Shown: positions 1-64,000 of the stretch, piece after piece
Layout: each line of letters opens with the position of its first letter
Numbering within the stretch: the stretch's first letter is position 1
From: Chloroflexota bacterium
GTDB taxonomy: Bacteria > Chloroflexota > Dehalococcoidia > Dehalococcoidales > JACQON01
Assembly (NCBI GenBank): GCA_016202545.1
Contig: JACQON010000028.1
Coordinates: 1 to 64,000 of the forward strand
DNA length: 64,000 bases
Direction of reading: 5' to 3'
Made by a program: the position numbers and the translations under genes
The notes under the pieces: generated by a model
Database searches by the model: none
What the model saw: the letters and a program-made list of their open reading frames with translations, nothing else
Told to the model about the DNA's origin: nothing

Positions 1-41
1 ATTTCCCTCTTGGTGTGGCACTTCACGCAATATCCTTGCAT
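1..41 (-). CDS. DUF5679-like small Cys-rich protein, N-terminus only (runs off window start)
   Basis: Only the first 13 codons are visible. They read MQGYCVKCHTKRE and then leave the window. A strong ribosome binding site GGGAGGTG lies at 47-54 on the minus strand, six bases before the ATG. The CVKC pair followed by charged residues is the usual opening of the small DUF5679 zinc-ribbon proteins, whose role is unknown. The family call rests on this short stretch, so it is an inference. A sigma-70-like promoter (67-96) precedes it. Confidence 0.6.
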   Translation of the reverse strand, partial: MQGYCVKCHTKRE

Positions 42-66
42 CTGTTCACCTCCCTTCTGGGTGGGA

Positions 67-96
67 ACGATACACTATACCGACCAATTCTGTCAA
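67..96 (-). promoter_or_regulatory. promoter for the DUF5679-like gene
   Basis: On the minus strand TTGACA (91-96) and TATCGT (67-72) are separated by 18 bases, about 25 bases upstream of the start codon at 41. The -35 box is perfect and the -10 box is moderate. Confidence 0.45.
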
Positions 97-137
97 TAGC
101 GCGAGGAACTTGTTTTAGAGTACAATCGCTTGTTCTG

Positions 138-842
138 TTACTCTGATTTTATTTCGCGGTTGTTCCAGAGCCGGTCATACCACGAACGATGCTCATCGCC
201 AGCGATCTTACGATACTTGGCGGTGGTATTGAAACTGGCATGCCCCAGATGTTCCTGAAGCAATCTCAGACCATCGCCGGAGTCATCCAGCTTCATCGCG
301 TGGACACTGAAGGCGTCCCTAAGCCGATGTGGGCTTATGCCTCTTGATTTTCCGGTCTCCGGGTTTATTAGCCGTGGGATACCGGCTTTCAGCGCGCAGT
401 CTCTCACAATCTGCCAAGCGCGATGGCGGTTGATGGCGAAGACCGGGTGTAAATCATTACCTATCACTGAGTGATTCTCACTGAGGTACTGTCTTGCCAG
501 TTCAAGGGTATCTTGGTCGAGAGGCAATACACGCTGTCGCCTCAGCTTGTTCTCGCTACGGGTAGATTCGCTTATCTCTGCACCACACTCCGGACAGAAG
601 CGATGTCTTCGGGCTAATCGTGCCTTACACTTTAGACATGATAGGTGCGAACGTGTCTTCAGGTGCACGATGGTAATGGTCATCTGATCGAAATCGAGGT
701 CGCTCATTTTGATGGCTAAGGCTTCGGAGACACGGCAGACGAGATGGAAGAGCAGCCTGATAAGGAGCCGGTCGCGTAGACAGGTAGCCTGGCTTTCGAT
801 AAGCTCTACATCGCGGGGCTCAAGATAGGTCTTCATACTCAT
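138..842 (-). CDS. tyrosine recombinase/integrase with internal zinc ribbon
   Basis: A 234-residue site-specific recombinase reduced to the catalytic domain. The family's catalytic residues are visible: Arg37 in CRVSEAL, His172 and Arg175 in HRLR, His201 in LGHAS and the nucleophile Tyr210. Between the first Arg and the HxxR box sits an inserted CxxC...CxxC pair (Cys69, Cys72, Cys83, Cys86), which looks like a zinc ribbon. There is no N-terminal core-binding domain, and the length is well below the usual 300-400 residues, so DNA binding may rely on the zinc ribbon or on the HTH protein encoded just upstream, whose gene overlaps this one by 23 bases. It belongs to a mobile element that also holds a large serine recombinase. 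Whether it excises the element or acts on something else cannot be told from sequence. Confidence 0.85.
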   Translation of the reverse strand: MSMKTYLEPRDVELIESQATCLRDRLLIRLLFHLVCRVSEALAIKMSDLDFDQMTITIVHLKTRSHLSCLKCKARLARRHRFCPECGAEISESTRSENKLRRQRVLPLDQDTLELARQYLSENHSVIGNDLHPVFAINRHRAWQIVRDCALKAGIPRLINPETGKSRGISPHRLRDAFSVHAMKLDDSGDGLRLLQEHLGHASFNTTAKYRKIAGDEHRSWYDRLWNNREIKSE

Positions 843-1059
843 GCACTCCGTTACCCAGGGTACCGAGGCGGATGAGAGTCTTTCTCACCGAATTGAAGTG
901 GGGATTGGCGTGGTAGTCCTGTCTCAGGGTATTGGCAATAGCCCGATAACCGTAGCCGCGCCGGTACAGCTCAATAACAACCGGCTCCAGTTCCGTGGAG
1001 ATAGCCCGCGGCCTAACCGGTTTCCTGACCCTTTTAGGCCACTGGCCGATGTCTACCAT
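820..1059 (-). CDS. small helix-turn-helix protein, recombinase partner
   Basis: A 79-residue basic protein. Residues 28-60 (VVIELYRRGYGYRAIANTL onward) look like a helix-turn-helix of the kind that reads 'grow in number, choose by rule' in recombinase-associated and transposase-like proteins. The ATG has AGAGGAAAG just upstream, a good ribosome binding site. It overlaps the following tyrosine recombinase by 23 bases, and the preceding small ORF overlaps it by 7 bases, so the three are probably translated from one mRNA. A role as DNA-binding accessory (directionality factor or specificity subunit) for the truncated recombinase is an inference. Confidence 0.6.
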   Translation of the reverse strand: MVDIGQWPKRVRKPVRPRAISTELEPVVIELYRRGYGYRAIANTLRQDYHANPHFNSVRKTLIRLGTLGNGVHEYEDLS

Positions 1060-1283
1060 TCTTTCCTCTTCTTACCCCGTATTAAAATAGTTGTAGAATT
1101 CGTCAGAGGGGCATTTATAACCAACCCATTCTGTCTATTTCCACCACCTGCCGTCATTTCTTTGAGACGTTTGCGGGTGATGATCTTAGCCAGGATTCTC
1201 AAGCCTGGTATACAAAAATCAGGGGGGAAGGTCGTTCCCTGTTCTGGTACTTCCTCTTTCTTTATCTCATCAGACCGGCCCAC
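1053..1283 (-). CDS. small hypothetical protein of the mobile element
   Basis: A 76-residue ORF from a GTG start, ending inside the start of the HTH gene (7-base overlap). It is basic and has no recognisable domain. Support comes only from the tight translational overlap with its neighbour; no convincing ribosome binding site is seen at the GTG. It could be a chance ORF. Confidence 0.35.
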   Translation of the reverse strand: MGRSDEIKKEEVPEQGTTFPPDFCIPGLRILAKIITRKRLKEMTAGGGNRQNGLVINAPLTNSTTILIRGKKRKEW

Positions 1284-1326
1284 GTATTAATCTTAAGACG
1301 CTAGGCTGGCGTATGGCAAGACGACT

Positions 1327-1345
1327 AATATCATAGAATGATATT
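1327..1345. promoter_or_regulatory. operator-like palindrome at the -35 box
   Basis: AATATCAT-AGA-ATGATATT is a perfect 8 bp inverted repeat with a 3 bp spacer. Its last base is the first T of the TTGACA of the promoter for the 1418 gene, so a bound dimer would block that promoter. Confidence 0.5.
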
Positions 1346-1373
1346 TGACATTGACACTAGGATGCAGTATAAT
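1345..1373 (+). promoter_or_regulatory. consensus sigma-70 promoter of the HTH/serine recombinase operon
   Basis: TTGACA (1345-1350), 17-base spacer, TATAAT (1368-1373): both boxes are perfect. It is 44 bases upstream of the 1418 start codon, in an AT-rich stretch unlike the rest of the window. Confidence 0.8.
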
Positions 1374-1417
1374 ACAAAATGTATGATTGATATATAACCT
1401 CATAGTCAGGAGAGAAA

Positions 1418-2335
1418 ATGCCAAAGACATATTTACCCCATCAGAAGCAGAGATGGTTGCGGCTTTATGAAAGTGGTAAGAGCGAGAAACGGATTGCTAG
1501 CGATGCAAAGGTTGATTACAGGACGGTAAAGAAAGGAATCGAAGAAGCAAGGCGGGAAAGAAATGCAATGTCGGCTCAGATCGAACTGGTGAAAGAGGCT
1601 TTGAGCGACCATAAGGACCAGCTATTGCTCAAAGTAGATGAAATGGCTGCGACAGTGGTGATGCCTCCGGATACTCTGGAAATACGGAAAGATAATAACG
1701 GAAGCACGGCGCCCATCCCACTGACACGAGCAACGGTAAGGATTAACGAGAGTAGTATTTTGGTGATTGACGTACACGCAGAAGGAAAAGTTACATGGGA
1801 GTTACTTCAGGAGCACCTTAAACGCGACAAGATCTGGAAGAGCTACAAGGAATGGAAAGAGGTTGTTCTTACCTACATTAAGGCCGGAATCGATCTCAAG
1901 TCTGCGGCTGCCGCTCTCATTAAAGATAAAACAGGTCTTGAAATTGGCGATAAAACCACAGATAAAGATGAAACTAGCCGTGTATACTCTACTACTGTGC
2001 AGACCTTCTATGAAGTTGCGTCACGTCGGGCGCTGAAGAGGATTGATGGGACAAACCTGGAAGGACGCATGGTAGCATCACCTGATGGTTACGTGAGAAA
2101 TGGACCGGGAGGAACCGAGCTTGCATATTCGCCTCAAGAGGTGGGAAAATGCCGTGGAGGACTACTTTCAGCCCTGGAATCGCTGTATAGGTCCTCCGAG
2201 TTTGAGAGAGTGACGACATCATTCGATAGGCTTCAAGAAGTAACTGATAGAACCAGGCGTATTATTGATGAGATATCATTACTGCGTATGCTCCCCGGAA
2301 GTTGCCGGGTCTGCAGACGTTTGGGCATCAAATAG
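1418..2335 (+). CDS. HTH-containing protein upstream of the serine recombinase, function unknown
   Basis: A 305-residue soluble, charged protein starting at an ATG with AGGAGAG upstream. Residues about 8-45 (QKQRWLRLYESGKSEKRIA and the following TVKKGIEEA) resemble a homeodomain-like helix-turn-helix. The remainder, with a coiled-coil-like stretch at about 45-75, matches nothing I recognise. It ends 19 bases before the serine recombinase and shares its promoter, so it is part of the mobile element. A regulator or accessory factor of integration is likely, but this is inferred from position. Base composition is lower in GC than the chromosomal genes. Confidence 0.7.
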   Translation: MPKTYLPHQKQRWLRLYESGKSEKRIASDAKVDYRTVKKGIEEARRERNAMSAQIELVKEALSDHKDQLLLKVDEMAATVVMPPDTLEIRKDNNGSTAPIPLTRATVRINESSILVIDVHAEGKVTWELLQEHLKRDKIWKSYKEWKEVVLTYIKAGIDLKSAAAALIKDKTGLEIGDKTTDKDETSRVYSTTVQTFYEVASRRALKRIDGTNLEGRMVASPDGYVRNGPGGTELAYSPQEVGKCRGGLLSALESLYRSSEFERVTTSFDRLQEVTDRTRRIIDEISLLRMLPGSCRVCRRLGIK

Positions 2336-2354
2336 TGCGAAGGAGGAGGCTGAA

Positions 2355-3944
2355 ATGAAAGTAGCACTGTACGCCAGAGTATCCTCGGAAAAGCAGGACA
2401 CGGATTTATCCATATCCGCCCAGCTAAGAGCGCTGAGAGAGTATGCATTAAAAAACGGCTGCCAGGTAGTAAGAGAATTTGTTGATGAGGCCGAGACTGG
2501 AAGAACCACAGCTCGTCCGGCCTTCCGGGAAATGATTTCCCTGGCCAAGCGTCCGAATAAACCCTTTGAGCGGATACTTGTCTGGAAATACTCTCGATTT
2601 GCCCGCAGCCGTGAGGATTCCATCATCTACAAGGCGATGCTGAAGAAGGCCGGGGTAACAGTTGTCTCGATTAATGAACCCTTCGACGATACGCCGACCG
2701 GTAGGCTGCTTGAAGCCTTCATTGAAAGTCTGGATGAATTCTACTCGGATAACCTCGGGGAAGAGGTGACCAGAGGCATGAGGGAGAGCGCTGGCCGGGG
2801 CTTCTATCTGTCGAGCCGCCCACCCTACGGCTATCGGAAAGTAAGAGTCAGGGACGGTAGCAAAGAGCGGACACGACTGGAGCCAGATTCCAATCAAGCC
2901 GGCGTTGTTACTGCTATTTTTGACGGGATACTGAATGGCAGAGGTCCAATCGAGATAGTTCGTGAGCTAAACGCGAGTGGTGTTCCCGGCCCCAAAGGCA
3001 AGGGCTGGAGCAAGACCAGCGTATATGGCATATTGACCAATGAGATATATACCGGCGTCTTTGTCTGGGGTAGGAACAGCAAGCGCGGGCTGGAGCCGGT
3101 CCGCACCGAGAATGCCTGCCCTCCTCTGGTGGACAAAGAGACCTTCACCAGAGTCCAGAACCTGATGGAAGAACGATCTCCAGTAAGACAACATCCAAAG
3201 AGGGTCTCAAGCCCGTTTCTACTCAGCGGCTTAGCCCGCTGTGGTTACTGTGGTAAGGCTCTGATCGGTAAATATGCCAAGAGTGGCAAGTTTGCCTACT
3301 ATGTCTGCGGTACGCTCGACAAGAAAGGCAGCGGCTCATGTCAGGCCAGATACCTGAACACCAATCGGTTTGAAGCTCTGGTTATTGAGCGGATCAAGGA
3401 ACGCATCCTCACCAGAGGGAACTTGTTAGAGTTGGTTCGCATGGTCAGTGAAGAGATGGACTCGGCAACGAAGTCATATCAGGATGAACTTAACCTGATA
3501 TTCGGGGCGATAACAGACGTCAGTCATCGCCTGGAGCGGTTATATGATGCTATCGAAACAGGCAAGCTAAACCTTGATGATCTGGTACTGAGGATCCGTG
3601 AGCTGAGGAGTCGTCAGGAGCAGCTTCAGACGAAGAGAATTGAGATTGAAAACCAGATGTCCGACAGGAAAGTTGAGCTAGCCGACGCGGAGAGCATATC
3701 CGGCTATGTTGATGACCTCCGTGAGCTACTCAGAGAAGGCTCACTTACGGAAAGGAGAGCATTCGTTCGCAGCTTTGTGAGAGAGATAAAGGTGACCGGT
3801 AACGAAGTGATCTTGAATTACACAATGCCAGTATTACCGGACAACTTAACTATTGAGAAAGACGGAGTTCTACCTACTGTACGGTATGGTGGGCGGTACA
3901 GGACTCGAACCTGTGACCCCCTGCGTGTAAAGCAGGTGCTCTGA
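2355..3944 (+). CDS. large serine recombinase (integrase), C-terminus reads into tRNA-Val
   Basis: A 529-residue large serine recombinase that cuts and religates DNA through a phosphoserine link. The start is the ATG at 2355, with AGGAGGAGG eight bases upstream; the frame is open from 2265 but the extra residues are not conserved-looking. The resolvase domain opens with YARVSSEKQD and the catalytic Ser10, followed by DEAETGRT and RPAF. A recombinase domain follows (RPPYGYRK to about residue 270). A zinc ribbon comes next (CGYCGKAL...YVCG...C), then a coiled coil at about 365-450. The last residues (YRTRTCDPLRVKQVL) are translated from the antisense of a tRNA-Val gene and the stop lies inside it. 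The element therefore seems to have integrated at the tRNA 3' end, with the crossover rebuilding both the tRNA and the recombinase tail. Confidence 0.93.
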   Translation: MKVALYARVSSEKQDTDLSISAQLRALREYALKNGCQVVREFVDEAETGRTTARPAFREMISLAKRPNKPFERILVWKYSRFARSREDSIIYKAMLKKAGVTVVSINEPFDDTPTGRLLEAFIESLDEFYSDNLGEEVTRGMRESAGRGFYLSSRPPYGYRKVRVRDGSKERTRLEPDSNQAGVVTAIFDGILNGRGPIEIVRELNASGVPGPKGKGWSKTSVYGILTNEIYTGVFVWGRNSKRGLEPVRTENACPPLVDKETFTRVQNLMEERSPVRQHPKRVSSPFLLSGLARCGYCGKALIGKYAKSGKFAYYVCGTLDKKGSGSCQARYLNTNRFEALVIERIKERILTRGNLLELVRMVSEEMDSATKSYQDELNLIFGAITDVSHRLERLYDAIETGKLNLDDLVLRIRELRSRQEQLQTKRIEIENQMSDRKVELADAESISGYVDDLRELLREGSLTERRAFVRSFVREIKVTGNEVILNYTMPVLPDNLTIEKDGVLPTVRYGGRYRTRTCDPLRVKQVL

Positions 3945-3963
3945 CCAACTGAGCTAACCGCCC
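3887..3963 (-). tRNA. tRNA-Val (anticodon TAC)
   Basis: A full cloverleaf on the minus strand: acceptor GGGCGGT pairs with ACCGCCC, TTCGAGTCC T-loop region, anticodon stem CCTGC/GCAGG with loop TTTACAC. The 3' CCA is encoded (3887-3889) with discriminator A. It is the last of three tRNAs. Its 3' half overlaps the end of the serine recombinase ORF on the other strand, so it is the probable attachment site. Confidence 0.97.
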
Positions 3964-3967
3964 GCAG

Positions 3968-4044
3968 TGGCGCGCTTGGTGGGTCTCGAACCCACGACCT
4001 CAGCCTCCGCAGGGCTGCGCTCTATCCAACTGAGCTACAAGCGC
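3968..4044 (-). tRNA. tRNA-Arg (anticodon GCG)
   Basis: Acceptor GCGCTTG pairs with CAAGCGC, discriminator G, and CCA is encoded. The anticodon stem is CAGCC/GGCTG and the loop CTGCGGA gives anticodon GCG, which reads CGC. Most bacteria use ACG here, deaminated to ICG by TadA. This loop is the usual CTACGGA with A34 replaced by G, so it reads CGC, and CGU by wobble, without inosine. Confidence 0.95.
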
Positions 4045-4049
4045 CTTCA

Positions 4050-4135
4050 TGGTGCCGAAGGGGAGATTTGAACTCCCACGCCCTCTCGGACACTACGCCC
4101 TGAACGTAGCGCGTCTGCCATTCCGCCACTTCGGC
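4050..4135 (-). tRNA. tRNA-Leu (anticodon CAG)
   Basis: An 86-nt class II tRNA with a long variable arm. Acceptor GCCGAAG pairs with CTTCGGC, discriminator A, CCA encoded at 4050-4052. Anticodon stem CTACG/CGTAG with loop TTCAGGG gives CAG (CUG codons). It is the first gene of the Leu-Arg-Val tRNA operon; only 3-5 bases separate the three genes. Confidence 0.97.
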
Positions 4136-4189
4136 AAGGGAACCTCTGTTTCCTTCAGGTAGCTGACTTCCTCTCGCTACCGCAACGTA

Positions 4190-4218
4190 AGTTTAGCTTA
4201 TCTATAGGTGGCCGTCAA
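4190..4218 (-). promoter_or_regulatory. promoter of the tRNA operon
   Basis: On the minus strand TTGACG (4213-4218), 17 bases, TAAACT (4190-4195). It lies about 55 bases upstream of the tRNA-Leu 5' end. Confidence 0.55.
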
Positions 4219-4354
4219 CAATTTTCAATTCAAAGGTCGTTTGTATCGCTGGCGTCCTTCGGGTTCTTCATGCTGTGGCTGCGTCTCCCGGCTCATGCTG
4301 TCGGGTGGAAGGGCCGCGGTCTACTGGCGCCGCGTAGTCCCTTCGCGGCGTGGC

Positions 4355-4384
4355 TTGACAGCGGCGGCATGCTTAAATGATAAT
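4355..4384 (+). promoter_or_regulatory. promoter of the DUF2284 gene
   Basis: TTGACA (4355-4360), 18 bases, GATAAT (4379-4384), about 85 bases before the start codon at 4469. Confidence 0.55.
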
Positions 4385-4468
4385 TGGCCGTGAAAGCAGC
4401 GGTTGTGCTGTATGGTGTTTAGTGCTGGATATTCGGCATGATTTCTTCAGTGTGAGGAGGTGTCGCGT

Positions 4469-5107
4469 ATGGTTCGGAAAATCCAGGAAAGGATTCCCGA
4501 AGAGATGCTTCTGCAGGACCTGGAAAAGTACCGCCGGAGGGCAATCGAGCTGGGAGCAGCCGATGCCAGGGTTATCACCAGCGACATGGTGGTGATTGAT
4601 GAACGGGTGCGGGCAAAGTGCGCCTGGCCCAGGTGCAGCGAGTACGGGACCAACGCTAACTGCCCGCCTCATGTAATGGGCGTGGATGAGGTGAGGAAAA
4701 TAGTGGGACGGTTTCGATATGGCATCTTCACCAGGCTGGCGGTGGCGCCTGAAGAGCTGGCGGGACCTGAGGCGGAGAAGAAAAAGCTGTATACGCGCTC
4801 CAGCATAAAGAATCATGAGATTGTGGCCAAGATTGAGTCTGACGCTTTCTACGATGGCTACTACCTGGCGACGGGATTTGCCGGCGGGTCGTGCAACGTC
4901 TTCTGTCGGAACATGGAATGCAGCGCGCTCGTCCCCGGGCAGGGCTGCCGCCATTATCTCCGCGGTCGGCCCTCTATGGAAGGCGTGGGTATGGACGTCT
5001 TCATGATGGCGGCCAGGGTGGGGTGGGACATATATCCCATCGGGTACTCGATGCCGCCGGCAGAAGCGCCCTGCGGCTCAAAGCTGGGGCTGGTGCTGGT
5101 ACATTGA
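4469..5107 (+). CDS. DUF2284 predicted metal-binding protein
   Basis: A 212-residue cysteine-rich soluble protein. Cysteines cluster as CAWPRC then YGTNANCPPH near residues 51-68, and later SCNVFC, MEC and QGCRHYLRGRPSMEGVGMDV. The pattern 'C...C..YG.N.NCPPH' and 'RPSMEAxGMDV' is what I associate with the DUF2284 family, predicted to bind metal and common in anaerobes near corrinoid, one-carbon and methyltransfer genes. The biochemical role is unknown. The ATG at 4469 is chosen over the in-frame GTG at 4460 because the AGGAGG at 4455-4460 would overlap the GTG. It is probably transcribed alone, since the next gene has its own promoter. Confidence 0.85.
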   Translation: MVRKIQERIPEEMLLQDLEKYRRRAIELGAADARVITSDMVVIDERVRAKCAWPRCSEYGTNANCPPHVMGVDEVRKIVGRFRYGIFTRLAVAPEELAGPEAEKKKLYTRSSIKNHEIVAKIESDAFYDGYYLATGFAGGSCNVFCRNMECSALVPGQGCRHYLRGRPSMEGVGMDVFMMAARVGWDIYPIGYSMPPAEAPCGSKLGLVLVH

Positions 5108-5151
5108 GACACGGCCAGGCCGGGCTCTGCCCGAAGTCAGTTTGGCGGTTG

Positions 5152-5179
5152 TTGACGGCGACGGTACAAATGATATAAT
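5152..5179 (+). promoter_or_regulatory. promoter of the ubiD-ubiD-ubiX operon
   Basis: TTGACG (5152-5157), 16 bases, perfect TATAAT (5174-5179), with AAAGGAGATGAG as ribosome binding site before the ATG at 5216. Confidence 0.7.
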
Positions 5180-5215
5180 AATAGCAATGTTTTGAACCCA
5201 GAAAGGAGATGAGCG

Positions 5216-6628
5216 ATGCCATACAGGGATTTACGCGAGTTTCTGGCGCTACTGGAAAAGAAAGGTCTTCTGGCCAGGGTCAAGGCGGAGGTAGACCCGT
5301 CGTGGGAGATAAACGGCGTCTGCAAGAAGCTTATTGACGAGGGAGGCCCGGCGGTAATCTTTGAAAAGGTCAAAGGCCATAAAGTCCCTGTTTTAGCCAA
5401 CTTGATTGGCACGCTGGAGCGCCTGGCCCTGGCACTGGAGATGCCGGCTGACGACCGCAAAATAACCGAAGAATGGATTAAGAGGACGGAGCATCCTATC
5501 CCGCCTAAAATAGTCAAGGCTGGCCCGTGCAAGGAAAACATCGTGATGGGGGACAAGGTCGACCTCAACGCTATATTCCCTCCGGTTATCTGGCACAAGG
5601 GGGACGGTGGCCCTTATATCGGCACCCTGGGGCTTCAGGTGACTAAGGACCCTGAGCAGGGATGGCAAAATGTTGGCGTTTACCGGCAGATGGTCAGGAC
5701 GAAAAACGAGACCGGCCTGTATATGCCCGTCCCGCAGCACGGCGGCATACACCTTCAGAAGTGGGCGCGGATGTATCCCGGCAAGCCCATGCCGGTGGCG
5801 GTTGCCATTGGCACTGAACCGTGCTATCTGGCGACCGGTACGGCCAAGCTGAGGCACCCGCCGGGCGAGGAGGAGTACGCCGGTGCGCTGAGGAAGGAAC
5901 CGCTGGAACTGGTCAGGTGCGAGACCTGCGACCTGTATGTGCCAGCCACCTCGGAGATTGTGCTGGAAGGCGAGGTCTATCCCGACGAGCTGAAGCCTGA
6001 CGGCCCCTTCGGGGAATACACCGGCCATCAGGGTGAAGCGCAGATGTTCAACGTCTTTCGCCTCAAAGCTATCACTCATCGCAACAACCCCATATTCCAC
6101 GGGGAAAGGGAGGGGTATCCATCGGAGAGCATATACCTCTGGCTGAAGGGGATGGAGTACGTCTTATATCCTAAAGTCATGAAGCTCCCCGGAGTGGTGG
6201 ATGTTCACATCCCCCGCCACAGTTGCGGTTTCAAAGCGATTGTTTCCATGAAGAAGCTATGGCCGGGACACGTGAACGAGGTAATTCATGCCATCTGGGG
6301 AGATATCGACCTCGGGCACTTCTTCAGGTATGTTATCGTGGTTGATGACAATATAGACATCCGCGACCCGGACCGTGTTGGCTGGGCGGTAAGCAACTAC
6401 GTTCAACCGGACCGGGATATCATGATAGCGCCGCGGTGTATCATAGACGGGCTGGACCCGTCCATGCCGTACTCCAAACGTTTCACGACCGCCAAATGGG
6501 GCGTGGACGCCACCATGCCCACCGAGGAGTATGAGGCTGAGGGGACGCAAGCGCCACCCCTGTGCGATGACCCCGATATTAAAGCCAGGGTAGTGGCCCA
6601 GTGGCAGAAGTACGGCATAAAGCTATGA
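5216..6628 (+). CDS. UbiD-family prenylated-FMN decarboxylase, copy 1
   Basis: A 470-residue cytosolic UbiD-type (de)carboxylase, which uses prenylated FMN supplied by UbiX to remove or add a carboxyl group on aromatic or unsaturated acids. The order of family blocks is intact: YRDLREFLALLE at the N-terminus, PAVIFEKVKGHKVPV near 45, HKGDGGPYIGTLG near 125, VAIGTEPCYL near 200, the active-site block PDGPFGEYTG near 262, and FHGEREGYPSE near 295. In the active-site block the first acid is Asp where ferulate decarboxylase has Glu. A second homologue follows after 28 bases and UbiX after that. The substrate is not evident; quinone precursor, aromatic acid, or an isoprenoid-related acid are all possible given the isoprenoid genes downstream. 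Confidence 0.92.
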   Translation: MPYRDLREFLALLEKKGLLARVKAEVDPSWEINGVCKKLIDEGGPAVIFEKVKGHKVPVLANLIGTLERLALALEMPADDRKITEEWIKRTEHPIPPKIVKAGPCKENIVMGDKVDLNAIFPPVIWHKGDGGPYIGTLGLQVTKDPEQGWQNVGVYRQMVRTKNETGLYMPVPQHGGIHLQKWARMYPGKPMPVAVAIGTEPCYLATGTAKLRHPPGEEEYAGALRKEPLELVRCETCDLYVPATSEIVLEGEVYPDELKPDGPFGEYTGHQGEAQMFNVFRLKAITHRNNPIFHGEREGYPSESIYLWLKGMEYVLYPKVMKLPGVVDVHIPRHSCGFKAIVSMKKLWPGHVNEVIHAIWGDIDLGHFFRYVIVVDDNIDIRDPDRVGWAVSNYVQPDRDIMIAPRCIIDGLDPSMPYSKRFTTAKWGVDATMPTEEYEAEGTQAPPLCDDPDIKARVVAQWQKYGIKL

Positions 6629-6656
6629 GTCTTAGGCCAAAAAGGGGGAAGGGATA

Positions 6657-8087
6657 ATGGCATACAAGGACTTGAGAGAGTTCATGGCGGTGCTGGAGAA
6701 GAGGGGTGAGCTGACCAGGGTCAAGGCGGAAGTAGACCCGTCGTGGGAGATAAACGGCATCACCAAACGGCTTATCGATGAGGCAGTGACCACCGGCAAA
6801 GGGCCGGCGGTGCTCTTTGAGAACATTAAGAATCACAAGGTACCGGTGCTGTCCAATGTGATTGTGACGCCGCACCGGCTGGGCCTGGTGATGGGGCTGG
6901 ACACCGAAGATGAGCGGCAGGTAAGGGACGAGTGGGTAAAGAGGATTGCGCATCCTATCCCGCCTAAAATAGTTAAAACTGGCCCGTGCAAGGAAAACAT
7001 CCTGACGGGGGACAAGGCTGACCTGAACGCCGTTTGCCCGCCGGTGCAGTGGCACAAGGGGGATGGCGGGCCGTATCTGGGGACGCTGGCGATGCAGGTG
7101 ACCAGGGACCCGGAGACGGGGGTGCAGAACGCCGGCATCTATCGGCAACTGTACTTCTCCAAAAATGAGACCAGCCTGTACATGGGCCATTTTCAGCACG
7201 GTATGATACACCTGAAGAAGTGGGCCAGGATGTACCCCGGCAAACCGATGCCGGTGGCGGCGGTGATAGGCACCGAGCCTGCCTACCTGATGGCGGCGGC
7301 CGCCAAGTTCACCCATCCGCCGGCCGAGGAGGACTACGCTGGCGGGCTGCGGGGAGAGCCGGAAGAGCTGGTGAAATGCGAGACGTGCGACCTGCACGTT
7401 CCGGCCCATGCCGAGATTGTGTTGGAAGGGGAAGTATACCCCGATGAGTTGAGGCTTGACGGCCCCTTCGGGGAGTATCCCGGCTACCTGGGTGCGGCGC
7501 AGATGTTCAACGTGTTTCACGTGAAGGCTATAACCCACCGCAACAATCCCATATTCCAGGGTGAGAGAGAAGGCTACCCATCGGAGGGGCAGTTCATGAC
7601 CGGTAAGCCGATGGAGTACCTCCTTTACTCCAGGTTCAAGGGATATAGCGGAGTAGTGGATATGCATATGCCTTACTCTGGCACTCTGTACATCCTCTAC
7701 GTCTCAATGAGGAAATTCTGGAAGGGGCAGGTCAACCAGCTAATCAACGCCATCCTGGGCGATATCGAGTGTGGCACCATAATCAAGCTCGTGGTTGTGG
7801 TGGATGACAATGTGAACGTCCGCGACATAAACCACGTCAACTGGGCCATTGCCAACCATGTCCAGCCCGACCGTGATATAGTGATAATCCCGCGTGGCCC
7901 CGAATGGGAGCTGGATGCCGCCCAGCCCTACTCCAAGCGGGGGTGGTCGGCCCACATGGGCATAGACGCCACTTTGCCGGTTGAGGAGTATGAGGCTGAG
8001 GGGACGCAAGCGCCGCCTTTGTGCGATGACCCTGATATCAGGGCCAAGGTAGTGGCCCAGTGGCAGAAATACGGCATAAAGATATAA
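6657..8087 (+). CDS. UbiD-family prenylated-FMN decarboxylase, copy 2
   Basis: A 476-residue paralogue of the preceding gene, of similar length and block order (HKGDGGPYLGTLA, IGTEPAYLM, LDGPFGEYPG, FQGEREGYPSE). The two are nearly identical at both ends: the start (KAEVDPSWEINGI) and the last 35 codons (EEYEAEGTQAPPLCDDPDI) match almost base for base. The middles differ, for example around residues 300-345. This pattern fits tandem duplication followed by divergence with gene conversion at the ends. The two may form a hetero-oligomer or handle different substrates. The start is an ATG with AAGGGGGAAGGG upstream. UbiX, needed to mature both, is the next gene. Confidence 0.92.
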   Translation: MAYKDLREFMAVLEKRGELTRVKAEVDPSWEINGITKRLIDEAVTTGKGPAVLFENIKNHKVPVLSNVIVTPHRLGLVMGLDTEDERQVRDEWVKRIAHPIPPKIVKTGPCKENILTGDKADLNAVCPPVQWHKGDGGPYLGTLAMQVTRDPETGVQNAGIYRQLYFSKNETSLYMGHFQHGMIHLKKWARMYPGKPMPVAAVIGTEPAYLMAAAAKFTHPPAEEDYAGGLRGEPEELVKCETCDLHVPAHAEIVLEGEVYPDELRLDGPFGEYPGYLGAAQMFNVFHVKAITHRNNPIFQGEREGYPSEGQFMTGKPMEYLLYSRFKGYSGVVDMHMPYSGTLYILYVSMRKFWKGQVNQLINAILGDIECGTIIKLVVVVDDNVNVRDINHVNWAIANHVQPDRDIVIIPRGPEWELDAAQPYSKRGWSAHMGIDATLPVEEYEAEGTQAPPLCDDPDIRAKVVAQWQKYGIKI

Positions 8088-8158
8088 CCCAGGCTCAGGG
8101 GGAAATGAGCCATACTCTCCCCGGGTTCGGGTGATATTGCGGGCTACAAGGGGAAGAT

Positions 8159-8755
8159 ATGGAGACGAAGAAGATAGTAGTCGGGATTTCCGGCGCTTCC
8201 GGTGTCGTCTACGGCATAAGGACGCTTGAAGCCCTCTCCGGGATGGACGGGGTTGAGACCCACCTCGTGGTCACCAAGGCCGCCGAAAGGACGCTCAGTC
8301 TGGAAACGGACAGAGATATTGATGGACTGAGGAAGCTGGCTGACTTCTGGTACGATGTGGAAGATATTGGGGCGTCTGTCGCCAGCGGCAGCTTTCATCG
8401 CGATGGCATGGTAGTGGCCCCGTGCAGCATGAAGACCCTGTCCGCTCTGGCCCATTCCTATTCTGATAACCTGCTTATCCGTGCCGGAGATGTCACCCTC
8501 AAGGAGAGGAAGCCGCTGCTCTTGGTGGTAAGGGAAACGCCTATTCACCTGGGGCACATAAGGAATATGCTTCAGGTAACTGAGATGGGAGCGCTGGTAG
8601 TGCCGGCGAGCCCTGGTTTTTACCACCGTCCGAAGTCCATAGATGACCTGGTCAACTCCATCGTGGGCAGGGTGCTTGACCTCCTGGGACTGAAGCATAC
8701 CTTGACCAGTCCCTGGGTGGAGGGTGCCAGGTCATATCACGAAAGTGAAGCCTAG
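8159..8755 (+). CDS. ubiX: UbiX flavin prenyltransferase
   Basis: A 198-residue flavoprotein that joins a dimethylallyl group to FMN to make the prenyl-FMN cofactor of UbiD enzymes. Diagnostic blocks are visible: VVGISGASGVVYGIR at the N-terminus (phosphate-binding), VASGSFHRDGMVVAPCSMKT around 78-97 and LLLVVRETPIHLGHIRNM around 120-137. Length is typical. It follows the two ubiD genes with a 71-base gap and precedes the dxs promoter, so it closes the decarboxylase operon. The dimethylallyl phosphate it uses derives from the isoprenoid pathway encoded next door. Confidence 0.96.
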   Translation: METKKIVVGISGASGVVYGIRTLEALSGMDGVETHLVVTKAAERTLSLETDRDIDGLRKLADFWYDVEDIGASVASGSFHRDGMVVAPCSMKTLSALAHSYSDNLLIRAGDVTLKERKPLLLVVRETPIHLGHIRNMLQVTEMGALVVPASPGFYHRPKSIDDLVNSIVGRVLDLLGLKHTLTSPWVEGARSYHESEA

Positions 8756-8891
8756 TTACAGCCTGGCCTCTTCCGCAGAGCTTTGAACCGGGAGGCGTCC
8801 TTACGTTTCCGATGCCGCACTTCTCAGCGGCCGGGCGTCCCCCTTGTCTTCTGCATATCCAATGACATAGCCTGCAGCAAGAAAGTAAGTA

Positions 8892-8920
8892 TTGACAAGG
8901 ATTGCGACCGGTGCTAGTAT
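8892..8920 (+). promoter_or_regulatory. promoter of the dxs/hopanoid operon
   Basis: TTGACA (8892-8897), 17 bases, TAGTAT (8915-8920), 45 bases before the dxs start. It opens a run of eight genes with gaps of at most 36 bases or overlaps, ending at 18796. Confidence 0.7.
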
Positions 8921-8929
8921 TATGGCATT

Positions 8930-8952
8930 GATACATAGATACTCTATGTATC
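8930..8952. promoter_or_regulatory. operator-like perfect palindrome downstream of the dxs promoter
   Basis: GATACATAGA-TAC-TCTATGTATC is a perfect 10 bp inverted repeat with a 3 bp centre, starting 10 bases after the -10 box. It is where a dimeric repressor would sit at the start of transcription. The AT-rich stem and lack of a T-run argue against a terminator. If bound, it would control the whole isoprenoid/hopanoid operon. Confidence 0.6.
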
Positions 8953-8964
8953 GGGGGACGGGAT

Positions 8965-10872
8965 ATGGGTGAGAAGCAAAGTGCGGGGAAAATACTGGAC
9001 AGGATAGATTCCCCGGCCGACCTCAAGGCGCTGAGCCAACCAGAGCTGGAGCAGCTTATTGGCGAAATCAGGCAGATGCTGATTGACACGGTATCGGTAT
9101 GCGGAGGTCACCTCGCCTCTAACCTGGGAGCCATCGAGCTGAGCATAGCCCTGCACCGGGTCTTTGATAGCCCCGAGGACAAGATAATATGGGACGTGAG
9201 CCATCAGGCATACGTGCATAAGCTGTTGACCGGCCGCAAGCACCGGTTCTCCAGCTTGCGCCAGTACGGCGGTATTTCCGGGTTTACCACCCGTGATGAA
9301 AGTCCGCATGACTCCTTCGGTTGCGGACATGCCGGCACTTCAATTTCAGCCGCTCTGGGGATGGCGCTGGCCCGGGACATGAAGGGCGCGGACAATCATG
9401 TAGTGGCGGTGATAGGTGATGGTGCCCTCACCGCCGGCATGGCTTTTGAGGCTATTAATCATGCCGGCCATCTCGATACCCGCCTGACCGTGGTGCTTAA
9501 CGATAATGGCATGTCCATCTCGCCGAGCATCGGGGCGCTGTCCAGGTTGCTTAATCTGGTCAGGTTGGACCCGAGATATGAGCAGGCCAAGAAGGGGGCC
9601 AAGAAGGCCATCACCCGGCTGCCCATGGGTAGTCTGGCCTGGGAGGTCAGCAAGCAGGTGAAGAGCCGGCTGCATAAGGCGCTTCTGCCCGGCGTTTTCT
9701 GGGAGGAGCTTGGCTTTGTGTACATCGGGCCGATAGACGGCCATAACGTGGCGGAGGTTGAGGCGGCGCTCAAGCGGGCTCGCGACTATGAGGCCAGGCC
9801 GACGCTGGTGCATGTCCTGACCCGAAAGGGCAATGGCTACCCACCGGCGGAGGACAATGCTACCAAGTTCCATGGTGTGCCGCCGCAAAATGGCGGCGGT
9901 GGCAATGGCCCCTCCTATAGCAAGGTGCTGGGACAGACCGTCCTGCGCCTGATGCGGGAAAACGATAAGGTAGTGGCTATTACCGCTGCCATGCTTGACG
10001 GCACCGGGCTTAGCATTGCCGCTGCTGAGCTTCCTGAACGTGTCTTCGATGTCGGCATCTGCGAGCAGCATGCGGTGACGCTGGCCGCCGGGCTGGCCAC
10101 CGAGGGCTATATACCCGTTGTGGCCATATATTCCACCTTCTTGCAGCGGGCCTATGACCAGATTATCCATGATGTCTGCATACAGAACCTGCCCGTGGTC
10201 TTCGCCCTTGACCGCGCCGGGATTGTGGGCGACGACGGCAAGACGCACCAGGGCGCTTTCGATATTTCCTACCTTCGCAGCATACCCAACATGATTGTCG
10301 CCTCACCCAAGGACGAAGACGAGCTGCGGCATATGCTGTTCACCGCCATCAACGCCGGGCAGCCGATGGCGGTGCGCTTTCCCAGGGGCAGCGGGGAAGG
10401 CGTCCCGCTCAATCCGGACTTCGAGCGACTACCTATTGGCAGAGGGGAAGTGCTGCGGGATGGCGGAGACGTTGCTATCCTGGCACTCGGCTCGACGGTG
10501 TACCCGGCTCTTGACGCCGCCGAAACGCTGGCACAGTCAGGAATCCAGTGCACGGTGGTCAACGCCCGGTTTGCCAAGCCTCTGGACTCGGAGCTTATCC
10601 TGAAGCTGTCTGCCAGTACCTGTAAGGTACTGACGGTGGAAGAAAACGTGCTCGCCGGGGGCTTCGGCAGCGCTGTTCTGGAGCTGCTGTGCCGCTCCGG
10701 AATGTCCGAGGTAAGGGTAGAGTGTCTCGGCCTGCCGGATAGATTTATTGAGCATGGCGCTCAGGAAATCTTTCGCTCCATGTTTGCCCTTGACTCTGAG
10801 GGCATTGCCCGGCGTGTCGTGACCTCTTTCCCTGAGCTACTGGTGGGAAGCTCGCCAAGCAGCGGGAGGTGA
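8965..10872 (+). CDS. dxs: 1-deoxy-D-xylulose-5-phosphate synthase
   Basis: A 635-residue thiamine-diphosphate enzyme that condenses pyruvate with glyceraldehyde 3-phosphate, the first step of the MEP isoprenoid pathway. Seen in order: the substrate block GGHLASNLGAIELSIALH near 47, DVSHQAYVHKLLTGR, the TPP motif beginning GDGALTAGMAFEAIN near 150, the pyrimidine domain with CEQHAVTLAAGLA near 370, and the C-terminal transketolase domain with EENVLAGGFGSAV. Length is normal. The ATG is preceded by GGGGGACGGG. As first gene of the hopanoid operon it sets precursor supply. The remaining MEP enzymes (Dxr, IspDEFGH) are not in the window. Confidence 0.97.
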   Translation: MGEKQSAGKILDRIDSPADLKALSQPELEQLIGEIRQMLIDTVSVCGGHLASNLGAIELSIALHRVFDSPEDKIIWDVSHQAYVHKLLTGRKHRFSSLRQYGGISGFTTRDESPHDSFGCGHAGTSISAALGMALARDMKGADNHVVAVIGDGALTAGMAFEAINHAGHLDTRLTVVLNDNGMSISPSIGALSRLLNLVRLDPRYEQAKKGAKKAITRLPMGSLAWEVSKQVKSRLHKALLPGVFWEELGFVYIGPIDGHNVAEVEAALKRARDYEARPTLVHVLTRKGNGYPPAEDNATKFHGVPPQNGGGGNGPSYSKVLGQTVLRLMRENDKVVAITAAMLDGTGLSIAAAELPERVFDVGICEQHAVTLAAGLATEGYIPVVAIYSTFLQRAYDQIIHDVCIQNLPVVFALDRAGIVGDDGKTHQGAFDISYLRSIPNMIVASPKDEDELRHMLFTAINAGQPMAVRFPRGSGEGVPLNPDFERLPIGRGEVLRDGGDVAILALGSTVYPALDAAETLAQSGIQCTVVNARFAKPLDSELILKLSASTCKVLTVEENVLAGGFGSAVLELLCRSGMSEVRVECLGLPDRFIEHGAQEIFRSMFALDSEGIARRVVTSFPELLVGSSPSSGR

Positions 10873-10876
10873 GTCG

Positions 10877-11902
10877 GTGAAGCTGCCGGCGGTCTTTGAC
10901 AGGCATCGTGCCGAGATTGACGCTGAGATGAGGGCGGCGCTGGCCGAACGGGAGCTGCCGCTTTATCACATGATGCGGTATCACCTGGGCTGGGCTGACG
11001 ATAGAGGTAACTCCGTGGCTGGCCCGGCGGGCAAGGCATTGCGCCCCACCCTGTGTCTGGCTGCCTGCGAAGCGGCGGGAGCGGAGTATCGCCGGGCGTT
11101 GCCGGCGGCGGCCGCCGTGGAGCTGGCGCACAACTATTCTTTGATTCATGACGACATTCAAGACGATGACCGGGAGCGGCGCCACCGTGCCACCGTCTGG
11201 AGCATATGGGGAAAGCCGCAGGCGATAAATGCCGGGACGGCGATGCGCGTACTGGCCAGCCTGGCCCTGTCACGGCTGGAACAATACAACGTACCAGCGC
11301 AGAAGCAGCTCCGTGCCCAGCGCCTCATGGATGAGGCCAGCCTCAGACTGCTCGAGGGCCAGTATCTTGATATTAACTATGAGAGCCGCTTTGACATCGG
11401 GGTGAGCGACTACCTGAGCATGATTGAGGGCAAAACGGCGGCGCTCATGGCCTGCTCGCTGGAGATGGGGGCTTTGCTGGCCACCGACGACGCGCATATG
11501 ATAAGCAGCTTCTATGATATTGGCAGGAACCTGGGTCTGGCCTTTCAGATAAAGGATGACATCCTCGGCATCTGGGGCAGCGAGCAGGAGACCGGTAAGC
11601 TCCAGGGAAGCGACATCCGGCACAGGAAGAAGACGCTTCCCATCGTCTATGCGCTGGAGAAAGCTGATAACGGACTGAAGAAGGAGCTGGTGAGCGTCTA
11701 TAGTAACGGGATGGTGGAGCGGGATGGCGTGGTCACGGTCCTGGCCACTTTGGAAGCTGTTGGCGCTCAGTCTTATGCTCAAAGGATGGCCGAAAGCTAC
11801 TGCGATGCGGCGATAAAAGCGATGAATGGGCTGGAGCTGCCATCGCCAGCTAAAAATGACCTCATGGAGATGGCCCGTTTTCTGGTACAGCGCGATTTCT
11901 AA
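10877..11902 (+). CDS. (all-E) polyprenyl diphosphate synthase
   Basis: A 341-residue trans-prenyltransferase that extends DMAPP with IPP units; in this context probably farnesyl diphosphate for squalene, though chain length cannot be fixed by eye. The first Asp-rich motif is DDIQD at 92-96 with the usual GKALRPTLCL block before it. The second is DDILG at 227-231 in FQIKDDILGIWG, a common variant of DDxxD. Allylic side-binding GKT(AALM) lies at 185-191. The start is GTG at 10877, four bases after the dxs stop, with GGGAGG inside the dxs end, so translation is probably coupled. Confidence 0.93.
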   Translation: MKLPAVFDRHRAEIDAEMRAALAERELPLYHMMRYHLGWADDRGNSVAGPAGKALRPTLCLAACEAAGAEYRRALPAAAAVELAHNYSLIHDDIQDDDRERRHRATVWSIWGKPQAINAGTAMRVLASLALSRLEQYNVPAQKQLRAQRLMDEASLRLLEGQYLDINYESRFDIGVSDYLSMIEGKTAALMACSLEMGALLATDDAHMISSFYDIGRNLGLAFQIKDDILGIWGSEQETGKLQGSDIRHRKKTLPIVYALEKADNGLKKELVSVYSNGMVERDGVVTVLATLEAVGAQSYAQRMAESYCDAAIKAMNGLELPSPAKNDLMEMARFLVQRDF

Positions 11903-11922
11903 CAGCGTGTCAGAGGGATGGA

Positions 11923-12987
11923 TTGTCAGACTCCTTTTTGCCCTTTATTGCCAACGAATCGAGCAGCAGGCGCAAGCAGGAGCACCTCCGCACCGTCCTG
12001 AACGAGGACGTCGGCTTCAAGGGGGTATCCACCGGCCTGGAAAACTATCAGTTTATCCACCAGGCACTGCCTGAGGTTGACCTGGACGGCGTCAGCGTAA
12101 CAGCGGCCTTATTTGGCAAAGCGCTCAACGCGCCGCTTATCATCTCTTCCATGGTCGGCGGCATTGACGCCGCCAGGCAGCTCAACCGCAACCTGGCGCA
12201 GGCAGCCCAGGCCGTGGGTGTGGCCATGGGTGTTGGCTCCCAGAGGGTCGGCATTGATGACCCCGGCACCGCCCCGACCTATAAAGTGCGTGACGTTGCT
12301 CCCGACATTCTGCTGTTTGCTAACCTGGGGGCAGTGCAGCTTAACTACGGTTACGGCGTTGACCAGTGCCGTCGAGCTGTGGAGATGATAGGCGCCGATG
12401 CCCTGATTTTACACCTCAACCCGTTGCAGGAGGCGCTCCAGCCTGGCGGTAACACCAACTTTTCCGGTCTTCTGGGGAAAATAGAGAAGGTCTGCCGCGA
12501 GCTCCCTGTCCCGGTCATGGTCAAGGAGGTAGGTTGCGGCATCTCGGAGAGGGCGGCCAGGATGCTGGTCGAAGCCGGCGTTGCCGCCATAGATGTGGCT
12601 GGCGCCGGCGGTACTTCCTGGAGCGAGGTCGAGAGACGCCGGACGCATACCGAGATGGATAAGAACGTGGCTGCCGCCTTTGCTTCCTGGGGCATTGCCA
12701 CTGCCGACTCCATAGTGATGGTGCGGCGCTGTGCTCCGGGGGTGACCCTGGTCGCCAGCGGGGGCATCAGCGATGGCGTGGACGCGGCAAAAGCTATCGG
12801 CCTGGGTGCGGATGCCGTCGGCGTGGCGGCACCACTGCTGAAAGCGGCCAGCGTCTCGGCTGAGTCAGCGGTGCTGGCCCTCCAGGAGATAATCAAGGGC
12901 ATGAGGATATCGATGTTCTGCATCGGCGCTGCCAATCTGAAGGAACTCAAGGGGACGCCCTGGCTGAGAAAGAAGGAGAGGCGTTAG
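11923..12987 (+). CDS. fni: type 2 isopentenyl-diphosphate delta-isomerase (FMN)
   Basis: A 354-residue FMN- and NADPH-dependent isomerase converting IPP to DMAPP. Family blocks: RRKQEHLRTVLNEDV at the N-terminus, ISSMVGGIDAARQLNRNLA near 72, MGVGSQR, the HLNPLQEALQPGG block near 165 with the catalytic Gln and the Mg-binding Glu, VMVKEVGCGIS, DVAGAGGTSW and a C-terminal FMN site (ASGGISDG...ADAVGVAAPLL). The start is a TTG at 11923 with AGAGGGA just upstream; no better in-frame start exists. It supplies the allylic primer for the synthase before it. No type 1 isomerase is seen. Confidence 0.95.
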   Translation: MSDSFLPFIANESSSRRKQEHLRTVLNEDVGFKGVSTGLENYQFIHQALPEVDLDGVSVTAALFGKALNAPLIISSMVGGIDAARQLNRNLAQAAQAVGVAMGVGSQRVGIDDPGTAPTYKVRDVAPDILLFANLGAVQLNYGYGVDQCRRAVEMIGADALILHLNPLQEALQPGGNTNFSGLLGKIEKVCRELPVPVMVKEVGCGISERAARMLVEAGVAAIDVAGAGGTSWSEVERRRTHTEMDKNVAAAFASWGIATADSIVMVRRCAPGVTLVASGGISDGVDAAKAIGLGADAVGVAAPLLKAASVSAESAVLALQEIIKGMRISMFCIGAANLKELKGTPWLRKKERR

Positions 12988-12989
12988 GG

Positions 12990-13994
12990 ATGGGATTTTC
13001 CTGGCATCTTTCGTTCTCCCTGGCCAGGTATTTGGTGGCCAACAAGCTTCGGGGCAGGAAGCGCTTCCCGCTGGTGCTGATGCTGGAACCCACCCTTCGC
13101 TGCAATCTTTCGTGCGATGGCTGCGGCCGCATCAGGGAGTACCGTGATGTCCTCGGCCAGATGCTTTCCGTCGAGGAATGCCTGGCGGCGGTTGATGATT
13201 CCGGCGCTCCGGTGGTCAGCATCACCGGCGGTGAACCGTTGCTCCACCCTGAAATCGGCCGCATCGTTGATGGAATTGTAGCCAGGAAACGGTTTGTCCA
13301 CTTCTGCACTAACGGACTGCTGCTGGAGGAGTCGCTGGACAAGTTCAAGCCCGGTCCCTATATGAGATTCGTCCTCCATCTCGATGGCCTGGCCGAGTCT
13401 CACGATAGGTTTGCCGGGCGCCGGGGCGTTTTTGATACTGCGGTCAGTGCGATAAAGGCAGCCAAGCGGGCCGGGTTCCTCGTCTTTACCAATACCACAA
13501 TATATAAAGGGACAAGATTTGAGGAGGTGGAGCGGCTCTTCTCCCTGCTTTCTCAAATAGGAGTTGACGGTCTGATGGTGGCCCCCGCTTTCAGCTACGA
13601 GGCGGTCAACAGCGATGTTTTTCTCTCCCGGCAGGAAATCGGCAGCGTCTTTGAGCCGATTTACCGGCTGCGTAAGCGTTTCCGCTTCTACAATACGCCT
13701 GTGTACCTGGAGTTTCTGGCTGGTAAACGGGAGTTGGCGTGCACGCCCTGGAGCAATCCGACCAGGAACCCCAAGGGCTGGAAGATGCCCTGTTACCTCA
13801 TCACCGACGGGCATCGCCAGTCCTTTCAGGAGCTTATGGAAGAGACTCCCTGGGAGAAGTACGGCGTGGGCAATGACCCTCGCTGCGCTAACTGCATGGT
13901 CCACTGCGGCTTCGAGGCCGGCGCCCTGGATGAGCTTGGCTCCAGCCTGCCTGCCCTGTGGCGTACGGTGAGATGGAACTTCTTTGGCAGGTGA
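12990..13994 (+). CDS. hpnH: HpnH: adenosyl-hopene transferase (radical SAM)
   Basis: A 334-residue radical SAM enzyme. HpnH is known to add the 5'-deoxyadenosyl group of SAM to diploptene, giving adenosylhopane, the first step to C35 bacteriohopanepolyols. The [4Fe-4S] motif is CNLSCDGC (Cys38, Cys42, Cys45), followed by the GGEPLLHPEI SAM-binding block. The C-terminal block CANCMVHCGFEAGA carries the extra cysteines seen in HpnH proteins. The N-terminal stretch before residue 28 is hydrophobic and basic, suiting membrane association. It starts two bases after the isomerase stop, in the same operon as squalene synthase and the hopene cyclase. This context makes the call firm. Confidence 0.95.
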   Translation: MGFSWHLSFSLARYLVANKLRGRKRFPLVLMLEPTLRCNLSCDGCGRIREYRDVLGQMLSVEECLAAVDDSGAPVVSITGGEPLLHPEIGRIVDGIVARKRFVHFCTNGLLLEESLDKFKPGPYMRFVLHLDGLAESHDRFAGRRGVFDTAVSAIKAAKRAGFLVFTNTTIYKGTRFEEVERLFSLLSQIGVDGLMVAPAFSYEAVNSDVFLSRQEIGSVFEPIYRLRKRFRFYNTPVYLEFLAGKRELACTPWSNPTRNPKGWKMPCYLITDGHRQSFQELMEETPWEKYGVGNDPRCANCMVHCGFEAGALDELGSSLPALWRTVRWNFFGR

Positions 13995-14001
13995 TGTCAT
14001 C

Positions 14002-14772
14002 ATGCTGGCCGTTTTAGGCGCGCTCAGGGAAGAGCTGATTGGTCTGCAAAGGCGGATGACCGTTGAGGAAACGTCCACCTGGCGTGACTGCCGCCTGCAC
14101 CGGGGCAAATACAGGGGCAAAGATATTGTGCTGGTGCGGACCGGCCTGGGCAAGGGCAGGGCGGAGGCGGCAGCCGGCTTCGTTCTGGAGCATTACCCGG
14201 TCAGCGCCATGGTATCCCTGGGCTTTGCCGGGGCGCTGACCGGGCGGTCAAAGGTGGGCGATATCGTTCTTTGCTCCAGGCTCCATTGCGGCAACGGCTG
14301 GCCGGGCGGAGGCGGCGATTCAGGCACGCCGTTTGCTTCCCATGCCGGGCTGTTTTCGCTGGCGCTGCGGTGCCTGGAGGGCGCTGCCAGGGCTGGCGTC
14401 GGAAGCAGTGTTACGGTGGCCGAGCCGGTCTCCATGCCGGCGGCGAAGCTGGCGCTGGGTAAGGCTTTTGGCGCAGACGTGGCCGACATGGAGGGCTACT
14501 GGCTGGCCAGAGCTGCCGCAGAGAAGCAGGTGCCTTTCCTGGCGGTACGCGCCGTTTCCGATGCCGTACAGGATGAGCTGCCGCCTTTTGAGCGTTTCCT
14601 GGGGGACAGTGCTTCATGGCGCTGGAGGAGGGCAGTACTTTATTTCGTTTCCCGGCCCCAGCGTGTGATAGGGCTGGTTGTGCTTTATCTGAAGTCCCGG
14701 CAGGCGCGGAGGAGCCTGACCGGTCTGGCTGACCGTCTCATCACCGCCTTTGACTCGGGACAGGGGTGTTGA
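14002..14772 (+). CDS. hpnG: HpnG-like adenosylhopane nucleosidase/phosphorylase
   Basis: A 256-residue protein of the purine nucleoside phosphorylase/MTA-SAH nucleosidase fold. HpnG removes adenine from adenosylhopane to give ribosylhopane. Visible: the opening LAVLGALREELIGLQRR, the phosphate-site-like TGLGKGRAEAAAGF, SLGFAGALTG near 75, and the DMEGYWLARAA block near 165 that in this superfamily carries the ribose-binding acid; then VRAVSD. The ATG at 14002 is preferred to the upstream in-frame TTG at 13984, because AGGTGA lies just before it and the TTG lies inside hpnH. It follows hpnH directly, as in other hopanoid loci. Confidence 0.87.
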   Translation: MLAVLGALREELIGLQRRMTVEETSTWRDCRLHRGKYRGKDIVLVRTGLGKGRAEAAAGFVLEHYPVSAMVSLGFAGALTGRSKVGDIVLCSRLHCGNGWPGGGGDSGTPFASHAGLFSLALRCLEGAARAGVGSSVTVAEPVSMPAAKLALGKAFGADVADMEGYWLARAAAEKQVPFLAVRAVSDAVQDELPPFERFLGDSASWRWRRAVLYFVSRPQRVIGLVVLYLKSRQARRSLTGLADRLITAFDSGQGC

Positions 14773-14773
14773 C

Positions 14774-15766
14774 ATGAGAGCACTGGTTACCGGGGCTACT
14801 GGATTTATCGGCGGCAACCTGGTGCGTGAGCTTTTGAACCAGGGCTACCAGGTGAGAGCGCTGGTAAGGCAGGGGAGCGACCGGCGGAATATCCAGGGGC
14901 TGGACATAGAGGTGGCTTTTGGCGACCTGTGCGATAGGCCATCGCTGGACCGCGCCGTCGATGGTTGCGACGTCCTCTTTCACGTTGCCGCCGCATATAC
15001 CTTCTGGGCTCGCGACCCCAGGGTTATATATGAGGCGAACGTGCGTGGCACCGAGAACATCCTCGCCGCCGCCCGTGACAGGGGGATAAAGAAGGTGGTG
15101 TATACCAGCAGCGAGTCCACTATCGGCACCGGCAACAACTGCGGTCTGGCCACTGAAGAGGGGGAGGTAGACCCTGATAAGCTCCCCGGTGATTACAAGA
15201 AATCGAAGTGCCTGGCGGAGAAGCTGACCCTGAAGGCGTGTCATGGCGGGCTGCCCGTAGTGGTAGTCAATCCCACCGTTCCCATCGGGCGTTACGATGT
15301 CAAGCCAACGCCCACCGGCCGGCTGGTGCTTGATTTCCTCAACGGCAGGATGCCGGCCTATGTTAATACCGGCCTGAACGTGGTGGACGTTGAGGATGTG
15401 GCCAGGGGGCATATCCTGGCCCTGGAGAGGGGGCGTATCGGCGAAAGGTACATCCTGGGTAACCGGAACCTGACTCTAAAGGAAATCCTGGCCATTTTGG
15501 AGAAGATAACCGGCATTAAGGCTTCCCGTCTCCGGATTCCCGTCTGGCTGGCCCTGGGCGCGGCCTACGCCGACGAGTTTATCTCAGGGCGCGTCATGAG
15601 GAGAGTTCCCCGGGTGCCGGTGGCAGGTGTCAAGGCGGCGCGCAGCTTCCGGTACTTCGACTGTTCTAAGGCGGTCCGGGAGCTGGGCTTCGTTCAGACG
15701 CCGGTGGAGGAAGCGTTTGACAGGGCGGTCAGGTGGTTCCAGCAAAATGGGTATGTCAGGCGATAG
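14774..15766 (+). CDS. hpnA: HpnA: hopanoid-associated sugar epimerase/dehydratase
   Basis: A 330-residue extended short-chain dehydrogenase. GATGFIGGNLVRELL near the N-terminus is the NAD(P)-binding motif. The active-site Ser/Tyr region reads VYTSSESTIG and later DYKKSKCLAEK, giving the expected YxxxK as DYKKSK. HpnA proteins accompany hopanoid genes widely and are thought to act on the side chain or its sugar, but the reaction is not established. The ATG at 14774 sits one base after the hpnG stop codon, so the two are coupled. The next gene is the cyclase. Confidence 0.9.
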   Translation: MRALVTGATGFIGGNLVRELLNQGYQVRALVRQGSDRRNIQGLDIEVAFGDLCDRPSLDRAVDGCDVLFHVAAAYTFWARDPRVIYEANVRGTENILAAARDRGIKKVVYTSSESTIGTGNNCGLATEEGEVDPDKLPGDYKKSKCLAEKLTLKACHGGLPVVVVNPTVPIGRYDVKPTPTGRLVLDFLNGRMPAYVNTGLNVVDVEDVARGHILALERGRIGERYILGNRNLTLKEILAILEKITGIKASRLRIPVWLALGAAYADEFISGRVMRRVPRVPVAGVKAARSFRYFDCSKAVRELGFVQTPVEEAFDRAVRWFQQNGYVRR

Positions 15767-15802
15767 CGACTTCGGTTGACGTTCTGCAAAGGGGGTGGTA
15801 CT

Positions 15803-17755
15803 TTGTCAGTGGACTCCGGTCAAACTCGCGGCCAAAGAGTAGCCCTGGCCCCGGAAGTGGATGTCGCCGCCGTGGAGCGGGCGGTCAACAGGGCTCAGAA
15901 GCATCTTCTCGGCCTGCAAAGAGGGGAAGGATACTGGGTGGGGGAGCTTGAAGCTGATGTCACCGTGGCTGCCGGCTATATACCGCTTATGTACTTCATG
16001 ACCGGCACGGTTGACCCGCAGAGGCAGCAGAGGGTGGTCAACTACGTTAAATCCAGGCAGAGGGCGGACGGTTCCTGGAGCACGTATTACGGCGGCCCCG
16101 GCGACCTGAACGTGAGCATACAGGCCTATTTTGCCCTGAAATTAGCTGGAATATCACCGGAGGAGCCGTTCATGCGGCTGGCGCGGGAATTCATCCTGAA
16201 CCGGGGCGGCATAAGCAAGGCCAACACCCTGACCAAGATATGGCTTGCCCTCTTCGGCCAGTGCGATTGGCGCAGCACGCCAACGGTGCCGCCGGAGGTA
16301 ATCTTCCTCCCCGACTGGTTTTATTTCAGTATCTACGAGTTTGCTAGCTGGTCACGCGCCACCATCGTGGCGCTGATGATAGTCCTGAGCAGGAGGCCGG
16401 TCTGCGCCGTGCCTGAATTTGCCGGTGTCTCCGAGCTATACGTGGAGCCTGAGGGACAGCGGGACTGCTCCCCGGGCCATGCGGAAAAGCTGTTCAGTTG
16501 GGGCAGCCTTTTCATTGGCCTGGACCGGCTTTTCAAGGCCTGGGAAGGGCTGCCGTTCAAGCCGGGACGCCAGCTTGCCTGGCGCAGGGCGGAGGAGTGG
16601 GTGGTGGAGCACCAGGAGGCTGACGGGAGCTGGGGTGGCATTATGCTGCCCTGGGTCTATTCCCTGGTGGCGCTGAAGAGCCTTGGCTATGGGCTTGACC
16701 ATCCTGTTATCGTCAGAGGGATGCAGGGGCTGGAGAATTTCATCGTGGAGGACGACGACACCTTCCGGCTGCAGCCAGCCGTGTCTCCGGTATGGGATAC
16801 GGCCTGGGCGTTGATTGCGCTTGGCGAGTCCGGCCTGCCGGCAGACCACCCGGCGCTGGTCAGCGCGGCACGCTGGCTGCTCAAGGAGGAGATTCGCTGC
16901 GACGGCGACTGGCGGGTCAAGAACCCGGAGAGTGAGCCTGGCTGCTGGGCCTTTGAATTTGATAATGACCTTTATCCTGATATCGATGATACTGCTGTCG
17001 TCCCCAGGGCGCTGCTCAGGGTGCGGCTGCCGGTGCCGGAGGAAGAGCACAAGGCCGGGGCAGTGACGAGGGCGCTGTGCTGGGCATTGAGCATGCAGAG
17101 CGACAACGGCGGCTGGGCAGCCTTCGACCGCAACAACGACAAGTGGATTCTGGCCAACATCCCCTTCGCCGATTTCATGACGCCTCTCGACCCCACCAGC
17201 GCCGACGTTACCGCGCACGTGCTCGAGCTGATGGGCGAGATGGGCATGGGTGGCCAGCCGCTGAGCCGGGCCCTGGCCTATATCAAGAGGGAGCAGGAGG
17301 CTGACGGCGCCTGGTACGGCCGGTGGGGCGTCAACTATCTCTACGGTACCGGACTGCTCCTCGGCAGCCTGCAGGCGGTGGGTGAGCCCATGACCCAGGA
17401 CTACATTCGCCGCGCCGTCTCCTGGCTGACCGCCTGTCAGCATGAGGATGGCGGCTGGGGCGAGACCTGCCATACCTATGAAGACCCTCAGTCCCGGGGG
17501 CAGGGCCCCAGCACGGCGTCGCAGACCGCCTGGGCGCTATTCGGCCTGATTGCCGCCGGGGAGAGCGCCAGCGCGGCGGTGAGGCGGGGCGTTGACTATC
17601 TGGTCAGGACCCAGCACAATGACGGGAGCTGGCAGGAAGATGCCTATACCGGCACCGGGTTTCCCAGGGCCTTTTACCTGAGGTATGACCTCTACCGGCT
17701 TTATTTCCCCTTGATGGCCCTGGCCCAGTACAAGGCTTCCGTGGCGGGGGTATAA
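15803..17755 (+). CDS. shc: squalene-hopene cyclase
   Basis: A 650-residue class II triterpene cyclase that folds squalene into hopene/diplopterol; it is a monotopic membrane protein. The catalytic DIDDTA acid motif is at about residue 392 (YPDIDDTAVV). At least five QW repeats are visible: QRADGSWSTYYGG, QEADGSWGGIM, QSDNGGWAAFD, QEADGAWYGRW and QHEDGGWGE, plus QHNDGSWQED near the end and the closing GTGFPRAFYLRYDLYR block. The start is taken as TTG at 15803, just after GGGGGTGG; the upstream TTG at 15776 would put that site inside the gene. The length matches bacterial cyclases. The squalene synthase starts at the base after its stop. Confidence 0.97.
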   Translation: MSVDSGQTRGQRVALAPEVDVAAVERAVNRAQKHLLGLQRGEGYWVGELEADVTVAAGYIPLMYFMTGTVDPQRQQRVVNYVKSRQRADGSWSTYYGGPGDLNVSIQAYFALKLAGISPEEPFMRLAREFILNRGGISKANTLTKIWLALFGQCDWRSTPTVPPEVIFLPDWFYFSIYEFASWSRATIVALMIVLSRRPVCAVPEFAGVSELYVEPEGQRDCSPGHAEKLFSWGSLFIGLDRLFKAWEGLPFKPGRQLAWRRAEEWVVEHQEADGSWGGIMLPWVYSLVALKSLGYGLDHPVIVRGMQGLENFIVEDDDTFRLQPAVSPVWDTAWALIALGESGLPADHPALVSAARWLLKEEIRCDGDWRVKNPESEPGCWAFEFDNDLYPDIDDTAVVPRALLRVRLPVPEEEHKAGAVTRALCWALSMQSDNGGWAAFDRNNDKWILANIPFADFMTPLDPTSADVTAHVLELMGEMGMGGQPLSRALAYIKREQEADGAWYGRWGVNYLYGTGLLLGSLQAVGEPMTQDYIRRAVSWLTACQHEDGGWGETCHTYEDPQSRGQGPSTASQTAWALFGLIAAGESASAAVRRGVDYLVRTQHNDGSWQEDAYTGTGFPRAFYLRYDLYRLYFPLMALAQYKASVAGV

Positions 17756-18796
17756 ATGGAGCTCAGGCTGGAAGCGCAGTCCAACCAGCATGCCGTTGCC
17801 GGGGACGACTGGGCATACTGTGAGCGGATTCTACCCAGGGTATCCCGGACGTTCGCCCTGAACATCGCCCGCCTGGAAGGGGACATTTACCGGGCGGTCT
17901 TGCTGGGCTATTTGTTCTTCCGGATTGCCGATACCTTTGAGGATACTGCCTTTCAGGACGAGGGCCAGAAGATAGCCGTGCTTTATGACTACGCAGGGGT
18001 ATTCAAGGGGAACATGGGCCTCGATGAGCGGCTGAAGGCCTATGAACCGCTGAAGTTCAGGTGGCGTGAGGAGTCGCCGGAGAAGGACCTGATAGAGAAT
18101 GGGGACAGGGTGCTTCGCTCCTATTTCGGGCTGCCGCCCGCCTACCGGCAAATCATTGACCCTCACATCGCCAGGACATCGGAGGGCATGGCTGATTTTC
18201 AGAGACGCAAGCTGGAAAGCGGCTCCAGTCTCTTTCAGCTCCGGGACATAGATGAGCTAAGGGAGTACTGCTATTTTGTGGCCGGCATCGTTGGCGAGAT
18301 GCTCACCAAGATATTCTGCCGGCGAGAAAGCATGCTGGCATCGAGGCTGGTGCTGGAGCGGAACCAGGCGCAGTTTGGCCTGGCTTTGCAGGTCACCAAT
18401 ATCGTGAAAGACTGGCTGAAAGATACACAGCGGGGCTGGTGCTATATTCCGGCCTCGATAACGGAAAAATACGGCATCGTGCTTGACAGGGTGACCCGGC
18501 TGTCTCTCACCCAGAAGAAGAGGGTGTTGAATGAGCTTATGCCGGTGCTCCTGAGTTCCTTCAATTCAACCTTGAGCTACATTAAGGCGATTCCGGAAAG
18601 TGAAAGGCCAATCCGGATGTTCTGCATAATACCCTTTGTCCTCGCCTATAACACCGTCCGGCATGTTGCCCGGATGAGGGGCGACAAGCTGTCAAGGAGC
18701 CAGGTGGCGGCGCTGCTGGCCAGGTGCGAGTCCTTCGCCGGGTCGAACGAACTGCTGGAAAGGGACTATCTGGAAGCTTATCGTAAACTGGCTTAG
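17756..18796 (+). CDS. squalene synthase (farnesyl-diphosphate farnesyltransferase)
   Basis: A 346-residue trans-isoprenyl diphosphate synthase of the head-to-head type, joining two farnesyl diphosphates to squalene. The two acid motifs are seen in FFRIADTFEDT (about 57-67) and VTNIVKDWLKD (about 214-224). SRTFALNIARL and RGWCYIPASI are typical of the one-gene squalene synthase (SQS) type rather than the HpnC/HpnD pair, and no HpnE oxidase is in the locus. It therefore appears to do the full reductive reaction alone. The start ATG abuts the cyclase stop. Its own stop TAG is the first three bases of a MITE-like repeat end (18794), so the native C-terminus may have been trimmed or fixed by that insertion. 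Confidence 0.92.
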   Translation: MELRLEAQSNQHAVAGDDWAYCERILPRVSRTFALNIARLEGDIYRAVLLGYLFFRIADTFEDTAFQDEGQKIAVLYDYAGVFKGNMGLDERLKAYEPLKFRWREESPEKDLIENGDRVLRSYFGLPPAYRQIIDPHIARTSEGMADFQRRKLESGSSLFQLRDIDELREYCYFVAGIVGEMLTKIFCRRESMLASRLVLERNQAQFGLALQVTNIVKDWLKDTQRGWCYIPASITEKYGIVLDRVTRLSLTQKKRVLNELMPVLLSSFNSTLSYIKAIPESERPIRMFCIIPFVLAYNTVRHVARMRGDKLSRSQVAALLARCESFAGSNELLERDYLEAYRKLA

Positions 18797-18969
18797 TGTC
18801 ACGTCAGGTGAATAGGTGACTATTCTATTTCGTCAGAAATGGTGGAAGTGCCTTGAGGGGAACTCAGTCGAACGCCCATCCCCTTCAGGGTGAACCCTTC
18901 AGAGCGAGCCTTCTCGTTCCGATTAGTCGTCAGAGTGAACAGGACGAGCCCTTCTGGGTGAACCTCTGA

Positions 18970-18992
18970 CCCCCTTCCCATCGGGAAGGGGG
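18970..18992. repeat. perfect 10 bp hairpin inside MITE-like copy 1
   Basis: CCCCCTTCCC-ATC-GGGAAGGGGG. The same stem with minor base changes occurs in copies 2, 3 and 4. It is followed by AGTTAAGT and not by a T-run, so it is not a clear terminator. Confidence 0.8.
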
Positions 18993-19024
18993 AGTTAAGT
19001 AGAAGAGAGGTGGCTTGCCTCAAA

Positions 19025-19152
19025 TGTCATTCTGAGGAATGAAGTGACGAAGAATCTGGGGGTAGGGTGGCAGTGCACAGATAATCCCTGCCATCCCAAG
19101 ACCCTTCGCTACGCTCACCTGTGGCGAGGTTCGGTGACAAGTCAGGGTGACA
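19025..19152. repeat. short palindromic repeat family B, copy 1
   Basis: About 128 bp, starting TGTCATTCTGAG and ending GTCAGGGTGACA. It matches, base for base over most of its length, the reverse complement of 25061-25186. The ends form an imperfect inverted repeat of about 12 bp. It is nested in MITE-like copy 1. Confidence 0.75.
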
Positions 19153-19414
19153 TGAAGCTGGTACTTTTAGGGCAAAGCCCCTCTGAGGAGAAGGGGATAC
19201 TCGTTCCGATTACTCGTTCAGATTATCGTCAGAGTGAATCGTCAGAGTGAAAAGGGGATGAGGTCGTCAGTAAAGGGTAATGTGTGCTGAAGCCGTAATC
19301 AGTTCAGTAATTAACCTGACAGTACACTGGCATTCTTCCCTGGAGGAAGAGACCTTTAGTGACCTATCCCCTTCAGTGTGAACCCGTGAGAGTGGATGCA
19401 GGGGATGGGGCTAG

Positions 19415-20458
19415 GTGGAAAAACCTAAGCGCAGTGAAGTTGATACACAATATCGGGAGATGGTGAAGGCTCTGATTCTGGCCCCGTTTCACAGGCAGGC
19501 CCTGGAGCGGCTGAGGGGACGGGCGGAGGTGCTCTACGAAAGCTGGATGGATACCCGCAGGCTGCTCTCCCCGGAGGAGCTGGTTGAGCGCATCCAGCGT
19601 GATGACGTGCAGATTGTGGTGGTTGAGGCTGATTTCCTCTTCGAGGAGGTTTTTGAGGCTGATAAGCTCCGTTTTGTCGGCGTTTGCCGCGGCTCGGTGA
19701 ACAACGTGGACGTGGAGGCGGCGACCGCCCACGGGGTGCTGGTAGTCAATACGCCGGCCAGGAACGCCGTTTCGGTGGCGGAGCTTGCCATCGGGCTGAT
19801 GCTGTGTCTGGCGCGGCGCATCCCTGAGGCGCACTCGGTGGTGCAGTCCGGACAGTGGCTTGAGCCGGTAGGCCCTTACATCGGCCTACGAGGCGTGGAG
19901 CTGGCGGAAAAGGTGGCCGGGGTGGTCGGGTTGGGGGCGGTCGGTTTCGAAGTGGCCAAAAGGCTCACTGCCTTCGATATGAAAGTCCTTGCCTGTGACC
20001 CCTATGCGGCTCCGGAGAGGATGGCCAGCTCCGGCGCCAGGCGGTCGGCGCTGGAAGAGCTTATGAGGGAATCTGATTTCGTCACCCTTCATTGCCCGGT
20101 ATCGCCTGAGACGCGGGGCATGATAGGGGCCGGTGAGATAGCCCTGATGAAGCCCACCGCCTACCTGATAAACACCGCCGGCTGGGAGATTGTGGATGAG
20201 AAGTCGCTCCTTGATGCCCTCAGGCAGAGGCGCATCGCCGGCGCCGCCTTTGACGTATATGAGACACATCCAGTGTCGCCGGAAAGTCCTTTTCTGAAGC
20301 TGGACAACGTGGTGTTAACTCCACACATCGGCGGCGCCACCGACGGCACGGTGGAGCGGTACTCGCGGATGATGGTCGAGGATATAGAGAGGTTCCTTGC
20401 CGGCGAGCGGCCCAGGAACCTGGTCAATCCGGAGGTTTGGAGAAGAGATGTCGGCTAG
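19415..20458 (+). CDS. D-2-hydroxyacid dehydrogenase-like protein lacking the catalytic Arg
   Basis: A 347-residue member of the phosphoglycerate/2-hydroxyacid dehydrogenase family. The Rossmann motif is VVGLGAVGFEVAKRL near 170. The catalytic His is in TPHIGGATDG near 300 and the Glu in DVYETHPVSP. Where the family has NTARGxxVD with the substrate-binding Arg, this protein reads NTAGWEIVD, so the Arg is Gly. The substrate or even the activity may differ from true dehydrogenases. The GTG at 19415 follows AGGGGATGGGG; an in-frame ATG at 19460 (MVKALILAP) fits the family N-terminus better but its GGGAG is too close. The stop overlaps the next gene's start by 11 bases. Confidence 0.85.
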   Translation: MEKPKRSEVDTQYREMVKALILAPFHRQALERLRGRAEVLYESWMDTRRLLSPEELVERIQRDDVQIVVVEADFLFEEVFEADKLRFVGVCRGSVNNVDVEAATAHGVLVVNTPARNAVSVAELAIGLMLCLARRIPEAHSVVQSGQWLEPVGPYIGLRGVELAEKVAGVVGLGAVGFEVAKRLTAFDMKVLACDPYAAPERMASSGARRSALEELMRESDFVTLHCPVSPETRGMIGAGEIALMKPTAYLINTAGWEIVDEKSLLDALRQRRIAGAAFDVYETHPVSPESPFLKLDNVVLTPHIGGATDGTVERYSRMMVEDIERFLAGERPRNLVNPEVWRRDVG

Positions 20459-21974
20459 CCATGTCCTGGCCATAGATGCCGGCACCAGCGGCGTCCGCTG
20501 CCTGGTCGCCGACCTCGATGGGCGGGTCGTCTCACTCAGCCACCAGGAGTGGAGCTACCGGACTGATGATGCTATCGGCCCCCTGGGCAGGGAGTTCGAC
20601 CCGGATGCCTTCTGGCGCATAATCTGCCATAACGTGAGGCAGGCCCTGGGCGAGGCCGGCATCAGCGCCAAAAGCGTGGTGGGCGTCAGCGCCACCAGCC
20701 AGAGGGAAGGCGCCGTGTTTCTGGACGGGGAGGGAAAGGAGATATACGCTGGCCCGAATATTGACCTGCGGGCGCTGACGGAAGGAATCTCGATAGACAA
20801 CCAGTTCGGCGACGAGGTCTACTCCATTACCGGCCACAAGCCCTCTCTGCTCCTTGTCCCCGCCAGGCTGAAGTGGTTTGAAGCGAACCGGCCAGAGACC
20901 TATAGCCGGATTTCGGCGGTGCTGACTATAAGCGACTGGATTATCTACCGGCTGTGCGGCGAGATGGTGAGCGAAGTCTGCGGTGCCGGCGAGCTGGGGC
21001 TAATTGACATACGGACTCGCCGGTGGTCTGATAGGCTGATGCAGCTTCTGGCGCTGCCTGGGGGCATCTACCATGAGCTGGTCCCCGCTGGCAGACGGGT
21101 GGGCGGCGTCACCCGGCGGGCGGCGGCTGACACCGGCCTGGCGGCGGGTACGCCGGTAGCGCAGGGAGGGCCGGATGCTCACTGTGGCCTGCTCGGCATG
21201 GGGGTACGAAAAAGGGGTGAGGTGGGCATCGTCCTGGGATGGAGCGCCCCCGTGCAGATGGTGACCGACAGCCCTGTGCTTGACCCCGCTGGCAGAATCT
21301 GGGCCTGCTGTCATCCGTTTCCGGAAAAGTGGCTCCTGGAAAGCAGCGCCGGGGAGGCGGGCGGCATCTATGGCTGGCTCGGCAAGTTGATGTTCGGTCA
21401 GGGAGGCCAGATGGAGGACTATGTCTATGAGCTGATGGATTCCGCGGCGTCAGAGCTGCCGCCGGGGGCGGAGGGCGTCCTTACCTTTGCCGGCCCGGCG
21501 GCCATGAACATGAGCCATCTGGGCATGAGGCTGGGCGGGTTCTTGTTCCCGCTGCCCGTCTCCGTGATCGGTGTTCGTCCGGCCCACCTCGTCAGGGCGT
21601 TTCTGGAAAACCTGTGCTTCGCTGTTAAGGCTAACTGCCTCCAGTTGGAGTCGGTTTCAGGGGCGAAGATAGGAGAGGTCAGGATAGGTGGTGGCCTGGC
21701 CCGCAGCCGGTGTCTCATGCAAATGCTGCCGGCGGTGCTTGAGGCGCCAGTCTGTATTTCTGAGATGGCCGAGGTGTCGGCGCTGGGGGCGGCCATTTGC
21801 GCCGCCGTTGGCTCTGGAAGCTATCGCAGCCTGGAGGAAGGCATGAAGGCCATGGCGCCATGTCTCAGGACGGTTGAGCCTGACCGGCTGGCTGCGATAG
21901 AATACGGTGAATGCTATCAGAGGTGGACCAGCGCCGCTAAATGGCTGGAAAAACTGGGTGAGGAAACCAGGTGA
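20448..21974 (+). CDS. FGGY-family carbohydrate kinase
   Basis: A 508-residue sugar kinase of the xylulokinase/LsrK type. The N-terminal phosphate loop is AIDAGTSGVRCLV; GVSATSQREGAVFLD near 85 and SDWIIYRLCGE near 165 are usual FGGY blocks; GGPDAHCGLLGMG near 245 holds the family Asp. The C-terminal domain has IGGGLARSRCLMQMLP near 410. The start is the ATG at 20448 with GGAGAAG upstream; it overlaps the preceding gene by 11 bases. With the aldolase that follows, the order kinase-aldolase suggests phosphorylation and cleavage of a pentose, tetronate or deoxysugar. The exact sugar is not evident. Confidence 0.9.
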   Translation: MSASHVLAIDAGTSGVRCLVADLDGRVVSLSHQEWSYRTDDAIGPLGREFDPDAFWRIICHNVRQALGEAGISAKSVVGVSATSQREGAVFLDGEGKEIYAGPNIDLRALTEGISIDNQFGDEVYSITGHKPSLLLVPARLKWFEANRPETYSRISAVLTISDWIIYRLCGEMVSEVCGAGELGLIDIRTRRWSDRLMQLLALPGGIYHELVPAGRRVGGVTRRAAADTGLAAGTPVAQGGPDAHCGLLGMGVRKRGEVGIVLGWSAPVQMVTDSPVLDPAGRIWACCHPFPEKWLLESSAGEAGGIYGWLGKLMFGQGGQMEDYVYELMDSAASELPPGAEGVLTFAGPAAMNMSHLGMRLGGFLFPLPVSVIGVRPAHLVRAFLENLCFAVKANCLQLESVSGAKIGEVRIGGGLARSRCLMQMLPAVLEAPVCISEMAEVSALGAAICAAVGSGSYRSLEEGMKAMAPCLRTVEPDRLAAIEYGECYQRWTSAAKWLEKLGEETR

Positions 21975-22633
21975 GCAAGTGGCAGGAGCAGAAGCGGATG
22001 GTGCTGGAGGCAGCCCTGGAAATGGTGAACAAGAGCCTGGTGGTGGGCACTTCGGGAAATGTCAGCCTGCGCCTGCCGCCCGAGGACGGACGGGAACTGC
22101 TGGCCATAACTCCCAGCTCCCGCCACTATGATTTGCTCACCGCTGACGATATTCCCGTGATTGACTTCGATGGCGAGCCGGTGGAAGGGGGGCTGGCACC
22201 TTCGTCAGAGACGATGCTGCATATCGGTATCTACCGGGCCAGGAAGAAAGTCAACGCCGTGCTGCATACCCACTCGGTATTTGCCAGTGCGCTGTCGGTG
22301 GCCGGCCTTGAAATCCCCGCCATTATAGAGGACCAGCTTCTCTTTATTGGCGGTGAGGTGAAGCTGGCCGGGTTTGCCCTGGCTGGCTCCAGGGAGCTGG
22401 CCGACAATGCCGTTGCCGCCCTGGGGGAGAGTAACGCGGTGCTGCTGAGCAATCACGGGGCGGTAGGCGTTGGCCGGACGATGCGCGAGGCTGTTACCGT
22501 CTGCGAGCTGCTGGAAAAGACGGCCAAGATTTACTTTTGCTCTCTGGCCCTGGGCAGGACCAACATCCTGCCGGCAGAGGTGATAGAAGCGGGCAAGGCT
22601 TTCTTTGCCATGCTCCAGAGCGGAAGCGAGTGA
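21971..22633 (+). CDS. class II aldolase (fuculose-phosphate aldolase-like)
   Basis: A 220-residue zinc-dependent class II aldolase/adducin-fold protein, cleaving a sugar phosphate to DHAP and an aldehyde. The substrate-binding GTSGNVSLRL is near 27, the Glu-containing PSSETMLHIGIY near 78, two zinc His in HTHSVFASAL near 98, and the third in LLSNHGAVGVG near 160. The GTG start overlaps the kinase stop by 4 bases (GTGA), showing translational coupling. This makes a kinase-aldolase pair. Fuculose-, rhamnulose- or ribulose-phosphate-type substrates are possible, as is the 5-deoxypentose salvage route. Confidence 0.92.
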   Translation: MSKWQEQKRMVLEAALEMVNKSLVVGTSGNVSLRLPPEDGRELLAITPSSRHYDLLTADDIPVIDFDGEPVEGGLAPSSETMLHIGIYRARKKVNAVLHTHSVFASALSVAGLEIPAIIEDQLLFIGGEVKLAGFALAGSRELADNAVAALGESNAVLLSNHGAVGVGRTMREAVTVCELLEKTAKIYFCSLALGRTNILPAEVIEAGKAFFAMLQSGSE

Positions 22634-22681
22634 GAGACGCCGGGCACCATATAGCGGATGGAATTGCGGAGGAGGTAGGGC

Positions 22682-23062
22682 ATGATTACAGTACCGCCAT
22701 TTCTGCTCAAGCGCCTGTATGTTAAAGGGAGCTTGCGCAACAATGGCCAGGGCTTTCAGTTTGAGATGAAGAATACCCTGGGCTCCGGCTACGGCAACGA
22801 GCTTCTCCCTTTGGCCGTGGATGACAGGGAAGTGCCCAGGGAAAGCTCATATTTCGTCCTGGACAAAGAAGAGATTCCTTTCGCTGCGGTGAGTAAGGAG
22901 AGGCCGTTCACCCTGGCCATGAACACGATATGCACTGTTACGGTTAAAGGGGTAAGGCTGGCTGAAGGGCCCCACCGGATACGCTTCAGCTTCGTGGCCC
23001 AGGGCCTGGGCACACTCAGCTTTGAGGTGACCGATATGGTCGGTGAGAATCCCGCCGGCTGA
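22682..23062 (+). CDS. conserved-looking small protein, function unknown
   Basis: A 126-residue protein with a clear ribosome binding site (GGAGGTAGGG) before the ATG. It is rich in alternating hydrophobic residues (FTLAMNTICTVTVKGVRL, GLGTLSFEVTDM), which suggests an all-beta fold; there is no signal peptide or membrane segment. I do not recognise a characterised family. It lies between the aldolase (48-base gap) and an epimerase (23-base gap), so it is probably part of that operon and may bind a sugar or lipid, which is inference. Confidence 0.75.
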   Translation: MITVPPFLLKRLYVKGSLRNNGQGFQFEMKNTLGSGYGNELLPLAVDDREVPRESSYFVLDKEEIPFAAVSKERPFTLAMNTICTVTVKGVRLAEGPHRIRFSFVAQGLGTLSFEVTDMVGENPAG

Positions 23063-23085
23063 CCGGTGAGTGGTGGAGCCACGAG

Positions 23086-24030
23086 ATGAAAAACGTAGCT
23101 ATCACCGGCGTATCTGGCTACATCGGCGGCAGGCTTTTATCGCGGCTGGCGAAAATAGAGTCCGTAAAGGGAATCGTTGGCCTGGATGTGAAGCCGCCGG
23201 CGGAAAAGCCGGCCAAGCTCAAGTTCTATTGCCGGGATATACTTCGGCCCTTTGGCGACATCTTTGTTGACAACCAGGTGGATACCGCCGTTCACCTGGT
23301 GTTTGTCATGAAACCCACCCATCATCATAGCCATGCCCGGCGGGTTGACATCGGCGGCATGGTCAGCTTTCTCCAGGCATGTGAGCAGGCGCGGGTGAAG
23401 CACATTCTGTATCTCAGCAGTCATACCGTGTATGGAGCGTATCCTCGTAAAGTCGAGCCGCTCACTGAAGGTTCGCCGCTGCGGCCACTGCCCGGCTTTC
23501 AGTACTCGCTGCACAAAGCCGAGGCCGAACATCTCCTCAAGGATTTTGCCGCCCGCCACGGCGATGTCCGACTGGCCATCCTGCGCAGTTGCCCGGTAAT
23601 CGGGCCAAATGCGGCCGATTCAGTAGCGGCAGTGATGTTCCAGCCGGTGATGCTCCGCCTGGCTGGCTATGACCCGCTGATGCAGTTCGTCCATGAAGAC
23701 GACCTGATTGAGCTTATGGCCATCCTTCTCCACCGGCAGCAGGGTGGCATTTTCAACGTAGCCGGCGAGGGCGAGGTACGCTACAGCGATGTTATCGCGC
23801 TGGCGGGCAGGAAAGCCATAACGCTGCCTGGATGGCTGCTGCGTCCGCTGATGGGTCTTTCCTGGACGCTGCGTCTGCAAAAGGAGTCTCCGCCCAGCGG
23901 CCTGGAGTTCATAAAGTACCCTCCCCTGGTAAGCACCGAGAAGCTGAAAAGAGAAGTCGGCTTTCAATTCCGCCATTCATCCAGGGAGGCGGTAGCCTCC
24001 TTTCTGTCTGCTAGTGTGTTGTCACGTTAA
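23086..24030 (+). CDS. NAD-dependent epimerase/dehydratase
   Basis: A 314-residue extended SDR. NVAITGVSGYIGGRLLSRL is the nucleotide-binding motif; LYLSSHTVYGAYPRK near 108 and QYSLHKAEAEH near 140 give the Ser and YxxxK catalytic residues (YSLHK). VHEDDLIELM near 203 is a usual SDR block. Last gene of the operon begun at 19415. Its last six codons (SVLSR and stop) come from the end of a MITE-like element: the element's TAG at 24012 is out of frame, and the frame closes at a TAA inside the inverted repeat, so the native tail was probably replaced. Confidence 0.9.
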   Translation: MKNVAITGVSGYIGGRLLSRLAKIESVKGIVGLDVKPPAEKPAKLKFYCRDILRPFGDIFVDNQVDTAVHLVFVMKPTHHHSHARRVDIGGMVSFLQACEQARVKHILYLSSHTVYGAYPRKVEPLTEGSPLRPLPGFQYSLHKAEAEHLLKDFAARHGDVRLAILRSCPVIGPNAADSVAAVMFQPVMLRLAGYDPLMQFVHEDDLIELMAILLHRQQGGIFNVAGEGEVRYSDVIALAGRKAITLPGWLLRPLMGLSWTLRLQKESPPSGLEFIKYPPLVSTEKLKREVGFQFRHSSREAVASFLSASVLSR

Positions 24031-24092
24031 TCATTAGACCAATTGCTGCTTGAGCACACATTACCGTTTACTGCTGACCTCATCCCCTTTAT

Positions 24093-24117
24093 CCCCTTCT
24101 CCTAAAAGGAGAAGGGG
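24093..24117. repeat. hairpin 1 of MITE-like copy 2
   Basis: CCCCTTCTCCT-AAA-AGGAGAAGGGG is a perfect 11 bp stem with a 3-base loop; the same stem is at 34082-34107 with a GATT loop. Confidence 0.85.
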
Positions 24118-24126
24118 AAGAGATTT

Positions 24127-24160
24127 AGAGAGGGGGCGTAGCCCCCTCTCTTTTGTTTTA
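24127..24160 (+). terminator. hairpin 2 of MITE-like copy 2, probable intrinsic terminator
   Basis: AGAGAGGGGGC-GTA-GCCCCCTCTCT (24127-24151) is a perfect 11 bp GC-rich stem followed by TTTGTTTTA. Together with the last T of the stem this gives a U-rich tail in the plus direction, about 100 bases after the epimerase stop. It probably ends the 19415-24030 operon. Confidence 0.65.
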
Positions 24161-24162
24161 AC

Positions 24163-24187
24163 GCCCTCTTCCCGCTGGGAAGAGGGC
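24163..24187. repeat. hairpin 3 of MITE-like copy 2
   Basis: GCCCTCTTCCC-GCT-GGGAAGAGGGC, a perfect 11 bp stem with 3-base loop; the counterpart of 34155-34177 and 32152-32174. Confidence 0.85.
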
Positions 24188-24291
24188 AGGGAGATGGGCA
24201 TTCAGCTAAGTCCTTTGGTGAATTAAGGCACTTCCTCCCACTTCTGATAAAGTAAGATAGTCATTTATCTATGTTATTGGCGATTATTTAC

Positions 24292-24318
24292 TTGACTTGA
24301 GGAACAATGTGGTAGAAT
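24292..24318 (+). promoter_or_regulatory. promoter of a probably leaderless gene
   Basis: TTGACT (24292-24297), 15 bases, TAGAAT (24313-24318). The GTG start of the next gene begins 7 bases after the -10 box, so the transcript would start at or next to the start codon. No ribosome binding site is present. Confidence 0.45.
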
Positions 24319-24324
24319 AGGGGC

Positions 24325-24882
24325 GTGCATAACAAGCCACTGTGGAAGTATTGGTGGGATGGGCTTACCCGTCCAGTGGACGAAGCAGATAGACTCCTCG
24401 TCATTTTGGCGGCCATTTTTTCCTTCGCTAACCGTTATATTCCAAACGCAGATAATATGATGAACAGTTTATTATGGCAAATACCGCTTGGAATGATTGT
24501 GGTGTTTGCGTTAGAACGAATCATTCAGATGCCGTTTCGTGCGTATAAAGAACTCCAAGAGGAGAAACGGCTACTGCGAGAACCACCCCCAATGACACTG
24601 GCAAGCCTAGAGAAACATGTTGAGGCTCAGATGCAGGTCATCAAAGAAGTATTAGAGGACATTGCAAAAGCGTTAGACGAGAAGGAGAAAGACTTTGAGA
24701 ACCTAAAACAGGAGAATGAAAATGCGGAACAAGAGCTACGCAAGATGTCTGATAAATTGGAAAGGCTAGGAGAGGCCACCGTTGAGTTAAAAGAAGCTCG
24801 GGATAAAGTAACCAAGCTGTGGGATGACCATTTCCCACCAACCCCACCAGTAAAGCCGTATTCTGGCATGACATCTGGCTAA
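24325..24882 (+). CDS. membrane-anchored coiled-coil protein, orphan
   Basis: A 185-residue protein beginning at GTG. Two hydrophobic stretches, about 22-38 (RLLVILAAIFSFANRY) and 47-66 (LLWQIPLGMIVVFALERI), are likely membrane helices. Residues about 75-160 are strongly charged with heptad-like spacing, so a coiled coil facing the cytosol is expected. No known domain is seen. Base composition is more AT-rich than the neighbours, and it sits between a MITE-like element and a transposase remnant, so it was probably acquired by transfer. It lacks a ribosome binding site (see the promoter entry). Function unknown. Confidence 0.65.
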   Translation: MHNKPLWKYWWDGLTRPVDEADRLLVILAAIFSFANRYIPNADNMMNSLLWQIPLGMIVVFALERIIQMPFRAYKELQEEKRLLREPPPMTLASLEKHVEAQMQVIKEVLEDIAKALDEKEKDFENLKQENENAEQELRKMSDKLERLGEATVELKEARDKVTKLWDDHFPPTPPVKPYSGMTSG

Positions 24883-25031
24883 TTCTCAACAAGTCTTTTG
24901 TATTCGAGGTTATCAGAATTGATTAGCTTTAGGAGTGTATCCCTGAATAGATATGGGTTCTCACGATTATTAAATCGCCATTCTAGTTCGTCAAGGCAGG
25001 CATTTATTTGAGCTTCCCGCTCGGGCTGCAT
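24879..25031 (-). pseudogene. C-terminal remnant of an IS1595/ISXO2-type transposase
   Basis: A clean 50-codon reading frame on the minus strand. It contains INACLDELEWRFNNRENPYL followed by FRDTLLKLI. The pattern 'YLDEFxxRFNRRxNP.LF..LL' is what ends many ISXO2-like transposases. The catalytic core and the N-terminus are absent: upstream the frame runs into a short dispersed repeat. Its stop overlaps the stop of the convergent gene at 24882. The family assignment is from memory of that C-terminal pattern. Confidence 0.55.
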
Positions 25032-25060
25032 GAGCGTTGTATCAAAAGTGCCTTCTTCTG

Positions 25061-25186
25061 TGTCACCCTGAGCACGTTCGCTTCGCTCAGTGTAAACTCC
25101 GCGAAGGGTCTGGGTGTAGTGGGTACTATCGGCTCACCGCCAACCCCACGCCCAGATTCTTCATCGCTTCGCTCCTCAGAATGACA
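25061..25186. repeat. short palindromic repeat family B, copy 2
   Basis: About 126 bp, opening TGTCACCCTGAG and closing CTCAGAATGACA; reverse complement of the family member at 19025-19152. It lies between the transposase remnant and the 25210 gene, which ends 23 bases away. The inner AGATTCTTCATCGCTTCGCT segment is a motif found dispersed in related genomes (recalled, not searched). Confidence 0.75.
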
Positions 25187-25209
25187 TTTGATACAAGACA
25201 GGCTGCATA

Positions 25210-26127
25210 TTAGCGATAATGCCGGCGCAGGTCGGAGACGTACTTCTTGCCGACGCTGGAGGCATTGCGCTCCAGCCACTGGCTGAGGAGGGTCGGCGCC
25301 GTCGGCGGGCCGTGGGACACCAGCAGCCCTGACATCAGTCCCTTGACCTCATCCCTGGTGATGACCAGGTCTTTGACCGCATAGCCCAGAAGCCTGGCCA
25401 GGATGAAGGCCAGCCCCGGGCTGAGGTGGACTATCCTGGCCCGACTATTTATCCTGCTGGCGATGAGCCGCACCAGCCCATCGAAGGTGTACGCCTCCGG
25501 GCCGACAGCATCCATGAGCACGTTTTCCTCTTTTTGCCCCACGCTCACGGCGAGAGCGGCCATGTCCTCGACGAAGACGGGCTGGAGCGGGTAGCCCCCG
25601 GAGCCGAAGACGGGAAATAGGGGGAAGGTGCGCAGCAGCCAGGCGATGTTGTTGATGAGGATGCCCTCAGGCCCGAAAATGACCGTCGGCCGGACTATGG
25701 CGTAGGAGAGCTTTGATTGCGTGATGGCCTGCTCTACCAGCGCCTTGCCCTTGAAGTAGGGCAGCGGCGACTCCAGGGACGGGTTGGTGATGCTGGTGTG
25801 GACGATTCTGCGGATGCCGGCTTCCTCGGCGGCCCTGATGAGCCTTCTGGAGTTCTCCACCGCCCGGTCGAAAGTGACTCCTCCGTGGGAAAAGCGTATC
25901 CAGTAGGTATTATACAGTGTGGTCGCTCCCCGCAGGCTCTCAGTCAACCGGTCGGGGCTGTCAAAGTTGAACGGGAAAGCATCCACCGGGGCACCGAACG
26001 GGCTCTCGCGGGCAGGACGGCTGGTGAGAGTCCTCACACGCTTGCCCGTAGAGAGGAGACGCTGGGTTATATACCTGCCCAGGTGGCTGAAGGCGCCCGT
26101 TACCACGTTCAGTTCGAAGGTTTCCAT
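25210..26127 (-). CDS. NAD(P)-dependent epimerase/NmrA-like SDR
   Basis: A 305-residue atypical short-chain dehydrogenase. NVVTGAFSHLGRYITQRLL near the N-terminus is the dinucleotide-binding loop with a GxxxxxG spacing; VRTLTSRPA follows the second strand with an Arg that favours NADP. RIVHTSITNP near 120 and YFKGKALVEQAI near 138 correspond to the active-site region, with YFKGK as YxxxK. AIVRPTVIFGPEG near 158 is a typical NAD-epimerase block. It resembles complex I assembly-type NDUFA9/NmrA proteins. It is a single gene; no strong ribosome binding site is seen before the ATG. Confidence 0.85.
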   Translation of the reverse strand: METFELNVVTGAFSHLGRYITQRLLSTGKRVRTLTSRPARESPFGAPVDAFPFNFDSPDRLTESLRGATTLYNTYWIRFSHGGVTFDRAVENSRRLIRAAEEAGIRRIVHTSITNPSLESPLPYFKGKALVEQAITQSKLSYAIVRPTVIFGPEGILINNIAWLLRTFPLFPVFGSGGYPLQPVFVEDMAALAVSVGQKEENVLMDAVGPEAYTFDGLVRLIASRINSRARIVHLSPGLAFILARLLGYAVKDLVITRDEVKGLMSGLLVSHGPPTAPTLLSQWLERNASSVGKKYVSDLRRHYR

Positions 26128-26213
26128 GGCCGGCAGCTATCCCGCACTATGAATGTTATCCGTGTAAATGCTAGCACTTGCTCCGCTCGCGGTCAAACAG
26201 GTGGCGCTGAGGC

Positions 26214-26243
26214 TTGTCGGCGTCGGAGACAAAAGTGTATAAT
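26214..26243 (+). promoter_or_regulatory. promoter of the amidase gene
   Basis: TTGTCG (26214-26219), 18 bases, perfect TATAAT (26238-26243), 28 bases before the ATG. Confidence 0.6.
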
Positions 26244-26270
26244 TGAATCTGTTTCGGATGAGGTAAACAC

Positions 26271-27671
26271 ATGGACGATACTGAAATCTGCCGCATGCCG
26301 GCAGCGGAAATGGCCGGGGCGATAAGGGACAGGAGGCTGTCTCCGGTTGAGGCAGTGAGCGCCGTGCTGCGCCGTATTGAACGGCTCAATCCCCGGGTGA
26401 ACGCCTACTGCACCCTGGCGGCGGAGAGCGCCATGGAGCAGGCCAGGGAAGCGGAGGCGGTGGTGATGAGGGGCGAGAAAGTCGGGCCGCTTCACGGCGT
26501 CCCGGTGTCAGTTAAGGACCTGGTATTTACCAGGGGGCTGCGGACTACCGGCGGCTCGCGGATTTATGAGGATTTCGTTCCCGACCGGGATGCCATCGTG
26601 GTCGAGCGCTTGAAGGCCGCTGGGGCCATCGTCCTGGGCAAGACAAACACCCCCGAGTTTGGCTGGGTGGCGATAACCGATAACCCGCTCTTCGGCAAGA
26701 CGCGTAACCCGTGGAACCTTGAGCTTACGCCCGGCGGCTCCAGCGGCGGGGCGGCCGCCGCCGTGGCGCTGGGCATGGGGCCGCTGGCCATCGGCACTGA
26801 TGGCGGGGGCTCAATACGTATTCCCAGCAGCTTCTGCGGAGTCTTCGGCTTCAAGCCGTCCTTCGGCCGGGTGCCACAGTACCCCGGCTTTACCGAGTGG
26901 GGGACCCTCTCTCACACCGGGACAATCACCCGCACCGTGGAGGATGCCGCCCTGGCCATGGAGGTGATTGCGGGCAGGGATGACCGTGACCGTTTTTCCC
27001 TGCCGGAGAGGAGGTTGCGCTACCTGGCCTTCCTCGGCGGAGACCTGAAAGGGCTGAAGGCTGCCTGGAGCCGCGACCTGGGCTATGCCGCGGTAGACCC
27101 GCGGGTGGTGAAGGCGGCGGAAGCGGCGGCGAAGGCCTTTGCTAGCCTGGGCTGCACCGTGGAGGCGGCCAGCCCGCAGGCGAGGTCTCCGGAGAGCGCC
27201 TTCTCAACTATAGTTGCTTCCAGGCTGGCAACTTTTTTGCGGGACAGGCTGGCCGAGGTGGGTCCGGCCCTGGCTCGCTTTATCGGGCGGAACAAGGACA
27301 GGTCGGCGGCGGAGTATGTCACTGCCTGTTTTGAGGAGATGCGGTACTGGGATGAAATTCGGCCCTTTTTTGAAAGGTATGACCTGCTGCTGACGCCGAC
27401 GGTGGCCGTGCCGCCTTTCCAGCTTGGCGAGTATGGGCCGAGGGAAATCGCCGGGAGCAGGGTATCGCCGCTGGGCTGGATGGCGTTCACCTATCCATTT
27501 AACATAACAGGCCAACCGGCGGCTTCGGTGCCCTGCGGTTGGACTGATGATGGCCTGCCGGTTGGCCTTCAGATTGTGGGCAGGCGTTTTGACGATGTCA
27601 CCGTGCTCAAAGCCGCCGCCGCCTTTGAGGAAGCTTGCCCTTGGGCGGACAGATGGCCTGCGCTGGACTAG
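26271..27671 (+). CDS. amidase-signature hydrolase
   Basis: A 466-residue amidase of the Ser-cisSer-Lys type. The catalytic Lys82 is in VSVKDLVFT, the glycine/serine-rich block TPGGSSGGAAAAVALG holds the cis-Ser near 157-158, and the nucleophile Ser181 is in DGGGSIRIPSSF. The domain runs the whole length. It hydrolyses an amide, which could be a nitrile-derived, aryl or aminoacyl amide. It is not GatA by context: gatB and gatC are absent and the GatA-specific regions are not obvious. It is monocistronic and convergent with the acyl-CoA dehydrogenase gene (15 bases apart). Confidence 0.9.
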   Translation: MDDTEICRMPAAEMAGAIRDRRLSPVEAVSAVLRRIERLNPRVNAYCTLAAESAMEQAREAEAVVMRGEKVGPLHGVPVSVKDLVFTRGLRTTGGSRIYEDFVPDRDAIVVERLKAAGAIVLGKTNTPEFGWVAITDNPLFGKTRNPWNLELTPGGSSGGAAAAVALGMGPLAIGTDGGGSIRIPSSFCGVFGFKPSFGRVPQYPGFTEWGTLSHTGTITRTVEDAALAMEVIAGRDDRDRFSLPERRLRYLAFLGGDLKGLKAAWSRDLGYAAVDPRVVKAAEAAAKAFASLGCTVEAASPQARSPESAFSTIVASRLATFLRDRLAEVGPALARFIGRNKDRSAAEYVTACFEEMRYWDEIRPFFERYDLLLTPTVAVPPFQLGEYGPREIAGSRVSPLGWMAFTYPFNITGQPAASVPCGWTDDGLPVGLQIVGRRFDDVTVLKAAAAFEEACPWADRWPALD

Positions 27672-27686
27672 AAGGAACGATGGCGC

Positions 27687-29042
27687 TTATACCTTGACCT
27701 CGGCGCCGGACTTCAGCCACCCTTCGTAGCCAGCCCATTTGAACGGGCCGTACAGGCCTTGGGCGATGTCCAGGGTATCTCGCTGTGGTCCGCCAAGCCA
27801 CAACTTGGCTATCTTGAAGTCCCTCATGTATTTCTCCACGTGATAGTCATAAGCGTACCCGTAAGCGCCCATCAGCTCCATTCCCTTGTTGGCGCAGAAC
27901 TCGATGGCCTCGCCGGCATACAGGCGTGCCAGCGAGAACCTGGCTATCATCTCGGGCGACCAGGGCGGGCCGTATATTTCAGGGTGCGCCGCCTGCCAGG
28001 CGACGCTGAGGCGGTACTGTCTGGCCAGCTCGGTCATCTTCAACATCTCGGCGATTATGGCGGCGAACAGGGAACGCTCCCTGACCGGCTTTCCCGCTAT
28101 TTCCCTTTTCCCCGTGTGTTCCAGCACGATTTCAAGGACTGCCTGGGCCTGGCCGGTGAGCTTGGCGCCGGTGCCCAGCCTTCCCCAGCCGATAACGGCC
28201 CCCTTGATTATCCTGGCGCCTTCGCCGGGCCTGGCGTCCACCCGGTATCTCTTTGGAATCCTGACATTATCGAACCAGATGTCTGTGTTTTCATCGCCCC
28301 AGCACTGTCCCATCTTCTGGTAGGGCTTGGAGAAGCTCAAGCCCTCGGCATCCCCGGGGACGATAAATAGCCCGACGCCGCCGGCGCCCTGGGCCGGGTC
28401 AGTGGTGGCCACCGTCCAGTAGCCTATCATTCCCTTGAGATGCCTGGTCTTGAAGTGGTCTGCCGGCCCCGCCGGACCGGGCCATATCTTATGACCGTTG
28501 ATTACCCACTCCTCACCCTCCAGCCTGGCGGTGGTCCTGATGGTCTTGAACTCCATGGCGGGGTCTTCGATATTGGCCCCACCGGCGGGCTCGGTGATGG
28601 CCATGCACGCCGTCCAGGGCTCGTCAGTCACGATTCTTGGGGCGAACTCCTCAAGCAGGTCTTCCCTCCCTGCCAGGTTCATCGTCCCCACCACCCAGGT
28701 TATCTTGGCCGGCAGCGTTGCCAGGGCGTAGTCGCCCCTGCCCAACTCTTCACCAATCATCTGTGCGCAGATTCCGGATAGGCCCAGTCCGCCGAACTTC
28801 TTGGGCATGTTCAACCTGGCTGTTCCCAGCTTTACCAGCTCCGCGTAGAGCTTCCACAAGGTGTCCAGGGCCAGCTTTTCGTCCCGGTGCCAGCCGCCTT
28901 CCAGGTCGTGACGCCTGGGCATTATCTCCCTGTCCACGAACTGCCTTATGCCGTCGGCTATATCAATCTCTTCCTCGGTGCAAAAGGCCCTGGTATATTT
29001 GTACTTCGGAAGTAACATGTTGTATTGTTCTGACGGTGTCAT
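27687..29042 (-). CDS. acyl-CoA dehydrogenase-family protein without the usual catalytic Glu
   Basis: A 451-residue FAD flavoprotein fold. MACITEPAGGANIE near 150 is the FAD/substrate block (usually 'MALTEPxAGSD'), and WVINGHKIWPGPAGPAD near 190 the 'NGxKxWI' block. The C-terminal helix reads YDYHVEKYMRDFKIAKLWLG. In standard members the motif after this is YEGTxQIQR with the catalytic Glu; here it is WLGGPQRDT, so the Glu is Leu. The base may lie elsewhere, as in isovaleryl-CoA dehydrogenase, or the substrate may be unusual. The start is the ATG at 29042 with GGGAGG upstream; the longer frame to 29147 lacks a site. No beta-oxidation partner is adjacent. Confidence 0.85.
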   Translation of the reverse strand: MTPSEQYNMLLPKYKYTRAFCTEEEIDIADGIRQFVDREIMPRRHDLEGGWHRDEKLALDTLWKLYAELVKLGTARLNMPKKFGGLGLSGICAQMIGEELGRGDYALATLPAKITWVVGTMNLAGREDLLEEFAPRIVTDEPWTACMAITEPAGGANIEDPAMEFKTIRTTARLEGEEWVINGHKIWPGPAGPADHFKTRHLKGMIGYWTVATTDPAQGAGGVGLFIVPGDAEGLSFSKPYQKMGQCWGDENTDIWFDNVRIPKRYRVDARPGEGARIIKGAVIGWGRLGTGAKLTGQAQAVLEIVLEHTGKREIAGKPVRERSLFAAIIAEMLKMTELARQYRLSVAWQAAHPEIYGPPWSPEMIARFSLARLYAGEAIEFCANKGMELMGAYGYAYDYHVEKYMRDFKIAKLWLGGPQRDTLDIAQGLYGPFKWAGYEGWLKSGAEVKV

Positions 29043-29148
29043 GGCTAACCTCCCGCTAATTTCGGTGGTGACTGACGTCACTTTAAGGCAAACCGCCTTA
29101 TTTTGCAAGTCCACCAGGCCGGAACCATGGTCTACCCCGGTCTGCACT

Positions 29149-29175
29149 TTGACAAAAGGCGGCGGTTGTTATATT
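29149..29175 (+). promoter_or_regulatory. promoter of serA
   Basis: TTGACA (29149-29154), 15 bases, TATATT (29170-29175), giving a leader of about 80 bases that carries the hairpin at 29214-29242. Confidence 0.5.
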
Positions 29176-29213
29176 GTTTTCAGGTAGACGCTCAGGTGTA
29201 CTGGCAATATCAG

Positions 29214-29242
29214 CCAGTCTTCCTCTTCGTCCGAAAGACTGG
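29214..29242 (+). promoter_or_regulatory. leader hairpin before serA
   Basis: CCAGTCTT and AAGACTGG form a perfect 8 bp stem around a 13-base loop, ending 18 bases before the serA start codon. It has no T-run. It could be an operator or an mRNA structure; no known riboswitch is recognised. Confidence 0.4.
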
Positions 29243-29260
29243 TCTCCGAGGTGCTGACAG

Positions 29261-30841
29261 ATGAAGGTGCTGGTTACTGACCCCATAGCTGAGGCGGCAG
29301 TGAATGTCCTACGCCAGAGCGCCGAGGTTGATGTCGAGCTGGGGCTGGCGCCGGAGCGGTTGCAGGCGGTCATCGGCGGCTACCACGCTCTGCTGGTGCG
29401 CAGCCAGACCAGGGTGACCTCGGCGGTTATTGACGCCGCCGATAATCTGGTGGTCATCGGTCGCGTAGGAGTCGGGGTAGATAATATTGATATAGATGCG
29501 GCTACCAGGCGCGGCATACTCGTGCTCAACTCCCCCGAAGGTAACATCGTTTCCGCTGCCGAGCATACCATAGCCATGCTGCTGTCGCTGGCGCGTCATA
29601 TTCCCGAGGCAGATAGCCAGCTCCACGCCGGGAAGTGGAACCGGCAGCTTAAGGGCATTGAAATTCGCAATAAGACCCTGGGCATCATTGGCCTGGGCAG
29701 GGTGGGCACCGAGGTGGCGCAGATGGCCAAGGGGCTGCGCATGAACGTCATCGCCTACGACCCCATGATATCGGAGGCACGGGCCGAGCGGCTGGGCGTG
29801 TGCCTGGTGGACCTGAAAGCACTGCTGGCCACATCAGACTTCGTCACCATACATGTGCCGCTGACCGCCGCCACCAGGGGTCTGGTCGGCCGTGACCAGC
29901 TTAAGCTGATGAAGCCGACGGCGCTGCTGGTAAACTGCGCCAGGGGCGGCATTGTGGATGAGGAAGCGCTCTATGAGGTGCTCAGCCAGGGCCGTCTCGC
30001 TGGTGCCGCCGTTGATGTCTTCATCCAGGAGCCGGCCCAGGGCAATATCCTGTTGAAAAGCGACAAGGTGGTAGCCACCCCTCACCTGGCGGCGTCCACG
30101 GCTGAGGCTGAGATAAGCGCCGGCATGGATGTCGCTGAGCAGGTGGTGGCTGTCCTCAAGGGCTACCCGGCCAGGTCTCCGGTGAATGCGCCCATGATAT
30201 CCGCTGAAGCCATGTCGGTCCTCGGGCCGTACCTGGCCATGGGCAAGACCATCGCCAGAATCGCGGCGCAGTTGATCGAGGGACACCCCAGCTCGCTGAC
30301 CATTCGATATCAGGGGGATGCGGCCACGGTAGAGACCGCCCCTCTCAAGGTCGCCGTCCTGAGCGGCCTGCTGGAGACTATCACCGAGGAACGCGTCAAC
30401 ATCGTCAATGCCGACATTATGGCCAGCAGGCGGGGTCTGAGGGTGGCCGAGGAGAAAAATGCCACCTGCGAAAACTATTCCAATATGCTGACGGTTGAGC
30501 TGGATACCACAGCGGCGAAGACGGTGGTATCCGGCGCTTCGCTGCGCGGCAAGACATACCTGACCAGGGTAAACGATTACTGGCTTGAGATAGAGCCCTC
30601 CGCCAGCTACATGCTGTTCACCGAGCACAAGGACCGCCCGGGGATGATTGGCAGGGTGGGGACTATAATCGGCGATGCCAGTGTCAATATCAGCCAGATG
30701 CAGGTGAGCTTGGGCCTGCAGCGTGGTGGCAAGGCGATGATGGTGCTCTGTCTCGATGACCCTCTTCCCGCCGAGTGCTATCAGCGCATACTGGCTCTCC
30801 CTGATTTGTACCGGGCGCCCATAGTCAAGCTGACCAGGTAA
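29261..30841 (+). CDS. serA: D-3-phosphoglycerate dehydrogenase
   Basis: A 526-residue type I phosphoglycerate dehydrogenase, first enzyme of serine synthesis. The NAD-binding motif is LGIIGLGRVGTEVAQMAKG near 145. The substrate Arg is in NCARGGIVDEEAL near 232, the Glu in FIQEPAQ near 260 and the His in ATPHLAASTAEA near 280. An intervening domain (about 320-450) and a C-terminal ACT domain (HKDRPGMIGRVGTIIGDASVNI) follow, where serine usually feeds back. In contrast to the 19415 paralogue all catalytic residues are present. The next gene starts 37 bases downstream, so serine and methionine/one-carbon genes may be co-transcribed. Confidence 0.96.
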   Translation: MKVLVTDPIAEAAVNVLRQSAEVDVELGLAPERLQAVIGGYHALLVRSQTRVTSAVIDAADNLVVIGRVGVGVDNIDIDAATRRGILVLNSPEGNIVSAAEHTIAMLLSLARHIPEADSQLHAGKWNRQLKGIEIRNKTLGIIGLGRVGTEVAQMAKGLRMNVIAYDPMISEARAERLGVCLVDLKALLATSDFVTIHVPLTAATRGLVGRDQLKLMKPTALLVNCARGGIVDEEALYEVLSQGRLAGAAVDVFIQEPAQGNILLKSDKVVATPHLAASTAEAEISAGMDVAEQVVAVLKGYPARSPVNAPMISAEAMSVLGPYLAMGKTIARIAAQLIEGHPSSLTIRYQGDAATVETAPLKVAVLSGLLETITEERVNIVNADIMASRRGLRVAEEKNATCENYSNMLTVELDTTAAKTVVSGASLRGKTYLTRVNDYWLEIEPSASYMLFTEHKDRPGMIGRVGTIIGDASVNISQMQVSLGLQRGGKAMMVLCLDDPLPAECYQRILALPDLYRAPIVKLTR

Positions 30842-30878
30842 TTTCTGGCTTGAAGGACGTCCGGGGATAGATTTCTCA

Positions 30879-32018
30879 GTGTATCCTCATGAGTTGCCGG
30901 TAAGCCATGCGAGTATACTTGCGGTGGATGACAAAATAGACTTCCAGCCCGGCTGCAAGGCTACCGCCATGGGCATCATGCCTCATGCCGATGTGGGCAA
31001 AGCCCTGGAGCTGGCCTTGAGCCTGGATGTGCCCTTCTGGCCGCAGCTACCCAACGTCAGCTTCTATGAGGACATGTACGTTCAGACCTCGGAAAACTTC
31101 CCCGGCATAGTGGTTGACATGGAGGAGAAGAAGCTCACGTTCAGCGCCGCCAGGTTTGCCCGGGAGGTGGAGGACTATTCCCGGCGCATGGCCGAGCCGG
31201 AGACGTTTATGCTGAGTGAAAGCTATTCCGCGGTATACCGCAGCTTCCTGGCCCGGGACCTTGGGCGCTATCCCGCCATCCGCGGTCAGGTAACCGGCCC
31301 GGTCAGCTTTGGCTTCAGGGTGACCGATGAGGAACTGCGGCCCATCATATATAACGACGAGGTCAGGACGCTGCTCTTTGATTTCATTCAACGGAAGGTC
31401 AACACCCAGTACCGGCAGCTCAAGCAGAGTAACCGGAATGCCTTTGTCTGGCTGGACGAGCCGGGCCTGGGCTGGGTGTTCAGCGGTCTTTCCGGCTATA
31501 GCGACGTCCAGTGCCGCGAGGACTATCAAAATTTGCTGGCCGGGCTGGAAGGCCCCAGGGCGCTCCATCTCTGCGCCAATGTCAACCTGCCGTACCTCCT
31601 GGGGCTGGGTGTGCAGCTTGTATCCTTTGATGCCTACCAGATGGGGCTCATGCCCAGGGGATATGCCAGCGCCGTGGCCGGCTTTATCAGGGACGGGGGC
31701 ATCATTGCCTGGGGGATTGTGCCTACTGACCCGGAGGGCCTGGCTAAGGAAACGCCGGAATCGCTGGCCAGGCTGCTCGTTGACTACTGGAGAGTGGTGT
31801 TTGAAAGCACCGGCCTGCCGGTGCTGACCATTGCCGGGCGGTCCCTGGTGGCGCCGGCCAGGTGCTGCCTCAAGAATGTGGGCAGGGTTGGCGCCAGCGG
31901 TGAGACGGCAAGCGCCGAAATCTGCCCTGCACTTACCACTGAGGAGGAGATGGTAGAGAGGGCGTTTGCCTGTTTGAAGGGGCTGTCTGAAATCCTCAAA
32001 GACGAGTTTCGCCTGTAG
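30879..32018 (+). CDS. MetE-like methionine synthase, core type (folate-independent candidate)
   Basis: A 379-residue protein resembling only the C-terminal catalytic half of cobalamin-independent methionine synthase/UROD-like methyltransferase barrel. Zinc ligands expected for MetE are visible: His and Cys in ALHLCANVN near 230, an acid in VSFDAYQ (Asp where MetE has Glu), and Cys in APARCCLKNVG near 330. RGQVTGPVSFGF near 140 and WLDEPGLG near 190 are further barrel blocks. Full-length MetE is about 750 residues and needs its N-terminal half for the folate donor. Short 'core' forms are reported to take the methyl group from a corrinoid protein instead. The start is GTG at 30879. Serine and MTHFR genes on either side fit a methyl-supply role. 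Confidence 0.75.
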   Translation: MYPHELPVSHASILAVDDKIDFQPGCKATAMGIMPHADVGKALELALSLDVPFWPQLPNVSFYEDMYVQTSENFPGIVVDMEEKKLTFSAARFAREVEDYSRRMAEPETFMLSESYSAVYRSFLARDLGRYPAIRGQVTGPVSFGFRVTDEELRPIIYNDEVRTLLFDFIQRKVNTQYRQLKQSNRNAFVWLDEPGLGWVFSGLSGYSDVQCREDYQNLLAGLEGPRALHLCANVNLPYLLGLGVQLVSFDAYQMGLMPRGYASAVAGFIRDGGIIAWGIVPTDPEGLAKETPESLARLLVDYWRVVFESTGLPVLTIAGRSLVAPARCCLKNVGRVGASGETASAEICPALTTEEEMVERAFACLKGLSEILKDEFRL

Positions 32019-32050
32019 GGGCGCTGTCAGAGTGGGGCGCCAGGAGACCA

Positions 32051-32381
32051 CAGTATCGCATCAGGCAAATAGAGGCGCTATTGTGTCAAAATGGGTAAGA
32101 AGAATATGCTTGAAATCTTTGGCTTCGCTAAGACGGACGCCCATCTCCCTACCCTCTTCCCAGCGGGAAGAGGGAGTTAAGTAAAAGAGAGGGGCTTCGC
32201 CCCTCTCTAGAAGCTCTCCCTTTCTCCTGCTCAGGAGAAGGGGTTCACCCTGGTTCCACTGAGGTCACCACGAAGTGAAGGCTCACCCTGAAGGGGATAA
32301 AAGGGGATGAGGTCGTCCGTAAATATGAGTGTGTGCGCAAAGTTGGCCTTAAGGTCCATGCGTTAGCCTGATAGGACATTA
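32051..32381. mobile_element. MITE-like element, copy 3
   Basis: About 330 bp. The left end CAGTATCGCATCAGGCAAAT is related to the TAGTGTCACGTCAGG ends. The right end read inward is TAATGTCCTATCAGGCTAA. Two perfect hairpins are at 32152-32174 (CCCTCTTCCC-AGC-GGGAAGAGGG) and 32186-32208 (AGAGAGGGGC-TTC-GCCCCTCTCT), and a third at 32223-32240. The right side (GGGGATGAGGTCGTC) matches copies 1 and 5. The TAA at the right end is the stop codon of the minus-strand metF gene. Bases 32019-32050, between the MetE-like stop and the element, hold nothing recognisable. Confidence 0.75.
32186..32208. repeat. central hairpin of MITE-like copy 3
   Basis: AGAGAGGGGC-TTC-GCCCCTCTCT, perfect 10 bp stem, same as the central hairpin of copies 2 and 4. 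It lies between two convergent genes (MetE-like and metF) and could act as a two-way terminator. Confidence 0.7.
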
Positions 32382-33296
32382 CAGAGCCGGTCTGGGAAGC
32401 AGCCCGGCCTTATCTATAAGCTCCGGGACGATATCCTCCCAGCCCACTGCCATGATGTGGATGCCGTGAACTCCGGGCATCTCTTTTAGCTGCTCAACGG
32501 TCTCAAGAGCTATCCTGAAACCTTCTTCCTTGGCGCTCTTGGCCTGCTCCATCCTGGTGACTATTTCAGCCGGCACGCTGACCCCGGAGACGTTGTCCCG
32601 CATGTAGCGGGCCATGCCTGCTGACTTTATGGGTATTATCCCTGCCAGGATGTGCACCTGCCGGTCAAGGCCGCGGTCGCGGACCATCTCCATCCATCTG
32701 GCGAACTTGGGTACATCGAATACTGCCTGGGTCTGGATGAAGTCAGCCCCGGCCTTGACCTTCTTGGCCAGCCTCACCACGCGGAACTCGAAGGGGTCAG
32801 CATAGGGGTTGGCGGCAGCCCCGATGAACATGGGTACTTCCCCTGAAATATCGTCGCCGCTGAGGAACTTTTTTTCATCGCGCATCCGTTTCAGGGTCTG
32901 GATAAGCTGGATGGAGTCAATATCAAAGACGCCCCTGGCCTGGGGGTGGTTGCCGAACTTCTGGTGGTCTCCGGAGAGGCACAGGAAGTTGCCAATTCCC
33001 AGGGCGATGGCCCCCAGCACATCGCTTTGAATGGCAATGCGGTTCCTGTCACGGACTACTATCTGCATGACCGGGTCAATGCCCTGCTGTTTAAGAAGGA
33101 CGCAGCCGGCGATGCTGGACATGCGAACAATGGCGGTCTGATTGTCGGTGACATTGACGGCATCGCAGCAACGATGAAGCGTTTCGCCTTTCTTCTGTAC
33201 CGCGGCGGGGCTTGTCCCTTTGGGCGGGCCTGCCTCAGCGGTGACGGCGAATCCGCCGCTGGTGAGGACTTTCTCCAGGTTTGTCCCTGCCTTCAT
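32379..33296 (-). CDS. metF: methylenetetrahydrofolate reductase, catalytic subunit
   Basis: A 305-residue FAD-dependent TIM-barrel enzyme reducing 5,10-methylene-THF to 5-methyl-THF. Family blocks: FAVTAEAGPPKGTSP (N-terminal strand with the catalytic Glu), DAVNVTDNQTAIVRMSS near 45, LCLSGDHQKFG near 105, IGAAANPYADP near 155, FIQTQAVFDVPKF near 185 and ILAGIIPIKSAGMARYM near 215. Length is that of the bacterial form without a regulatory domain. It overlaps metV by 4 bases. Its stop TAA is the end of MITE-like copy 3. With MetV it forms the reductase of the Wood-Ljungdahl methyl branch. Confidence 0.95.
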   Translation of the reverse strand: MKAGTNLEKVLTSGGFAVTAEAGPPKGTSPAAVQKKGETLHRCCDAVNVTDNQTAIVRMSSIAGCVLLKQQGIDPVMQIVVRDRNRIAIQSDVLGAIALGIGNFLCLSGDHQKFGNHPQARGVFDIDSIQLIQTLKRMRDEKKFLSGDDISGEVPMFIGAAANPYADPFEFRVVRLAKKVKAGADFIQTQAVFDVPKFARWMEMVRDRGLDRQVHILAGIIPIKSAGMARYMRDNVSGVSVPAEIVTRMEQAKSAKEEGFRIALETVEQLKEMPGVHGIHIMAVGWEDIVPELIDKAGLLPRPAL

Positions 33297-33982
33297 CGTG
33301 TTGCCTCCAGTTTGCCGTAAGCGGGGCAGACTTCCTCCAGGCCGAGCCTTCGCGGCCCTCCGGAGTTGCTTACGCTCCAGTCGTGCACCGGGCTTATCTC
33401 CTCCAGCCTGTCCAGCCGGCCGGCGGCCTGGAGACGGTCAACGATGTCCTGCCAGACGCAGGGGATATTCGGGGATACTTCGCATTTGCCGCCTACCGAC
33501 CCGCCACACGGCCCGTTCAGCAGGGTCTTGGCGCACCTTACCAGCGGACACAGCCCGGCGGCCCTTCCCAGAACGCAACTGGCGCATTGCATGCAGACCT
33601 CGATGAAATGCCCCGGTTCGTCTTCAAGCCCGACGAACAAGGTATCCAGCGCCGGATACGGCAGCCTATCGCTGTAAAGGCTGATAGTCTGCACCCCGAA
33701 GGCGCAGACCATGGCCAGAATGCCGTCCGCAGCCTGTACCGCCGGTGCGTTTTCCTCCAGGGCGTATTTGGTAAGTTCATCGCAGGTGGTGGGGACGACC
33801 ATCCAGCCGGTCACCGTCTTGCCGGCGGCTTCAAGTTTGGCCTTCATCTCCACTACCTCGGCCTTGCCGCCGGTGTGGCACATGGTGGCACAGGTGCCAC
33901 AGCCGACGAGGTACACCTTATCCACCCCGTTAAGCATTTCCTTGATTTCTTCCCACGGCTTTTGTCTGGTCAATGTTTTCAT
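33293..33982 (-). CDS. metV: MetV: methylenetetrahydrofolate reductase zinc/iron-sulfur subunit
   Basis: A 229-residue protein of the 'MTHFR C-terminal' (MetV) family, which pairs with MetF in acetogens and related anaerobes and passes electrons to it. Cysteine clusters are visible: VGCGTCATMC near 27-35, TTCDEL near 67, EVCMQCASCVLGRAAGLCPLVRC near 128-150 and GPCGG then GGKCEV near 155-165. These would hold zinc and iron-sulfur centres. The ATG has GGAG upstream. The gene starts only 17 bases after the end of MITE-like copy 4, on the other side of which the diaphorase genes end, all in one direction. Confidence 0.92.
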   Translation of the reverse strand: MKTLTRQKPWEEIKEMLNGVDKVYLVGCGTCATMCHTGGKAEVVEMKAKLEAAGKTVTGWMVVPTTCDELTKYALEENAPAVQAADGILAMVCAFGVQTISLYSDRLPYPALDTLFVGLEDEPGHFIEVCMQCASCVLGRAAGLCPLVRCAKTLLNGPCGGSVGGKCEVSPNIPCVWQDIVDRLQAAGRLDRLEEISPVHDWSVSNSGGPRRLGLEEVCPAYGKLEATR

Positions 33983-33998
33983 GGCGATAGCTCCATCC

Positions 33999-34289
33999 TA
34001 GTTTACTGTTGGGTTAATTACCGAACCCAATTTTTGTTTCAGCGCGCATTTTCGATTACTGACGACCTCATCCCCTTTTATCCCCTTCTCCTGATTAGGA
34101 GAAGGGGAAGAGATTCTAGAGAGGGGGCTGCGCCCCCTCTCTTTCACTTTAACTCCCCCTTCCCGCTGGGAAGGGGGATACAGGGGGATGGGCGTCCATA
34201 CCTGCCGTGCCGAATATTTCAGACATTGTTTCCCACGTCCATTTTCGGAACGGCGTCAATAGTATCCCTATTCACCCTGCGTTACACTA
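33999..34289. mobile_element. MITE-like element, copy 4
   Basis: 291 bp. The left end is TAGTTTACTGTTGGGTTAAT and the right end, read inward, TAGTGTAACGCAGGGTGAAT. These are imperfect terminal inverted repeats with TA at both edges. Three perfect hairpins: 34082-34107, 34118-34142 and 34155-34177. The right-end TAG is the stop codon of the NuoF-like gene on the minus strand. The element is inserted between the NuoF-like gene and metV. On the minus strand none of the hairpins is followed by a T-run, so read-through into metV-metF is possible. Confidence 0.85.
34118..34142. repeat. central hairpin of MITE-like copy 4
   Basis: AGAGAGGGGGC-TGC-GCCCCCTCTCT, perfect 11 bp stem. In the plus direction it is followed by TTCACTTT, in the minus direction by AGAATCTC. 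Confidence 0.8.
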
Positions 34290-35486
34290 GTTCTTGCGAA
34301 TCCGGGCCTCGTAGTCACTCCTGAAGCGCTGCAGGCTATCGACTACGGGAATGGGCGCTGCCTGCCCCAGGCCGCACAGCGAAGAGAGCATCATGGCGGA
34401 AGATAGCTCCTCCAGAGACCTGATGTCTCTCTCCTCTCCCTGGCCATGAGCAAATTTATCCAGGATGCCGACCATGACCCGGGTGCCCTGTCGGCATGGC
34501 GTGCACTTCCCGCAGCTTTCTTCGGCCAGAAACTCCATCGTCCGGCGGACGATGTCTACTATGTCCCGGCTTTGGTCAAAGACGATGATGCTGCCGGCGC
34601 CCAGGATATGCTCAAAATCCATGGGTGTGTCTATCATCTCATAGGGCACGATTCTTCCGGTAGCGCCGCCGATTTGAATGAACCGTCCCGCCTTGGCCCG
34701 GGCCAGTCCCTCGACCAGCTCCCGGAGCGGGCTGCCCATGACCAGCTCATAGACCGCTGGCCTCTGCACGTCTCCGCTGACCGAGAACACCTTGGTGCCT
34801 TTGCTCCGCTCGGTGCCCATCTGGCTGAACCAGTTGCACCCGTTCAGTATAATCTGGGGTATGTTCATCAGGGTTTCCACGTTGTTGATGACGGTCGGCC
34901 TCTGCCACAGGCCGCGGGACGGGGGAAAGGGAGGCTTATAGCGGGCTTCTCCCCTTTTGCCCTCGATGGAGTCCATCAGCGCCGACTCTTCGCCGCAGAT
35001 ATAGGCGCCGGCCCCCTGGCGAATTTCAATGTCAAATTGCTCCAGTAATCCCCTGTCTCTGGCCTGGTTGATAGCGCCTGTCAGCAGGTCAAGCAGGTAA
35101 TGGTATTCAGCGCGCAGATAAATATATCCCTTCCTGGCGCCGATGGCATAGCCGGCAATGGCCAGGCCTTCGATGAGGGTGAAGGGGTCATTTTCCAGGA
35201 TATACCTGTCCTTGAAGGTGCCTACCTCGCCCTCGTCGGCATTGCAGACAACGTATTTCTCATCGCCCGGCGCTTTGCTGGTCAGCTCCCACTTCAGCCC
35301 GCAGGGAAAGCCGGCCCCTCCTCTTCCCCGCAGCCCTGACGCCTTGATTTCCGCTATCAGTTGCTCGGGGCTTAGCTCGGTCCGGGCCTTCTGCCAGGCC
35401 TTGAAGCCGTCCTTCTCCAGGTACGTGCTTATGTCCTTGGGGTCAAGGACTCCGCAGTTTCGCAATACTATCCGTTTTTCCGGCAC
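34287..35486 (-). CDS. NuoF/HoxF-type NADH-binding diaphorase subunit
   Basis: A 399-residue 51-kDa-type subunit that takes hydride from NADH to FMN and passes electrons to a [4Fe-4S] cluster. The NADH loop GLRGRGGAGFPCGLKW is near 50-65, the FMN site GAGAYICGEESALMDSIEG near 155-173, and the cluster CGKCTPCRQGT near 325 with the last Cys in SSLCGLGQ. It lacks the N-terminal thioredoxin-like and C-terminal ferredoxin extensions of electron-bifurcating HydB/HylB, so it looks like a simple HoxF/NuoF. Third gene of a minus-strand set (U-E-F). Its stop TAG is the end of MITE-like copy 4. The partner may be MetVF just downstream. Confidence 0.93.
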   Translation of the reverse strand: MPEKRIVLRNCGVLDPKDISTYLEKDGFKAWQKARTELSPEQLIAEIKASGLRGRGGAGFPCGLKWELTSKAPGDEKYVVCNADEGEVGTFKDRYILENDPFTLIEGLAIAGYAIGARKGYIYLRAEYHYLLDLLTGAINQARDRGLLEQFDIEIRQGAGAYICGEESALMDSIEGKRGEARYKPPFPPSRGLWQRPTVINNVETLMNIPQIILNGCNWFSQMGTERSKGTKVFSVSGDVQRPAVYELVMGSPLRELVEGLARAKAGRFIQIGGATGRIVPYEMIDTPMDFEHILGAGSIIVFDQSRDIVDIVRRTMEFLAEESCGKCTPCRQGTRVMVGILDKFAHGQGEERDIRSLEELSSAMMLSSLCGLGQAAPIPVVDSLQRFRSDYEARIRKN

Positions 35487-35522
35487 TCTAAAAGCCCTCC
35501 CTGGGATGGCAAAGACGGGACT

Positions 35523-35963
35523 TCATTTGTATCTCTCCAGAATCCGCGGTAGCTCCTCCGGCGTCAGGCCGCCGTAGACGTCATGGTTGACCATCATTGC
35601 CGGCGCTTGGTCGCAGGCGCCGATGCAGTTGGTCAGCTCGAAGGAGAACCTGCCATCGCTGGTGGTCTCGCCGGGTCCGACCCCGATTTCCCGTTTCACG
35701 CTCTCAATCAGCAGGTCTTTGAGATAGCAGGGCAGGCTTTTGCATACCCTTATCACATTTCTGCCCGATGGACCGGGGGACAGGAAGGAGTAGAAGGTGG
35801 CCAGTCCATAAACCTCGCTTATGGACAGACCGAGGGAGGCGGCCAGCCTGGCCATGAACTCCTTGGGCAGGCAGCCGAGCTTGTCCTGCGCCTGCTCCAG
35901 CAGCACCAGCAGCTTCCCCCTCTTTTTAGCCTCGGCGGAAATGTCTCCGGCGGTACTGTTCAT
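35523..35963 (-). CDS. NuoE/HoxE-type [2Fe-2S] diaphorase subunit
   Basis: A 146-residue 24-kDa-type subunit with a thioredoxin-like fold binding one [2Fe-2S] cluster. Cysteines are in VCKSLPC near 87-93 and in NCIGACDQAP near 125-130, the usual CxxxxC plus CxxxC set. The N-terminal helical part (LLVLLEQAQDKLGCLP, VYGLATFYSFLSP) is typical. It lies 36 bases upstream of the NuoF-like gene and 10 bases after the HoxU-like gene, in a compact operon. Confidence 0.93.
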   Translation of the reverse strand: MNSTAGDISAEAKKRGKLLVLLEQAQDKLGCLPKEFMARLAASLGLSISEVYGLATFYSFLSPGPSGRNVIRVCKSLPCYLKDLLIESVKREIGVGPGETTSDGRFSFELTNCIGACDQAPAMMVNHDVYGGLTPEELPRILERYK

Positions 35964-35973
35964 CCGTTTCTCT

Positions 35974-36666
35974 TCACTGCTGTGCAGTCCCGGTTATGAC
36001 CAGTGGCCTTGCCGTTTTCGCCTGTCTCACCGGGCTGGGCTTACACAGCGCCCCCGTCGGGCAGAAGGGGATGCAGATACCGCAGTCCCGGCAGACCTCT
36101 TTATCCATCGGCTGGTCATCAAAATCAACTACCACCTTGGACTTGAAACCCCGGTAGGCTATGCCGTACACGTTCTTCTTGGCTATCTCGCTGCAGGCCT
36201 TCACGCATTTCCAGCACTGGATGCATTTGGACATATCACGGGTGATATAGGGGCTGACGTCCTCCATGGGGAAGTAATGCTTGGGCAACCGAAACCGGGG
36301 CAGGCCTACATCGAGGTCGGCGGCGATTTTACGCAGGTCGCACATGTTGGCTTTATCGCAGACTATACACACTTCGGGGTGGCTGGCCAGCAAAAGCTCC
36401 ATCGTCACCCTGCGGGCGTCCAGGACCCTGGGGGAATGGGTCTGGATAACCATGCCCGGCGCAATAGGAGTGTGGCACGACCCGACCAGAGTCCTTGAAC
36501 CTTCTACCTCAACCACGCAGATACGGCAAGCCCCGGTAAGTGTGAGCTCCGGGCTGTAACACAGGGTGGGAATATCAATGCCGTTTTCCCTGGCGACTTC
36601 GAGTATTGTCATGCCGTCGCGCGCGGTAACCGGGGAGCCATTTATGGTCGCTGAGAATTCCTTCAT
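35974..36666 (-). CDS. HoxU/NuoG N-terminal-type iron-sulfur subunit
   Basis: A 230-residue electron-transfer protein. Domains in order: a [2Fe-2S] ferredoxin with CYSPELTLTGACRICVVE and SC (about 34-60); a His-Cys3 [4Fe-4S] site in ASHPEVCIVCDKANMC (about 92-110); and two [4Fe-4S] motifs CIQCWKCVKAC and CRDCGICIPFCPTGALC (about 140-200). It matches HoxU or the first third of NuoG, without any molybdopterin or hydrogenase domain. The ATG at 36666 gives the family-like start (MKEFSATINGSPV); a TTG at 36690 is possible. No hydrogenase or formate dehydrogenase catalytic subunit is in the window, so the electron partner is open. Confidence 0.9.
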   Translation of the reverse strand: MKEFSATINGSPVTARDGMTILEVARENGIDIPTLCYSPELTLTGACRICVVEVEGSRTLVGSCHTPIAPGMVIQTHSPRVLDARRVTMELLLASHPEVCIVCDKANMCDLRKIAADLDVGLPRFRLPKHYFPMEDVSPYITRDMSKCIQCWKCVKACSEIAKKNVYGIAYRGFKSKVVVDFDDQPMDKEVCRDCGICIPFCPTGALCKPSPVRQAKTARPLVITGTAQQ

Positions 36667-36821
36667 AATGGTGCCAAAAACTTCGGGCAATTATATTATC
36701 GCAGAAATGCCGGCCTGGCGTCAAATATCAGGCGGCGGAAGGTGATAACAGCTCTATTCACTGATGCAGGTGTGTGCGGGACGGGGCAATAACTGGCCAG
36801 CCGGGGTCGCTGTCAAAGCGT

Positions 36822-37661
36822 CTATCCCTGTTTTCTGATGGCTACGAAGAGGATTCCCGGCCCGCAGTGCACTCCCAGCATGGGGCCTAGCCTGGCCAGT
36901 AAAATCCGCTCTCTGGGGAAGATGGAGCTTACTTGCTCGGCCAGGGCCTGGGCTTCATCGGGCGCGGTATTGTAGATAACGGCCAGGTCCTGGATGTTGG
37001 GGACGCTTTTGATGAAATCAGCCAAACGCTCTATTCCTTTGGAACGGCTTCGGACTTGGCCGGCGGGCATCACCTCTCCCTCTTTAAGCGTAAGTAGGGG
37101 CTTAACATTCAGCACTGAGCCCAGCAGCGCCTTCGCCTTGCCGATGCGCCCTCCCAGGGCCAGGTATTTCAGGGTGTCCAGAAGGCCAAGCAACTGAATA
37201 TCAGGGATAATCCGCCTCGCCTCTTTCACCACTTCAACCATCGTCCCTCCGGCACGGGCCAGCTTAGCCGCAGCTATAACTATGAATCCCAGCCCCATGG
37301 TCAATGTCAGCGAGTCCACTATCTCGATGGGAGTCTTTACTGCGGCAATCTCTTTGCCTTGGAGGGCAGAGTTGCAGGTGCCGCTCAGCTTGCTGGAAAT
37401 GTGAATAGAGACGATGCCATCTGCCTCCAGGGACAGCTTCTGGTAGACATCGGCGAAGTCTTTGGGTGTGGGCTGAGTTGTAGACGGGTGAACAGGGTCA
37501 TGTGTAAGCCTGCGGTAGAACTCATCTTCCTTTATATCCACCCTGTCACGGTAAACATCTTCCCCGAAGCGCACATAGAGAGGCACCACGCTGATGCCGA
37601 GCTCCTCAACCAAGGCAGGGGGCAGGTCAGCGCTGCTATCAGTGACTATCTTTATCATCAT
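36822..37661 (-). CDS. DegV family fatty-acid-binding protein
   Basis: A 279-residue DegV (FakB-like) protein. KIVTDSSADLPPALVEELGI at the N-terminus, HPSTTQPTPKDF near 78, VSIHISSKLSGTCNSA near 105 and LKYLALGGRIGKAKA near 165 are the family blocks. FakB proteins bind a fatty acid and present it to the kinase FakA for phosphorylation; FakA is not seen here. A promoter and a palindrome sit directly upstream, so it is probably separately regulated from ftsZ. The ATG at 37661 or the next codon could be the start; no clear ribosome binding site. Confidence 0.93.
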   Translation of the reverse strand: MMIKIVTDSSADLPPALVEELGISVVPLYVRFGEDVYRDRVDIKEDEFYRRLTHDPVHPSTTQPTPKDFADVYQKLSLEADGIVSIHISSKLSGTCNSALQGKEIAAVKTPIEIVDSLTLTMGLGFIVIAAAKLARAGGTMVEVVKEARRIIPDIQLLGLLDTLKYLALGGRIGKAKALLGSVLNVKPLLTLKEGEVMPAGQVRSRSKGIERLADFIKSVPNIQDLAVIYNTAPDEAQALAEQVSSIFPRERILLARLGPMLGVHCGPGILFVAIRKQG

Positions 37662-37664
37662 AGG

Positions 37665-37684
37665 CCATCACTCCAAAGTGATGG
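37665..37684. promoter_or_regulatory. operator or leader hairpin of degV
   Basis: CCATCACT-CCAA-AGTGATGG is a perfect 8 bp inverted repeat placed between the -10 box (37688-37693) and the start codon (37661). It covers the predicted transcription start. Confidence 0.55.
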
Positions 37685-37687
37685 TTT

Positions 37688-37716
37688 ATTATAGACCAGG
37701 CAGAGACATAAGACAA
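37688..37716 (-). promoter_or_regulatory. promoter of degV
   Basis: On the minus strand TTGTCT (37711-37716), 17 bases, perfect TATAAT (37688-37693). Confidence 0.65.
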
Positions 37717-37822
37717 GAAGGCTACAGGGAGACCGCCCAGCAACTCATTCCCGTTGCCAAACAATCTCCTCCAGGACGCCGAACGTCCTGTAGCCCATCG
37801 CCCTCGGCCCCTGAATTGAGTT

Positions 37823-38974
37823 TTAGGCCTTGATTTCTCGAGCTCCATGCTGCCCGGGTGTTTGCACGGGCGGCTGCACAGTCCTGGCAGGTGGGGGCAT
37901 CTGGCGCCTGTGAGCAAACATGGGGCGGCGCAGGAAAGAAGGTACGTCCAGTTGCTCCTCTTCGTTCCTCAGGTTCTTGAGCAGCTTCGAAAGCTCGTCT
38001 TCCGTAGCGCCGATGAGACCTGTCCTGGTGGTAAACCCGGTAGCTATCAGGGTTATCTTGACCTCCTTGTCCATAGCCGGGTCGTGGGCCACCCCGAAGA
38101 TGATGTTGGCATCGGGGTCTACCGCCTGCCTGATTACTTCAGAGGCCTTATTGACCTCGAACAGGCTTAGGCTGTTGCCGCCGACGACGTTGAACAACAC
38201 GCCCTTTGACCCGGTGACGGAGACGTCCAGGAGCGGGCTGGCCAGGGCTGCTTTGGCTGCCTCCACTGCCCGGTCCTGTCCTGAGCCGGTGCCTATGGAC
38301 ATCCAGGCGGGGCCGGCGTCCTTCATCACTGCTTTGACATCGGCAAAGTCTAGGTTGATGACGCCGGGGACGGTGATGACTTCGGAAATGGCCTGTACGC
38401 CATGCCTGAGCACATCATCTGCCATCTGGAAGGCAGCGTCCACGGGCATCTTCTGGTCGCAGAGGTCAAGCAGGCGGTCATTGGGGATGATGATAAGGGT
38501 ATCGACCTTGCCCATGAGGCGGGTAATGCCATCTTCTGCCACCTGTCGGCGGCGTGTACCTTCAAAAGAGAAAGGCTTGGTGACCACGGCGATGGTGAGG
38601 GCGCCGGACTGCTTAGCTATCTCAGCAACCACCGGTGCCGACCCGGTGCCGGTGCCGCCGCCCATGCCGCAGGTGATGAACACCATGTCCGCACCGACCA
38701 CGAGTTCCTTTATTTCATCGCGGCTTTCTTCAGCCGACTTTTGGCCCTGGTTGTGGTCACCTCCGGCGCCCAGTCCTCTGGTCAGCTTTTCTCCAAGCTG
38801 GACGCGGACCGAGGCCTCGGTGATAGCCAGCGCCTGAGCGTCGGTGTTCATGGCGATGAATTCCACGCCATGGATGTCTTCCCTGACCATGCGAGTGATG
38901 GCGTTGCAGCCGCCACCGCCCAGGCCGACGACCTTTATCCTGGCCGGGTTGGGTACAAAACTTGTTTTTGCCAT
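37823..38974 (-). CDS. ftsZ: cell division protein FtsZ
   Basis: A 383-residue tubulin-like GTPase forming the division ring. KVVGLGGGGCNAITRM near the N-terminus, the tubulin signature GGGTGTGSAPVVAEIAK near 110 and NDRLLDL near 170 are all present; the T7-loop acid region reads VINLDFADVKAVM near 210. The C-terminal peptide LDVPSFLRRP near 342 for FtsA binding is followed by about 30 extra residues rich in Pro and Gln. It lies 27 bases downstream of ftsA, the last gene of the shortened division cluster. Confidence 0.97.
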   Translation of the reverse strand: MAKTSFVPNPARIKVVGLGGGGCNAITRMVREDIHGVEFIAMNTDAQALAITEASVRVQLGEKLTRGLGAGGDHNQGQKSAEESRDEIKELVVGADMVFITCGMGGGTGTGSAPVVAEIAKQSGALTIAVVTKPFSFEGTRRRQVAEDGITRLMGKVDTLIIIPNDRLLDLCDQKMPVDAAFQMADDVLRHGVQAISEVITVPGVINLDFADVKAVMKDAGPAWMSIGTGSGQDRAVEAAKAALASPLLDVSVTGSKGVLFNVVGGNSLSLFEVNKASEVIRQAVDPDANIIFGVAHDPAMDKEVKITLIATGFTTRTGLIGATEDELSKLLKNLRNEEEQLDVPSFLRRPMFAHRRQMPPPARTVQPPVQTPGQHGAREIKA

Positions 38975-39001
38975 TTTATTCTCCTTTCTTAAGATAACGT
39001 T

Positions 39002-40219
39002 CTAGTAGAACATTTTCCTGAGCCGCATGGCCAAGCGGCGCAGGCCGTCGCCAAGGCCGGCAGAGCTCCACGCTTTTTCGGCATGGTGTTTGGCTCCCCA
39101 GAGCAAAAGGCCAACGCTGGTGGCATATGCCGGGTTGTATAAAGCATCGGCGATGCCTTCCATGTCCAGCGGGGTGCCCACCCTCACCGGGAGCCGCAGC
39201 ATATCGCGCGCCAGCGCGTCTACGCCGGGCAGGTTAGAGCTGCCTCCGGTAAGCACCAGGCCAGCAGGGATGACTGTCTTGGGGTCAGCCTGTGGTATTT
39301 CCAGCATGATGAGTCTTACTAGCTCCTCCATCCGCGACCGGACGATATCGCACAGGTCCTGGTGGGAGACGCCGTGGCCATCGGTTGATATGGCAGTGTC
39401 GGTTTCAGCCTTGCTATCGTAGACCGGCATGACGTTGGCATACCTTTTCTTCATTTCCTCAGCCACATCGAAGGGCAGTCCCAGGCCTATGGCGATGTCG
39501 CGGGTGAACTGGTAGCCGGCTACGGGTATGATGGCGGTATGCCAGATGCTGCCATCTTTGAATGCGGCGATGTCGGTGGTGCCGCCGCCGATATCGGCCA
39601 GTATGACTCCCGCCTGTCGTTCATCCTCGGTCAGTACGGCTTCACTGCTGGCCAGAGGCTCAAGGACAAGGTCATCAATGTCTATGTTCAGGCTGCGGAT
39701 GCATTTCACCAGGTTCTGGATAGACGTTATAGCGGCGGTGATGATGTGTGTCTCCACGTCCAGCCTGAAGCCGTGCATTCCTACCGGGTTCTTGATGCCC
39801 ACCTGGCCATCAACGGCGTAGTCGCGCGGTATTACGTGGAGCAGCTTTCTATCGGGGGGCACTTTGATAGTGCGAGCGCATTGAAGCACCCGCTTCAGGT
39901 CATCGGGCCGCACCAGTCGGTCGTTGCGGGTGATGGACACCACTCCGCGGTTATTGAGGGAGTTAACATGTCTGCCGGTCACGCCGATATAGGCCGATTC
40001 AACTTTGTAGTTGCTGGCCTGCTCCGCCTTCTTCACCGATTCACGGATTGACTCTCTGGCCTCGTTGATATTGACCACCAGGCCTTTGTGCAGCCCGTTG
40101 GATGGCGTGATGCCCACGCCTACAACCCGGGTGCCTCCGTCCTCAGTCACATTGGCAAGGATGGTACATATCTTGGTTGTGCCGACATCAATGGCAGCCA
40201 GTGTGGTTCGCTTTTTCAT
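39002..40219 (-). CDS. ftsA: cell division protein FtsA
   Basis: A 405-residue actin-fold ATPase tethering FtsZ to the membrane. AAIDVGTTKICTIL is phosphate loop 1, ITRNDRLVRPDDLKRVL lies in the FtsA-specific 1C domain, LADIGGGTTDIAAF near 208 is phosphate loop 2 and VLTGGSSNLPGV near 330 the adenosine motif. The C-terminus (GLGDGLRRLAMRLRKMFY) ends in a short amphipathic helix, the membrane anchor. AGGAGG precedes the ATG. Confidence 0.97.
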   Translation of the reverse strand: MKKRTTLAAIDVGTTKICTILANVTEDGGTRVVGVGITPSNGLHKGLVVNINEARESIRESVKKAEQASNYKVESAYIGVTGRHVNSLNNRGVVSITRNDRLVRPDDLKRVLQCARTIKVPPDRKLLHVIPRDYAVDGQVGIKNPVGMHGFRLDVETHIITAAITSIQNLVKCIRSLNIDIDDLVLEPLASSEAVLTEDERQAGVILADIGGGTTDIAAFKDGSIWHTAIIPVAGYQFTRDIAIGLGLPFDVAEEMKKRYANVMPVYDSKAETDTAISTDGHGVSHQDLCDIVRSRMEELVRLIMLEIPQADPKTVIPAGLVLTGGSSNLPGVDALARDMLRLPVRVGTPLDMEGIADALYNPAYATSVGLLLWGAKHHAEKAWSSAGLGDGLRRLAMRLRKMFY

Positions 40220-40301
40220 TCTTTCCTCCTTATAATTGGGTTTTGAGCTCTCTAGCCGCTTGGTTTAACTTCACATCTTCGGCCCCCCTTTAGATGGACT
40301 T

Positions 40302-41363
40302 TTACATTGCCGAGAAGGCTATCCTGAGCTTTTTAATAACACTTGGTCGTCGCCGTTTTCCAACCTCAAGCCTGGCTGGAGGGCAATGGTCCTCGACGGC
40401 TGAGCAGCAGTCACTGTGGTGCATAATTTGCTCGGCCGCCCTGAGTTTGGCGCTGCGGCTGCGTGGGTTCGTCCGCACCTCTGCGGGAGATGGCGTGAGC
40501 GCTTTCTTGGTGAACATCCTGATACTGGCCCGGTGTCCGCAAGCGCAGACGGGCACATTCGGAGGGCACAGGCAGTCTTTTGATTCCTGCTGCATAAAGC
40601 GCTTGACTATCCGGTCCTCAAGGGAGTGGTAGCTGATGACGACCAGCCTGCCTTCAGCCCCAAGCACTGCGATTGCCTGCTTGAGGGCTGATTCCAGGTT
40701 TTGCAGTTCGTGGTTGACGGCGATGCGCAGCGCCTGAAAGGTCCTGGTGGCGGGGTGGATTTTATCCCGCCGGTACACTGCCGCTCGCTCTATCACCTGG
40801 ACCAGGTGCAGCGTGCTCGTTATGGGGCGCTCTGCCACGATACGGCGGGCTATCTGGCGGCTGTATCTCTCCTCTCCGTAGGTAGCAATGAGGTTGGCCA
40901 GCCCTGTCTCCGAGTAAGTATTGAGAATATCGGCGGCGGTAGTCTTCTGGTGAGGGCTGAAGCGCATGTCCAGGGGGGCATCCTGCTGGAAGCTGAAGCC
41001 GCGGCCGCCGCCGCCGCTTTCAAGCTGAAGGGAGGAAAGGCCAAGGTCAAACAGGATGCCGTGTACCGGGAGAAAGTCGTATTTGTGGCAGATAGCCTGG
41101 AGATTGACAAAGTTTTCATTGACCAGGAGGACGGAGCTGCCATAGTGCCCCAGCCTGGCCCGGGCTACTTCTATCGCCACCGGGTCAGCGTCTATCCCCA
41201 GGAGCTGTCCGCCGGGCGAGCTCCGCTCCAGGATGGCAATAGCGTGGCCACCGGTGCCGATGGTGCAGTCAATATAGCGCCCTCCCGGCTGGACGGCGAG
41301 CGCCTCAACGGTCTCTATCAGCAAGACCGGGGTATGGATGGGCAGCGTCATCTCCTGGCCCAT
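40302..41363 (-). CDS. rsmH: 16S rRNA (cytosine1402-N4)-methyltransferase
   Basis: A 353-residue SAM-dependent methyltransferase. [13 protein letters not shown] at the start, [14 protein letters not shown] (SAM site), [12 protein letters not shown] near 105, [13 protein letters not shown] near 122, [12 protein letters not shown] near 230 and [15 protein letters not shown] near 265 are the family blocks. About 40 residues beyond the usual end (after [11 protein letters not shown]) are basic and unmatched, perhaps a vestige of the ftsL-like region. The ATG at 41363 shares a base with the mraZ stop (TGATG) and has GGAGGGG upstream; the ATG at 41351 is less likely. Confidence 0.95.
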
Positions 41364-41785
41364 CAGCGCCCCTCCAGGCTCTCCATGATTTGCCACGCCT
41401 GTTCCTGGCTGGAGTCCTTTTCCGCCTGCCATGCTTTCTTATCCCATATTTCGAAGTAGTTGTTGGCGCCGATTATGACCACCTCATCCTCAAGCCCGCC
41501 ATGCTGGCGAAGCGCCGAGGGCAGGGTTATCCTTCCCTGCCCGTCAAGGTGAAGGTTGAAGGCGGAGGCGAAGACAGCGCGGTTCAGCCTCCTCAGCTTG
41601 TCGCGCGTGAGCGAACTGGTCAGTGAAGCTGCCAGCTTCTTCCATTCAGAAAGGTGATAGCCGGCGATGCATTTATCCAGCCCAGCAGTAAGTACCGCTC
41701 CTTCTTTCAGGTCTCCTCTGAAACTGGGCGGGAGGGGTACTCTGCCTGCCTCGTCTAGCCGGTACTCAAACTCGCCGATGAACAC
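41363..41785 (-). CDS. mraZ: MraZ transcriptional regulator of the division cluster
   Basis: A 140-residue protein with two AbrB-like swapped-hairpin domains. [23 protein letters not shown] is domain 1 and [21 protein letters not shown] domain 2, each with the (D)xxGR(I/V)xLP motif. MraZ binds repeated TGGGG boxes upstream of its own gene and regulates the mra/fts cluster. Two such boxes spaced 10 bp apart lie before the gene (see 41793-41817). Confidence 0.96.
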
Positions 41786-41792
41786 TCATTGT

Positions 41793-41817
41793 CACCGTTA
41801 TTCCCCAATTTTCCCCA
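41793..41817 (-). promoter_or_regulatory. MraZ binding boxes
   Basis: On the minus strand TGGGG (41813-41817) and TGGGG (41803-41807) are spaced exactly 10 bp, with a degenerate third repeat CGGTG (41793-41797). They lie between the -10 box and the start codon, the place known for MraZ operators. Confidence 0.65.
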
Positions 41818-41818
41818 T

Positions 41819-41847
41819 TCTATACCATACATCCCCCCATTTGTCAA
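41819..41847 (-). promoter_or_regulatory. promoter of mraZ-rsmH-ftsA-ftsZ
   Basis: On the minus strand TTGACA (41842-41847), 17 bases, TATAGA (41819-41824). Just upstream is ATACC-CTGAAAA-GGTAT, an inverted repeat whose right arm runs into the -35 box. The same arrangement is found at the 46965 gene. Confidence 0.75.
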
Positions 41848-41964
41848 TACCTTTTCAGGGTATTTTGGCCGACTTCTCCAATGGTCGCAGCCTGTTCGGC
41901 ACTCCCCGAGTTTTCGATAGGTGAAGTGCTAAATCGACAGCCGGGGATTAAGGTTAGGCTGTCT

Positions 41965-42001
41965 CCTATTTTGCTAGGCGCTCCATATGTGCTAAAATAG
42001 G
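41965..42001 (+). promoter_or_regulatory. promoter of the moaB-trmD operon within an inverted repeat
   Basis: TTGCTA (41971-41976), 16 bases, TAAAAT (41993-41998). The inverted repeat CCTATTTT (41965-41972) ... AAAATAGG (41994-42001) has its arms on the two promoter boxes. Confidence 0.55.
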
Positions 42002-42022
42002 ACTTATCTGGAAAGGGCAGCC

Positions 42023-42538
42023 ATGTTGAATGTGGGGATACTGACCATCAGCGATAAGGGGGCGCGGGGCGAGCGCGAGGACGCCAGCGGCAACGTCATC
42101 AGGGAGATGCTGTCTTCGGCCGGCAACCGCATCGTCAAGTATGATATTGTTCCCGATGAGGTGCCTATTATCGCCGCCAGGCTGGCTGAGTGGGCGGATG
42201 AGGGTAGCGCGGACGTTATTCTGACTACCGGCGGCACCGGACTGGCGCCGCGCGATGTTACCCCCGAAGCCACCCTGTCCGTGTTGCATAAGGTCGCACC
42301 GGGCATCGGCGAGGCGATGCGGGCCAAGACAGCCAGCGTTGCCCCCACGGCAGTGCTGAGCCGGGCAGTGGCTGGCGTCAGGGGAAAGTGTTTTATTATC
42401 AACTTGCCGGGCAGCCCCAGGGCGGTCCGGGAGTGCCTGGATGTGGTGCTGCCGGTCATACCCCATGCCGTGGACATCATCAAGGGGATAGTTACCGAGC
42501 ATAAGGTCCCCGAGGCGGGGAAGGGCCATGCGCATTGA
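42023..42538 (+). CDS. MoaB/Mog molybdopterin adenylyltransferase-type protein
   Basis: A 171-residue MoCF_biosynth-domain protein that activates molybdopterin by adenylylation before metal insertion. Family blocks: [20 protein letters not shown] at the N-terminus, the signature [17 protein letters not shown] near 75, and [19 protein letters not shown] near 130 with the conserved PGSP. Length is that of MoaB/Mog. The presence of a molybdenum cofactor gene agrees with anaerobic oxidoreductases elsewhere in the genome. Its end overlaps trmD by 11 bases. Confidence 0.93.
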
Positions 42539-43271
42539 CATTCTGACACTGTTCCCCGAGATGTTCGACGGCCCGTTCAATGCCAGCATCCTCAAGCGGG
42601 CCGTTGACCGGAAGCTGGTCTCCATCAACCTCCATAATATCCGGGACTACTCCCATGATAAGCACCGTACCGTTGACGACTATCCCTATGGGGGTGGTGC
42701 TGGCATGGTGCTTAAACCTGAGCCTATCTTTGAGGCGGTGGAGGCCATAAAGGCACAGAGCCATTCAGAAGAAGGCGGCATACTGCCGGTTATCCTGCTT
42801 ACTCCTCAGGGGCGCCTGTTCTCCCAGCAAATCGCCGTCGAGTTCTCAAGGTACCGCCAGCTAGTTCTCATCTGCGGCCGTTACGAAGGGGTGGACGAGC
42901 GCGTGGTCGAGCATCTGGTCACAGATGAGGTCAGCATTGGCGACTATGTGCTCAGTGGCGGCGAGCTGGCGGCCATGGTGGTGGCGGACGTGGTGGTCAG
43001 GCTGCTTCCGGGCGTCCTCGGTTCCGAAGCCTCACCGGCCGATGACTCCCATGTCGCCGGGCTGCTGGAGTACGCCCAGTATACCCGTCCGGCAGTATAC
43101 AGGGGCTGGCCGGTGCCTGAGGTCTTGCTTTCCGGAAATCACGCTCAGATTGCCCGGTGGCGCCGTGAGCAAGCTATCCTGCGCACCTTGAGGCGCCGCC
43201 CCGACCTTATAAGCAAGGCCAGCTTGAGCCCGGAGGAGAGGCTGTTACTCGCAAAATGCTGTAGTTCTTAG
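42528..43271 (+). CDS. trmD: tRNA (guanine37-N1)-methyltransferase
   Basis: A 247-residue SPOUT methyltransferase making m1G37. [37 protein letters not shown] near 45, [18 protein letters not shown] near 110 and the knot region [17 protein letters not shown] near 135 are diagnostic. It is followed after 12 bases by rplS, the usual trmD-rplS pair, though rpsP and rimM are not here. Confidence 0.97.
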
Positions 43272-43283
43272 AAAGGATGTCTC

Positions 43284-43697
43284 ATGGATGTTTCGCTGAT
43301 TGATGTCAAACAAAATCCCAATATCCCGGAGCTTGCTCCCGGCGATACAGTGAAGGTCAGCGCCAGGGTTATCGAAGGTGATAAGGAGCGCACCCAGGTT
43401 TTCCAGGCGGTGGTCATCGGCATCCGGCACGGAGGTGGCGGAGGGACCTTCACGGTGAGGCGCATCTCCTATGGCGTGGGTGTGGAGAGGACCTTTCCGC
43501 TGCGCTCGCCGCTGCTGCAAAAAGTGGAGGTGCTACGTCACGGGAAGGTGCGCCGGGCCAAGCTGTATTACCTGCGCGGGCTGAGCGGCAAGAAAGCCCG
43601 CATCACCGAAAGACGGGAAGAGAAGGCAAAGAAACCGGAGCTGGAGCAAGCGCAGGAGCCGGAGCAAGCGCAAGAGCTGGAGCAAGCGCAAGAGTAG
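43284..43697 (+). CDS. rplS: ribosomal protein L19 with repetitive acidic tail
   Basis: A 137-residue L19. [56 protein letters not shown] and [11 protein letters not shown] are the core blocks, ending near residue 115. The last 22 residues are a Glu/Gln-rich tail of repeated (E)LEQAQ(E) units. At DNA level three near-identical 18-base units (GAGCTGGAGCAAGCGCAA and variants) run from 43639 to 43695, so the tail can vary by slippage. Such a tail is absent from most L19 proteins. Confidence 0.96.
43639..43695 (+). repeat. 18-bp tandem repeat in the rplS 3' end
   Basis: Three 18-base units differ at a few positions and each codes a six-residue EL/PEQAQ unit; a partial fourth unit precedes the stop. 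Confidence 0.8.
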
Positions 43698-43723
43698 GGT
43701 AGGCCGCCCATCTGAGGTACGGG

Positions 43724-46165
43724 ATGAGGTACGCTGCGGTCAGCGTTAACTCGCCGGCAGCCCAGCGGCGAACCTTTAGCTATGCTGTTCCCCCTGGTCT
43801 CAGCATCGATGTCGGCCAGGCGGTGTGGGTCCCCTTCGGAGATAAGGTTCTTCAGGGCATTGTCCTGGAGCCGGAGCAATACCCCGCCGTGGAAGAGACC
43901 AGGGACATCGCCGGCGTGATTGAAGACCGGCCGGTGCTGTCTACGTCCCGGGTGTCGCTGGCGCGCTGGCTGAGCGAGCATTACCTTTCTCCCCTGTTCG
44001 ATGCGGTGGCCCTGATGCTGCCGCCGGGATTCGAGCGCAGAGCAATCCCTTTCATCTCCAGCCCGCCAGCGTTGCTCCAGCGGGAGGTATCCTCACTCAC
44101 CCTTGCCCAGAGAGACGTCCTCGACCTCGTCCTGAGACAGGGCAAGGTCGGTCTGAGGGAAGTTGAGAAAAAGCTGGGCAAGAGGAAGGCCCAGGCCGCT
44201 ATTTCTCAGCTAGTGGGACGCGGGCTGGTGCTGAGGAGCTATGAGCTTGAGCCGGTCAAGGTAAGGCCGAAACAGGAGCTTTGCCTCAGTCTGGCCATTG
44301 ACGCCGACAGGGCACGGCAGGAGGCGGACAGGCTGCGCCGGAGGGCGGTCAAGCAGTCGGCCTTGCTCGACTTCCTGGCACGGCAGACACGGCCGGTGCC
44401 CTGGACGCAGGTCAGGCAGGAGCTTGGTTGCGATAGGGCGGTGGCCCGGGCCCTGGCTGCCGGGGGGCTGATTGAGCTTGGCCAGGTGGAGATAAAACGT
44501 GACCCCCTTTCCGGCCAGAAGATAGTCCCGTCTCAGCCGCCAACTCTCACTGCTGCCCAGGAAGCGGCTCTCGGCTCCATCAGGTCGAGCCTGGCCCAGG
44601 CGACAAAGGGCCGCGCCTCGCCATCGGTCTTTCTGCTCCACGGCGTTACCGGCAGCGGCAAGACGGAGGTCTATCTTCAGGCCCTGGCTGAGGCGGCTAG
44701 GCTGGGCAAGCGGGGCATAGTCCTGGTCCCTGAGATTTCGCTGACTCCACAGACCATAGAGCGTTTCGCCTCCCGCTTTCCGGGCAGGGTGGCAGTGTTC
44801 CACAGCAGGCTTTCGCTGGGTGAGCAGTTTGACGAGTGGCAAAGGATAAGAAGTGGTGATTTTGACGTGGTCATCGGCTCGCGGAGCGCCATCTTCGCAC
44901 CCCAGCCTGACCTTGGCCTCATCATCATTGACGAAGAGCACGAATGGACTTACAAGCAGCAGGACACATCTCCCCGCTACCACGCCCGTGATGTGGCTCT
45001 CAAGCTGGCCGAGCTTTCCGGGGCGGTGGTCGTCCTGGGCAGCGCCACCCCTGACGTGGAGACATTTTACCGCGCCAAAAGGGGGGACTACTGTCTGCTT
45101 CAGCTTCCGGAGAGAGTCGTTCCTGGCGAAGGTTCGCCCCTGCCCCGGGTGGAAGTGGTGGACCTGCGGCAGGAGCTCAAGGCAGGCAACAGGAGCATCT
45201 TCAGCCGTTCCCTGTCCCGGGCTGTGGCGCAGGCCCTGGCTGGCGGCGAGCAGGTCATCCTGTTTCTTAATCGACGGGGGGCGGCCACTTTTGTCCAGTG
45301 CCGCAGCTGTGGCTTCGTCCTTCGCTGCCGGCGCTGCGATGTTGCCCTGGCCCACCATTTCGCCGAGGATACCATGGTCTGTCACCAGTGCAACTACCGG
45401 ACTCCGGTGCCCCAGTTCTGCCCCCAGTGCTCAAGCGGACGTCTCAAGTTTCTGGGCATGGGCACACAAAAGCTGGAGCAGGAAGCTAGCGACGCCTTTC
45501 CTTCGGCCAGGCTGCTGCGCTGGGACAGCGATACCGCCACAGGGCGGCATGCCCATGAGGAAATTTTGACGCGGTTACGGGAGCACCGGGCTGATATTCT
45601 TATCGGCACCCAGATGATAGCCAAAGGGCTGGACCTGCCGCTGGTGACACTGGTGGGGGTGGTCAGCGCCGATACCGGATTGAACCTGCCCGATTTCCGC
45701 GCCGGTGAGAGGACTTTCCAGCTTCTGTCCCAGGTGGCAGGCAGGGCCGGGCGTGGCCCTCTGGGAGGGCGGGTCATCATCCAGACCTATTCCCCGGAGC
45801 ACTATGCCGTCGAGGCAGCGGCCAGGCATGATTACAGCCTTTTCTATGAGCGGGAACTCGCCTACCGACGGCAGCTTGGCAATCCGCCCTTCACCCGGCT
45901 GGTGAGCCTTGTTTACAGCAATACTAATGAAGGCCGCTGCCAGCGTGAGGCAGACAGGATGAAGCGTCTCCTGGTCGAAGAGGCGGAGTCGAGGGGCATC
46001 GCCGGTTTCAGCGTAATCGGGCCGGCCCCGGCCTTCATCCGCAGGCTGCGGGGGAGGTTCCGCTGGCAGCTCATCCTCCGCGGCGCTGACCCGGCAGCCA
46101 TGCTATCGGAGGTTACCATCCCCCAGGGATGGGTGGTGGTGATTGACCCGGTGGGCCTGGTGTGA
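43724..46165 (+). CDS. priA: primosomal protein N' (PriA helicase)
   Basis: An 813-residue superfamily 2 helicase that restarts replication forks. The N-terminal 3'-DNA-binding domain opens with VNSPAAQRRTFSYAVP. Walker A is HGVTGSGKTEVYLQ near 307, the DEEH box IIIDEEHEWTYKQQD near 403. Zinc-binding cysteines follow in CRSCGFVLRCRRC and CHQCNYRTPVPQFCPQC (about 525-575). SADTGLNLPDFRAGERTFQL and QVAGRAGRGPLGG are motifs V and VI. The length is typical. It starts 26 bases after rplS. Confidence 0.97.
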   Translation: MRYAAVSVNSPAAQRRTFSYAVPPGLSIDVGQAVWVPFGDKVLQGIVLEPEQYPAVEETRDIAGVIEDRPVLSTSRVSLARWLSEHYLSPLFDAVALMLPPGFERRAIPFISSPPALLQREVSSLTLAQRDVLDLVLRQGKVGLREVEKKLGKRKAQAAISQLVGRGLVLRSYELEPVKVRPKQELCLSLAIDADRARQEADRLRRRAVKQSALLDFLARQTRPVPWTQVRQELGCDRAVARALAAGGLIELGQVEIKRDPLSGQKIVPSQPPTLTAAQEAALGSIRSSLAQATKGRASPSVFLLHGVTGSGKTEVYLQALAEAARLGKRGIVLVPEISLTPQTIERFASRFPGRVAVFHSRLSLGEQFDEWQRIRSGDFDVVIGSRSAIFAPQPDLGLIIIDEEHEWTYKQQDTSPRYHARDVALKLAELSGAVVVLGSATPDVETFYRAKRGDYCLLQLPERVVPGEGSPLPRVEVVDLRQELKAGNRSIFSRSLSRAVAQALAGGEQVILFLNRRGAATFVQCRSCGFVLRCRRCDVALAHHFAEDTMVCHQCNYRTPVPQFCPQCSSGRLKFLGMGTQKLEQEASDAFPSARLLRWDSDTATGRHAHEEILTRLREHRADILIGTQMIAKGLDLPLVTLVGVVSADTGLNLPDFRAGERTFQLLSQVAGRAGRGPLGGRVIIQTYSPEHYAVEAAARHDYSLFYERELAYRRQLGNPPFTRLVSLVYSNTNEGRCQREADRMKRLLVEEAESRGIAGFSVIGPAPAFIRRLRGRFRWQLILRGADPAAMLSEVTIPQGWVVVIDPVGLV

Positions 46166-46168
46166 GGT

Positions 46169-46197
46169 TTGCAGCTTGAGCTTCTATTGGCTATAAT
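46169..46197 (+). promoter_or_regulatory. promoter of def
   Basis: TTGCAG (46169-46174), 17 bases, perfect TATAAT (46192-46197), 44 bases before the def start. Confidence 0.65.
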
Positions 46198-46241
46198 TGG
46201 CCAGAACTTGAGTCAAATATCCGGTCGGTGAGGATGGTCAC

Positions 46242-46730
46242 ATGGCGGTCTTGCCTATTCGCGAGCTTCCAGACCCGGTGCTACGGCAGAAGTCAAAGCG
46301 GGTCAGGGTCATAGACGGCTCAGTCAAGAAGCTGATAGCCGATATGATAGAGACGCTGCACGCGGTACCGGGACGGGTAGGGCTGGCAGCGCCGCAGGTT
46401 GGCGTGCCGCTGCGGGTGATAGTCATCGGCATCCCCGAGGAGGAAGACATCGTGCTGGTAAATCCTGAGTTGGTGCGTAAGAAGGGTGAACGCCTGGTAA
46501 CCGAGGGCTGCCTCAGCTTGCCGGGCTATTTCGGGGAGGTCAAGCGGGCTGAGTCAGTTACGGTCAAAGGGCGCGACCAGAGCGGCAAGGAGGTACGGGT
46601 AAAGGCCACCGAGTTGCGGGCACAGGCACTGGAACACGAGATAGACCACCTCAACGGCGTAATCTATATTGACCATCTGGAAAGCCCGGATAAGCTGCGT
46701 AGGGCTGAGGCTGAAGAAAGTCAGCCTTAG
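46242..46730 (+). CDS. def: peptide deformylase
   Basis: A 162-residue metallohydrolase removing the formyl group from nascent proteins. Motif 1 is GLAAPQVGV near 47, motif 2 EGCLSLPGYFGEV near 88 (metal Cys), motif 3 QALEHEIDHLNGV near 130 (metal His pair and catalytic Glu). PYF in motif 2 is typical of type 1. Its last 80 bases overlap the 3' end of the convergent HTH gene. Own promoter upstream. Confidence 0.96.
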   Translation: MAVLPIRELPDPVLRQKSKRVRVIDGSVKKLIADMIETLHAVPGRVGLAAPQVGVPLRVIVIGIPEEEDIVLVNPELVRKKGERLVTEGCLSLPGYFGEVKRAESVTVKGRDQSGKEVRVKATELRAQALEHEIDHLNGVIYIDHLESPDKLRRAEAEESQP

Positions 46731-46965
46731 GCGTGCCGCCGTTGCTATCGGGAAGCTCACCGAGGTAAAATAGCTCATCGAGCTTTCGGCCAGGGAAAGC
46801 TCTCATCGCCCCGGCAATGAATTTCTGGTTGATGTTTCGCTTGCCCTGGCGCACCCGGTAGACCTGGCTCACTGATATTCCCATAGCACAGGCCAGGTCA
46901 CGCAGGTTGCCGGAGCTTTCCTCCCACAGGTCGAAGACTCGTGTCTTTATTATCATGGTTATCAT
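46651..46965 (-). CDS. small XRE-like helix-turn-helix regulator, probably leaderless
   Basis: A 104-residue DNA-binding protein. Residues about 14-60 (WEESSGNLRDLACAMGISV then QVYRVRQGKRNINQKF) form a Cro/XRE-type HTH. The tail (about 70-104) is coded opposite the 3' end of def. The -10 TATAAT ends only eight bases before the ATG at 46965, and neither this ATG nor the one at 46956 has a ribosome binding site, so the mRNA is probably leaderless. It shares a special -35 region with mraZ, which hints at common control or at autoregulation. Targets are unknown. Confidence 0.75.
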   Translation of the reverse strand: MITMIIKTRVFDLWEESSGNLRDLACAMGISVSQVYRVRQGKRNINQKFIAGAMRAFPGRKLDELFYLGELPDSNGGTPKADFLQPQPYAAYPGFPDGQYRLRR

Positions 46966-46972
46966 TGCCGAA

Positions 46973-47001
46973 ATTATAAGGCGTAAATTGCCATTTGTCA
47001 A
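46973..47001 (-). promoter_or_regulatory. consensus promoter of the HTH gene with flanking inverted repeat
   Basis: On the minus strand TTGACA (46996-47001), 17 bases, TATAAT (46973-46978), both perfect. Just upstream ATACC-CAGAGA-GGTAT forms an inverted repeat, and a wider one, TTGTCAAT ... ATTGACAA, spans 46995-47024. The stretch GGTATTGACAAATGG is identical to that at the mraZ promoter. Confidence 0.75.
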
Positions 47002-47045
47002 TACCTCTCTGGGTATAATTGACAACTGTCGCTATGAATCTGCGC

Positions 47046-47074
47046 TTGATAAATCGGTGTCGGGGTAGTATAGT
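47046..47074 (+). promoter_or_regulatory. promoter of the cca-secDF operon
   Basis: TTGATA (47046-47051), 17 bases, TATAGT (47069-47074), 30 bases before the TTG start of cca. Confidence 0.6.
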
Positions 47075-47104
47075 TTAACCTTAGAAAAAGAGGGTGGCAG
47101 GAGC

Positions 47105-48595
47105 TTGAAGCTATCTGTTGAGCCTGAAGTGTGGTCGGTGCTGGCCAGAGCGGGTGCCTTTCTCGCCGAGCAGGGGATAAAGTCGTATCTGACGGGCGGT
47201 TTTGTGCGCGATGTGCTCCTGGGCAGGCATACGGCAGACATCGATATCGCCGTGCTCGCTGATGCGCTGGAAGTGGCGTCCGGGGCGGCCAGTGCCCTGG
47301 GGGGCAGGTATGTCGTGCTCGATGAGGCGAATAAGGTGGGCAGGGTGGTCCTGCTGTCTGAGGAACGGTGGCAGCTCGATTTTTCCACCATCAAGGTGGA
47401 TATCGAGCATGACTTGGCACAGCGTGATTTCACGGTAAACGCCATGGCGGTTGACCTTGAAGGGCTGATAGAGGGCCAGGGTGAAGCGCAGCTTATAGAC
47501 CCCTTCGGCGGCCAGCACGACCTTGGCCGCGGGGTGCTGCGGGTGGTCGCTGCGGGCGTCTTTGAAGCCGATGCGGCGCGCTTGCTGCGGGCGGTGCGCC
47601 TGGCGGCTGAGCTTGGCTTCAGCATTGACAGCGACACCGAAGCCCTGCTCCGACTCCACAGCCGCCTGGTTGCCCGCGTTGCCGGTGAGCGGACGAGGGA
47701 AGAGCTGCTCCGGCTGCTATCCCTGTGTCAGTCAGGGCGAATCCTGACCTATCTTGATGATGTGGACTTGCTCATGGCGATGATACCAGAGATGGAGCGG
47801 ACAAAGGGGGCCGAGCAGCCCAAGGAGCACTTCTGGGACGTTTTTCACCACTCGGTGGAGGCGGTGGCGGCGGTTGATTTTTTGCTCCGGCGGGAAAGCT
47901 GCCGGTATGCCGGCGATGACGTCCTGTCACCGGTGCCGTGGTCGCCGGCACTGGCCGGGCACTTTAACCAGGAGGTGAACCATGGCAGCACGCGGCGGTC
48001 GCTGCTCAAGGTGGCGGCGCTCCTGCATGATATCGCCAAGCCCGAGACCCGCTCCATTGAGGGCGGGCGGGTGCGGTTTCTGGGACACCCCCAGGAAGGG
48101 GCAGCCATGGCGGCCAGTATCCTGGAGAGGCTGAGGTTCAGCGCCAGGGAGATAAAGGCGGTGGCGACCATGGTCAAATATCACCTGCGGCCGACGCAGA
48201 TGACCCAGGACGGGCTTCCTTCCCGGCGGGCGGTATACCGCTATTTTCGCGATGTCGGCGATACTGGCATCGACATACTGTTCCTGAGCCTGGCTGACCA
48301 TCTGGCTACCAGAGGCCCGCATCTTGACCTGGCCCAGTGGCGGGGACATACCGAGCTGGCGGGCTATGTCCTGGCCCGCCGCTTTGAAGAAGAGGTCGCA
48401 GTCATTCCCCCCAGGCTGATTGACGGCCATGATTTGCTCAATATCTTTGGCCTGAGTCCGGGTCCGAAAGTGGGGGAGATTCTGGAGGTGGTGCGTGAAG
48501 CGCAGGCCGCCGGCGAGGTGACCGGGCGGGAGGAGGCCCTGGCCTACGTGGGACGTCTGCTGGTCTATCATCAGGGGGCATCCCAAACAAAATAG
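47105..48595 (+). CDS. tRNA nucleotidyltransferase/poly(A) polymerase family with HD domain
   Basis: A 496-residue class II nucleotidyltransferase. YLTGGFVRDVLLGRHTADIDIAV near 30-52 holds the GG and DxD catalytic parts; RDFTVNAMAVDL near 105 and DAARLLRAVRLAAELGF near 155 (the RRxxR-like base-recognition helix region) follow. An HD domain (LLHDIAKPETRSI near 310) extends the C-terminus. All three tRNAs here encode CCA, so the enzyme may mainly repair CCA ends or add poly(A); sequence alone does not decide. Start TTG at 47105 after GGCAGGAG. Confidence 0.92.
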   Translation: MKLSVEPEVWSVLARAGAFLAEQGIKSYLTGGFVRDVLLGRHTADIDIAVLADALEVASGAASALGGRYVVLDEANKVGRVVLLSEERWQLDFSTIKVDIEHDLAQRDFTVNAMAVDLEGLIEGQGEAQLIDPFGGQHDLGRGVLRVVAAGVFEADAARLLRAVRLAAELGFSIDSDTEALLRLHSRLVARVAGERTREELLRLLSLCQSGRILTYLDDVDLLMAMIPEMERTKGAEQPKEHFWDVFHHSVEAVAAVDFLLRRESCRYAGDDVLSPVPWSPALAGHFNQEVNHGSTRRSLLKVAALLHDIAKPETRSIEGGRVRFLGHPQEGAAMAASILERLRFSAREIKAVATMVKYHLRPTQMTQDGLPSRRAVYRYFRDVGDTGIDILFLSLADHLATRGPHLDLAQWRGHTELAGYVLARRFEEEVAVIPPRLIDGHDLLNIFGLSPGPKVGEILEVVREAQAAGEVTGREEALAYVGRLLVYHQGASQTK

Positions 48596-48619
48596 CCCGA
48601 GAGCGAACCGAGGAGGAAA

Positions 48620-50164
48620 ATGCGTAGAAGAAATATCCTGGTCTTGGTCATAATGCTGATAATCCTGGGCTTTGGCCTGTGGACGGTATTGCCGCTTGAA
48701 GGTGAGCGGTTCGGTCGCCAGGGAGTCCGGCTGGGGCTCGACCTTGTCGGTGGGGTGCACCTGGTGTACCAGGCCCAGTTTCCCGAGGGCGCCACCGCCG
48801 AGCAGAAGGCAAGGGACATGGAGCGGGCGCTGGCCACCATCGAAAGCCGCATCAACAAGTATGGCGTCGCCGAGCCGATAATCCAAAGGCTGGGCACCGA
48901 CCGTATCCTGGTGCAGCTCCCTGGGTTTACCGATGTGGAGGCTGCCAAGGGCCTGGTGGAGCAGACCGGCTTCCTTGAGTTCAGGCGGGTGGAGCTGAAT
49001 AAGGGTGGCCAGCCGGTCACCCTGGCCGATTATCTGGGCGGCGAGGGGAAAGAGTTTTTCAATTCCGGCGAAAGAGGCAACCGCATATTTGCGGACGGGC
49101 GGGGCAATCCCATTGTCTTCCTGACCCAGGATGAGGCCGGCCTGAAGTATACCGATGAAGCCGGTAACCCTGCGGATATCGAGGTGCTCAAGCAGCGACC
49201 GGATAGCGCGCAGGCGCTGGCCTGGGTTCCGGCCCGTGGAGAGGACGGGACACCGCTCACCGGCGAGCTTCTGGAGCAGGCTGCGCCGTCCCTCAGGCAG
49301 ACTCCCACCGGCACCGAGGCTGAGGTTGCCATTACGTGGAGCTCCGAGGGAGCGTTGATATTCGACCAGGTCGCCCAGCGCATTTATAATTCAGGCCCCA
49401 ACGGGTCGCCACAGCGGGCCCTGGGCATCTTCCTGGATAGCGTGCTCATTTCCTTTCCCCAGATTCTGCAGCCCTCGTATGGCGGCAGCGCCGTCATAAC
49501 CGGCAATTTCTCCGTCGCTGAAGTGGAACGGCTATCTAACCTGCTTAATTCAGGCGCTCTGCCCATGCCACTGATGAAGCCTCCGCTTTACCAGGAAAAG
49601 GTCTCAGCTACGCTGGGGCCGGATTTCATTGATATGAGCGTTAAGGCGGGTATAATCGGCACGATACTGGTCATGCTGTTCATGATGGTGTACTATCGCC
49701 TGTCAGGCGTCCTGGCCAGCCTGGCCCTGGTCTTTTATGGAACGCTGGTGCTGGCGCTATTCAAGCTGATACCGGTCACTCTTAACCTGGCCGGGCTGGG
49801 CGGGTTCATCCTGTCCGTGGGTATGGCGGTGGATGCTAATGTCCTTATCTTTGAAAGGATGAAGGAGGAATTGATGGCAGGGCGCACGCTGGGGGCAGCC
49901 ATCGAGGCCGGCTTCAACCGGGCCTGGTCAGGCATCAGGGACAGCAACGTGACCACCTTTATCGTGTGTGGCATTCTCTACTGGCTGGGCAGCAGCATTG
50001 TCGCCAGCGCTGCGGTGATGGGTTTTGCCCTGACTCTGTTTATCGGCGTGGCGGTGAGCATGTTCACCGCCATTACGGTCACACGCACGCTGCTGCGCCT
50101 GTTTATCGGCACGCCTCTGGCCGGCAAGACCACGCTATTCAGCGCATATTGGGGTAAGAGATGA
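48620..50164 (+). CDS. secD: protein translocase subunit SecD
   Basis: A 514-residue membrane protein that, with SecF, uses the proton gradient to pull exported proteins outward. One N-terminal membrane helix (NILVLVIMLIILGFGLWTVL) is followed by GVRLGLDLVGGVHLVYQ, the SecD D1 motif. A long outer domain comes next. Five C-terminal helices begin near 345 with the SecD block VGMAVDANVLIFERMKEEL near 398. AGGAGG precedes the ATG. It overlaps secF by 4 bases. Confidence 0.97.
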   Translation: MRRRNILVLVIMLIILGFGLWTVLPLEGERFGRQGVRLGLDLVGGVHLVYQAQFPEGATAEQKARDMERALATIESRINKYGVAEPIIQRLGTDRILVQLPGFTDVEAAKGLVEQTGFLEFRRVELNKGGQPVTLADYLGGEGKEFFNSGERGNRIFADGRGNPIVFLTQDEAGLKYTDEAGNPADIEVLKQRPDSAQALAWVPARGEDGTPLTGELLEQAAPSLRQTPTGTEAEVAITWSSEGALIFDQVAQRIYNSGPNGSPQRALGIFLDSVLISFPQILQPSYGGSAVITGNFSVAEVERLSNLLNSGALPMPLMKPPLYQEKVSATLGPDFIDMSVKAGIIGTILVMLFMMVYYRLSGVLASLALVFYGTLVLALFKLIPVTLNLAGLGGFILSVGMAVDANVLIFERMKEELMAGRTLGAAIEAGFNRAWSGIRDSNVTTFIVCGILYWLGSSIVASAAVMGFALTLFIGVAVSMFTAITVTRTLLRLFIGTPLAGKTTLFSAYWGKR

Positions 50165-51069
50165 TGGATATCACAGGTAAAAGGTTTTTGTTCCTTCTGG
50201 TATCGACGATAGTCGTTGTTATCGGCATTATTTCACTGGCGACTTTCGGTCTGAGAGCGGGCATCGAGTTCAGCAGCGGCTCCATACTGGGAGTGAGCTT
50301 TGAGCAAGAAGTGGACGCGGCGCAGGTGAAGCAGGAGATAGCCAGGCTGGGCTACCCTAACGCTCTCGTTCAGCGCACCGGGCAGGATGAGTTCCTCATC
50401 CGCACCCATGAGCTGACCGATGAGGAGAAGGCGCAGCTAGAGGCCGGCCTGGCCGGGACGCTGGGAAACCTCAGTGAGACGCAGTTCTACTCAGTATCAC
50501 CTATAGTCGCTGCCGAGACGGCAAGCAACGCCGCCATTGCCGTGGCCGTGGCTGCGGTGGGCATACTTCTTTACGTTACCTGGGCGTTCCGGCGCATGCC
50601 CCGGCCTTTCCACTACGGCACCTGCGCCGTAATAGCGCTGGTGCACGATGCGCTGGTGGCGCTGGGAGTTTTTTCCTTCTTTGGCGGCTTGCTGAACTGG
50701 CAGGTCAATCTGATGTTCATCACCGGCATCCTGGCGGTGATTGGCTACAGCGTGAATGCCACCGTGGTCATATTTGACCGGATACGGGAAAACCTCATCA
50801 AGGGCGTAAGCGCCGATTTTGAGGTGGTGGTCAATAACAGCCTGGTCGAGACGCTGGGGCGCTCCATGAATACCAGCCTGACCACGCTGGTAGTGGTGCT
50901 GGCCCTGCTGTTATTTGTCGGGGCGTCCATCCAGAATTTTGCCGTGGTCATGCTGACCGGCGTGATTGCCGGCACTTTCAGTTCAATCTGTATCGCTCCC
51001 GCGTTGCTGGTGATTTGGGAAAAGAGGGAATGGGGGAAGTTCTTGCGCTGGCCCGCTTACCTGCGGTAG
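50161..51069 (+). CDS. secF: protein translocase subunit SecF
   Basis: A 302-residue partner of SecD with six membrane helices. FLFLLVSTIVVVIGIISL is helix 1, FGLRAGIEFSSGSILGV the F1 motif, and GYSVNATVVIFDRIRENL near 195 the D4-like block. The ATG lies inside the secD stop region (ATGATGG), so the two are coupled. Confidence 0.97.
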   Translation: MMDITGKRFLFLLVSTIVVVIGIISLATFGLRAGIEFSSGSILGVSFEQEVDAAQVKQEIARLGYPNALVQRTGQDEFLIRTHELTDEEKAQLEAGLAGTLGNLSETQFYSVSPIVAAETASNAAIAVAVAAVGILLYVTWAFRRMPRPFHYGTCAVIALVHDALVALGVFSFFGGLLNWQVNLMFITGILAVIGYSVNATVVIFDRIRENLIKGVSADFEVVVNNSLVETLGRSMNTSLTTLVVVLALLLFVGASIQNFAVVMLTGVIAGTFSSICIAPALLVIWEKREWGKFLRWPAYLR

Positions 51070-51082
51070 AGCCCGAGGCAAG

Positions 51083-52003
51083 GTGAACGAGATGTTTTTC
51101 TCCAGAAGCGGTGCTTCCAGGCTGGCCCTGATGGTGGTGGTCGGGCTGGTACTGCTCAAAGTGGCGGTGGGGGTGGTAACGGGCAGCATCAGCATCTTCG
51201 CCCAGGCGCTGGACAGCTTTCTCGACCTGTTTGCCGTGCTCATCACTGTCTTTGCTATCAGCGCGGCTGTCAGGCCTGCTGACGAGGGCCATCCCTTCGG
51301 CCACGGCAAGGTGGAGAGTATAGCCGCCATAGCCCAGGCGGTGCTCATCCTGGTGACGGCCGGACTGATAATCTACTTAGCCGTGCAGCGGCTCATCAGC
51401 GGCGTGGCCATCGAGTTGACCGAGGCCGGCATCGGGGTGATGCTGGTTTCCATAGCGGCCAGCGTTTTCCTGTCCCGCCATCTGCTCAAAGTGTCGCGGG
51501 CCACCGGTTCCATCGCGCTGGAAGCGAATGCGCGTAATGTCGCCGCCGACGTCTATTCGGCGGCCGGGGTGCTGGCGGGACTGGTGGTCATACGCTTTAC
51601 CGGCCTCGACGTTCTTGACCCGATTATCGCCATCGGAGTTGCCCTGTTCATACTGAAAAGCGCTTATGATGTTACCAGAAAATCGTTTGAGGAGCTGGTG
51701 GATGCCCGGCTGCCGGCGGAGGAAGAGGATGCGATAAAGTCCTGTATCATGGGCCAGGGCTGCCAGCTCGTTGATTTCCATGACCTGCGCACTCGTAAGG
51801 CGGGTGGCCAGCGCTATATCGAGTTGCATCTGACCATGCCGAAAAATATCAGCGTGGAAGAGTCACATCAGCTATGTGACCGCCTGGAGCGGAGCATAGA
51901 GTCCAGGCTGCCCACTGCCAGCGTGACCATTCACGTGGAGCCGTGCACTACGGAGTGCGCCCAGTGCTCCGTGTCCTGCACACTCCAGGACAGGAACGGC
52001 TAG
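51083..52003 (+). CDS. cation diffusion facilitator (Zn/Fe/Mn efflux) with Cys-rich tail
   Basis: A 306-residue CDF transporter, exchanging divalent metal for protons out of the cytosol. Membrane helices are seen across residues 14-200. QALDSFLDLFAVL is the helix 2 metal site (FDxxD-like), HPFGHGKVESIAA the signature loop and EANARNVAADVYSAAGVL helix 5 (HxxxD-like with Asn for His). The cytosolic domain ends in ECAQCSVSC, adding four closely spaced Cys with CTTEC, a soft-metal site not usual in CDFs. The GTG at 51083 or ATG at 51092 may start it. The stop TAG is the end of MITE-like copy 5. Confidence 0.92.
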   Translation: MNEMFFSRSGASRLALMVVVGLVLLKVAVGVVTGSISIFAQALDSFLDLFAVLITVFAISAAVRPADEGHPFGHGKVESIAAIAQAVLILVTAGLIIYLAVQRLISGVAIELTEAGIGVMLVSIAASVFLSRHLLKVSRATGSIALEANARNVAADVYSAAGVLAGLVVIRFTGLDVLDPIIAIGVALFILKSAYDVTRKSFEELVDARLPAEEEDAIKSCIMGQGCQLVDFHDLRTRKAGGQRYIELHLTMPKNISVEESHQLCDRLERSIESRLPTASVTIHVEPCTTECAQCSVSCTLQDRNG

Positions 52004-52251
52004 TGTACTGTCATGTTAATTATTGAACCGATTACTGCTTCAGCACGCATTATCGCTTACTGACGACCTCATCCCTTTTATCCCCTTCCCATTGGGAATG
52101 TGGTCAGGGGTTCACCCAGAAGGGCTCGTCCTGAAGGCTCGCTCTGAAGGGTTCACCCTGAAGGGGATGGGCTTCGGCTGAGTTCCCTTCAAAGCACTTT
52201 CCCCATTTCTGATAAAGCGACATGGTCATCTATTTACCTGACGAGACATTA
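52001..52251. mobile_element. MITE-like element, copy 5
   Basis: 251 bp, the shortest copy. The left end is TAGTGTACTGTCATGTTAAT; the right end read inward is TAATGTCTCGTCAGGTAAAT. It lies between convergent genes and supplies the stop codon of both: TAG (52001-52003) for the CDF transporter and TAA (52249-52251, minus strand) for the HDAC-family gene. It has only a short TTCCC-ATT-GGGAA hairpin, and its order of internal segments is the reverse complement of copy 1. Confidence 0.85.
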
Positions 52252-53283
52252 GCCTAGGTGGTGTATTCTTTTTATTGAGCTGATGAGCCGGGCGAGGTCC
52301 GGCGCTTGAAAGCGGCGCTGCGGCTGGCCCAGGGGGTCTTCGATGTCCGTATCGCCCATGAGAACGTCAAAGGTGGCCTTCACCGAGGCGGCCAGGGCGG
52401 CCAGGTTGTAGCCGCCTTCCAGATTGAAAGTCAGCCGACCGTGGCATAGCTTGTCAGCCAGCTCTTTGATGGCCCTGACCAGCAGGGCAAAGCCGGTGGT
52501 GGTCACCTGCATCATGGCAAGCTGGTCGGCCCAGTGAGTGTCATAGCCGGCGGAGACCAGGATGAGCTGGGGGCTGAAGCGCCTGACGGCGGGTATGATG
52601 ACCTGCTCAAATACCTGTAGATATTCCCGGTCACCGCATCCCGCCGGCAAGGGCACGTTGAGCGTGGTCCCTGCGGCGTCACCGGCGCCGGTCTCCGTCA
52701 TGCTGCCGGTGCCCGGGTAGTGCGGGTACTGGTGAGTGGAGATATAGAGCACCCTGGGTTCAGAGTAGAAAGCGTCCTGTGTTCCGTTGCCGTGGTGCAC
52801 GTCAAAATCAACTATGGCGGCGCGCTCCGGCCCGTATTTGTCCAGGGCGTACCTGGTGGCGATAGCCACATTGTTGAATAGACAAAAGCCCATGGCCCGC
52901 CCCGGGGTGGCATGGTGGCCCGGCGGTCTGACCAGGGCAAAGGCGCTGTCCACATCCCCGTTCATGACTGCCTCCACCGCCGTGATGCTGCCGCCAGCCG
53001 CATAGAGGGCTGCCTCATAGGAGTCGGCAGACATCACCGTATCGAGGTCCAGCCAGCCACCGCCCCTTTGAGCCACCTCCTGTATATGCGCTATGTGCTG
53101 CTCGTCATGCACCAGCATTAGCTCGTCGGTGGTGGCGGGACGGGGTGCCAGGGATACCAGCCGCTGTTTAAGCCCGCTCTCCTCCAGGCGGGACATTATG
53201 GCTTGCAGCCGCCTGGGGTTTTCCACGTGCTCGCCGGTATCATGCTTGAGGTAGACGGCGTCATAGACAAAGCCTACCTTCAT
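52249..53283 (-). CDS. histone deacetylase/acetoin utilization family deacetylase
   Basis: A 344-residue zinc amidohydrolase of the arginase-deacetylase fold. RPPGHHATPGRAMGFCLFNN near 118-137 holds the two catalytic His; DFDVHHGNGTQDAFY near 165 the zinc Asp and His; YISTHQYPHYPGTG near 185 and SAGYDTHWADQLA near 245 (second zinc Asp) complete it, with NLEGGYNL near 290. Bacterial members remove acyl groups from polyamines or lysines; the substrate is not evident. It has its own promoter. The stop TAA is the end of MITE-like copy 5. Confidence 0.95.
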   Translation of the reverse strand: MKVGFVYDAVYLKHDTGEHVENPRRLQAIMSRLEESGLKQRLVSLAPRPATTDELMLVHDEQHIAHIQEVAQRGGGWLDLDTVMSADSYEAALYAAGGSITAVEAVMNGDVDSAFALVRPPGHHATPGRAMGFCLFNNVAIATRYALDKYGPERAAIVDFDVHHGNGTQDAFYSEPRVLYISTHQYPHYPGTGSMTETGAGDAAGTTLNVPLPAGCGDREYLQVFEQVIIPAVRRFSPQLILVSAGYDTHWADQLAMMQVTTTGFALLVRAIKELADKLCHGRLTFNLEGGYNLAALAASVKATFDVLMGDTDIEDPLGQPQRRFQAPDLARLISSIKRIHHLG

Positions 53284-53304
53284 ACTTGGTCTCCTCTGGT
53301 TGCG

Positions 53305-53333
53305 ATGATACCAGATATAAAGCGCACGGACAA
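53305..53333 (-). promoter_or_regulatory. promoter of the HDAC-family gene
   Basis: On the minus strand TTGTCC (53328-53333), 17 bases, TATCAT (53305-53310), 21 bases before the start codon. Confidence 0.55.
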
Positions 53334-53385
53334 GCCTTAATCATAAGAGGTCGTCTGGCAACGGAGCAAGAATTTAACCTTCTCG

Positions 53386-53415
53386 TGTCATTGCGAGCGT
53401 AGCGAAGCAATGACA
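53386..53415. repeat. REP-like 30 bp palindrome
   Basis: TGTCATTGC and GCAATGACA form a perfect 9 bp inverted repeat around GAGCGTAGCGAA. The sequence is of the widely dispersed 'GTCATTGCGAGCGAAGCGAAGCAAT' kind and is related to family B ends. Confidence 0.7.
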
Positions 53416-53470
53416 CCTTTGAGGTGGCTTTTTGGGATTCGGACTCACGGATCATGGACCGGGCCATGTC

Positions 53471-53499
53471 TTGAGTTGATGGGTTTAATCGATTATACT
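53471..53499 (+). promoter_or_regulatory. promoter of the NurA gene
   Basis: TTGAGT (53471-53476), 17 bases, TATACT (53494-53499), 41 bases before the GTG start. Confidence 0.55.
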
Positions 53500-53540
53500 G
53501 TGACAAAGGAATCCACTGCGCTTGAATCTGGAGGCAAGAG

Positions 53541-54743
53541 GTGTCTTTAGACTTAACCAGGGTGGCGTCACAGGTGGAAAGCATGGTCTCCAGGCTGAAG
53601 GCCGGCGTCAGTGAGAGGCATCAGCGCCTGGAGCGGGCGCTCGGCGTCCTTGGCGATGAGGCCAATGATATCGAGCGCCTGCGACACAAGGTGTCCCACA
53701 GCAAGACAACCTGGCTGGTGGCCGGGCTGGCCGAGTCCCTCGGCCAGCACTACCCGCCGCCGCCCTGCCCGCCGGAGTTCACTGTCATCGCTGTTGACGG
53801 CTCTCACATTGAGGTTGACCGGCACCGTTCAGCGCGCTGCTACCTGATAAACCTGGGCAGCGTCATCCTTCGCTACGGGGCTGACCCCGCTGCCGTGCTG
53901 GATAGCCTGCCCCGCCTTTACTCCGAAGACAAAGACCTGCTGATTGTGCCGGGCATGGCGGGAGGGCGCGAGCAGCCGGTGGAGGGCGCTCTGCTGGGCA
54001 TCAAGCGTGGCGTTGAGGAGTGCCGCCGCCTGGCCGAGCTGGCCGGCGGCCTGGCTTCCGATGGCCCGGCCCTGGCGCTGCTGGACGGCTCGCTTGTCCT
54101 GTGGGGCCTGGAGGCTTACCCCGAGTTTGTGACTGAGGCACTGCTGAGTAAAGGATTCCTGAGCTATCTTGATGACATAAGAAGGCTTAATAATAGTGGT
54201 AAAAGGCGGGCCCTTGCCAGCTATATCAGCTTTCCCCGCAGCACCGATGTGGTCAACGTGCTGCGCCTTGTCCTGTGCCCCCATGAGCTTGCCGACTGCG
54301 ACCGCTATTGCCCCGGGGGTGAGAAAAGGGAATGCGACGCCGTCTCCGGCGTCCGGGATAGCGAGCTATTTTATCAGACGCTGGGGCAGGGGGAGAGGTC
54401 AGCGCTGTTTATCAGCCGGTCCTCGGTAGTGGAGAAGCACTATGGGCGGCACCAGGTCTACTTTTTCTACCTCAACACGGGGGATGAGATTGCCAGGGTT
54501 GAGATGCCGCAGTGGGCGGCGCTCGACGGGGGGCTCCTTGACCTGGCCCATGCCCTGGCCTTAGACCAGTGCCGGCGGGGAAACGGCTATCCGGTGGCGC
54601 TCAGCGAGGCCCATGAGCAGGCGGTGGTCGCCACTGCCGACAGAGAGCAGTTCTGGCAACTGGTGGAGGCATCTTTAGCTGATGAGCGCCTGCCTTTCCT
54701 GACCTCGGCCAAGAGCTTGAGCAAGAGGACGAGGTGGATTTGA
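53541..54743 (+). CDS. NurA-domain nuclease
   Basis: A 400-residue protein with a NurA domain, the 5'-3' nuclease that works with the HerA pump in DNA-end resection. Residues about 83-100 (FTVIAVDGSHIEVDRH) show the first active-site Asp in the 'aiDGS' form typical of NurA. LLDGSLVLWGLEAY near 178 is the second acid block, and YFFYLNTGDEIARVEMPQW near 305 the third. The N-terminal 80 residues are helical and charged. It starts with GTG after AGGCAAGAG. A HerA ATPase gene lies 2.3 kb downstream in the same direction with other genes between, so the pair is linked but not adjacent. Confidence 0.88.
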   Translation: MSLDLTRVASQVESMVSRLKAGVSERHQRLERALGVLGDEANDIERLRHKVSHSKTTWLVAGLAESLGQHYPPPPCPPEFTVIAVDGSHIEVDRHRSARCYLINLGSVILRYGADPAAVLDSLPRLYSEDKDLLIVPGMAGGREQPVEGALLGIKRGVEECRRLAELAGGLASDGPALALLDGSLVLWGLEAYPEFVTEALLSKGFLSYLDDIRRLNNSGKRRALASYISFPRSTDVVNVLRLVLCPHELADCDRYCPGGEKRECDAVSGVRDSELFYQTLGQGERSALFISRSSVVEKHYGRHQVYFFYLNTGDEIARVEMPQWAALDGGLLDLAHALALDQCRRGNGYPVALSEAHEQAVVATADREQFWQLVEASLADERLPFLTSAKSLSKRTRWI

Positions 54744-54799
54744 GGGAATTAAAAGTTTAGAGAGCAAAATGAAAAGTGCAAAAATGGAGAAAAGGGCAA

Positions 54800-54990
54800 C
54801 CGGGACCTCTCCCTTTGTAAAGGGATTCATCCTGAAGGATTCTTCCTGAAGGAGATTGAGAGGGATTTAGATGGTTGAAATCCCCCTTAATCCCCCTTTG
54901 CCAAAGGGGGAGAGTATAATAAAAAGAGGGCTAATGCCCTATTGGATTCCTGGTCTGAGGGGAAAAGCCCTATCAAACTTCTCGTGATAA
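54800..54990. repeat. intergenic repeat-like stretch with palindrome
   Basis: The 268-base gap between the NurA gene and the lipoprotein gene holds repeated pieces (ATCCTGAAGGATTCTTCCTGAAGGA) and a perfect inverted repeat CCCCCTTT-GCC-AAAGGGGG at 54892-54910 with AATCCCCCTTAATCCCCC before it. It is of the same general kind as the other dispersed palindromes, but it does not have the MITE-like ends. TATAAT at 54915-54920 may be a -10 box for the lipoprotein gene. Confidence 0.5.
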
Positions 54991-55011
54991 AGGGATTTGG
55001 AGAGAGCAGAA

Positions 55012-55446
55012 GTGAGAAACAAGCCTAAACGGTATTTGATTTTGCTTATAGGGTTGGTTCTTTTATTGGCTAGCTCAGCTGTGGGTTGTCAAGCACCATC
55101 TGCGAATAGAGAACAAGTAGAACAAGTAATTGATGTCTTAGACACTGCTAAACTATTGGACATTGGTTATAACCAGCCAGACAAGATTGTAACGGTTGAA
55201 GGAGTCATGGTTGGAACCTATTACGCAACAGGTAGCAAGGGGCAGCCTACTTTCCTAAACTTCCATGACCCGTATGAGGGATATTTCACGGCTGTTATAT
55301 GGGGAGATGACAGAGACAACTTCCCTCCCAATCCTGAGAGTTACTATCTGTACAAAAAGGTTAGGATAAAAGGCAAAATAGAGATATACAAAGGTGCTCC
55401 AGAAATTATCTTGCGTCAGCCATCACAAATTTTGGTTGTTAAATAG
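55012..55446 (+). CDS. small lipoprotein with OB-fold-like domain
   Basis: A 144-residue protein with a signal peptide (YLILLIGLVLLLASS) and lipobox SAVGC, so Cys near residue 26 would be lipidated. The mature part, with VTVEGVMVGTYYATGSKGQ, FTAVIWGDDRDNFPP and YKKVRIKGKIEIYKG, has the look of an OB fold ('V.V.G.V.....G...F..L.D......ViW' and 'G.I..Y.g.peI....'). It would sit on the outer face of the membrane. The GTG at 55012 is preferred to the TTG at 54997. It is clearly more AT-rich than its neighbours, hinting at transfer. Confidence 0.75.
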   Translation: MRNKPKRYLILLIGLVLLLASSAVGCQAPSANREQVEQVIDVLDTAKLLDIGYNQPDKIVTVEGVMVGTYYATGSKGQPTFLNFHDPYEGYFTAVIWGDDRDNFPPNPESYYLYKKVRIKGKIEIYKGAPEIILRQPSQILVVK

Positions 55447-55519
55447 GAGGTATCTAATGGCACCGCTCATCTGGTGCTTAATGTTCTTGGATACCCTAGA
55501 GATAAAAGGAGGTAAGCAA

Positions 55520-55597
55520 ATGGGAAGCAAAGGCAGAAAGAACGTCAAGAAACCCAAGAAGGTACAGGAGAAGAAGGAGGTAGCCAAGCAGAAGTAG
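55520..55597 (+). CDS. 25-residue very basic peptide, strong ribosome binding site
   Basis: MGSKGRKNVKKPKKVQEKKE and five more residues: 11 of 25 are Lys or Arg. AAAGGAGGT lies seven bases before the ATG. An in-frame ATG at 55457 with its own AGGAGGT would give a 46-residue form with a hydrophobic N-terminus (MAPLIWCLMFL). Both signals are good, so two nested products are possible. Function unknown; a nucleic-acid-binding peptide is conceivable. Confidence 0.55.
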   Translation: MGSKGRKNVKKPKKVQEKKEVAKQK

Positions 55598-55753
55598 GGT
55601 AAAACAGGAAGGCCGTTCGTTCTAATACCTCTTTCCCATTCTTTGAAAGGGATGGGGTTGCTGGCAATAACTGTATGGTCGGGTTAAGTAAGTTATGGCA
55701 TTTTGCCGGTAACCATCGAATACGGGCGAAGTTTGTCTTCCGTGGAGGGCACC

Positions 55754-56437
55754 ATGCCGAACGGGTATGAAATAAATGATTTGGCCAAGGAAGAGTCCTG
55801 GCGCATGTTCCGCATAATCGGGGAGCTGGTGGAAGGCTTTGACAACCTTTCCGGCATAGAGCCGGCGGTAACCATATATGGCTCGGCCAGGCTAAGAGCG
55901 GACGATGAGCTATACGCACAGACCGAGGAAATAGCCTGCCGGCTGGGACAGATGGGCTTCTCAATCGTTACTGGCGGCGGCCCCGGGGTGATGGAGGCGG
56001 CCAATAAAGGCGCGCTCAGGGCGGGAGTAGCATCAGTCGGGCTGAATATTGAACTACCCGAGGAGCAGGTGTGCAATAGTTATGCCACCAAGTCAATAAC
56101 CTTCCATCACTTCTTCGTCCGCAAGGTCATGCTGGTGAAGTATGCCATCGCCTTCGTCATAATACCCGGCGGCCTGGGCACCCTTGATGAGCTGACCGAA
56201 GTGCTAACCCTGATGCAGACCCGTAAGATAAGGCCCTTCCCGGTGATATTATTCAATAGCGAATACTGGAACGGATTCCTGGACTGGCTGCGTAATAGCA
56301 GCCTGGCTAAGGGGTTTATTTCTGAAGACGACCTTGACCTGCTAATGGTCTGTGACCGTCCCGCTGAGGTAGCTGATGCTGTCCAGGGGTGGTATGTCAA
56401 GCATGAGTTTGTCGGTCGGAAGGCATTGCGCAAATAA
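55754..56437 (+). CDS. LOG-family (TIGR00730) nucleotide phosphoribohydrolase-like protein
   Basis: A 227-residue Rossmann-fold protein. VTIYGSARLR near 40, SIVTGGGPGVMEAANKGA near 75 and the signature PGGLGTLDELTEVLT near 140 are those of the LOG/YvdD family, which splits nucleoside 5'-monophosphates (cytokinin ribotides in plants, purine monophosphates in bacteria). The ATG at 55754 has GGAGGG upstream; the frame is open to 55703 without a site. It lies just before the HerA-associated pair, but no functional link is known. Confidence 0.9.
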   Translation: MPNGYEINDLAKEESWRMFRIIGELVEGFDNLSGIEPAVTIYGSARLRADDELYAQTEEIACRLGQMGFSIVTGGGPGVMEAANKGALRAGVASVGLNIELPEEQVCNSYATKSITFHHFFVRKVMLVKYAIAFVIIPGGLGTLDELTEVLTLMQTRKIRPFPVILFNSEYWNGFLDWLRNSSLAKGFISEDDLDLLMVCDRPAEVADAVQGWYVKHEFVGRKALRK

Positions 56438-56462
56438 ATGTCTGAGAGTGCGGTCATTGGTT

Positions 56463-57092
56463 ATGCCAAATCCAGAAGGTGAGATTAAAAACTTAAGCCC
56501 TGACGAAGGACACAGAGTGGGCGAGGTTGTCGAAGCCAGCACCGCCGATTTCGTGGCGCAGTGCTACGAGCTTTACCAGTTGCCGCCTTTAGGCAGCCTG
56601 GTGAAGACCAGGGACCAGGAGGTAGAGCTGTATGGCGTGGTCTGTAATGCCACCACCGCTGGCCTGGAGCCCGGGCGGCGCCCCATTGCCAGAGGCAGGG
56701 ATGAGGCGACTGAAGAGGCGGTCTATCAGTCCAGCCCCCAGCTTATGAAGCTGCTGCGCAGCGAGTTCAGCGTCCTGGTGGCGGCGCACAGGCAGGAGGG
56801 CAAGCTGTATCACTATCTCCCGCCAAAGCCGGCCCGGATTCATAGCTTTGTTTACCAGTGCCCCCCGGCTGAGGTCAAGGAGCTCAGCCAGTCCCTTGAC
56901 TTCCTCACCGTGCTGCTCAATGCCCGCCTGCCGGTCTCGCCCGAAGAGCTTATCGCCGCCTGCCTCCGTCACATGGGCCAGGCGCAGGAGGACCGGCGCG
57001 CTTTCCTGGTGGCAGCCGGCAAAGAGCTAGCCGTCCTGCTCGGCGACGAGCCCAACAGGCTCAGGGCGGTGCTGGGGAGGATTAAGCCGTGA
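56463..57092 (+). CDS. HAS-barrel-like protein encoded directly upstream of HerA
   Basis: A 209-residue protein whose stop overlaps the herA start by 4 bases, so they are made together. The N-terminal part (VGEVVEASTADF, PPLGSLVKTRDQEVELYGVV) resembles the HAS-barrel that opens HerA and ATP-synthase subunits. The rest (SPQLMKLLRSEFSVLVAAH, helical C-terminus) is unfamiliar. A partner that caps or gates the HerA hexamer, or recruits NurA, is an inference. The start is uncertain: ATG at 56463 without a good ribosome binding site; GTG at 56448 is an alternative. Confidence 0.65.
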   Translation: MPNPEGEIKNLSPDEGHRVGEVVEASTADFVAQCYELYQLPPLGSLVKTRDQEVELYGVVCNATTAGLEPGRRPIARGRDEATEEAVYQSSPQLMKLLRSEFSVLVAAHRQEGKLYHYLPPKPARIHSFVYQCPPAEVKELSQSLDFLTVLLNARLPVSPEELIAACLRHMGQAQEDRRAFLVAAGKELAVLLGDEPNRLRAVLGRIKP

Positions 57093-58720
57093 CTCAAGAA
57101 GATAACCGGCTGGGGATTGTCGTCTCCGGCTCGCTGAGCAAGGGCATAGAGGTCAGGCTGGACGGCGCGGCCTCGGTTGAGGATGTGGTGGTGGGGCGGT
57201 ATGTGACCATGGAAGGGCAGAGACGGCGCTTCTTCGGCATGATAACCGATGTCGGCCTGGGGGTGACCGACCAGAGGCTCGCCCTGAACCCGCCTGACGT
57301 TTCCGACCCCTTTGTCGCCCAGGTGCTGGCCGGCACCAGCACCTATGGCATCTTCCACGTCACCCCTTATCTCACCATCGGCGGCGACGTCGCCAGCCTG
57401 CTCGAAGGGCCGCAGCCGGTAAAAACTGTTCCCAGCCATTTCTCCGCGGTAAATCTGGCCTCAGACCAGGATATAGAGCTGGTATTCGGCAAGGAAGACA
57501 GCGAGAGGTTCTGGATTGGCAACCCCCTGGACATGGAGACCAAGATTTGCCTCAACCTGGAGGAGCTTGTCAAGCGCTCCAACGGCATCTTCGGCAAGAG
57601 CGGCACGGGCAAGACCTTCCTCACCAGGATACTGCTCTGCGGCATGCTGCAGAAGAGCAAGGCGGTGAACCTGGTCTTCGATATGCACAACGAGTACGGC
57701 TGGGCGGGCACCAGGGAAGGCGGTCCACCGGTCAAGGCGCTGAAGCAGCTTTTCCAGTCGAAAGTGGCCATATTCACCCTGGACGAGGCCAACTCACGGC
57801 GGCGGGGGGTCAGCACCGACTTCGTGGTCAGGATTGGCTATGACGAGATTGAGCCGGAGGACATGGCGTTGCTCCGCCAGACTCTGAATCTCACCGAGCT
57901 TGCCATCGGGGCCGTTTACGAGCTGCACCGCAAGTTTGGCCGCGACTGGCTTCAGGCCGCTCTTGACCTGAAGGACTCCGACGAGACTGGGGCGCTGCTG
58001 GAGGAGCTAAAGATACACGAGAGCACCTTTCAGAACCTGAAGCGCGGGCTGGCCAATATCCGGCGGCTGCCTTTCATCGAGCCGCATGCCCCGGACGACG
58101 TGGTCAACCGCATCCTCGACCACCTTGACCGGGGCATAAATGTGGTGCTGGAGTTTGGCAGGTACAGAGATGTTACCGCCTATGTCCTGGTGGCCAATAT
58201 GCTCACCCGCCGCATATACGCCCAGTACCAGGCGAGGACGGAAAAGGCGGATGCTGACGGCAGCGCCAAGCCTCAGCCACTGGTCATCACCATTGAAGAG
58301 GCGCACAAGTTCCTCAATTCTGAGGTAGCCGGACAGACCACCTTTGGCATGATTGCCCGCGAGATGCGCAAGTATAACGTCACCCTGCTGGTGATTGACC
58401 AGCGCCCCAGTGGCATCGACGAGGAGGTCATGTCCCAGCTCGGGACGAAGATAACCTGTCTCCTGGACAACGAGCGGGACATTGATAGCGTGCTGGCCGG
58501 TGTATCGGGCCGGAGCGAGCTTAAAGCGGTGCTGGCCAAGCTGTCATCCCGGCAGCAGGCGCTTATCTTCGGCCACGCCGTGCCCATGCCGGTGGCGTTC
58601 CAGCCGCGGGAGTACGGCTCAGCCGCATCCTACAGCGAGTTTTCCGGAAGCGCTCTCGAAGCCGGGAAGCAGGCGGAAAAGGACATTGAAGAGCTATGGG
58701 GTGACTCAGGCGCCAGCTAG
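57089..58720 (+). CDS. HerA-family DNA-translocating ATPase
   Basis: A 543-residue FtsK/HerA-type hexameric ATPase that pumps DNA for resection with NurA. An N-terminal HAS-barrel (GIVVSGSLSKGIEVRL, VVGRYVTMEGQRRRFFGMI) covers about 1-80. Walker A is GIFGKSGTGKTFLTR near 167, with NLVFDMHNEYGW following. The Walker B acids are in LVITIEEAHKFLN near 395, and VTLLVIDQRPSGID near 430 holds the sensor/arginine region. Start GTG at 57089, overlapping the preceding gene. With the NurA gene at 53541 this gives a bacterial HerA-NurA set of the kind best known from archaea. Confidence 0.92.
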   Translation: MTQEDNRLGIVVSGSLSKGIEVRLDGAASVEDVVVGRYVTMEGQRRRFFGMITDVGLGVTDQRLALNPPDVSDPFVAQVLAGTSTYGIFHVTPYLTIGGDVASLLEGPQPVKTVPSHFSAVNLASDQDIELVFGKEDSERFWIGNPLDMETKICLNLEELVKRSNGIFGKSGTGKTFLTRILLCGMLQKSKAVNLVFDMHNEYGWAGTREGGPPVKALKQLFQSKVAIFTLDEANSRRRGVSTDFVVRIGYDEIEPEDMALLRQTLNLTELAIGAVYELHRKFGRDWLQAALDLKDSDETGALLEELKIHESTFQNLKRGLANIRRLPFIEPHAPDDVVNRILDHLDRGINVVLEFGRYRDVTAYVLVANMLTRRIYAQYQARTEKADADGSAKPQPLVITIEEAHKFLNSEVAGQTTFGMIAREMRKYNVTLLVIDQRPSGIDEEVMSQLGTKITCLLDNERDIDSVLAGVSGRSELKAVLAKLSSRQQALIFGHAVPMPVAFQPREYGSAASYSEFSGSALEAGKQAEKDIEELWGDSGAS

Positions 58721-59012
58721 GCCAAAGGTGGGGCTGGCCCATATCGGTGTGCTGCAAGTCCTGGAAAGGGAAGGCATTCCCATCGATATGATTGCCGGCG
58801 CCAGCAGCGAGCTACTCCTGGACTTGACACGAAAGCGGCTGGTCCCTTTGATTGACCTGGCTCTGCCCAGGACCGGTTTCATCGCTGGAAGGAAGCTGAT
58901 GGAGCTGCTTGCGGACGGTTGTCCGGGACGATACGCCCATGAGTGCATCTTGCAGGGGGAAATCGCCGCTCAAAGCGCCATCCCCGAGATAAAAAGGCGG
59001 CTAGCTCTTTGA
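58701..59012 (+). pseudogene. patatin-like phospholipase remnant
   Basis: From a GTG at 58701 a 103-codon frame reads VGLAHIGVLQVLEREGIPID then MIAGASSELL. This is the start of a patatin domain (GGGxxGLAHIGVLxVLEExGIPIDxIAGTSxG), but the GGG oxyanion part is missing and the GxSxG nucleophile box is broken to GASSE. A jump follows to the later patatin segment (LVPLIDLALPRTGFIAGRKL) and to ECILQGEIAAQSAIPEI, which recalls 'xxxREGxxAxAxRASxAIPGxF'. Patatins are about 250-300 residues, so this is a relic with internal deletions. It overlaps the herA end by 20 bases and the convergent kinase end by 12. Confidence 0.75.
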
Positions 59013-59978
59013 GCTCATGACGAAGGTCGTTCTGGCCCGCTCTTTGAGCGTCATTTCCTGGACTTCCACCTGCGGCAGCAGCATTTCCACATCGGTGCGG
59101 CGGCCCAGTTCGGTGCCGGGCGTCATCACCGCCGCCGAGCCCATGGCCACTGCCAGCCGGCAGGCTTCCGCCAGCGACTCTCCGTCAGCCAGCTTCAGGA
59201 CCAGGCCGGCCACGGCGCTATCGCCAGCGCCTACGTCGCTGAGCACCCCTACCGGAGGCGAGACTGCCTTCACAATACGTTCCTTGCTGGCGGCGATGAT
59301 TCCGTCTTTGCCTCTGGAGATGGCGGCTATCTCGATACCCATGTCCAGCATGTCGAGCGCTGCCCGGATGATGTCCTCTTCGGTAGGTAGTGCCCTGCCG
59401 AACAAGCCTTCCGCTTCCCGGATATTGGGTTTGACCAGGTAAGGCCTGGCCTTTATGCCCTTCTTCAACCACTGGCCTTCGGCATCCAGGGCGGTCTTTA
59501 TACCGTGTTCCCTGGCTTCAGCGATAAGGGTGTAATATATGTGGGCGGAAAGGCCGGGCGGTACGCTGCCGCTGGCCACCATAAAAGCTGGCGGGGGGCT
59601 GATTTTCCTTATCTTATTGAGAAACCTTTCCAGCTCACTCTGCGAGATACGTGGGCCGGGGGCGCCGATTCTCGTCTGCTGTGATGTGCTGGCGTCAGTG
59701 ATGATGAAGTTGGAGCGGGTTTCGCGCCCAACGGGGGTGAAGCTGTAGGGCACGCCGTCTTCATCGAGCAGTATTTCCATGGTTCTGCCAGCCGCGCCGC
59801 CGATGAACCCGTAAGCCATAGTGGTGCCGCCCATCTCGTAAACGGCCCGCGACACGTCTATGCCTTTCCCTCCCGCATACACGTGCCGTTGAGTCCATCG
59901 GTTAGTCCCGCCTACTACCAGCTTGTGTACGGTAATATGCTCATCGAGGCTGGGGTTAAGGGTGATGGTGGCAATCAT
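59001..59978 (-). CDS. 1-phosphofructokinase/6-phosphofructokinase-2 type PfkB kinase
   Basis: A 325-residue ribokinase-fold sugar-phosphate kinase. TITLNPSLDEHITVHKL is the FruK/PfkB/LacC opening, VYAGGKGIDVSRAVYEMGG near 35 the substrate-binding PfkB signature 1, PYLVKPNIREAEGLFG near 180, and LSDVGAGDSAVAGLVLKLA near 245 the signature 2 with the catalytic Asp. It probably phosphorylates fructose 6-phosphate, fructose 1-phosphate or tagatose 6-phosphate. No phosphotransferase genes are near, so glycolysis is the simplest role. Confidence 0.92.
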   Translation of the reverse strand: MIATITLNPSLDEHITVHKLVVGGTNRWTQRHVYAGGKGIDVSRAVYEMGGTTMAYGFIGGAAGRTMEILLDEDGVPYSFTPVGRETRSNFIITDASTSQQTRIGAPGPRISQSELERFLNKIRKISPPPAFMVASGSVPPGLSAHIYYTLIAEAREHGIKTALDAEGQWLKKGIKARPYLVKPNIREAEGLFGRALPTEEDIIRAALDMLDMGIEIAAISRGKDGIIAASKERIVKAVSPPVGVLSDVGAGDSAVAGLVLKLADGESLAEACRLAVAMGSAAVMTPGTELGRRTDVEMLLPQVEVQEMTLKERARTTFVMSSKS

Positions 59979-60070
59979 ACCAGCTTACCTGCGCTCAGCT
60001 TTATCATGGTTTTCCTCCTCGGGAATTATAAGGCAGAGGGCAGTTCTTAATCAAGCTCCGTGCCTGAGGG

Positions 60071-60099
60071 TTGACAATCAAGGGGTTTGGGTCTATCAT
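60071..60099 (+). promoter_or_regulatory. promoter upstream of the ferritin-like gene leader
   Basis: TTGACA (60071-60076), 17 bases, TATCAT (60094-60099). It would drive the oxygen-defence genes through a long leader. Confidence 0.5.
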
Positions 60100-60330
60100 A
60101 ATATTTACGGCAGCTTGTTCCAGCACGTTACAAACTTCATATGTCAATAGCCCGGTTGAGCCGGTGATGACCAGCGCGCCGCATGATGAGGATAGGCTTC
60201 ATAGCGTAGATACTGCGGCGGTGGATTTCAGGGTCGGGGGAATCGTGTTGCAGGTGGATTCCGTCTTGGCCGGCACTGGTACTACAGATTAGCATCATTG
60301 GCCGTATTGCCGAGTAGGGTCTTTAAAGGG

Positions 60331-60354
60331 TGCCAGCCAAAACATAGGCTGGCA
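60331..60354 (+). promoter_or_regulatory. leader hairpin, possible attenuator
   Basis: TGCCAGCC-AAAACATA-GGCTGGCA is a perfect 8 bp stem, followed by TCCGTTCTTT. The tail is only weakly T-rich. It is 44 bases before the ferritin-like start codon and 230 bases after the promoter. Confidence 0.4.
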
Positions 60355-60397
60355 TCCGTTCTTTGGAAAGGGATACAGGTTGCCTTAGGAGAGTGCG

Positions 60398-60928
60398 ATG
60401 GTAACTGAACAGGACAGGATTTTGGCAGCGCTTCGCGTTGCTATCGAGATGGAAACGGAGGGCAGGGAATGCTACCTGCAGGCCAGCCAGGAAAGCGGAA
60501 ATGAGCTGGGCAGGAAACTGCTGCAGTCGCTGGCCTATGAGGAAGACCTCCATCAGAAGAAGTTTGAGGAGATATATAGGGCTATCAGCGGCAAAGAGGC
60601 GTGGCCCAAGGTTGAGTTCCGCCCTGACGCGGGTAAGGGGCTCAGAGACCTGTTCGACCGGACGTGTCATGCGATAGGTATCAACATAAAGCCGGAGACT
60701 ACTGAGTTGGACGCTGTACAAACGGCGATTGGCAAGGAAGGCAAGAGCTATGATTTCTACAAGCGCCAGAGCAAAAACGCGGTCTATGAGGCGGAGAGGG
60801 AGTTCTACGAGGCGCTGGCCGCTGAGGAAAGGGAGCATGAGCTGGTTCTCCTGGATTATTACGAGTATTTCACCGACCCGGTAGGGTGGTTCGTCAAGAA
60901 AGAGCGTTCTGCCGTGGATGGGGGCTGA
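60398..60928 (+). CDS. ferritin-like/rubrerythrin-type diiron protein
   Basis: A 176-residue four-helix-bundle protein. Iron ligands expected for the family are visible as Glu in AIEMETEGRECY near 20, ExxH in AYEEDLHQKKFEE near 47, Glu in VQTAIGKEGKSYDFY near 110, and ExxH in AAEEREHELVLL near 145. There is no rubredoxin domain, so electrons would come from the rubredoxin protein encoded next. The role is probably peroxide reduction or iron handling. AGGAG precedes the ATG. Confidence 0.88.
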   Translation: MVTEQDRILAALRVAIEMETEGRECYLQASQESGNELGRKLLQSLAYEEDLHQKKFEEIYRAISGKEAWPKVEFRPDAGKGLRDLFDRTCHAIGINIKPETTELDAVQTAIGKEGKSYDFYKRQSKNAVYEAEREFYEALAAEEREHELVLLDYYEYFTDPVGWFVKKERSAVDGG

Positions 60929-60972
60929 GCTAACGCTGGCCCATCTGTGTGAAAATACGTCAGGAGTGAAGA

Positions 60973-61662
60973 GTGGACCACAGGGCTTTGCATAAGCTGA
61001 GCTACGGCCTGTACATCATAGGCTCAAGGAAGGATGACAGGCTTAATGCGCAGGTTGCCAACACTGTGTTCCAGGTTACCGCTGAGCCGCCCGTGATTGC
61101 CGTCAGCATCAACAAAGGCAACCTGACTCATGAGTTTATCACCGCCAGCGGTGTGTTCAGCGCCTCTACTTTGTGCTCTGATACGCCTCTCTCCTTTATT
61201 GGCAATTTCGGCTTCAAGTCAGGCCGGGAGATGAATAAGCTTGACGGGATTGCCTATAAAATAGGCGAGACAGGGGCTCCGGTGATTACGGAGAATGCCG
61301 TGGCTTATCTGGAAGCCAGGGTAATCCAGCAGGTGGATGTGGGAACTCACACCCTCTTCATTGGAGAGGTGGTCAGCGCTGAGGTGATGAGTGAAAAGGC
61401 ATGCATGACCTATGATTACTACCGCCAGGTTAAGCGGGGCACTGCTCCTGCGGCAGCCCCCAGCTATACTGCGGAGGAAAGAAAAGCGGGGCCCAGGATG
61501 GCAAAATATCGGTGCACCGTGTGCGGCTACATCTATGACACGGAGATGGGCGACCCTGAGAGCAATATAAAGCCGGGGACGCCGTTTGAGCAACTGCCTG
61601 ACGACTGGACGTGTCCGGTCTGCGGGGCGAGCAAGGGCCAGTTTGAAAAGATGGAGGAGTGA
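60973..61662 (+). CDS. high-molecular-weight rubredoxin (flavin reductase-rubredoxin fusion)
   Basis: A 229-residue fusion. Residues 1-160 are a flavin reductase-like FMN domain ([53 protein letters not shown]). Residues 175-229 are a complete rubredoxin with [11 protein letters not shown] and [10 protein letters not shown] holding one iron. In Moorella the same fusion (Hrb) carries electrons from NADH to the flavodiiron protein FprA, whose gene follows here. The start is GTG at 60973. This call is firm because of domain order and neighbour. Confidence 0.93.
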
Positions 61663-61779
61663 ATGCGGGCGCTTTCTTGGCGCTGACAGGTTGGCGGATG
61701 TCAGCAAGGCGAGAGACCGCCGAAGTACGAGGGAACTGGCGGGGAGGAAGACCGGCGGAACGGCGAGGAGGAAAGCGAG

Positions 61780-62964
61780 ATGATACCAAGGGAGATAAGA
61801 CCCACTGTCTACTCTGTAGGGGCCGTTGATTGGGAGAGACGGCTGTTCGATGCCATCGTCCCGCTTCCTGATGGCACGAGCTATAATTGCTACCTGGTTA
61901 AGGGGAGCAACGGGACGGCTCTTATTGATACCGTGGACCCGAGCAAGGAAGACGTGCTGATAGATAACCTGAATCACCTCGGGATTGAGGATTTGGACTA
62001 TGTGGTGGCCAATCATGCCGAGCAAGACCATTCCGGTACCCTGCACAGGATTCTTGAAAGATACCCCCGTGCAAGAATCGTGAGTACACCCAAGTGTAAG
62101 GGGATGCTCCTCGACCTGCTCACGCTTCCAGAGGGACGCATTACGACAGTGAACGATAAAGAGACCGTTTCGCTGGGAGATAGAACTCTGGAGTTTATCT
62201 ATACCCCGTGGGTCCACTGGCCGGAGACAATGTGCACTTATTTAAAGGAGGAAAGGATACTTTTCTCCTGTGATTTCTTCGGGGCGCACCTTGGCACCAG
62301 CGACCTGTATGTTACTGATGAAGGGCGGGCTTATGAGGCGGCTAAACGCTACTATGCGGAAATCATGATGCCCTACCGGACGAATATCCAGAAAGACCTG
62401 GAGAAACTAAAAGACTACTCCATTGACATCATCGCCACCAGCCACGGGCCTATCTATGACAAGCCAGAGTTTATCTTGAAAGCCTATCATAGCTGGGTAT
62501 TTGACGAGCCGGGAAACATCGTGGTGTTGCCCTATGTCTCGATGCACGGCAGCACTCGCAGGATGGTTGAGTATCTCACCGATGCCCTGGTCCAGAGAGG
62601 CGTCACCGTAAAGCAGTTCGACCTCACCAGGACCGACATTGGCAAGCTGGCCATCGCCCTGGTGGACGCAGCTACCATTGTCATCGGAGCGCCTACCATG
62701 CTCGCCAGCGCCCATCCAAATACCGTTCCCGCTGCCTTCCTGGCCAATATCCTGAGACCTAAACTGAAGTTTGCCTCTATCATCGGCTCCTATGGTTGGG
62801 GGGGTAGAGCTGTTGAGCAGCTCACCGGTCTGCTCTCCGGCCTGAAGCTAGAGCTACTGGAGCCGGTGATTTGCCGGGGCTTTCCCAAGGGCGAAGATTT
62901 CGAGGCCCTGGACCGCCTGGCTGAGGCTATTGCCCAAAAACATAAAGAGAGCCAGTTCGTCTAG
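61780..62964 (+). CDS. flavodiiron protein FprA (O2/NO reductase)
   Basis: A 394-residue A-type flavoprotein. The beta-lactamase-like domain carries the diiron site, with VVANHAEQDHSGTL near 80 giving His-x-Glu-x-Asp-His, PWVHWPETMC near 147, FSCDFFGAHLG near 165 and SHGPIYD near 225. The C-terminal flavodoxin domain starts at IVVLPYVSMHGSTRRM near 247. It reduces O2 to water or NO to N2O with electrons from the rubredoxin before it. AGGAGGAAAG precedes the ATG. It is typical of strict anaerobes exposed to brief oxygen. Confidence 0.95.
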   Translation: MIPREIRPTVYSVGAVDWERRLFDAIVPLPDGTSYNCYLVKGSNGTALIDTVDPSKEDVLIDNLNHLGIEDLDYVVANHAEQDHSGTLHRILERYPRARIVSTPKCKGMLLDLLTLPEGRITTVNDKETVSLGDRTLEFIYTPWVHWPETMCTYLKEERILFSCDFFGAHLGTSDLYVTDEGRAYEAAKRYYAEIMMPYRTNIQKDLEKLKDYSIDIIATSHGPIYDKPEFILKAYHSWVFDEPGNIVVLPYVSMHGSTRRMVEYLTDALVQRGVTVKQFDLTRTDIGKLAIALVDAATIVIGAPTMLASAHPNTVPAAFLANILRPKLKFASIIGSYGWGGRAVEQLTGLLSGLKLELLEPVICRGFPKGEDFEALDRLAEAIAQKHKESQFV

Positions 62965-63007
62965 CGCCCTTGCTGAGGCGGCAGAACGGCGCAGGGTGTT
63001 AAGACAG

Positions 63008-63019
63008 AAAGGAGGTGAT
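63008..63019 (+). promoter_or_regulatory. full-length Shine-Dalgarno sequence without a gene
   Basis: AAAGGAGGTGAT is the complete complement of the 16S 3' end. The frame it would serve closes at once (GTG ATA GAC ... with no ATG within 60 bases), and the next gene starts 80 bases later with its own GGAGGT. It may be a relic of a lost small gene or a ribosome standby site. Confidence 0.45.
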
Positions 63020-63098
63020 AGACAGGGTTAGAAACAGTTCCTCGTTCAGACATCGTATTCAAGTTCAACCTATTAAAGTATAAGCGGAGGTATAGAAA

Positions 63099-63545
63099 AT
63101 GGCAGAGAAAAGAGCGGCAGCTACCAAGGTATCAAAGGCCTTACTGGACTTACTGAATCAGTCAATAGCCAGGGAAGTACAGGTCTCCATACAGTACATG
63201 TGGCAGCACGTCCAGTGGAGCGGGGTCAAAGGATTTGCCGTTCAGGGCGAGCTTAAGTCGATAGCCATGGCTGAAATGAAGCACGCCGAGGCCATCGCCG
63301 AGAGGCTTTACTATCTGGGTGGAATACCGACTACCAAGCCTACGCCTATCTTCGTCGGTGAGACTCTTAAACAAATGATAGAGCAGGATGTAAAGGACGA
63401 AGAGGGCGCCATTAAGCTTTACAAGCAGGTGGTAGAGCTGGCGCGGAAAGAGGGTGACGAGACTACCAACAGGCTGTTCAGGCAAATCTTGCAGGACGAA
63501 GAAGGCCATCACGATACCTTCACCACCCTGCTGGAGGAAATATAA
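63099..63545 (+). CDS. bacterioferritin/Dps-like ferritin-family protein
   Basis: A 148-residue ferritin-like four-helix protein. Ligands expected: Glu in SIAREVQVSIQYMWQH near 25, ExxH in AMAEMKHAEAIAERL near 62, Glu in DVKDEEGAIKLY near 105, ExxH in LQDEEGHHDTF near 135. It resembles the bacterioferritin-like proteins of anaerobes that store iron or use hydrogen peroxide to oxidise it. It forms a likely defence set with the flavodiiron genes upstream and superoxide dismutase downstream. GGAGGT before the ATG. Confidence 0.9.
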   Translation: MAEKRAAATKVSKALLDLLNQSIAREVQVSIQYMWQHVQWSGVKGFAVQGELKSIAMAEMKHAEAIAERLYYLGGIPTTKPTPIFVGETLKQMIEQDVKDEEGAIKLYKQVVELARKEGDETTNRLFRQILQDEEGHHDTFTTLLEEI

Positions 63546-63610
63546 GGACTGCCGGATGACAGAGGGCGAACCGCCTTTTGCCGGGGCAGGAAAAGCGAAG
63601 GAGGTGCACG

Positions 63611-64000
63611 GTGACTTACGCTGCTAAAGATTATAGCCGTCTTATCGGTATGGAGGGTTTCAGCGAGACCTTGCTTAAGAACCACTTTACCCTTTATCAG
63701 GGGTATGTGACCAATACCAACAAGCTGAGCGACCTTTTGGCCGGCAAGGCCAAGGATGCCGCCAACCCGGAATTCGCTGAGCTGAAGCGGCGGTTCGGCT
63801 TTGAGTTCAACGGCATGCGACTCCATGAGTACTATTTTGAAAATCTGGGCGGGAAAACACCTCTCAACAGGTCAGGCAGCCTGGCCAAAAAGCTGGCCGA
63901 TGCCTACGGCAGCTATGATGCCTGGGAGCAGGATTTCAGGGCCACCGGCGCCATGCGGGGCATTGGCTGGGCGGTACTTTACCGGGATAACGTGACCGGC
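63611..64000 (+). CDS. Fe/Mn superoxide dismutase, C-terminus beyond window
   Basis: An open frame of 130 codons from GTG at 63611 with AAGGAGGTGC upstream, running to the window end. FSETLLKNHFTLYQGYVTNT matches the N-terminal helix and NGMRLHEYYFENLGG the second His ligand region (usually NHxFYWxxLxP). GSYDAWEQDFRATGAMRGIGW is the usual start of the C-terminal domain. In the N-terminal helix the normal HYxKHHxxY is NHFTLYQGY, so the second-sphere His pair is Leu-Tyr. It belongs to a divergent subgroup; the Asp/His ligands of the C-terminal half are not visible. Dismutation of superoxide is still the likely role. Confidence 0.88.
   Translation, partial: MTYAAKDYSRLIGMEGFSETLLKNHFTLYQGYVTNTNKLSDLLAGKAKDAANPEFAELKRRFGFEFNGMRLHEYYFENLGGKTPLNRSGSLAKKLADAYGSYDAWEQDFRATGAMRGIGWAVLYRDNVTG

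Follow-up and report, generated by a model that had tools for sequence, protein, structure and literature searches.

To our knowledge, BoxC and PIT triplex motifs have been recognised since the 1990s with no accepted function, no accepted mode of spread and no proof of a triplex in cells. The motifs of Escherichia coli (PIT, BoxC or TM(ECO)) are intergenic and are laid out in three blocks, a G/C-rich hairpin and a third block that mirrors its stem; the strict TMECO pattern is CCCTCNCCCN3-6GGGNGAGGGN3GGGNGAGGG (PMC4666352). The E. coli triplex motif folds in vitro, in-vivo footprinting was reported without a stable triplex, and RNA does not form purine-motif triplexes (PMC4666352). Five cases of an inverted pair were described, and the motifs were neither linked to mobile elements nor biased to one strand (PMC4666352). 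Two other kinds of short repeat are comparable. MITEs of the IS630/Tc1-mariner type are short elements with inverted ends and a TA inside CTAG, the latter being the target preference of IS630 according to the title of Tenzen and Ohtsubo 1991 (listed in the references of PMC2170065). The GTAG/CGTC-tagged REP families are short, high-copy and mostly intergenic palindromes (PMC3733652). The literature searched on Chloroflexi MITEs and Dehalococcoides palindromes yielded nothing specific.

The locus described here lies in the window, the whole 64-kb stretch of DNA that was analysed, from a MAG of 1.74 Mb (G000). An earlier note had placed three perfect stems at positions 24093-24187 of the window, in a MITE-like repeat (copy 2), and this was correct: three perfect 11-bp hairpins are present within 95 bp. 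Hairpin 1 (24093-24117, plus strand) has the stem CCCCTTCTCCT and the loop AAA, and reaches 12 bp when the flanking T-A is included. Hairpin 2 (24127-24151, plus strand; stem AGAGAGGGGGC, loop GTA) is followed by TTTGTTTTAA, and hairpin 3 (stem GCCCTCTTCCC, loop GCT) occupies 24163-24187 of the same strand. The window contains 11 perfect hairpins of at least 10 bp with a loop of 3-8, nine of them inside these elements; ten dinucleotide shuffles of the window gave 0-2 perfect hairpins of at least 10 bp each. The fold z-scores were approximately -8 on both strands.

Copy 2 is an A-type TIR element (24012-24305, plus strand). Its left TA lies within CTAG at 24011-24014; the right end is decayed and was placed at approximately 24305 by the A-type consensus. 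The core cassette (24075-24198, plus strand; R1 match of 130.3 bits, E 3.5e-36) comprises a left mirror arm, hairpins 1-2-3 and a right mirror arm. Copy 4, an A-type element at 33999-34289 (plus strand), has an intact core (34063-34192) and, as previously proposed, the same ordered array as copy 2 (34081-34178). Copy 3 (32051-32381, minus strand; A2-type ends) had been thought to carry the hairpins in inverted order; this was wrong, as it is the same array read on the minus strand (core 32140-32267), with a CCCCTTCAGGG-type insert separating hairpin 1 from the left arm and one C-A mismatch in that hairpin. The arrays of copies 1 and 5 are damaged. Copy 5 (A-type; 52001-52251, plus strand) has a degenerate core that has lost hairpins 1 and 2, and in copy 1 (A-type; 18794-19329, minus strand) hairpin 1 is split by a nested MITE-like insert and hairpin 2 is mostly lost.

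A second MITE-like sequence (GGCTTTGCC...TCATTCTGAG...) was identified at the tip of hairpin 1 in L039, L023, L034, L026 and at 18958-19266 of the window, with candidate 9-bp duplications CTACTCAGG (L039) and CCTTTAAGG (L023). Small tandem modules (TTCACTCTGACGA / TAATCGGAACGAG) were present between the left arm and hairpin 1 of A-type copies (L025, L033, L036, L041 and window 19200-19266). Elsewhere in the window (5216-8087), adjacent ORFs of 470 and 476 aa with 74-79% DNA similarity in the repeat search represent a tandem duplication.

Two mirror arms, overlooked by the earlier note, flank the array. Hairpins 1 and 3 each have a 10-nt arm that mirrors the adjacent stem: the left arm CCTCATCCCC (24078-24087, plus strand) mirrors the pyrimidine arm of stem 1, CCCCTTCTCC, and the right arm GGGAGATGGG (24189-24198, plus strand) mirrors the purine arm of stem 3, GGGAAGAGGG. 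Triplex motifs of this class have a hairpin of at least 8 bp with an adjacent third block mirroring one stem arm, and both were found in copy 2, with 9/10 positions mirrored on each side. The per-position mirror identity was 0.81-1.00, except at one constant non-mirror position that can be read as T.AT. The core sequences read against the strict TMECO pattern do not match it.

Three variable arm positions were found to change together with the stem pair (p = 4e-23, 1e-12 and 8e-10), with copies rather than events counted, and these values overstate the number of independent events because the copies share ancestry and non-mirror controls are also linked. Left arm position 6 and stem position 5 were C/C in 107, T/T in 34 and discordant (C/T or T/C) in 10; left arm position 3 and stem position 8 were T/T in 126, C/C in 11, T/C in 6 and C/T in 0. 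On the right, arm and stem were A/A in 13 and G/G in 27, with one discordant case among the A/G cells. An association of opposite direction was likewise seen for two non-mirror control pairings (p 9e-4 and 8e-6); this shows haplotype linkage. The weight of the arm covariation comes from the few discordant arm/stem cells in several genomes carrying both states, from the separate variation of left and right (the left arm does not track the right hairpin in a cross-control of only 10 elements), and from the lack of a templated origin for mirror repeats, which, unlike inverted or direct repeats, should not be producible by templated copying.

As far as can be read from the sequence, the outer hairpins and their arms are arranged as in potential intrastrand triplex (PIT/BoxC/TM) motifs, and form an inverted pair with a terminator-like hairpin in the middle. 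They look able to fold into triple-stranded DNA, and we infer that triplexes may form. The inverted pair is shared with the five E. coli cases; unlike these motifs, the core has a regular pair separated by a third hairpin, is located within TIR elements and has an orientation bias relative to genes; it differs in mobile-element linkage, in strand bias and in the middle hairpin. Neither third-strand covariation nor carriage by interchangeable mobile ends was found in the part of the literature covered by the search, and the strings 'covari' and 'compensat' are both absent from the text of PMC4666352.

The view that the stems are conserved and the structure is kept was supported by covariation across the genomic copies, in which stem substitutions were compensated, nearly always from one Watson-Crick pair to another. 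Both-sided changes were observed in 6/32 stem pairs versus 1.4 in shuffles, with many more in larger sets. A model-free count gave 369 perfect 10-bp stems versus 73 with one mismatch, with 20 G-T and 16 A-C, and two larger alignment sets contained 54 G-T cells and 41 A-C cells. The alignments A8/A9 gave a G-T to A-C ratio of 92:46, which was given less weight because they were fitted to a model favouring G-U and include many two-hairpin forms. Were RNA from one strand under selection, that strand should hold more G-U than A-C. As the stems are compensated and G-T is no commoner than A-C, the structure of the array is probably kept at the DNA level. In orthologous copies of two relatives (G005 and G029), the hairpins are kept while the flanks drift, and hairpin 2 shows a compensated 4-to-5 G change; the kept hairpins could also come from gene conversion among copies.

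The array is the conserved core of a repeated non-coding cassette. A covariance model built from 13 cores was searched on both strands of the 1.74-Mb genome and gave 111 matches (both strands counted), corresponding to approximately 60 loci in this MAG, which may be a lower bound since contig ends at element copies are probable assembly breaks at repeats. Contigs C6, C7, C18, C20 and C31 start, and C8 ends, in or beside element copies; C20 and C31 have an identical core sequence at their start. Core matches were present in 33/41 genomes of the order. In other classes of the phylum the matches were weaker, mostly with two hairpins between CCTCACCCCC and GGGGGTGAGG, and an unrelated hairpin forms the middle module of L344 and L345. 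A related exact pattern was present in public contigs that were, by their titles, mostly Dehalococcoidia/Dehalococcoidales MAGs; the few others were titled as Deltaproteobacteria MAGs and one cyanobacterium, Cyanosarcina radialis. The Deltaproteobacteria-titled MAG CSMAG_1231 (L167, L184, L192, L197) is probably a mislabelled record, its 89831-nt contig being equal in size to one of G031, from the order of the window. The exact core pattern was not found in the viral contigs searched.

A-type ends gave 23 matches versus 0 in the control, and GAGATTGTTTA-type ends gave 46 versus 0. The former support the placement of the array inside MITE-like elements, as CTAG was present at 31/35 A-type ends (ends preceded by C), the TA within CTAG being characteristic of the IS630 type. 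At 11 A-type ends, the end triplet is also the stop codon of the gene next to it; for comparison, 31/269 other CTAG sites are stop codons. The ends in relatives are GAGATTGTTTA[T/G]CAACCT, and in Cyanosarcina the core is flanked by TGTATACAC repeats, such that one core occurs with three or more end sets that are unrelated to each other. In G023, A-type ends surround an unrelated hairpin body. Since one core has several end sets and the A-type ends have another body, ends and bodies are separable, and we take them to be interchangeable between elements.

No IS630, IS256, DDE_Tnp_1 or Y1 transposase was found in G000 (PF13358, PF00872, PF01797 and PF01609 searched; MAG 88% complete). An autonomous element with A-type ends was not found, there being no PF13358 in G000 and three in relatives without these ends in the DNA examined. 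A Y1 (RAYT-type) gene was absent from G000 and from most high-copy genomes. Y1/RAYT, IS256, IS630 and DDE_Tnp_1 were each rejected as mobilisers, as none has a presence across the 41 genomes that fits the high-copy ones. A general 9-bp target duplication for GAGATTGTTTA ends was not seen, with one clean 9-bp case (L085). The elements resemble IS630/Tc1-mariner-type MITEs in size, ends and target, but differ in that no autonomous IS630 was found and the core is shared with elements having other ends. They resemble the REP families (PMC3733652) in being short, high-copy and mostly intergenic palindromes; the feet of the core hairpins, in the cores read, have no GTAG or CGTC tag, and G000 has no Y1.

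Genes were called by a custom hexamer script and not by a standard gene finder. In gaps between co-directional genes, antisense placement of the core predominates, 91:29 overall (p 1e-8), comprising 22:10 in G000, 61:15 in G005 and G029, and 8:4 in other relatives (hand count). This bias relative to neighbouring genes counts against the reading favoured below, which does not account for it. Stop-codon supply as its sole cause was rejected because the bias persists with the stop more than 25 nt away (27:5), as was replication strand, because elements in divergent gaps show no bias toward the majority coding strand of the contig (17:14). Between G005 and G029 (median orthologue identity of 77%), seven positions at gene 3' sides were shared versus 2.0 expected (Fisher p 5e-4), two of the seven being one shared site in G005. 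At L058:1501-1599 (G016), an element lies between a 23S rRNA-like 3' end and a downstream 5S-like sequence, the rRNAs being recognised by eye.

The earlier note offered three readings of the array. Copy 2 does have a T-run following its central stem, and hairpin 2 of copies 2, 4 and 3 tops the scan for terminator-like sites at 18.7-34.7 kb. A portable intrinsic terminator, in which hairpin 2 and its U-run end transcription and this function retains the copies at gene ends, would also be consistent with U-tail scores of at least 3 in 28/51 copies of G000 in the core-plus direction (1/51 in the other), and with the median distance of 14.5 nt from gene stop to core in the co-directional gaps of G005/G029. 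Terminator-like sites are more frequent in element copies than at ordinary gene ends, as 4/801 gene ends without an element reached that tail score in G005/G029. However, only 15 (core-plus) and 18 (core-minus) of 143 copies in G005/G029 reached it, although copies there are equally dense; most copies in relatives are not terminators by this score. The core-plus direction, which is the terminator-like one in G000, is also mostly antisense to the neighbours, opposing transcription in the 22:10 and 61:15 counts above, and E. coli PIT elements were without terminator activity in earlier work, as cited in PMC4666352. A portable terminator is thus plausible in this genome only and weak in relatives, and as a general explanation we regard it as unlikely.

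The same orientation bias would suit a core-minus sequence selected in transcripts, either as a structured RNA or as a 3' stabiliser of the mRNA, as 91:29 favours core-minus in co-directional transcripts and is accounted for neither by the contig majority strand in divergent gaps nor by stop-codon supply alone; the folds are also very stable. Little else supports an RNA with a function of its own. The model-free count shows no G-U excess over A-C, and the A8/A9 excess, in addition to its fitted origin, has the wrong sign, since core-minus wobble would read as A-C on core-plus. At the Rfam gathering score only tRNAs were found in the window, the best weak match being 24.8 versus the 56 bits required. 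With purine-motif triplexes also not forming in RNA (PMC4666352), this reading seems quite improbable. It is more improbable still that the hairpins are no more than a structure recognised by the transposase of one MITE family: the core does lie inside TIR elements with CTAG targets, but it is found between different ends, and the A-type ends carry another body in G023.

Observed features of the array are its position, copy number, spread, compensated stems and mirror-arm covariation, and the several unrelated end sets around one core. On balance, we favour the reading that the array forms the body of a non-coding mobile element, with two PIT/BoxC-type triplex motifs as an inverted pair on either side of a GC-rich middle hairpin. 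Exposure of one strand during replication, transcription or transposition would let each outer hairpin fold, and its G-rich neighbour arm could enter the groove of the folded hairpin as a purine-motif third strand (G.GC, A.AT and one constant T.AT). The cassette would spread as the cargo of terminal inverted repeats that are moved in trans; in the A family, the enzyme would be an IS630-like transposase with CTAG as its target. Bodies and ends would be swapped between elements. The triplex structure may persist through a benefit to the movement or recombination of the element, or because gene ends tolerate it; in G000, hairpin 2 may terminate in one direction as a side effect.

A further proposal, possible though rather doubtful, is that triplex-forming DNA is itself a selected cargo that passes between unrelated mobile ends, also across phyla, with a third strand that co-evolves with the stem and an orientation constrained by transcription of the neighbouring genes. 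Covariation of the third strand would provide evolutionary support for the importance of the triplex, and the patchy distribution of triplex motifs would be explained by their carriage between interchangeable mobile-element ends.
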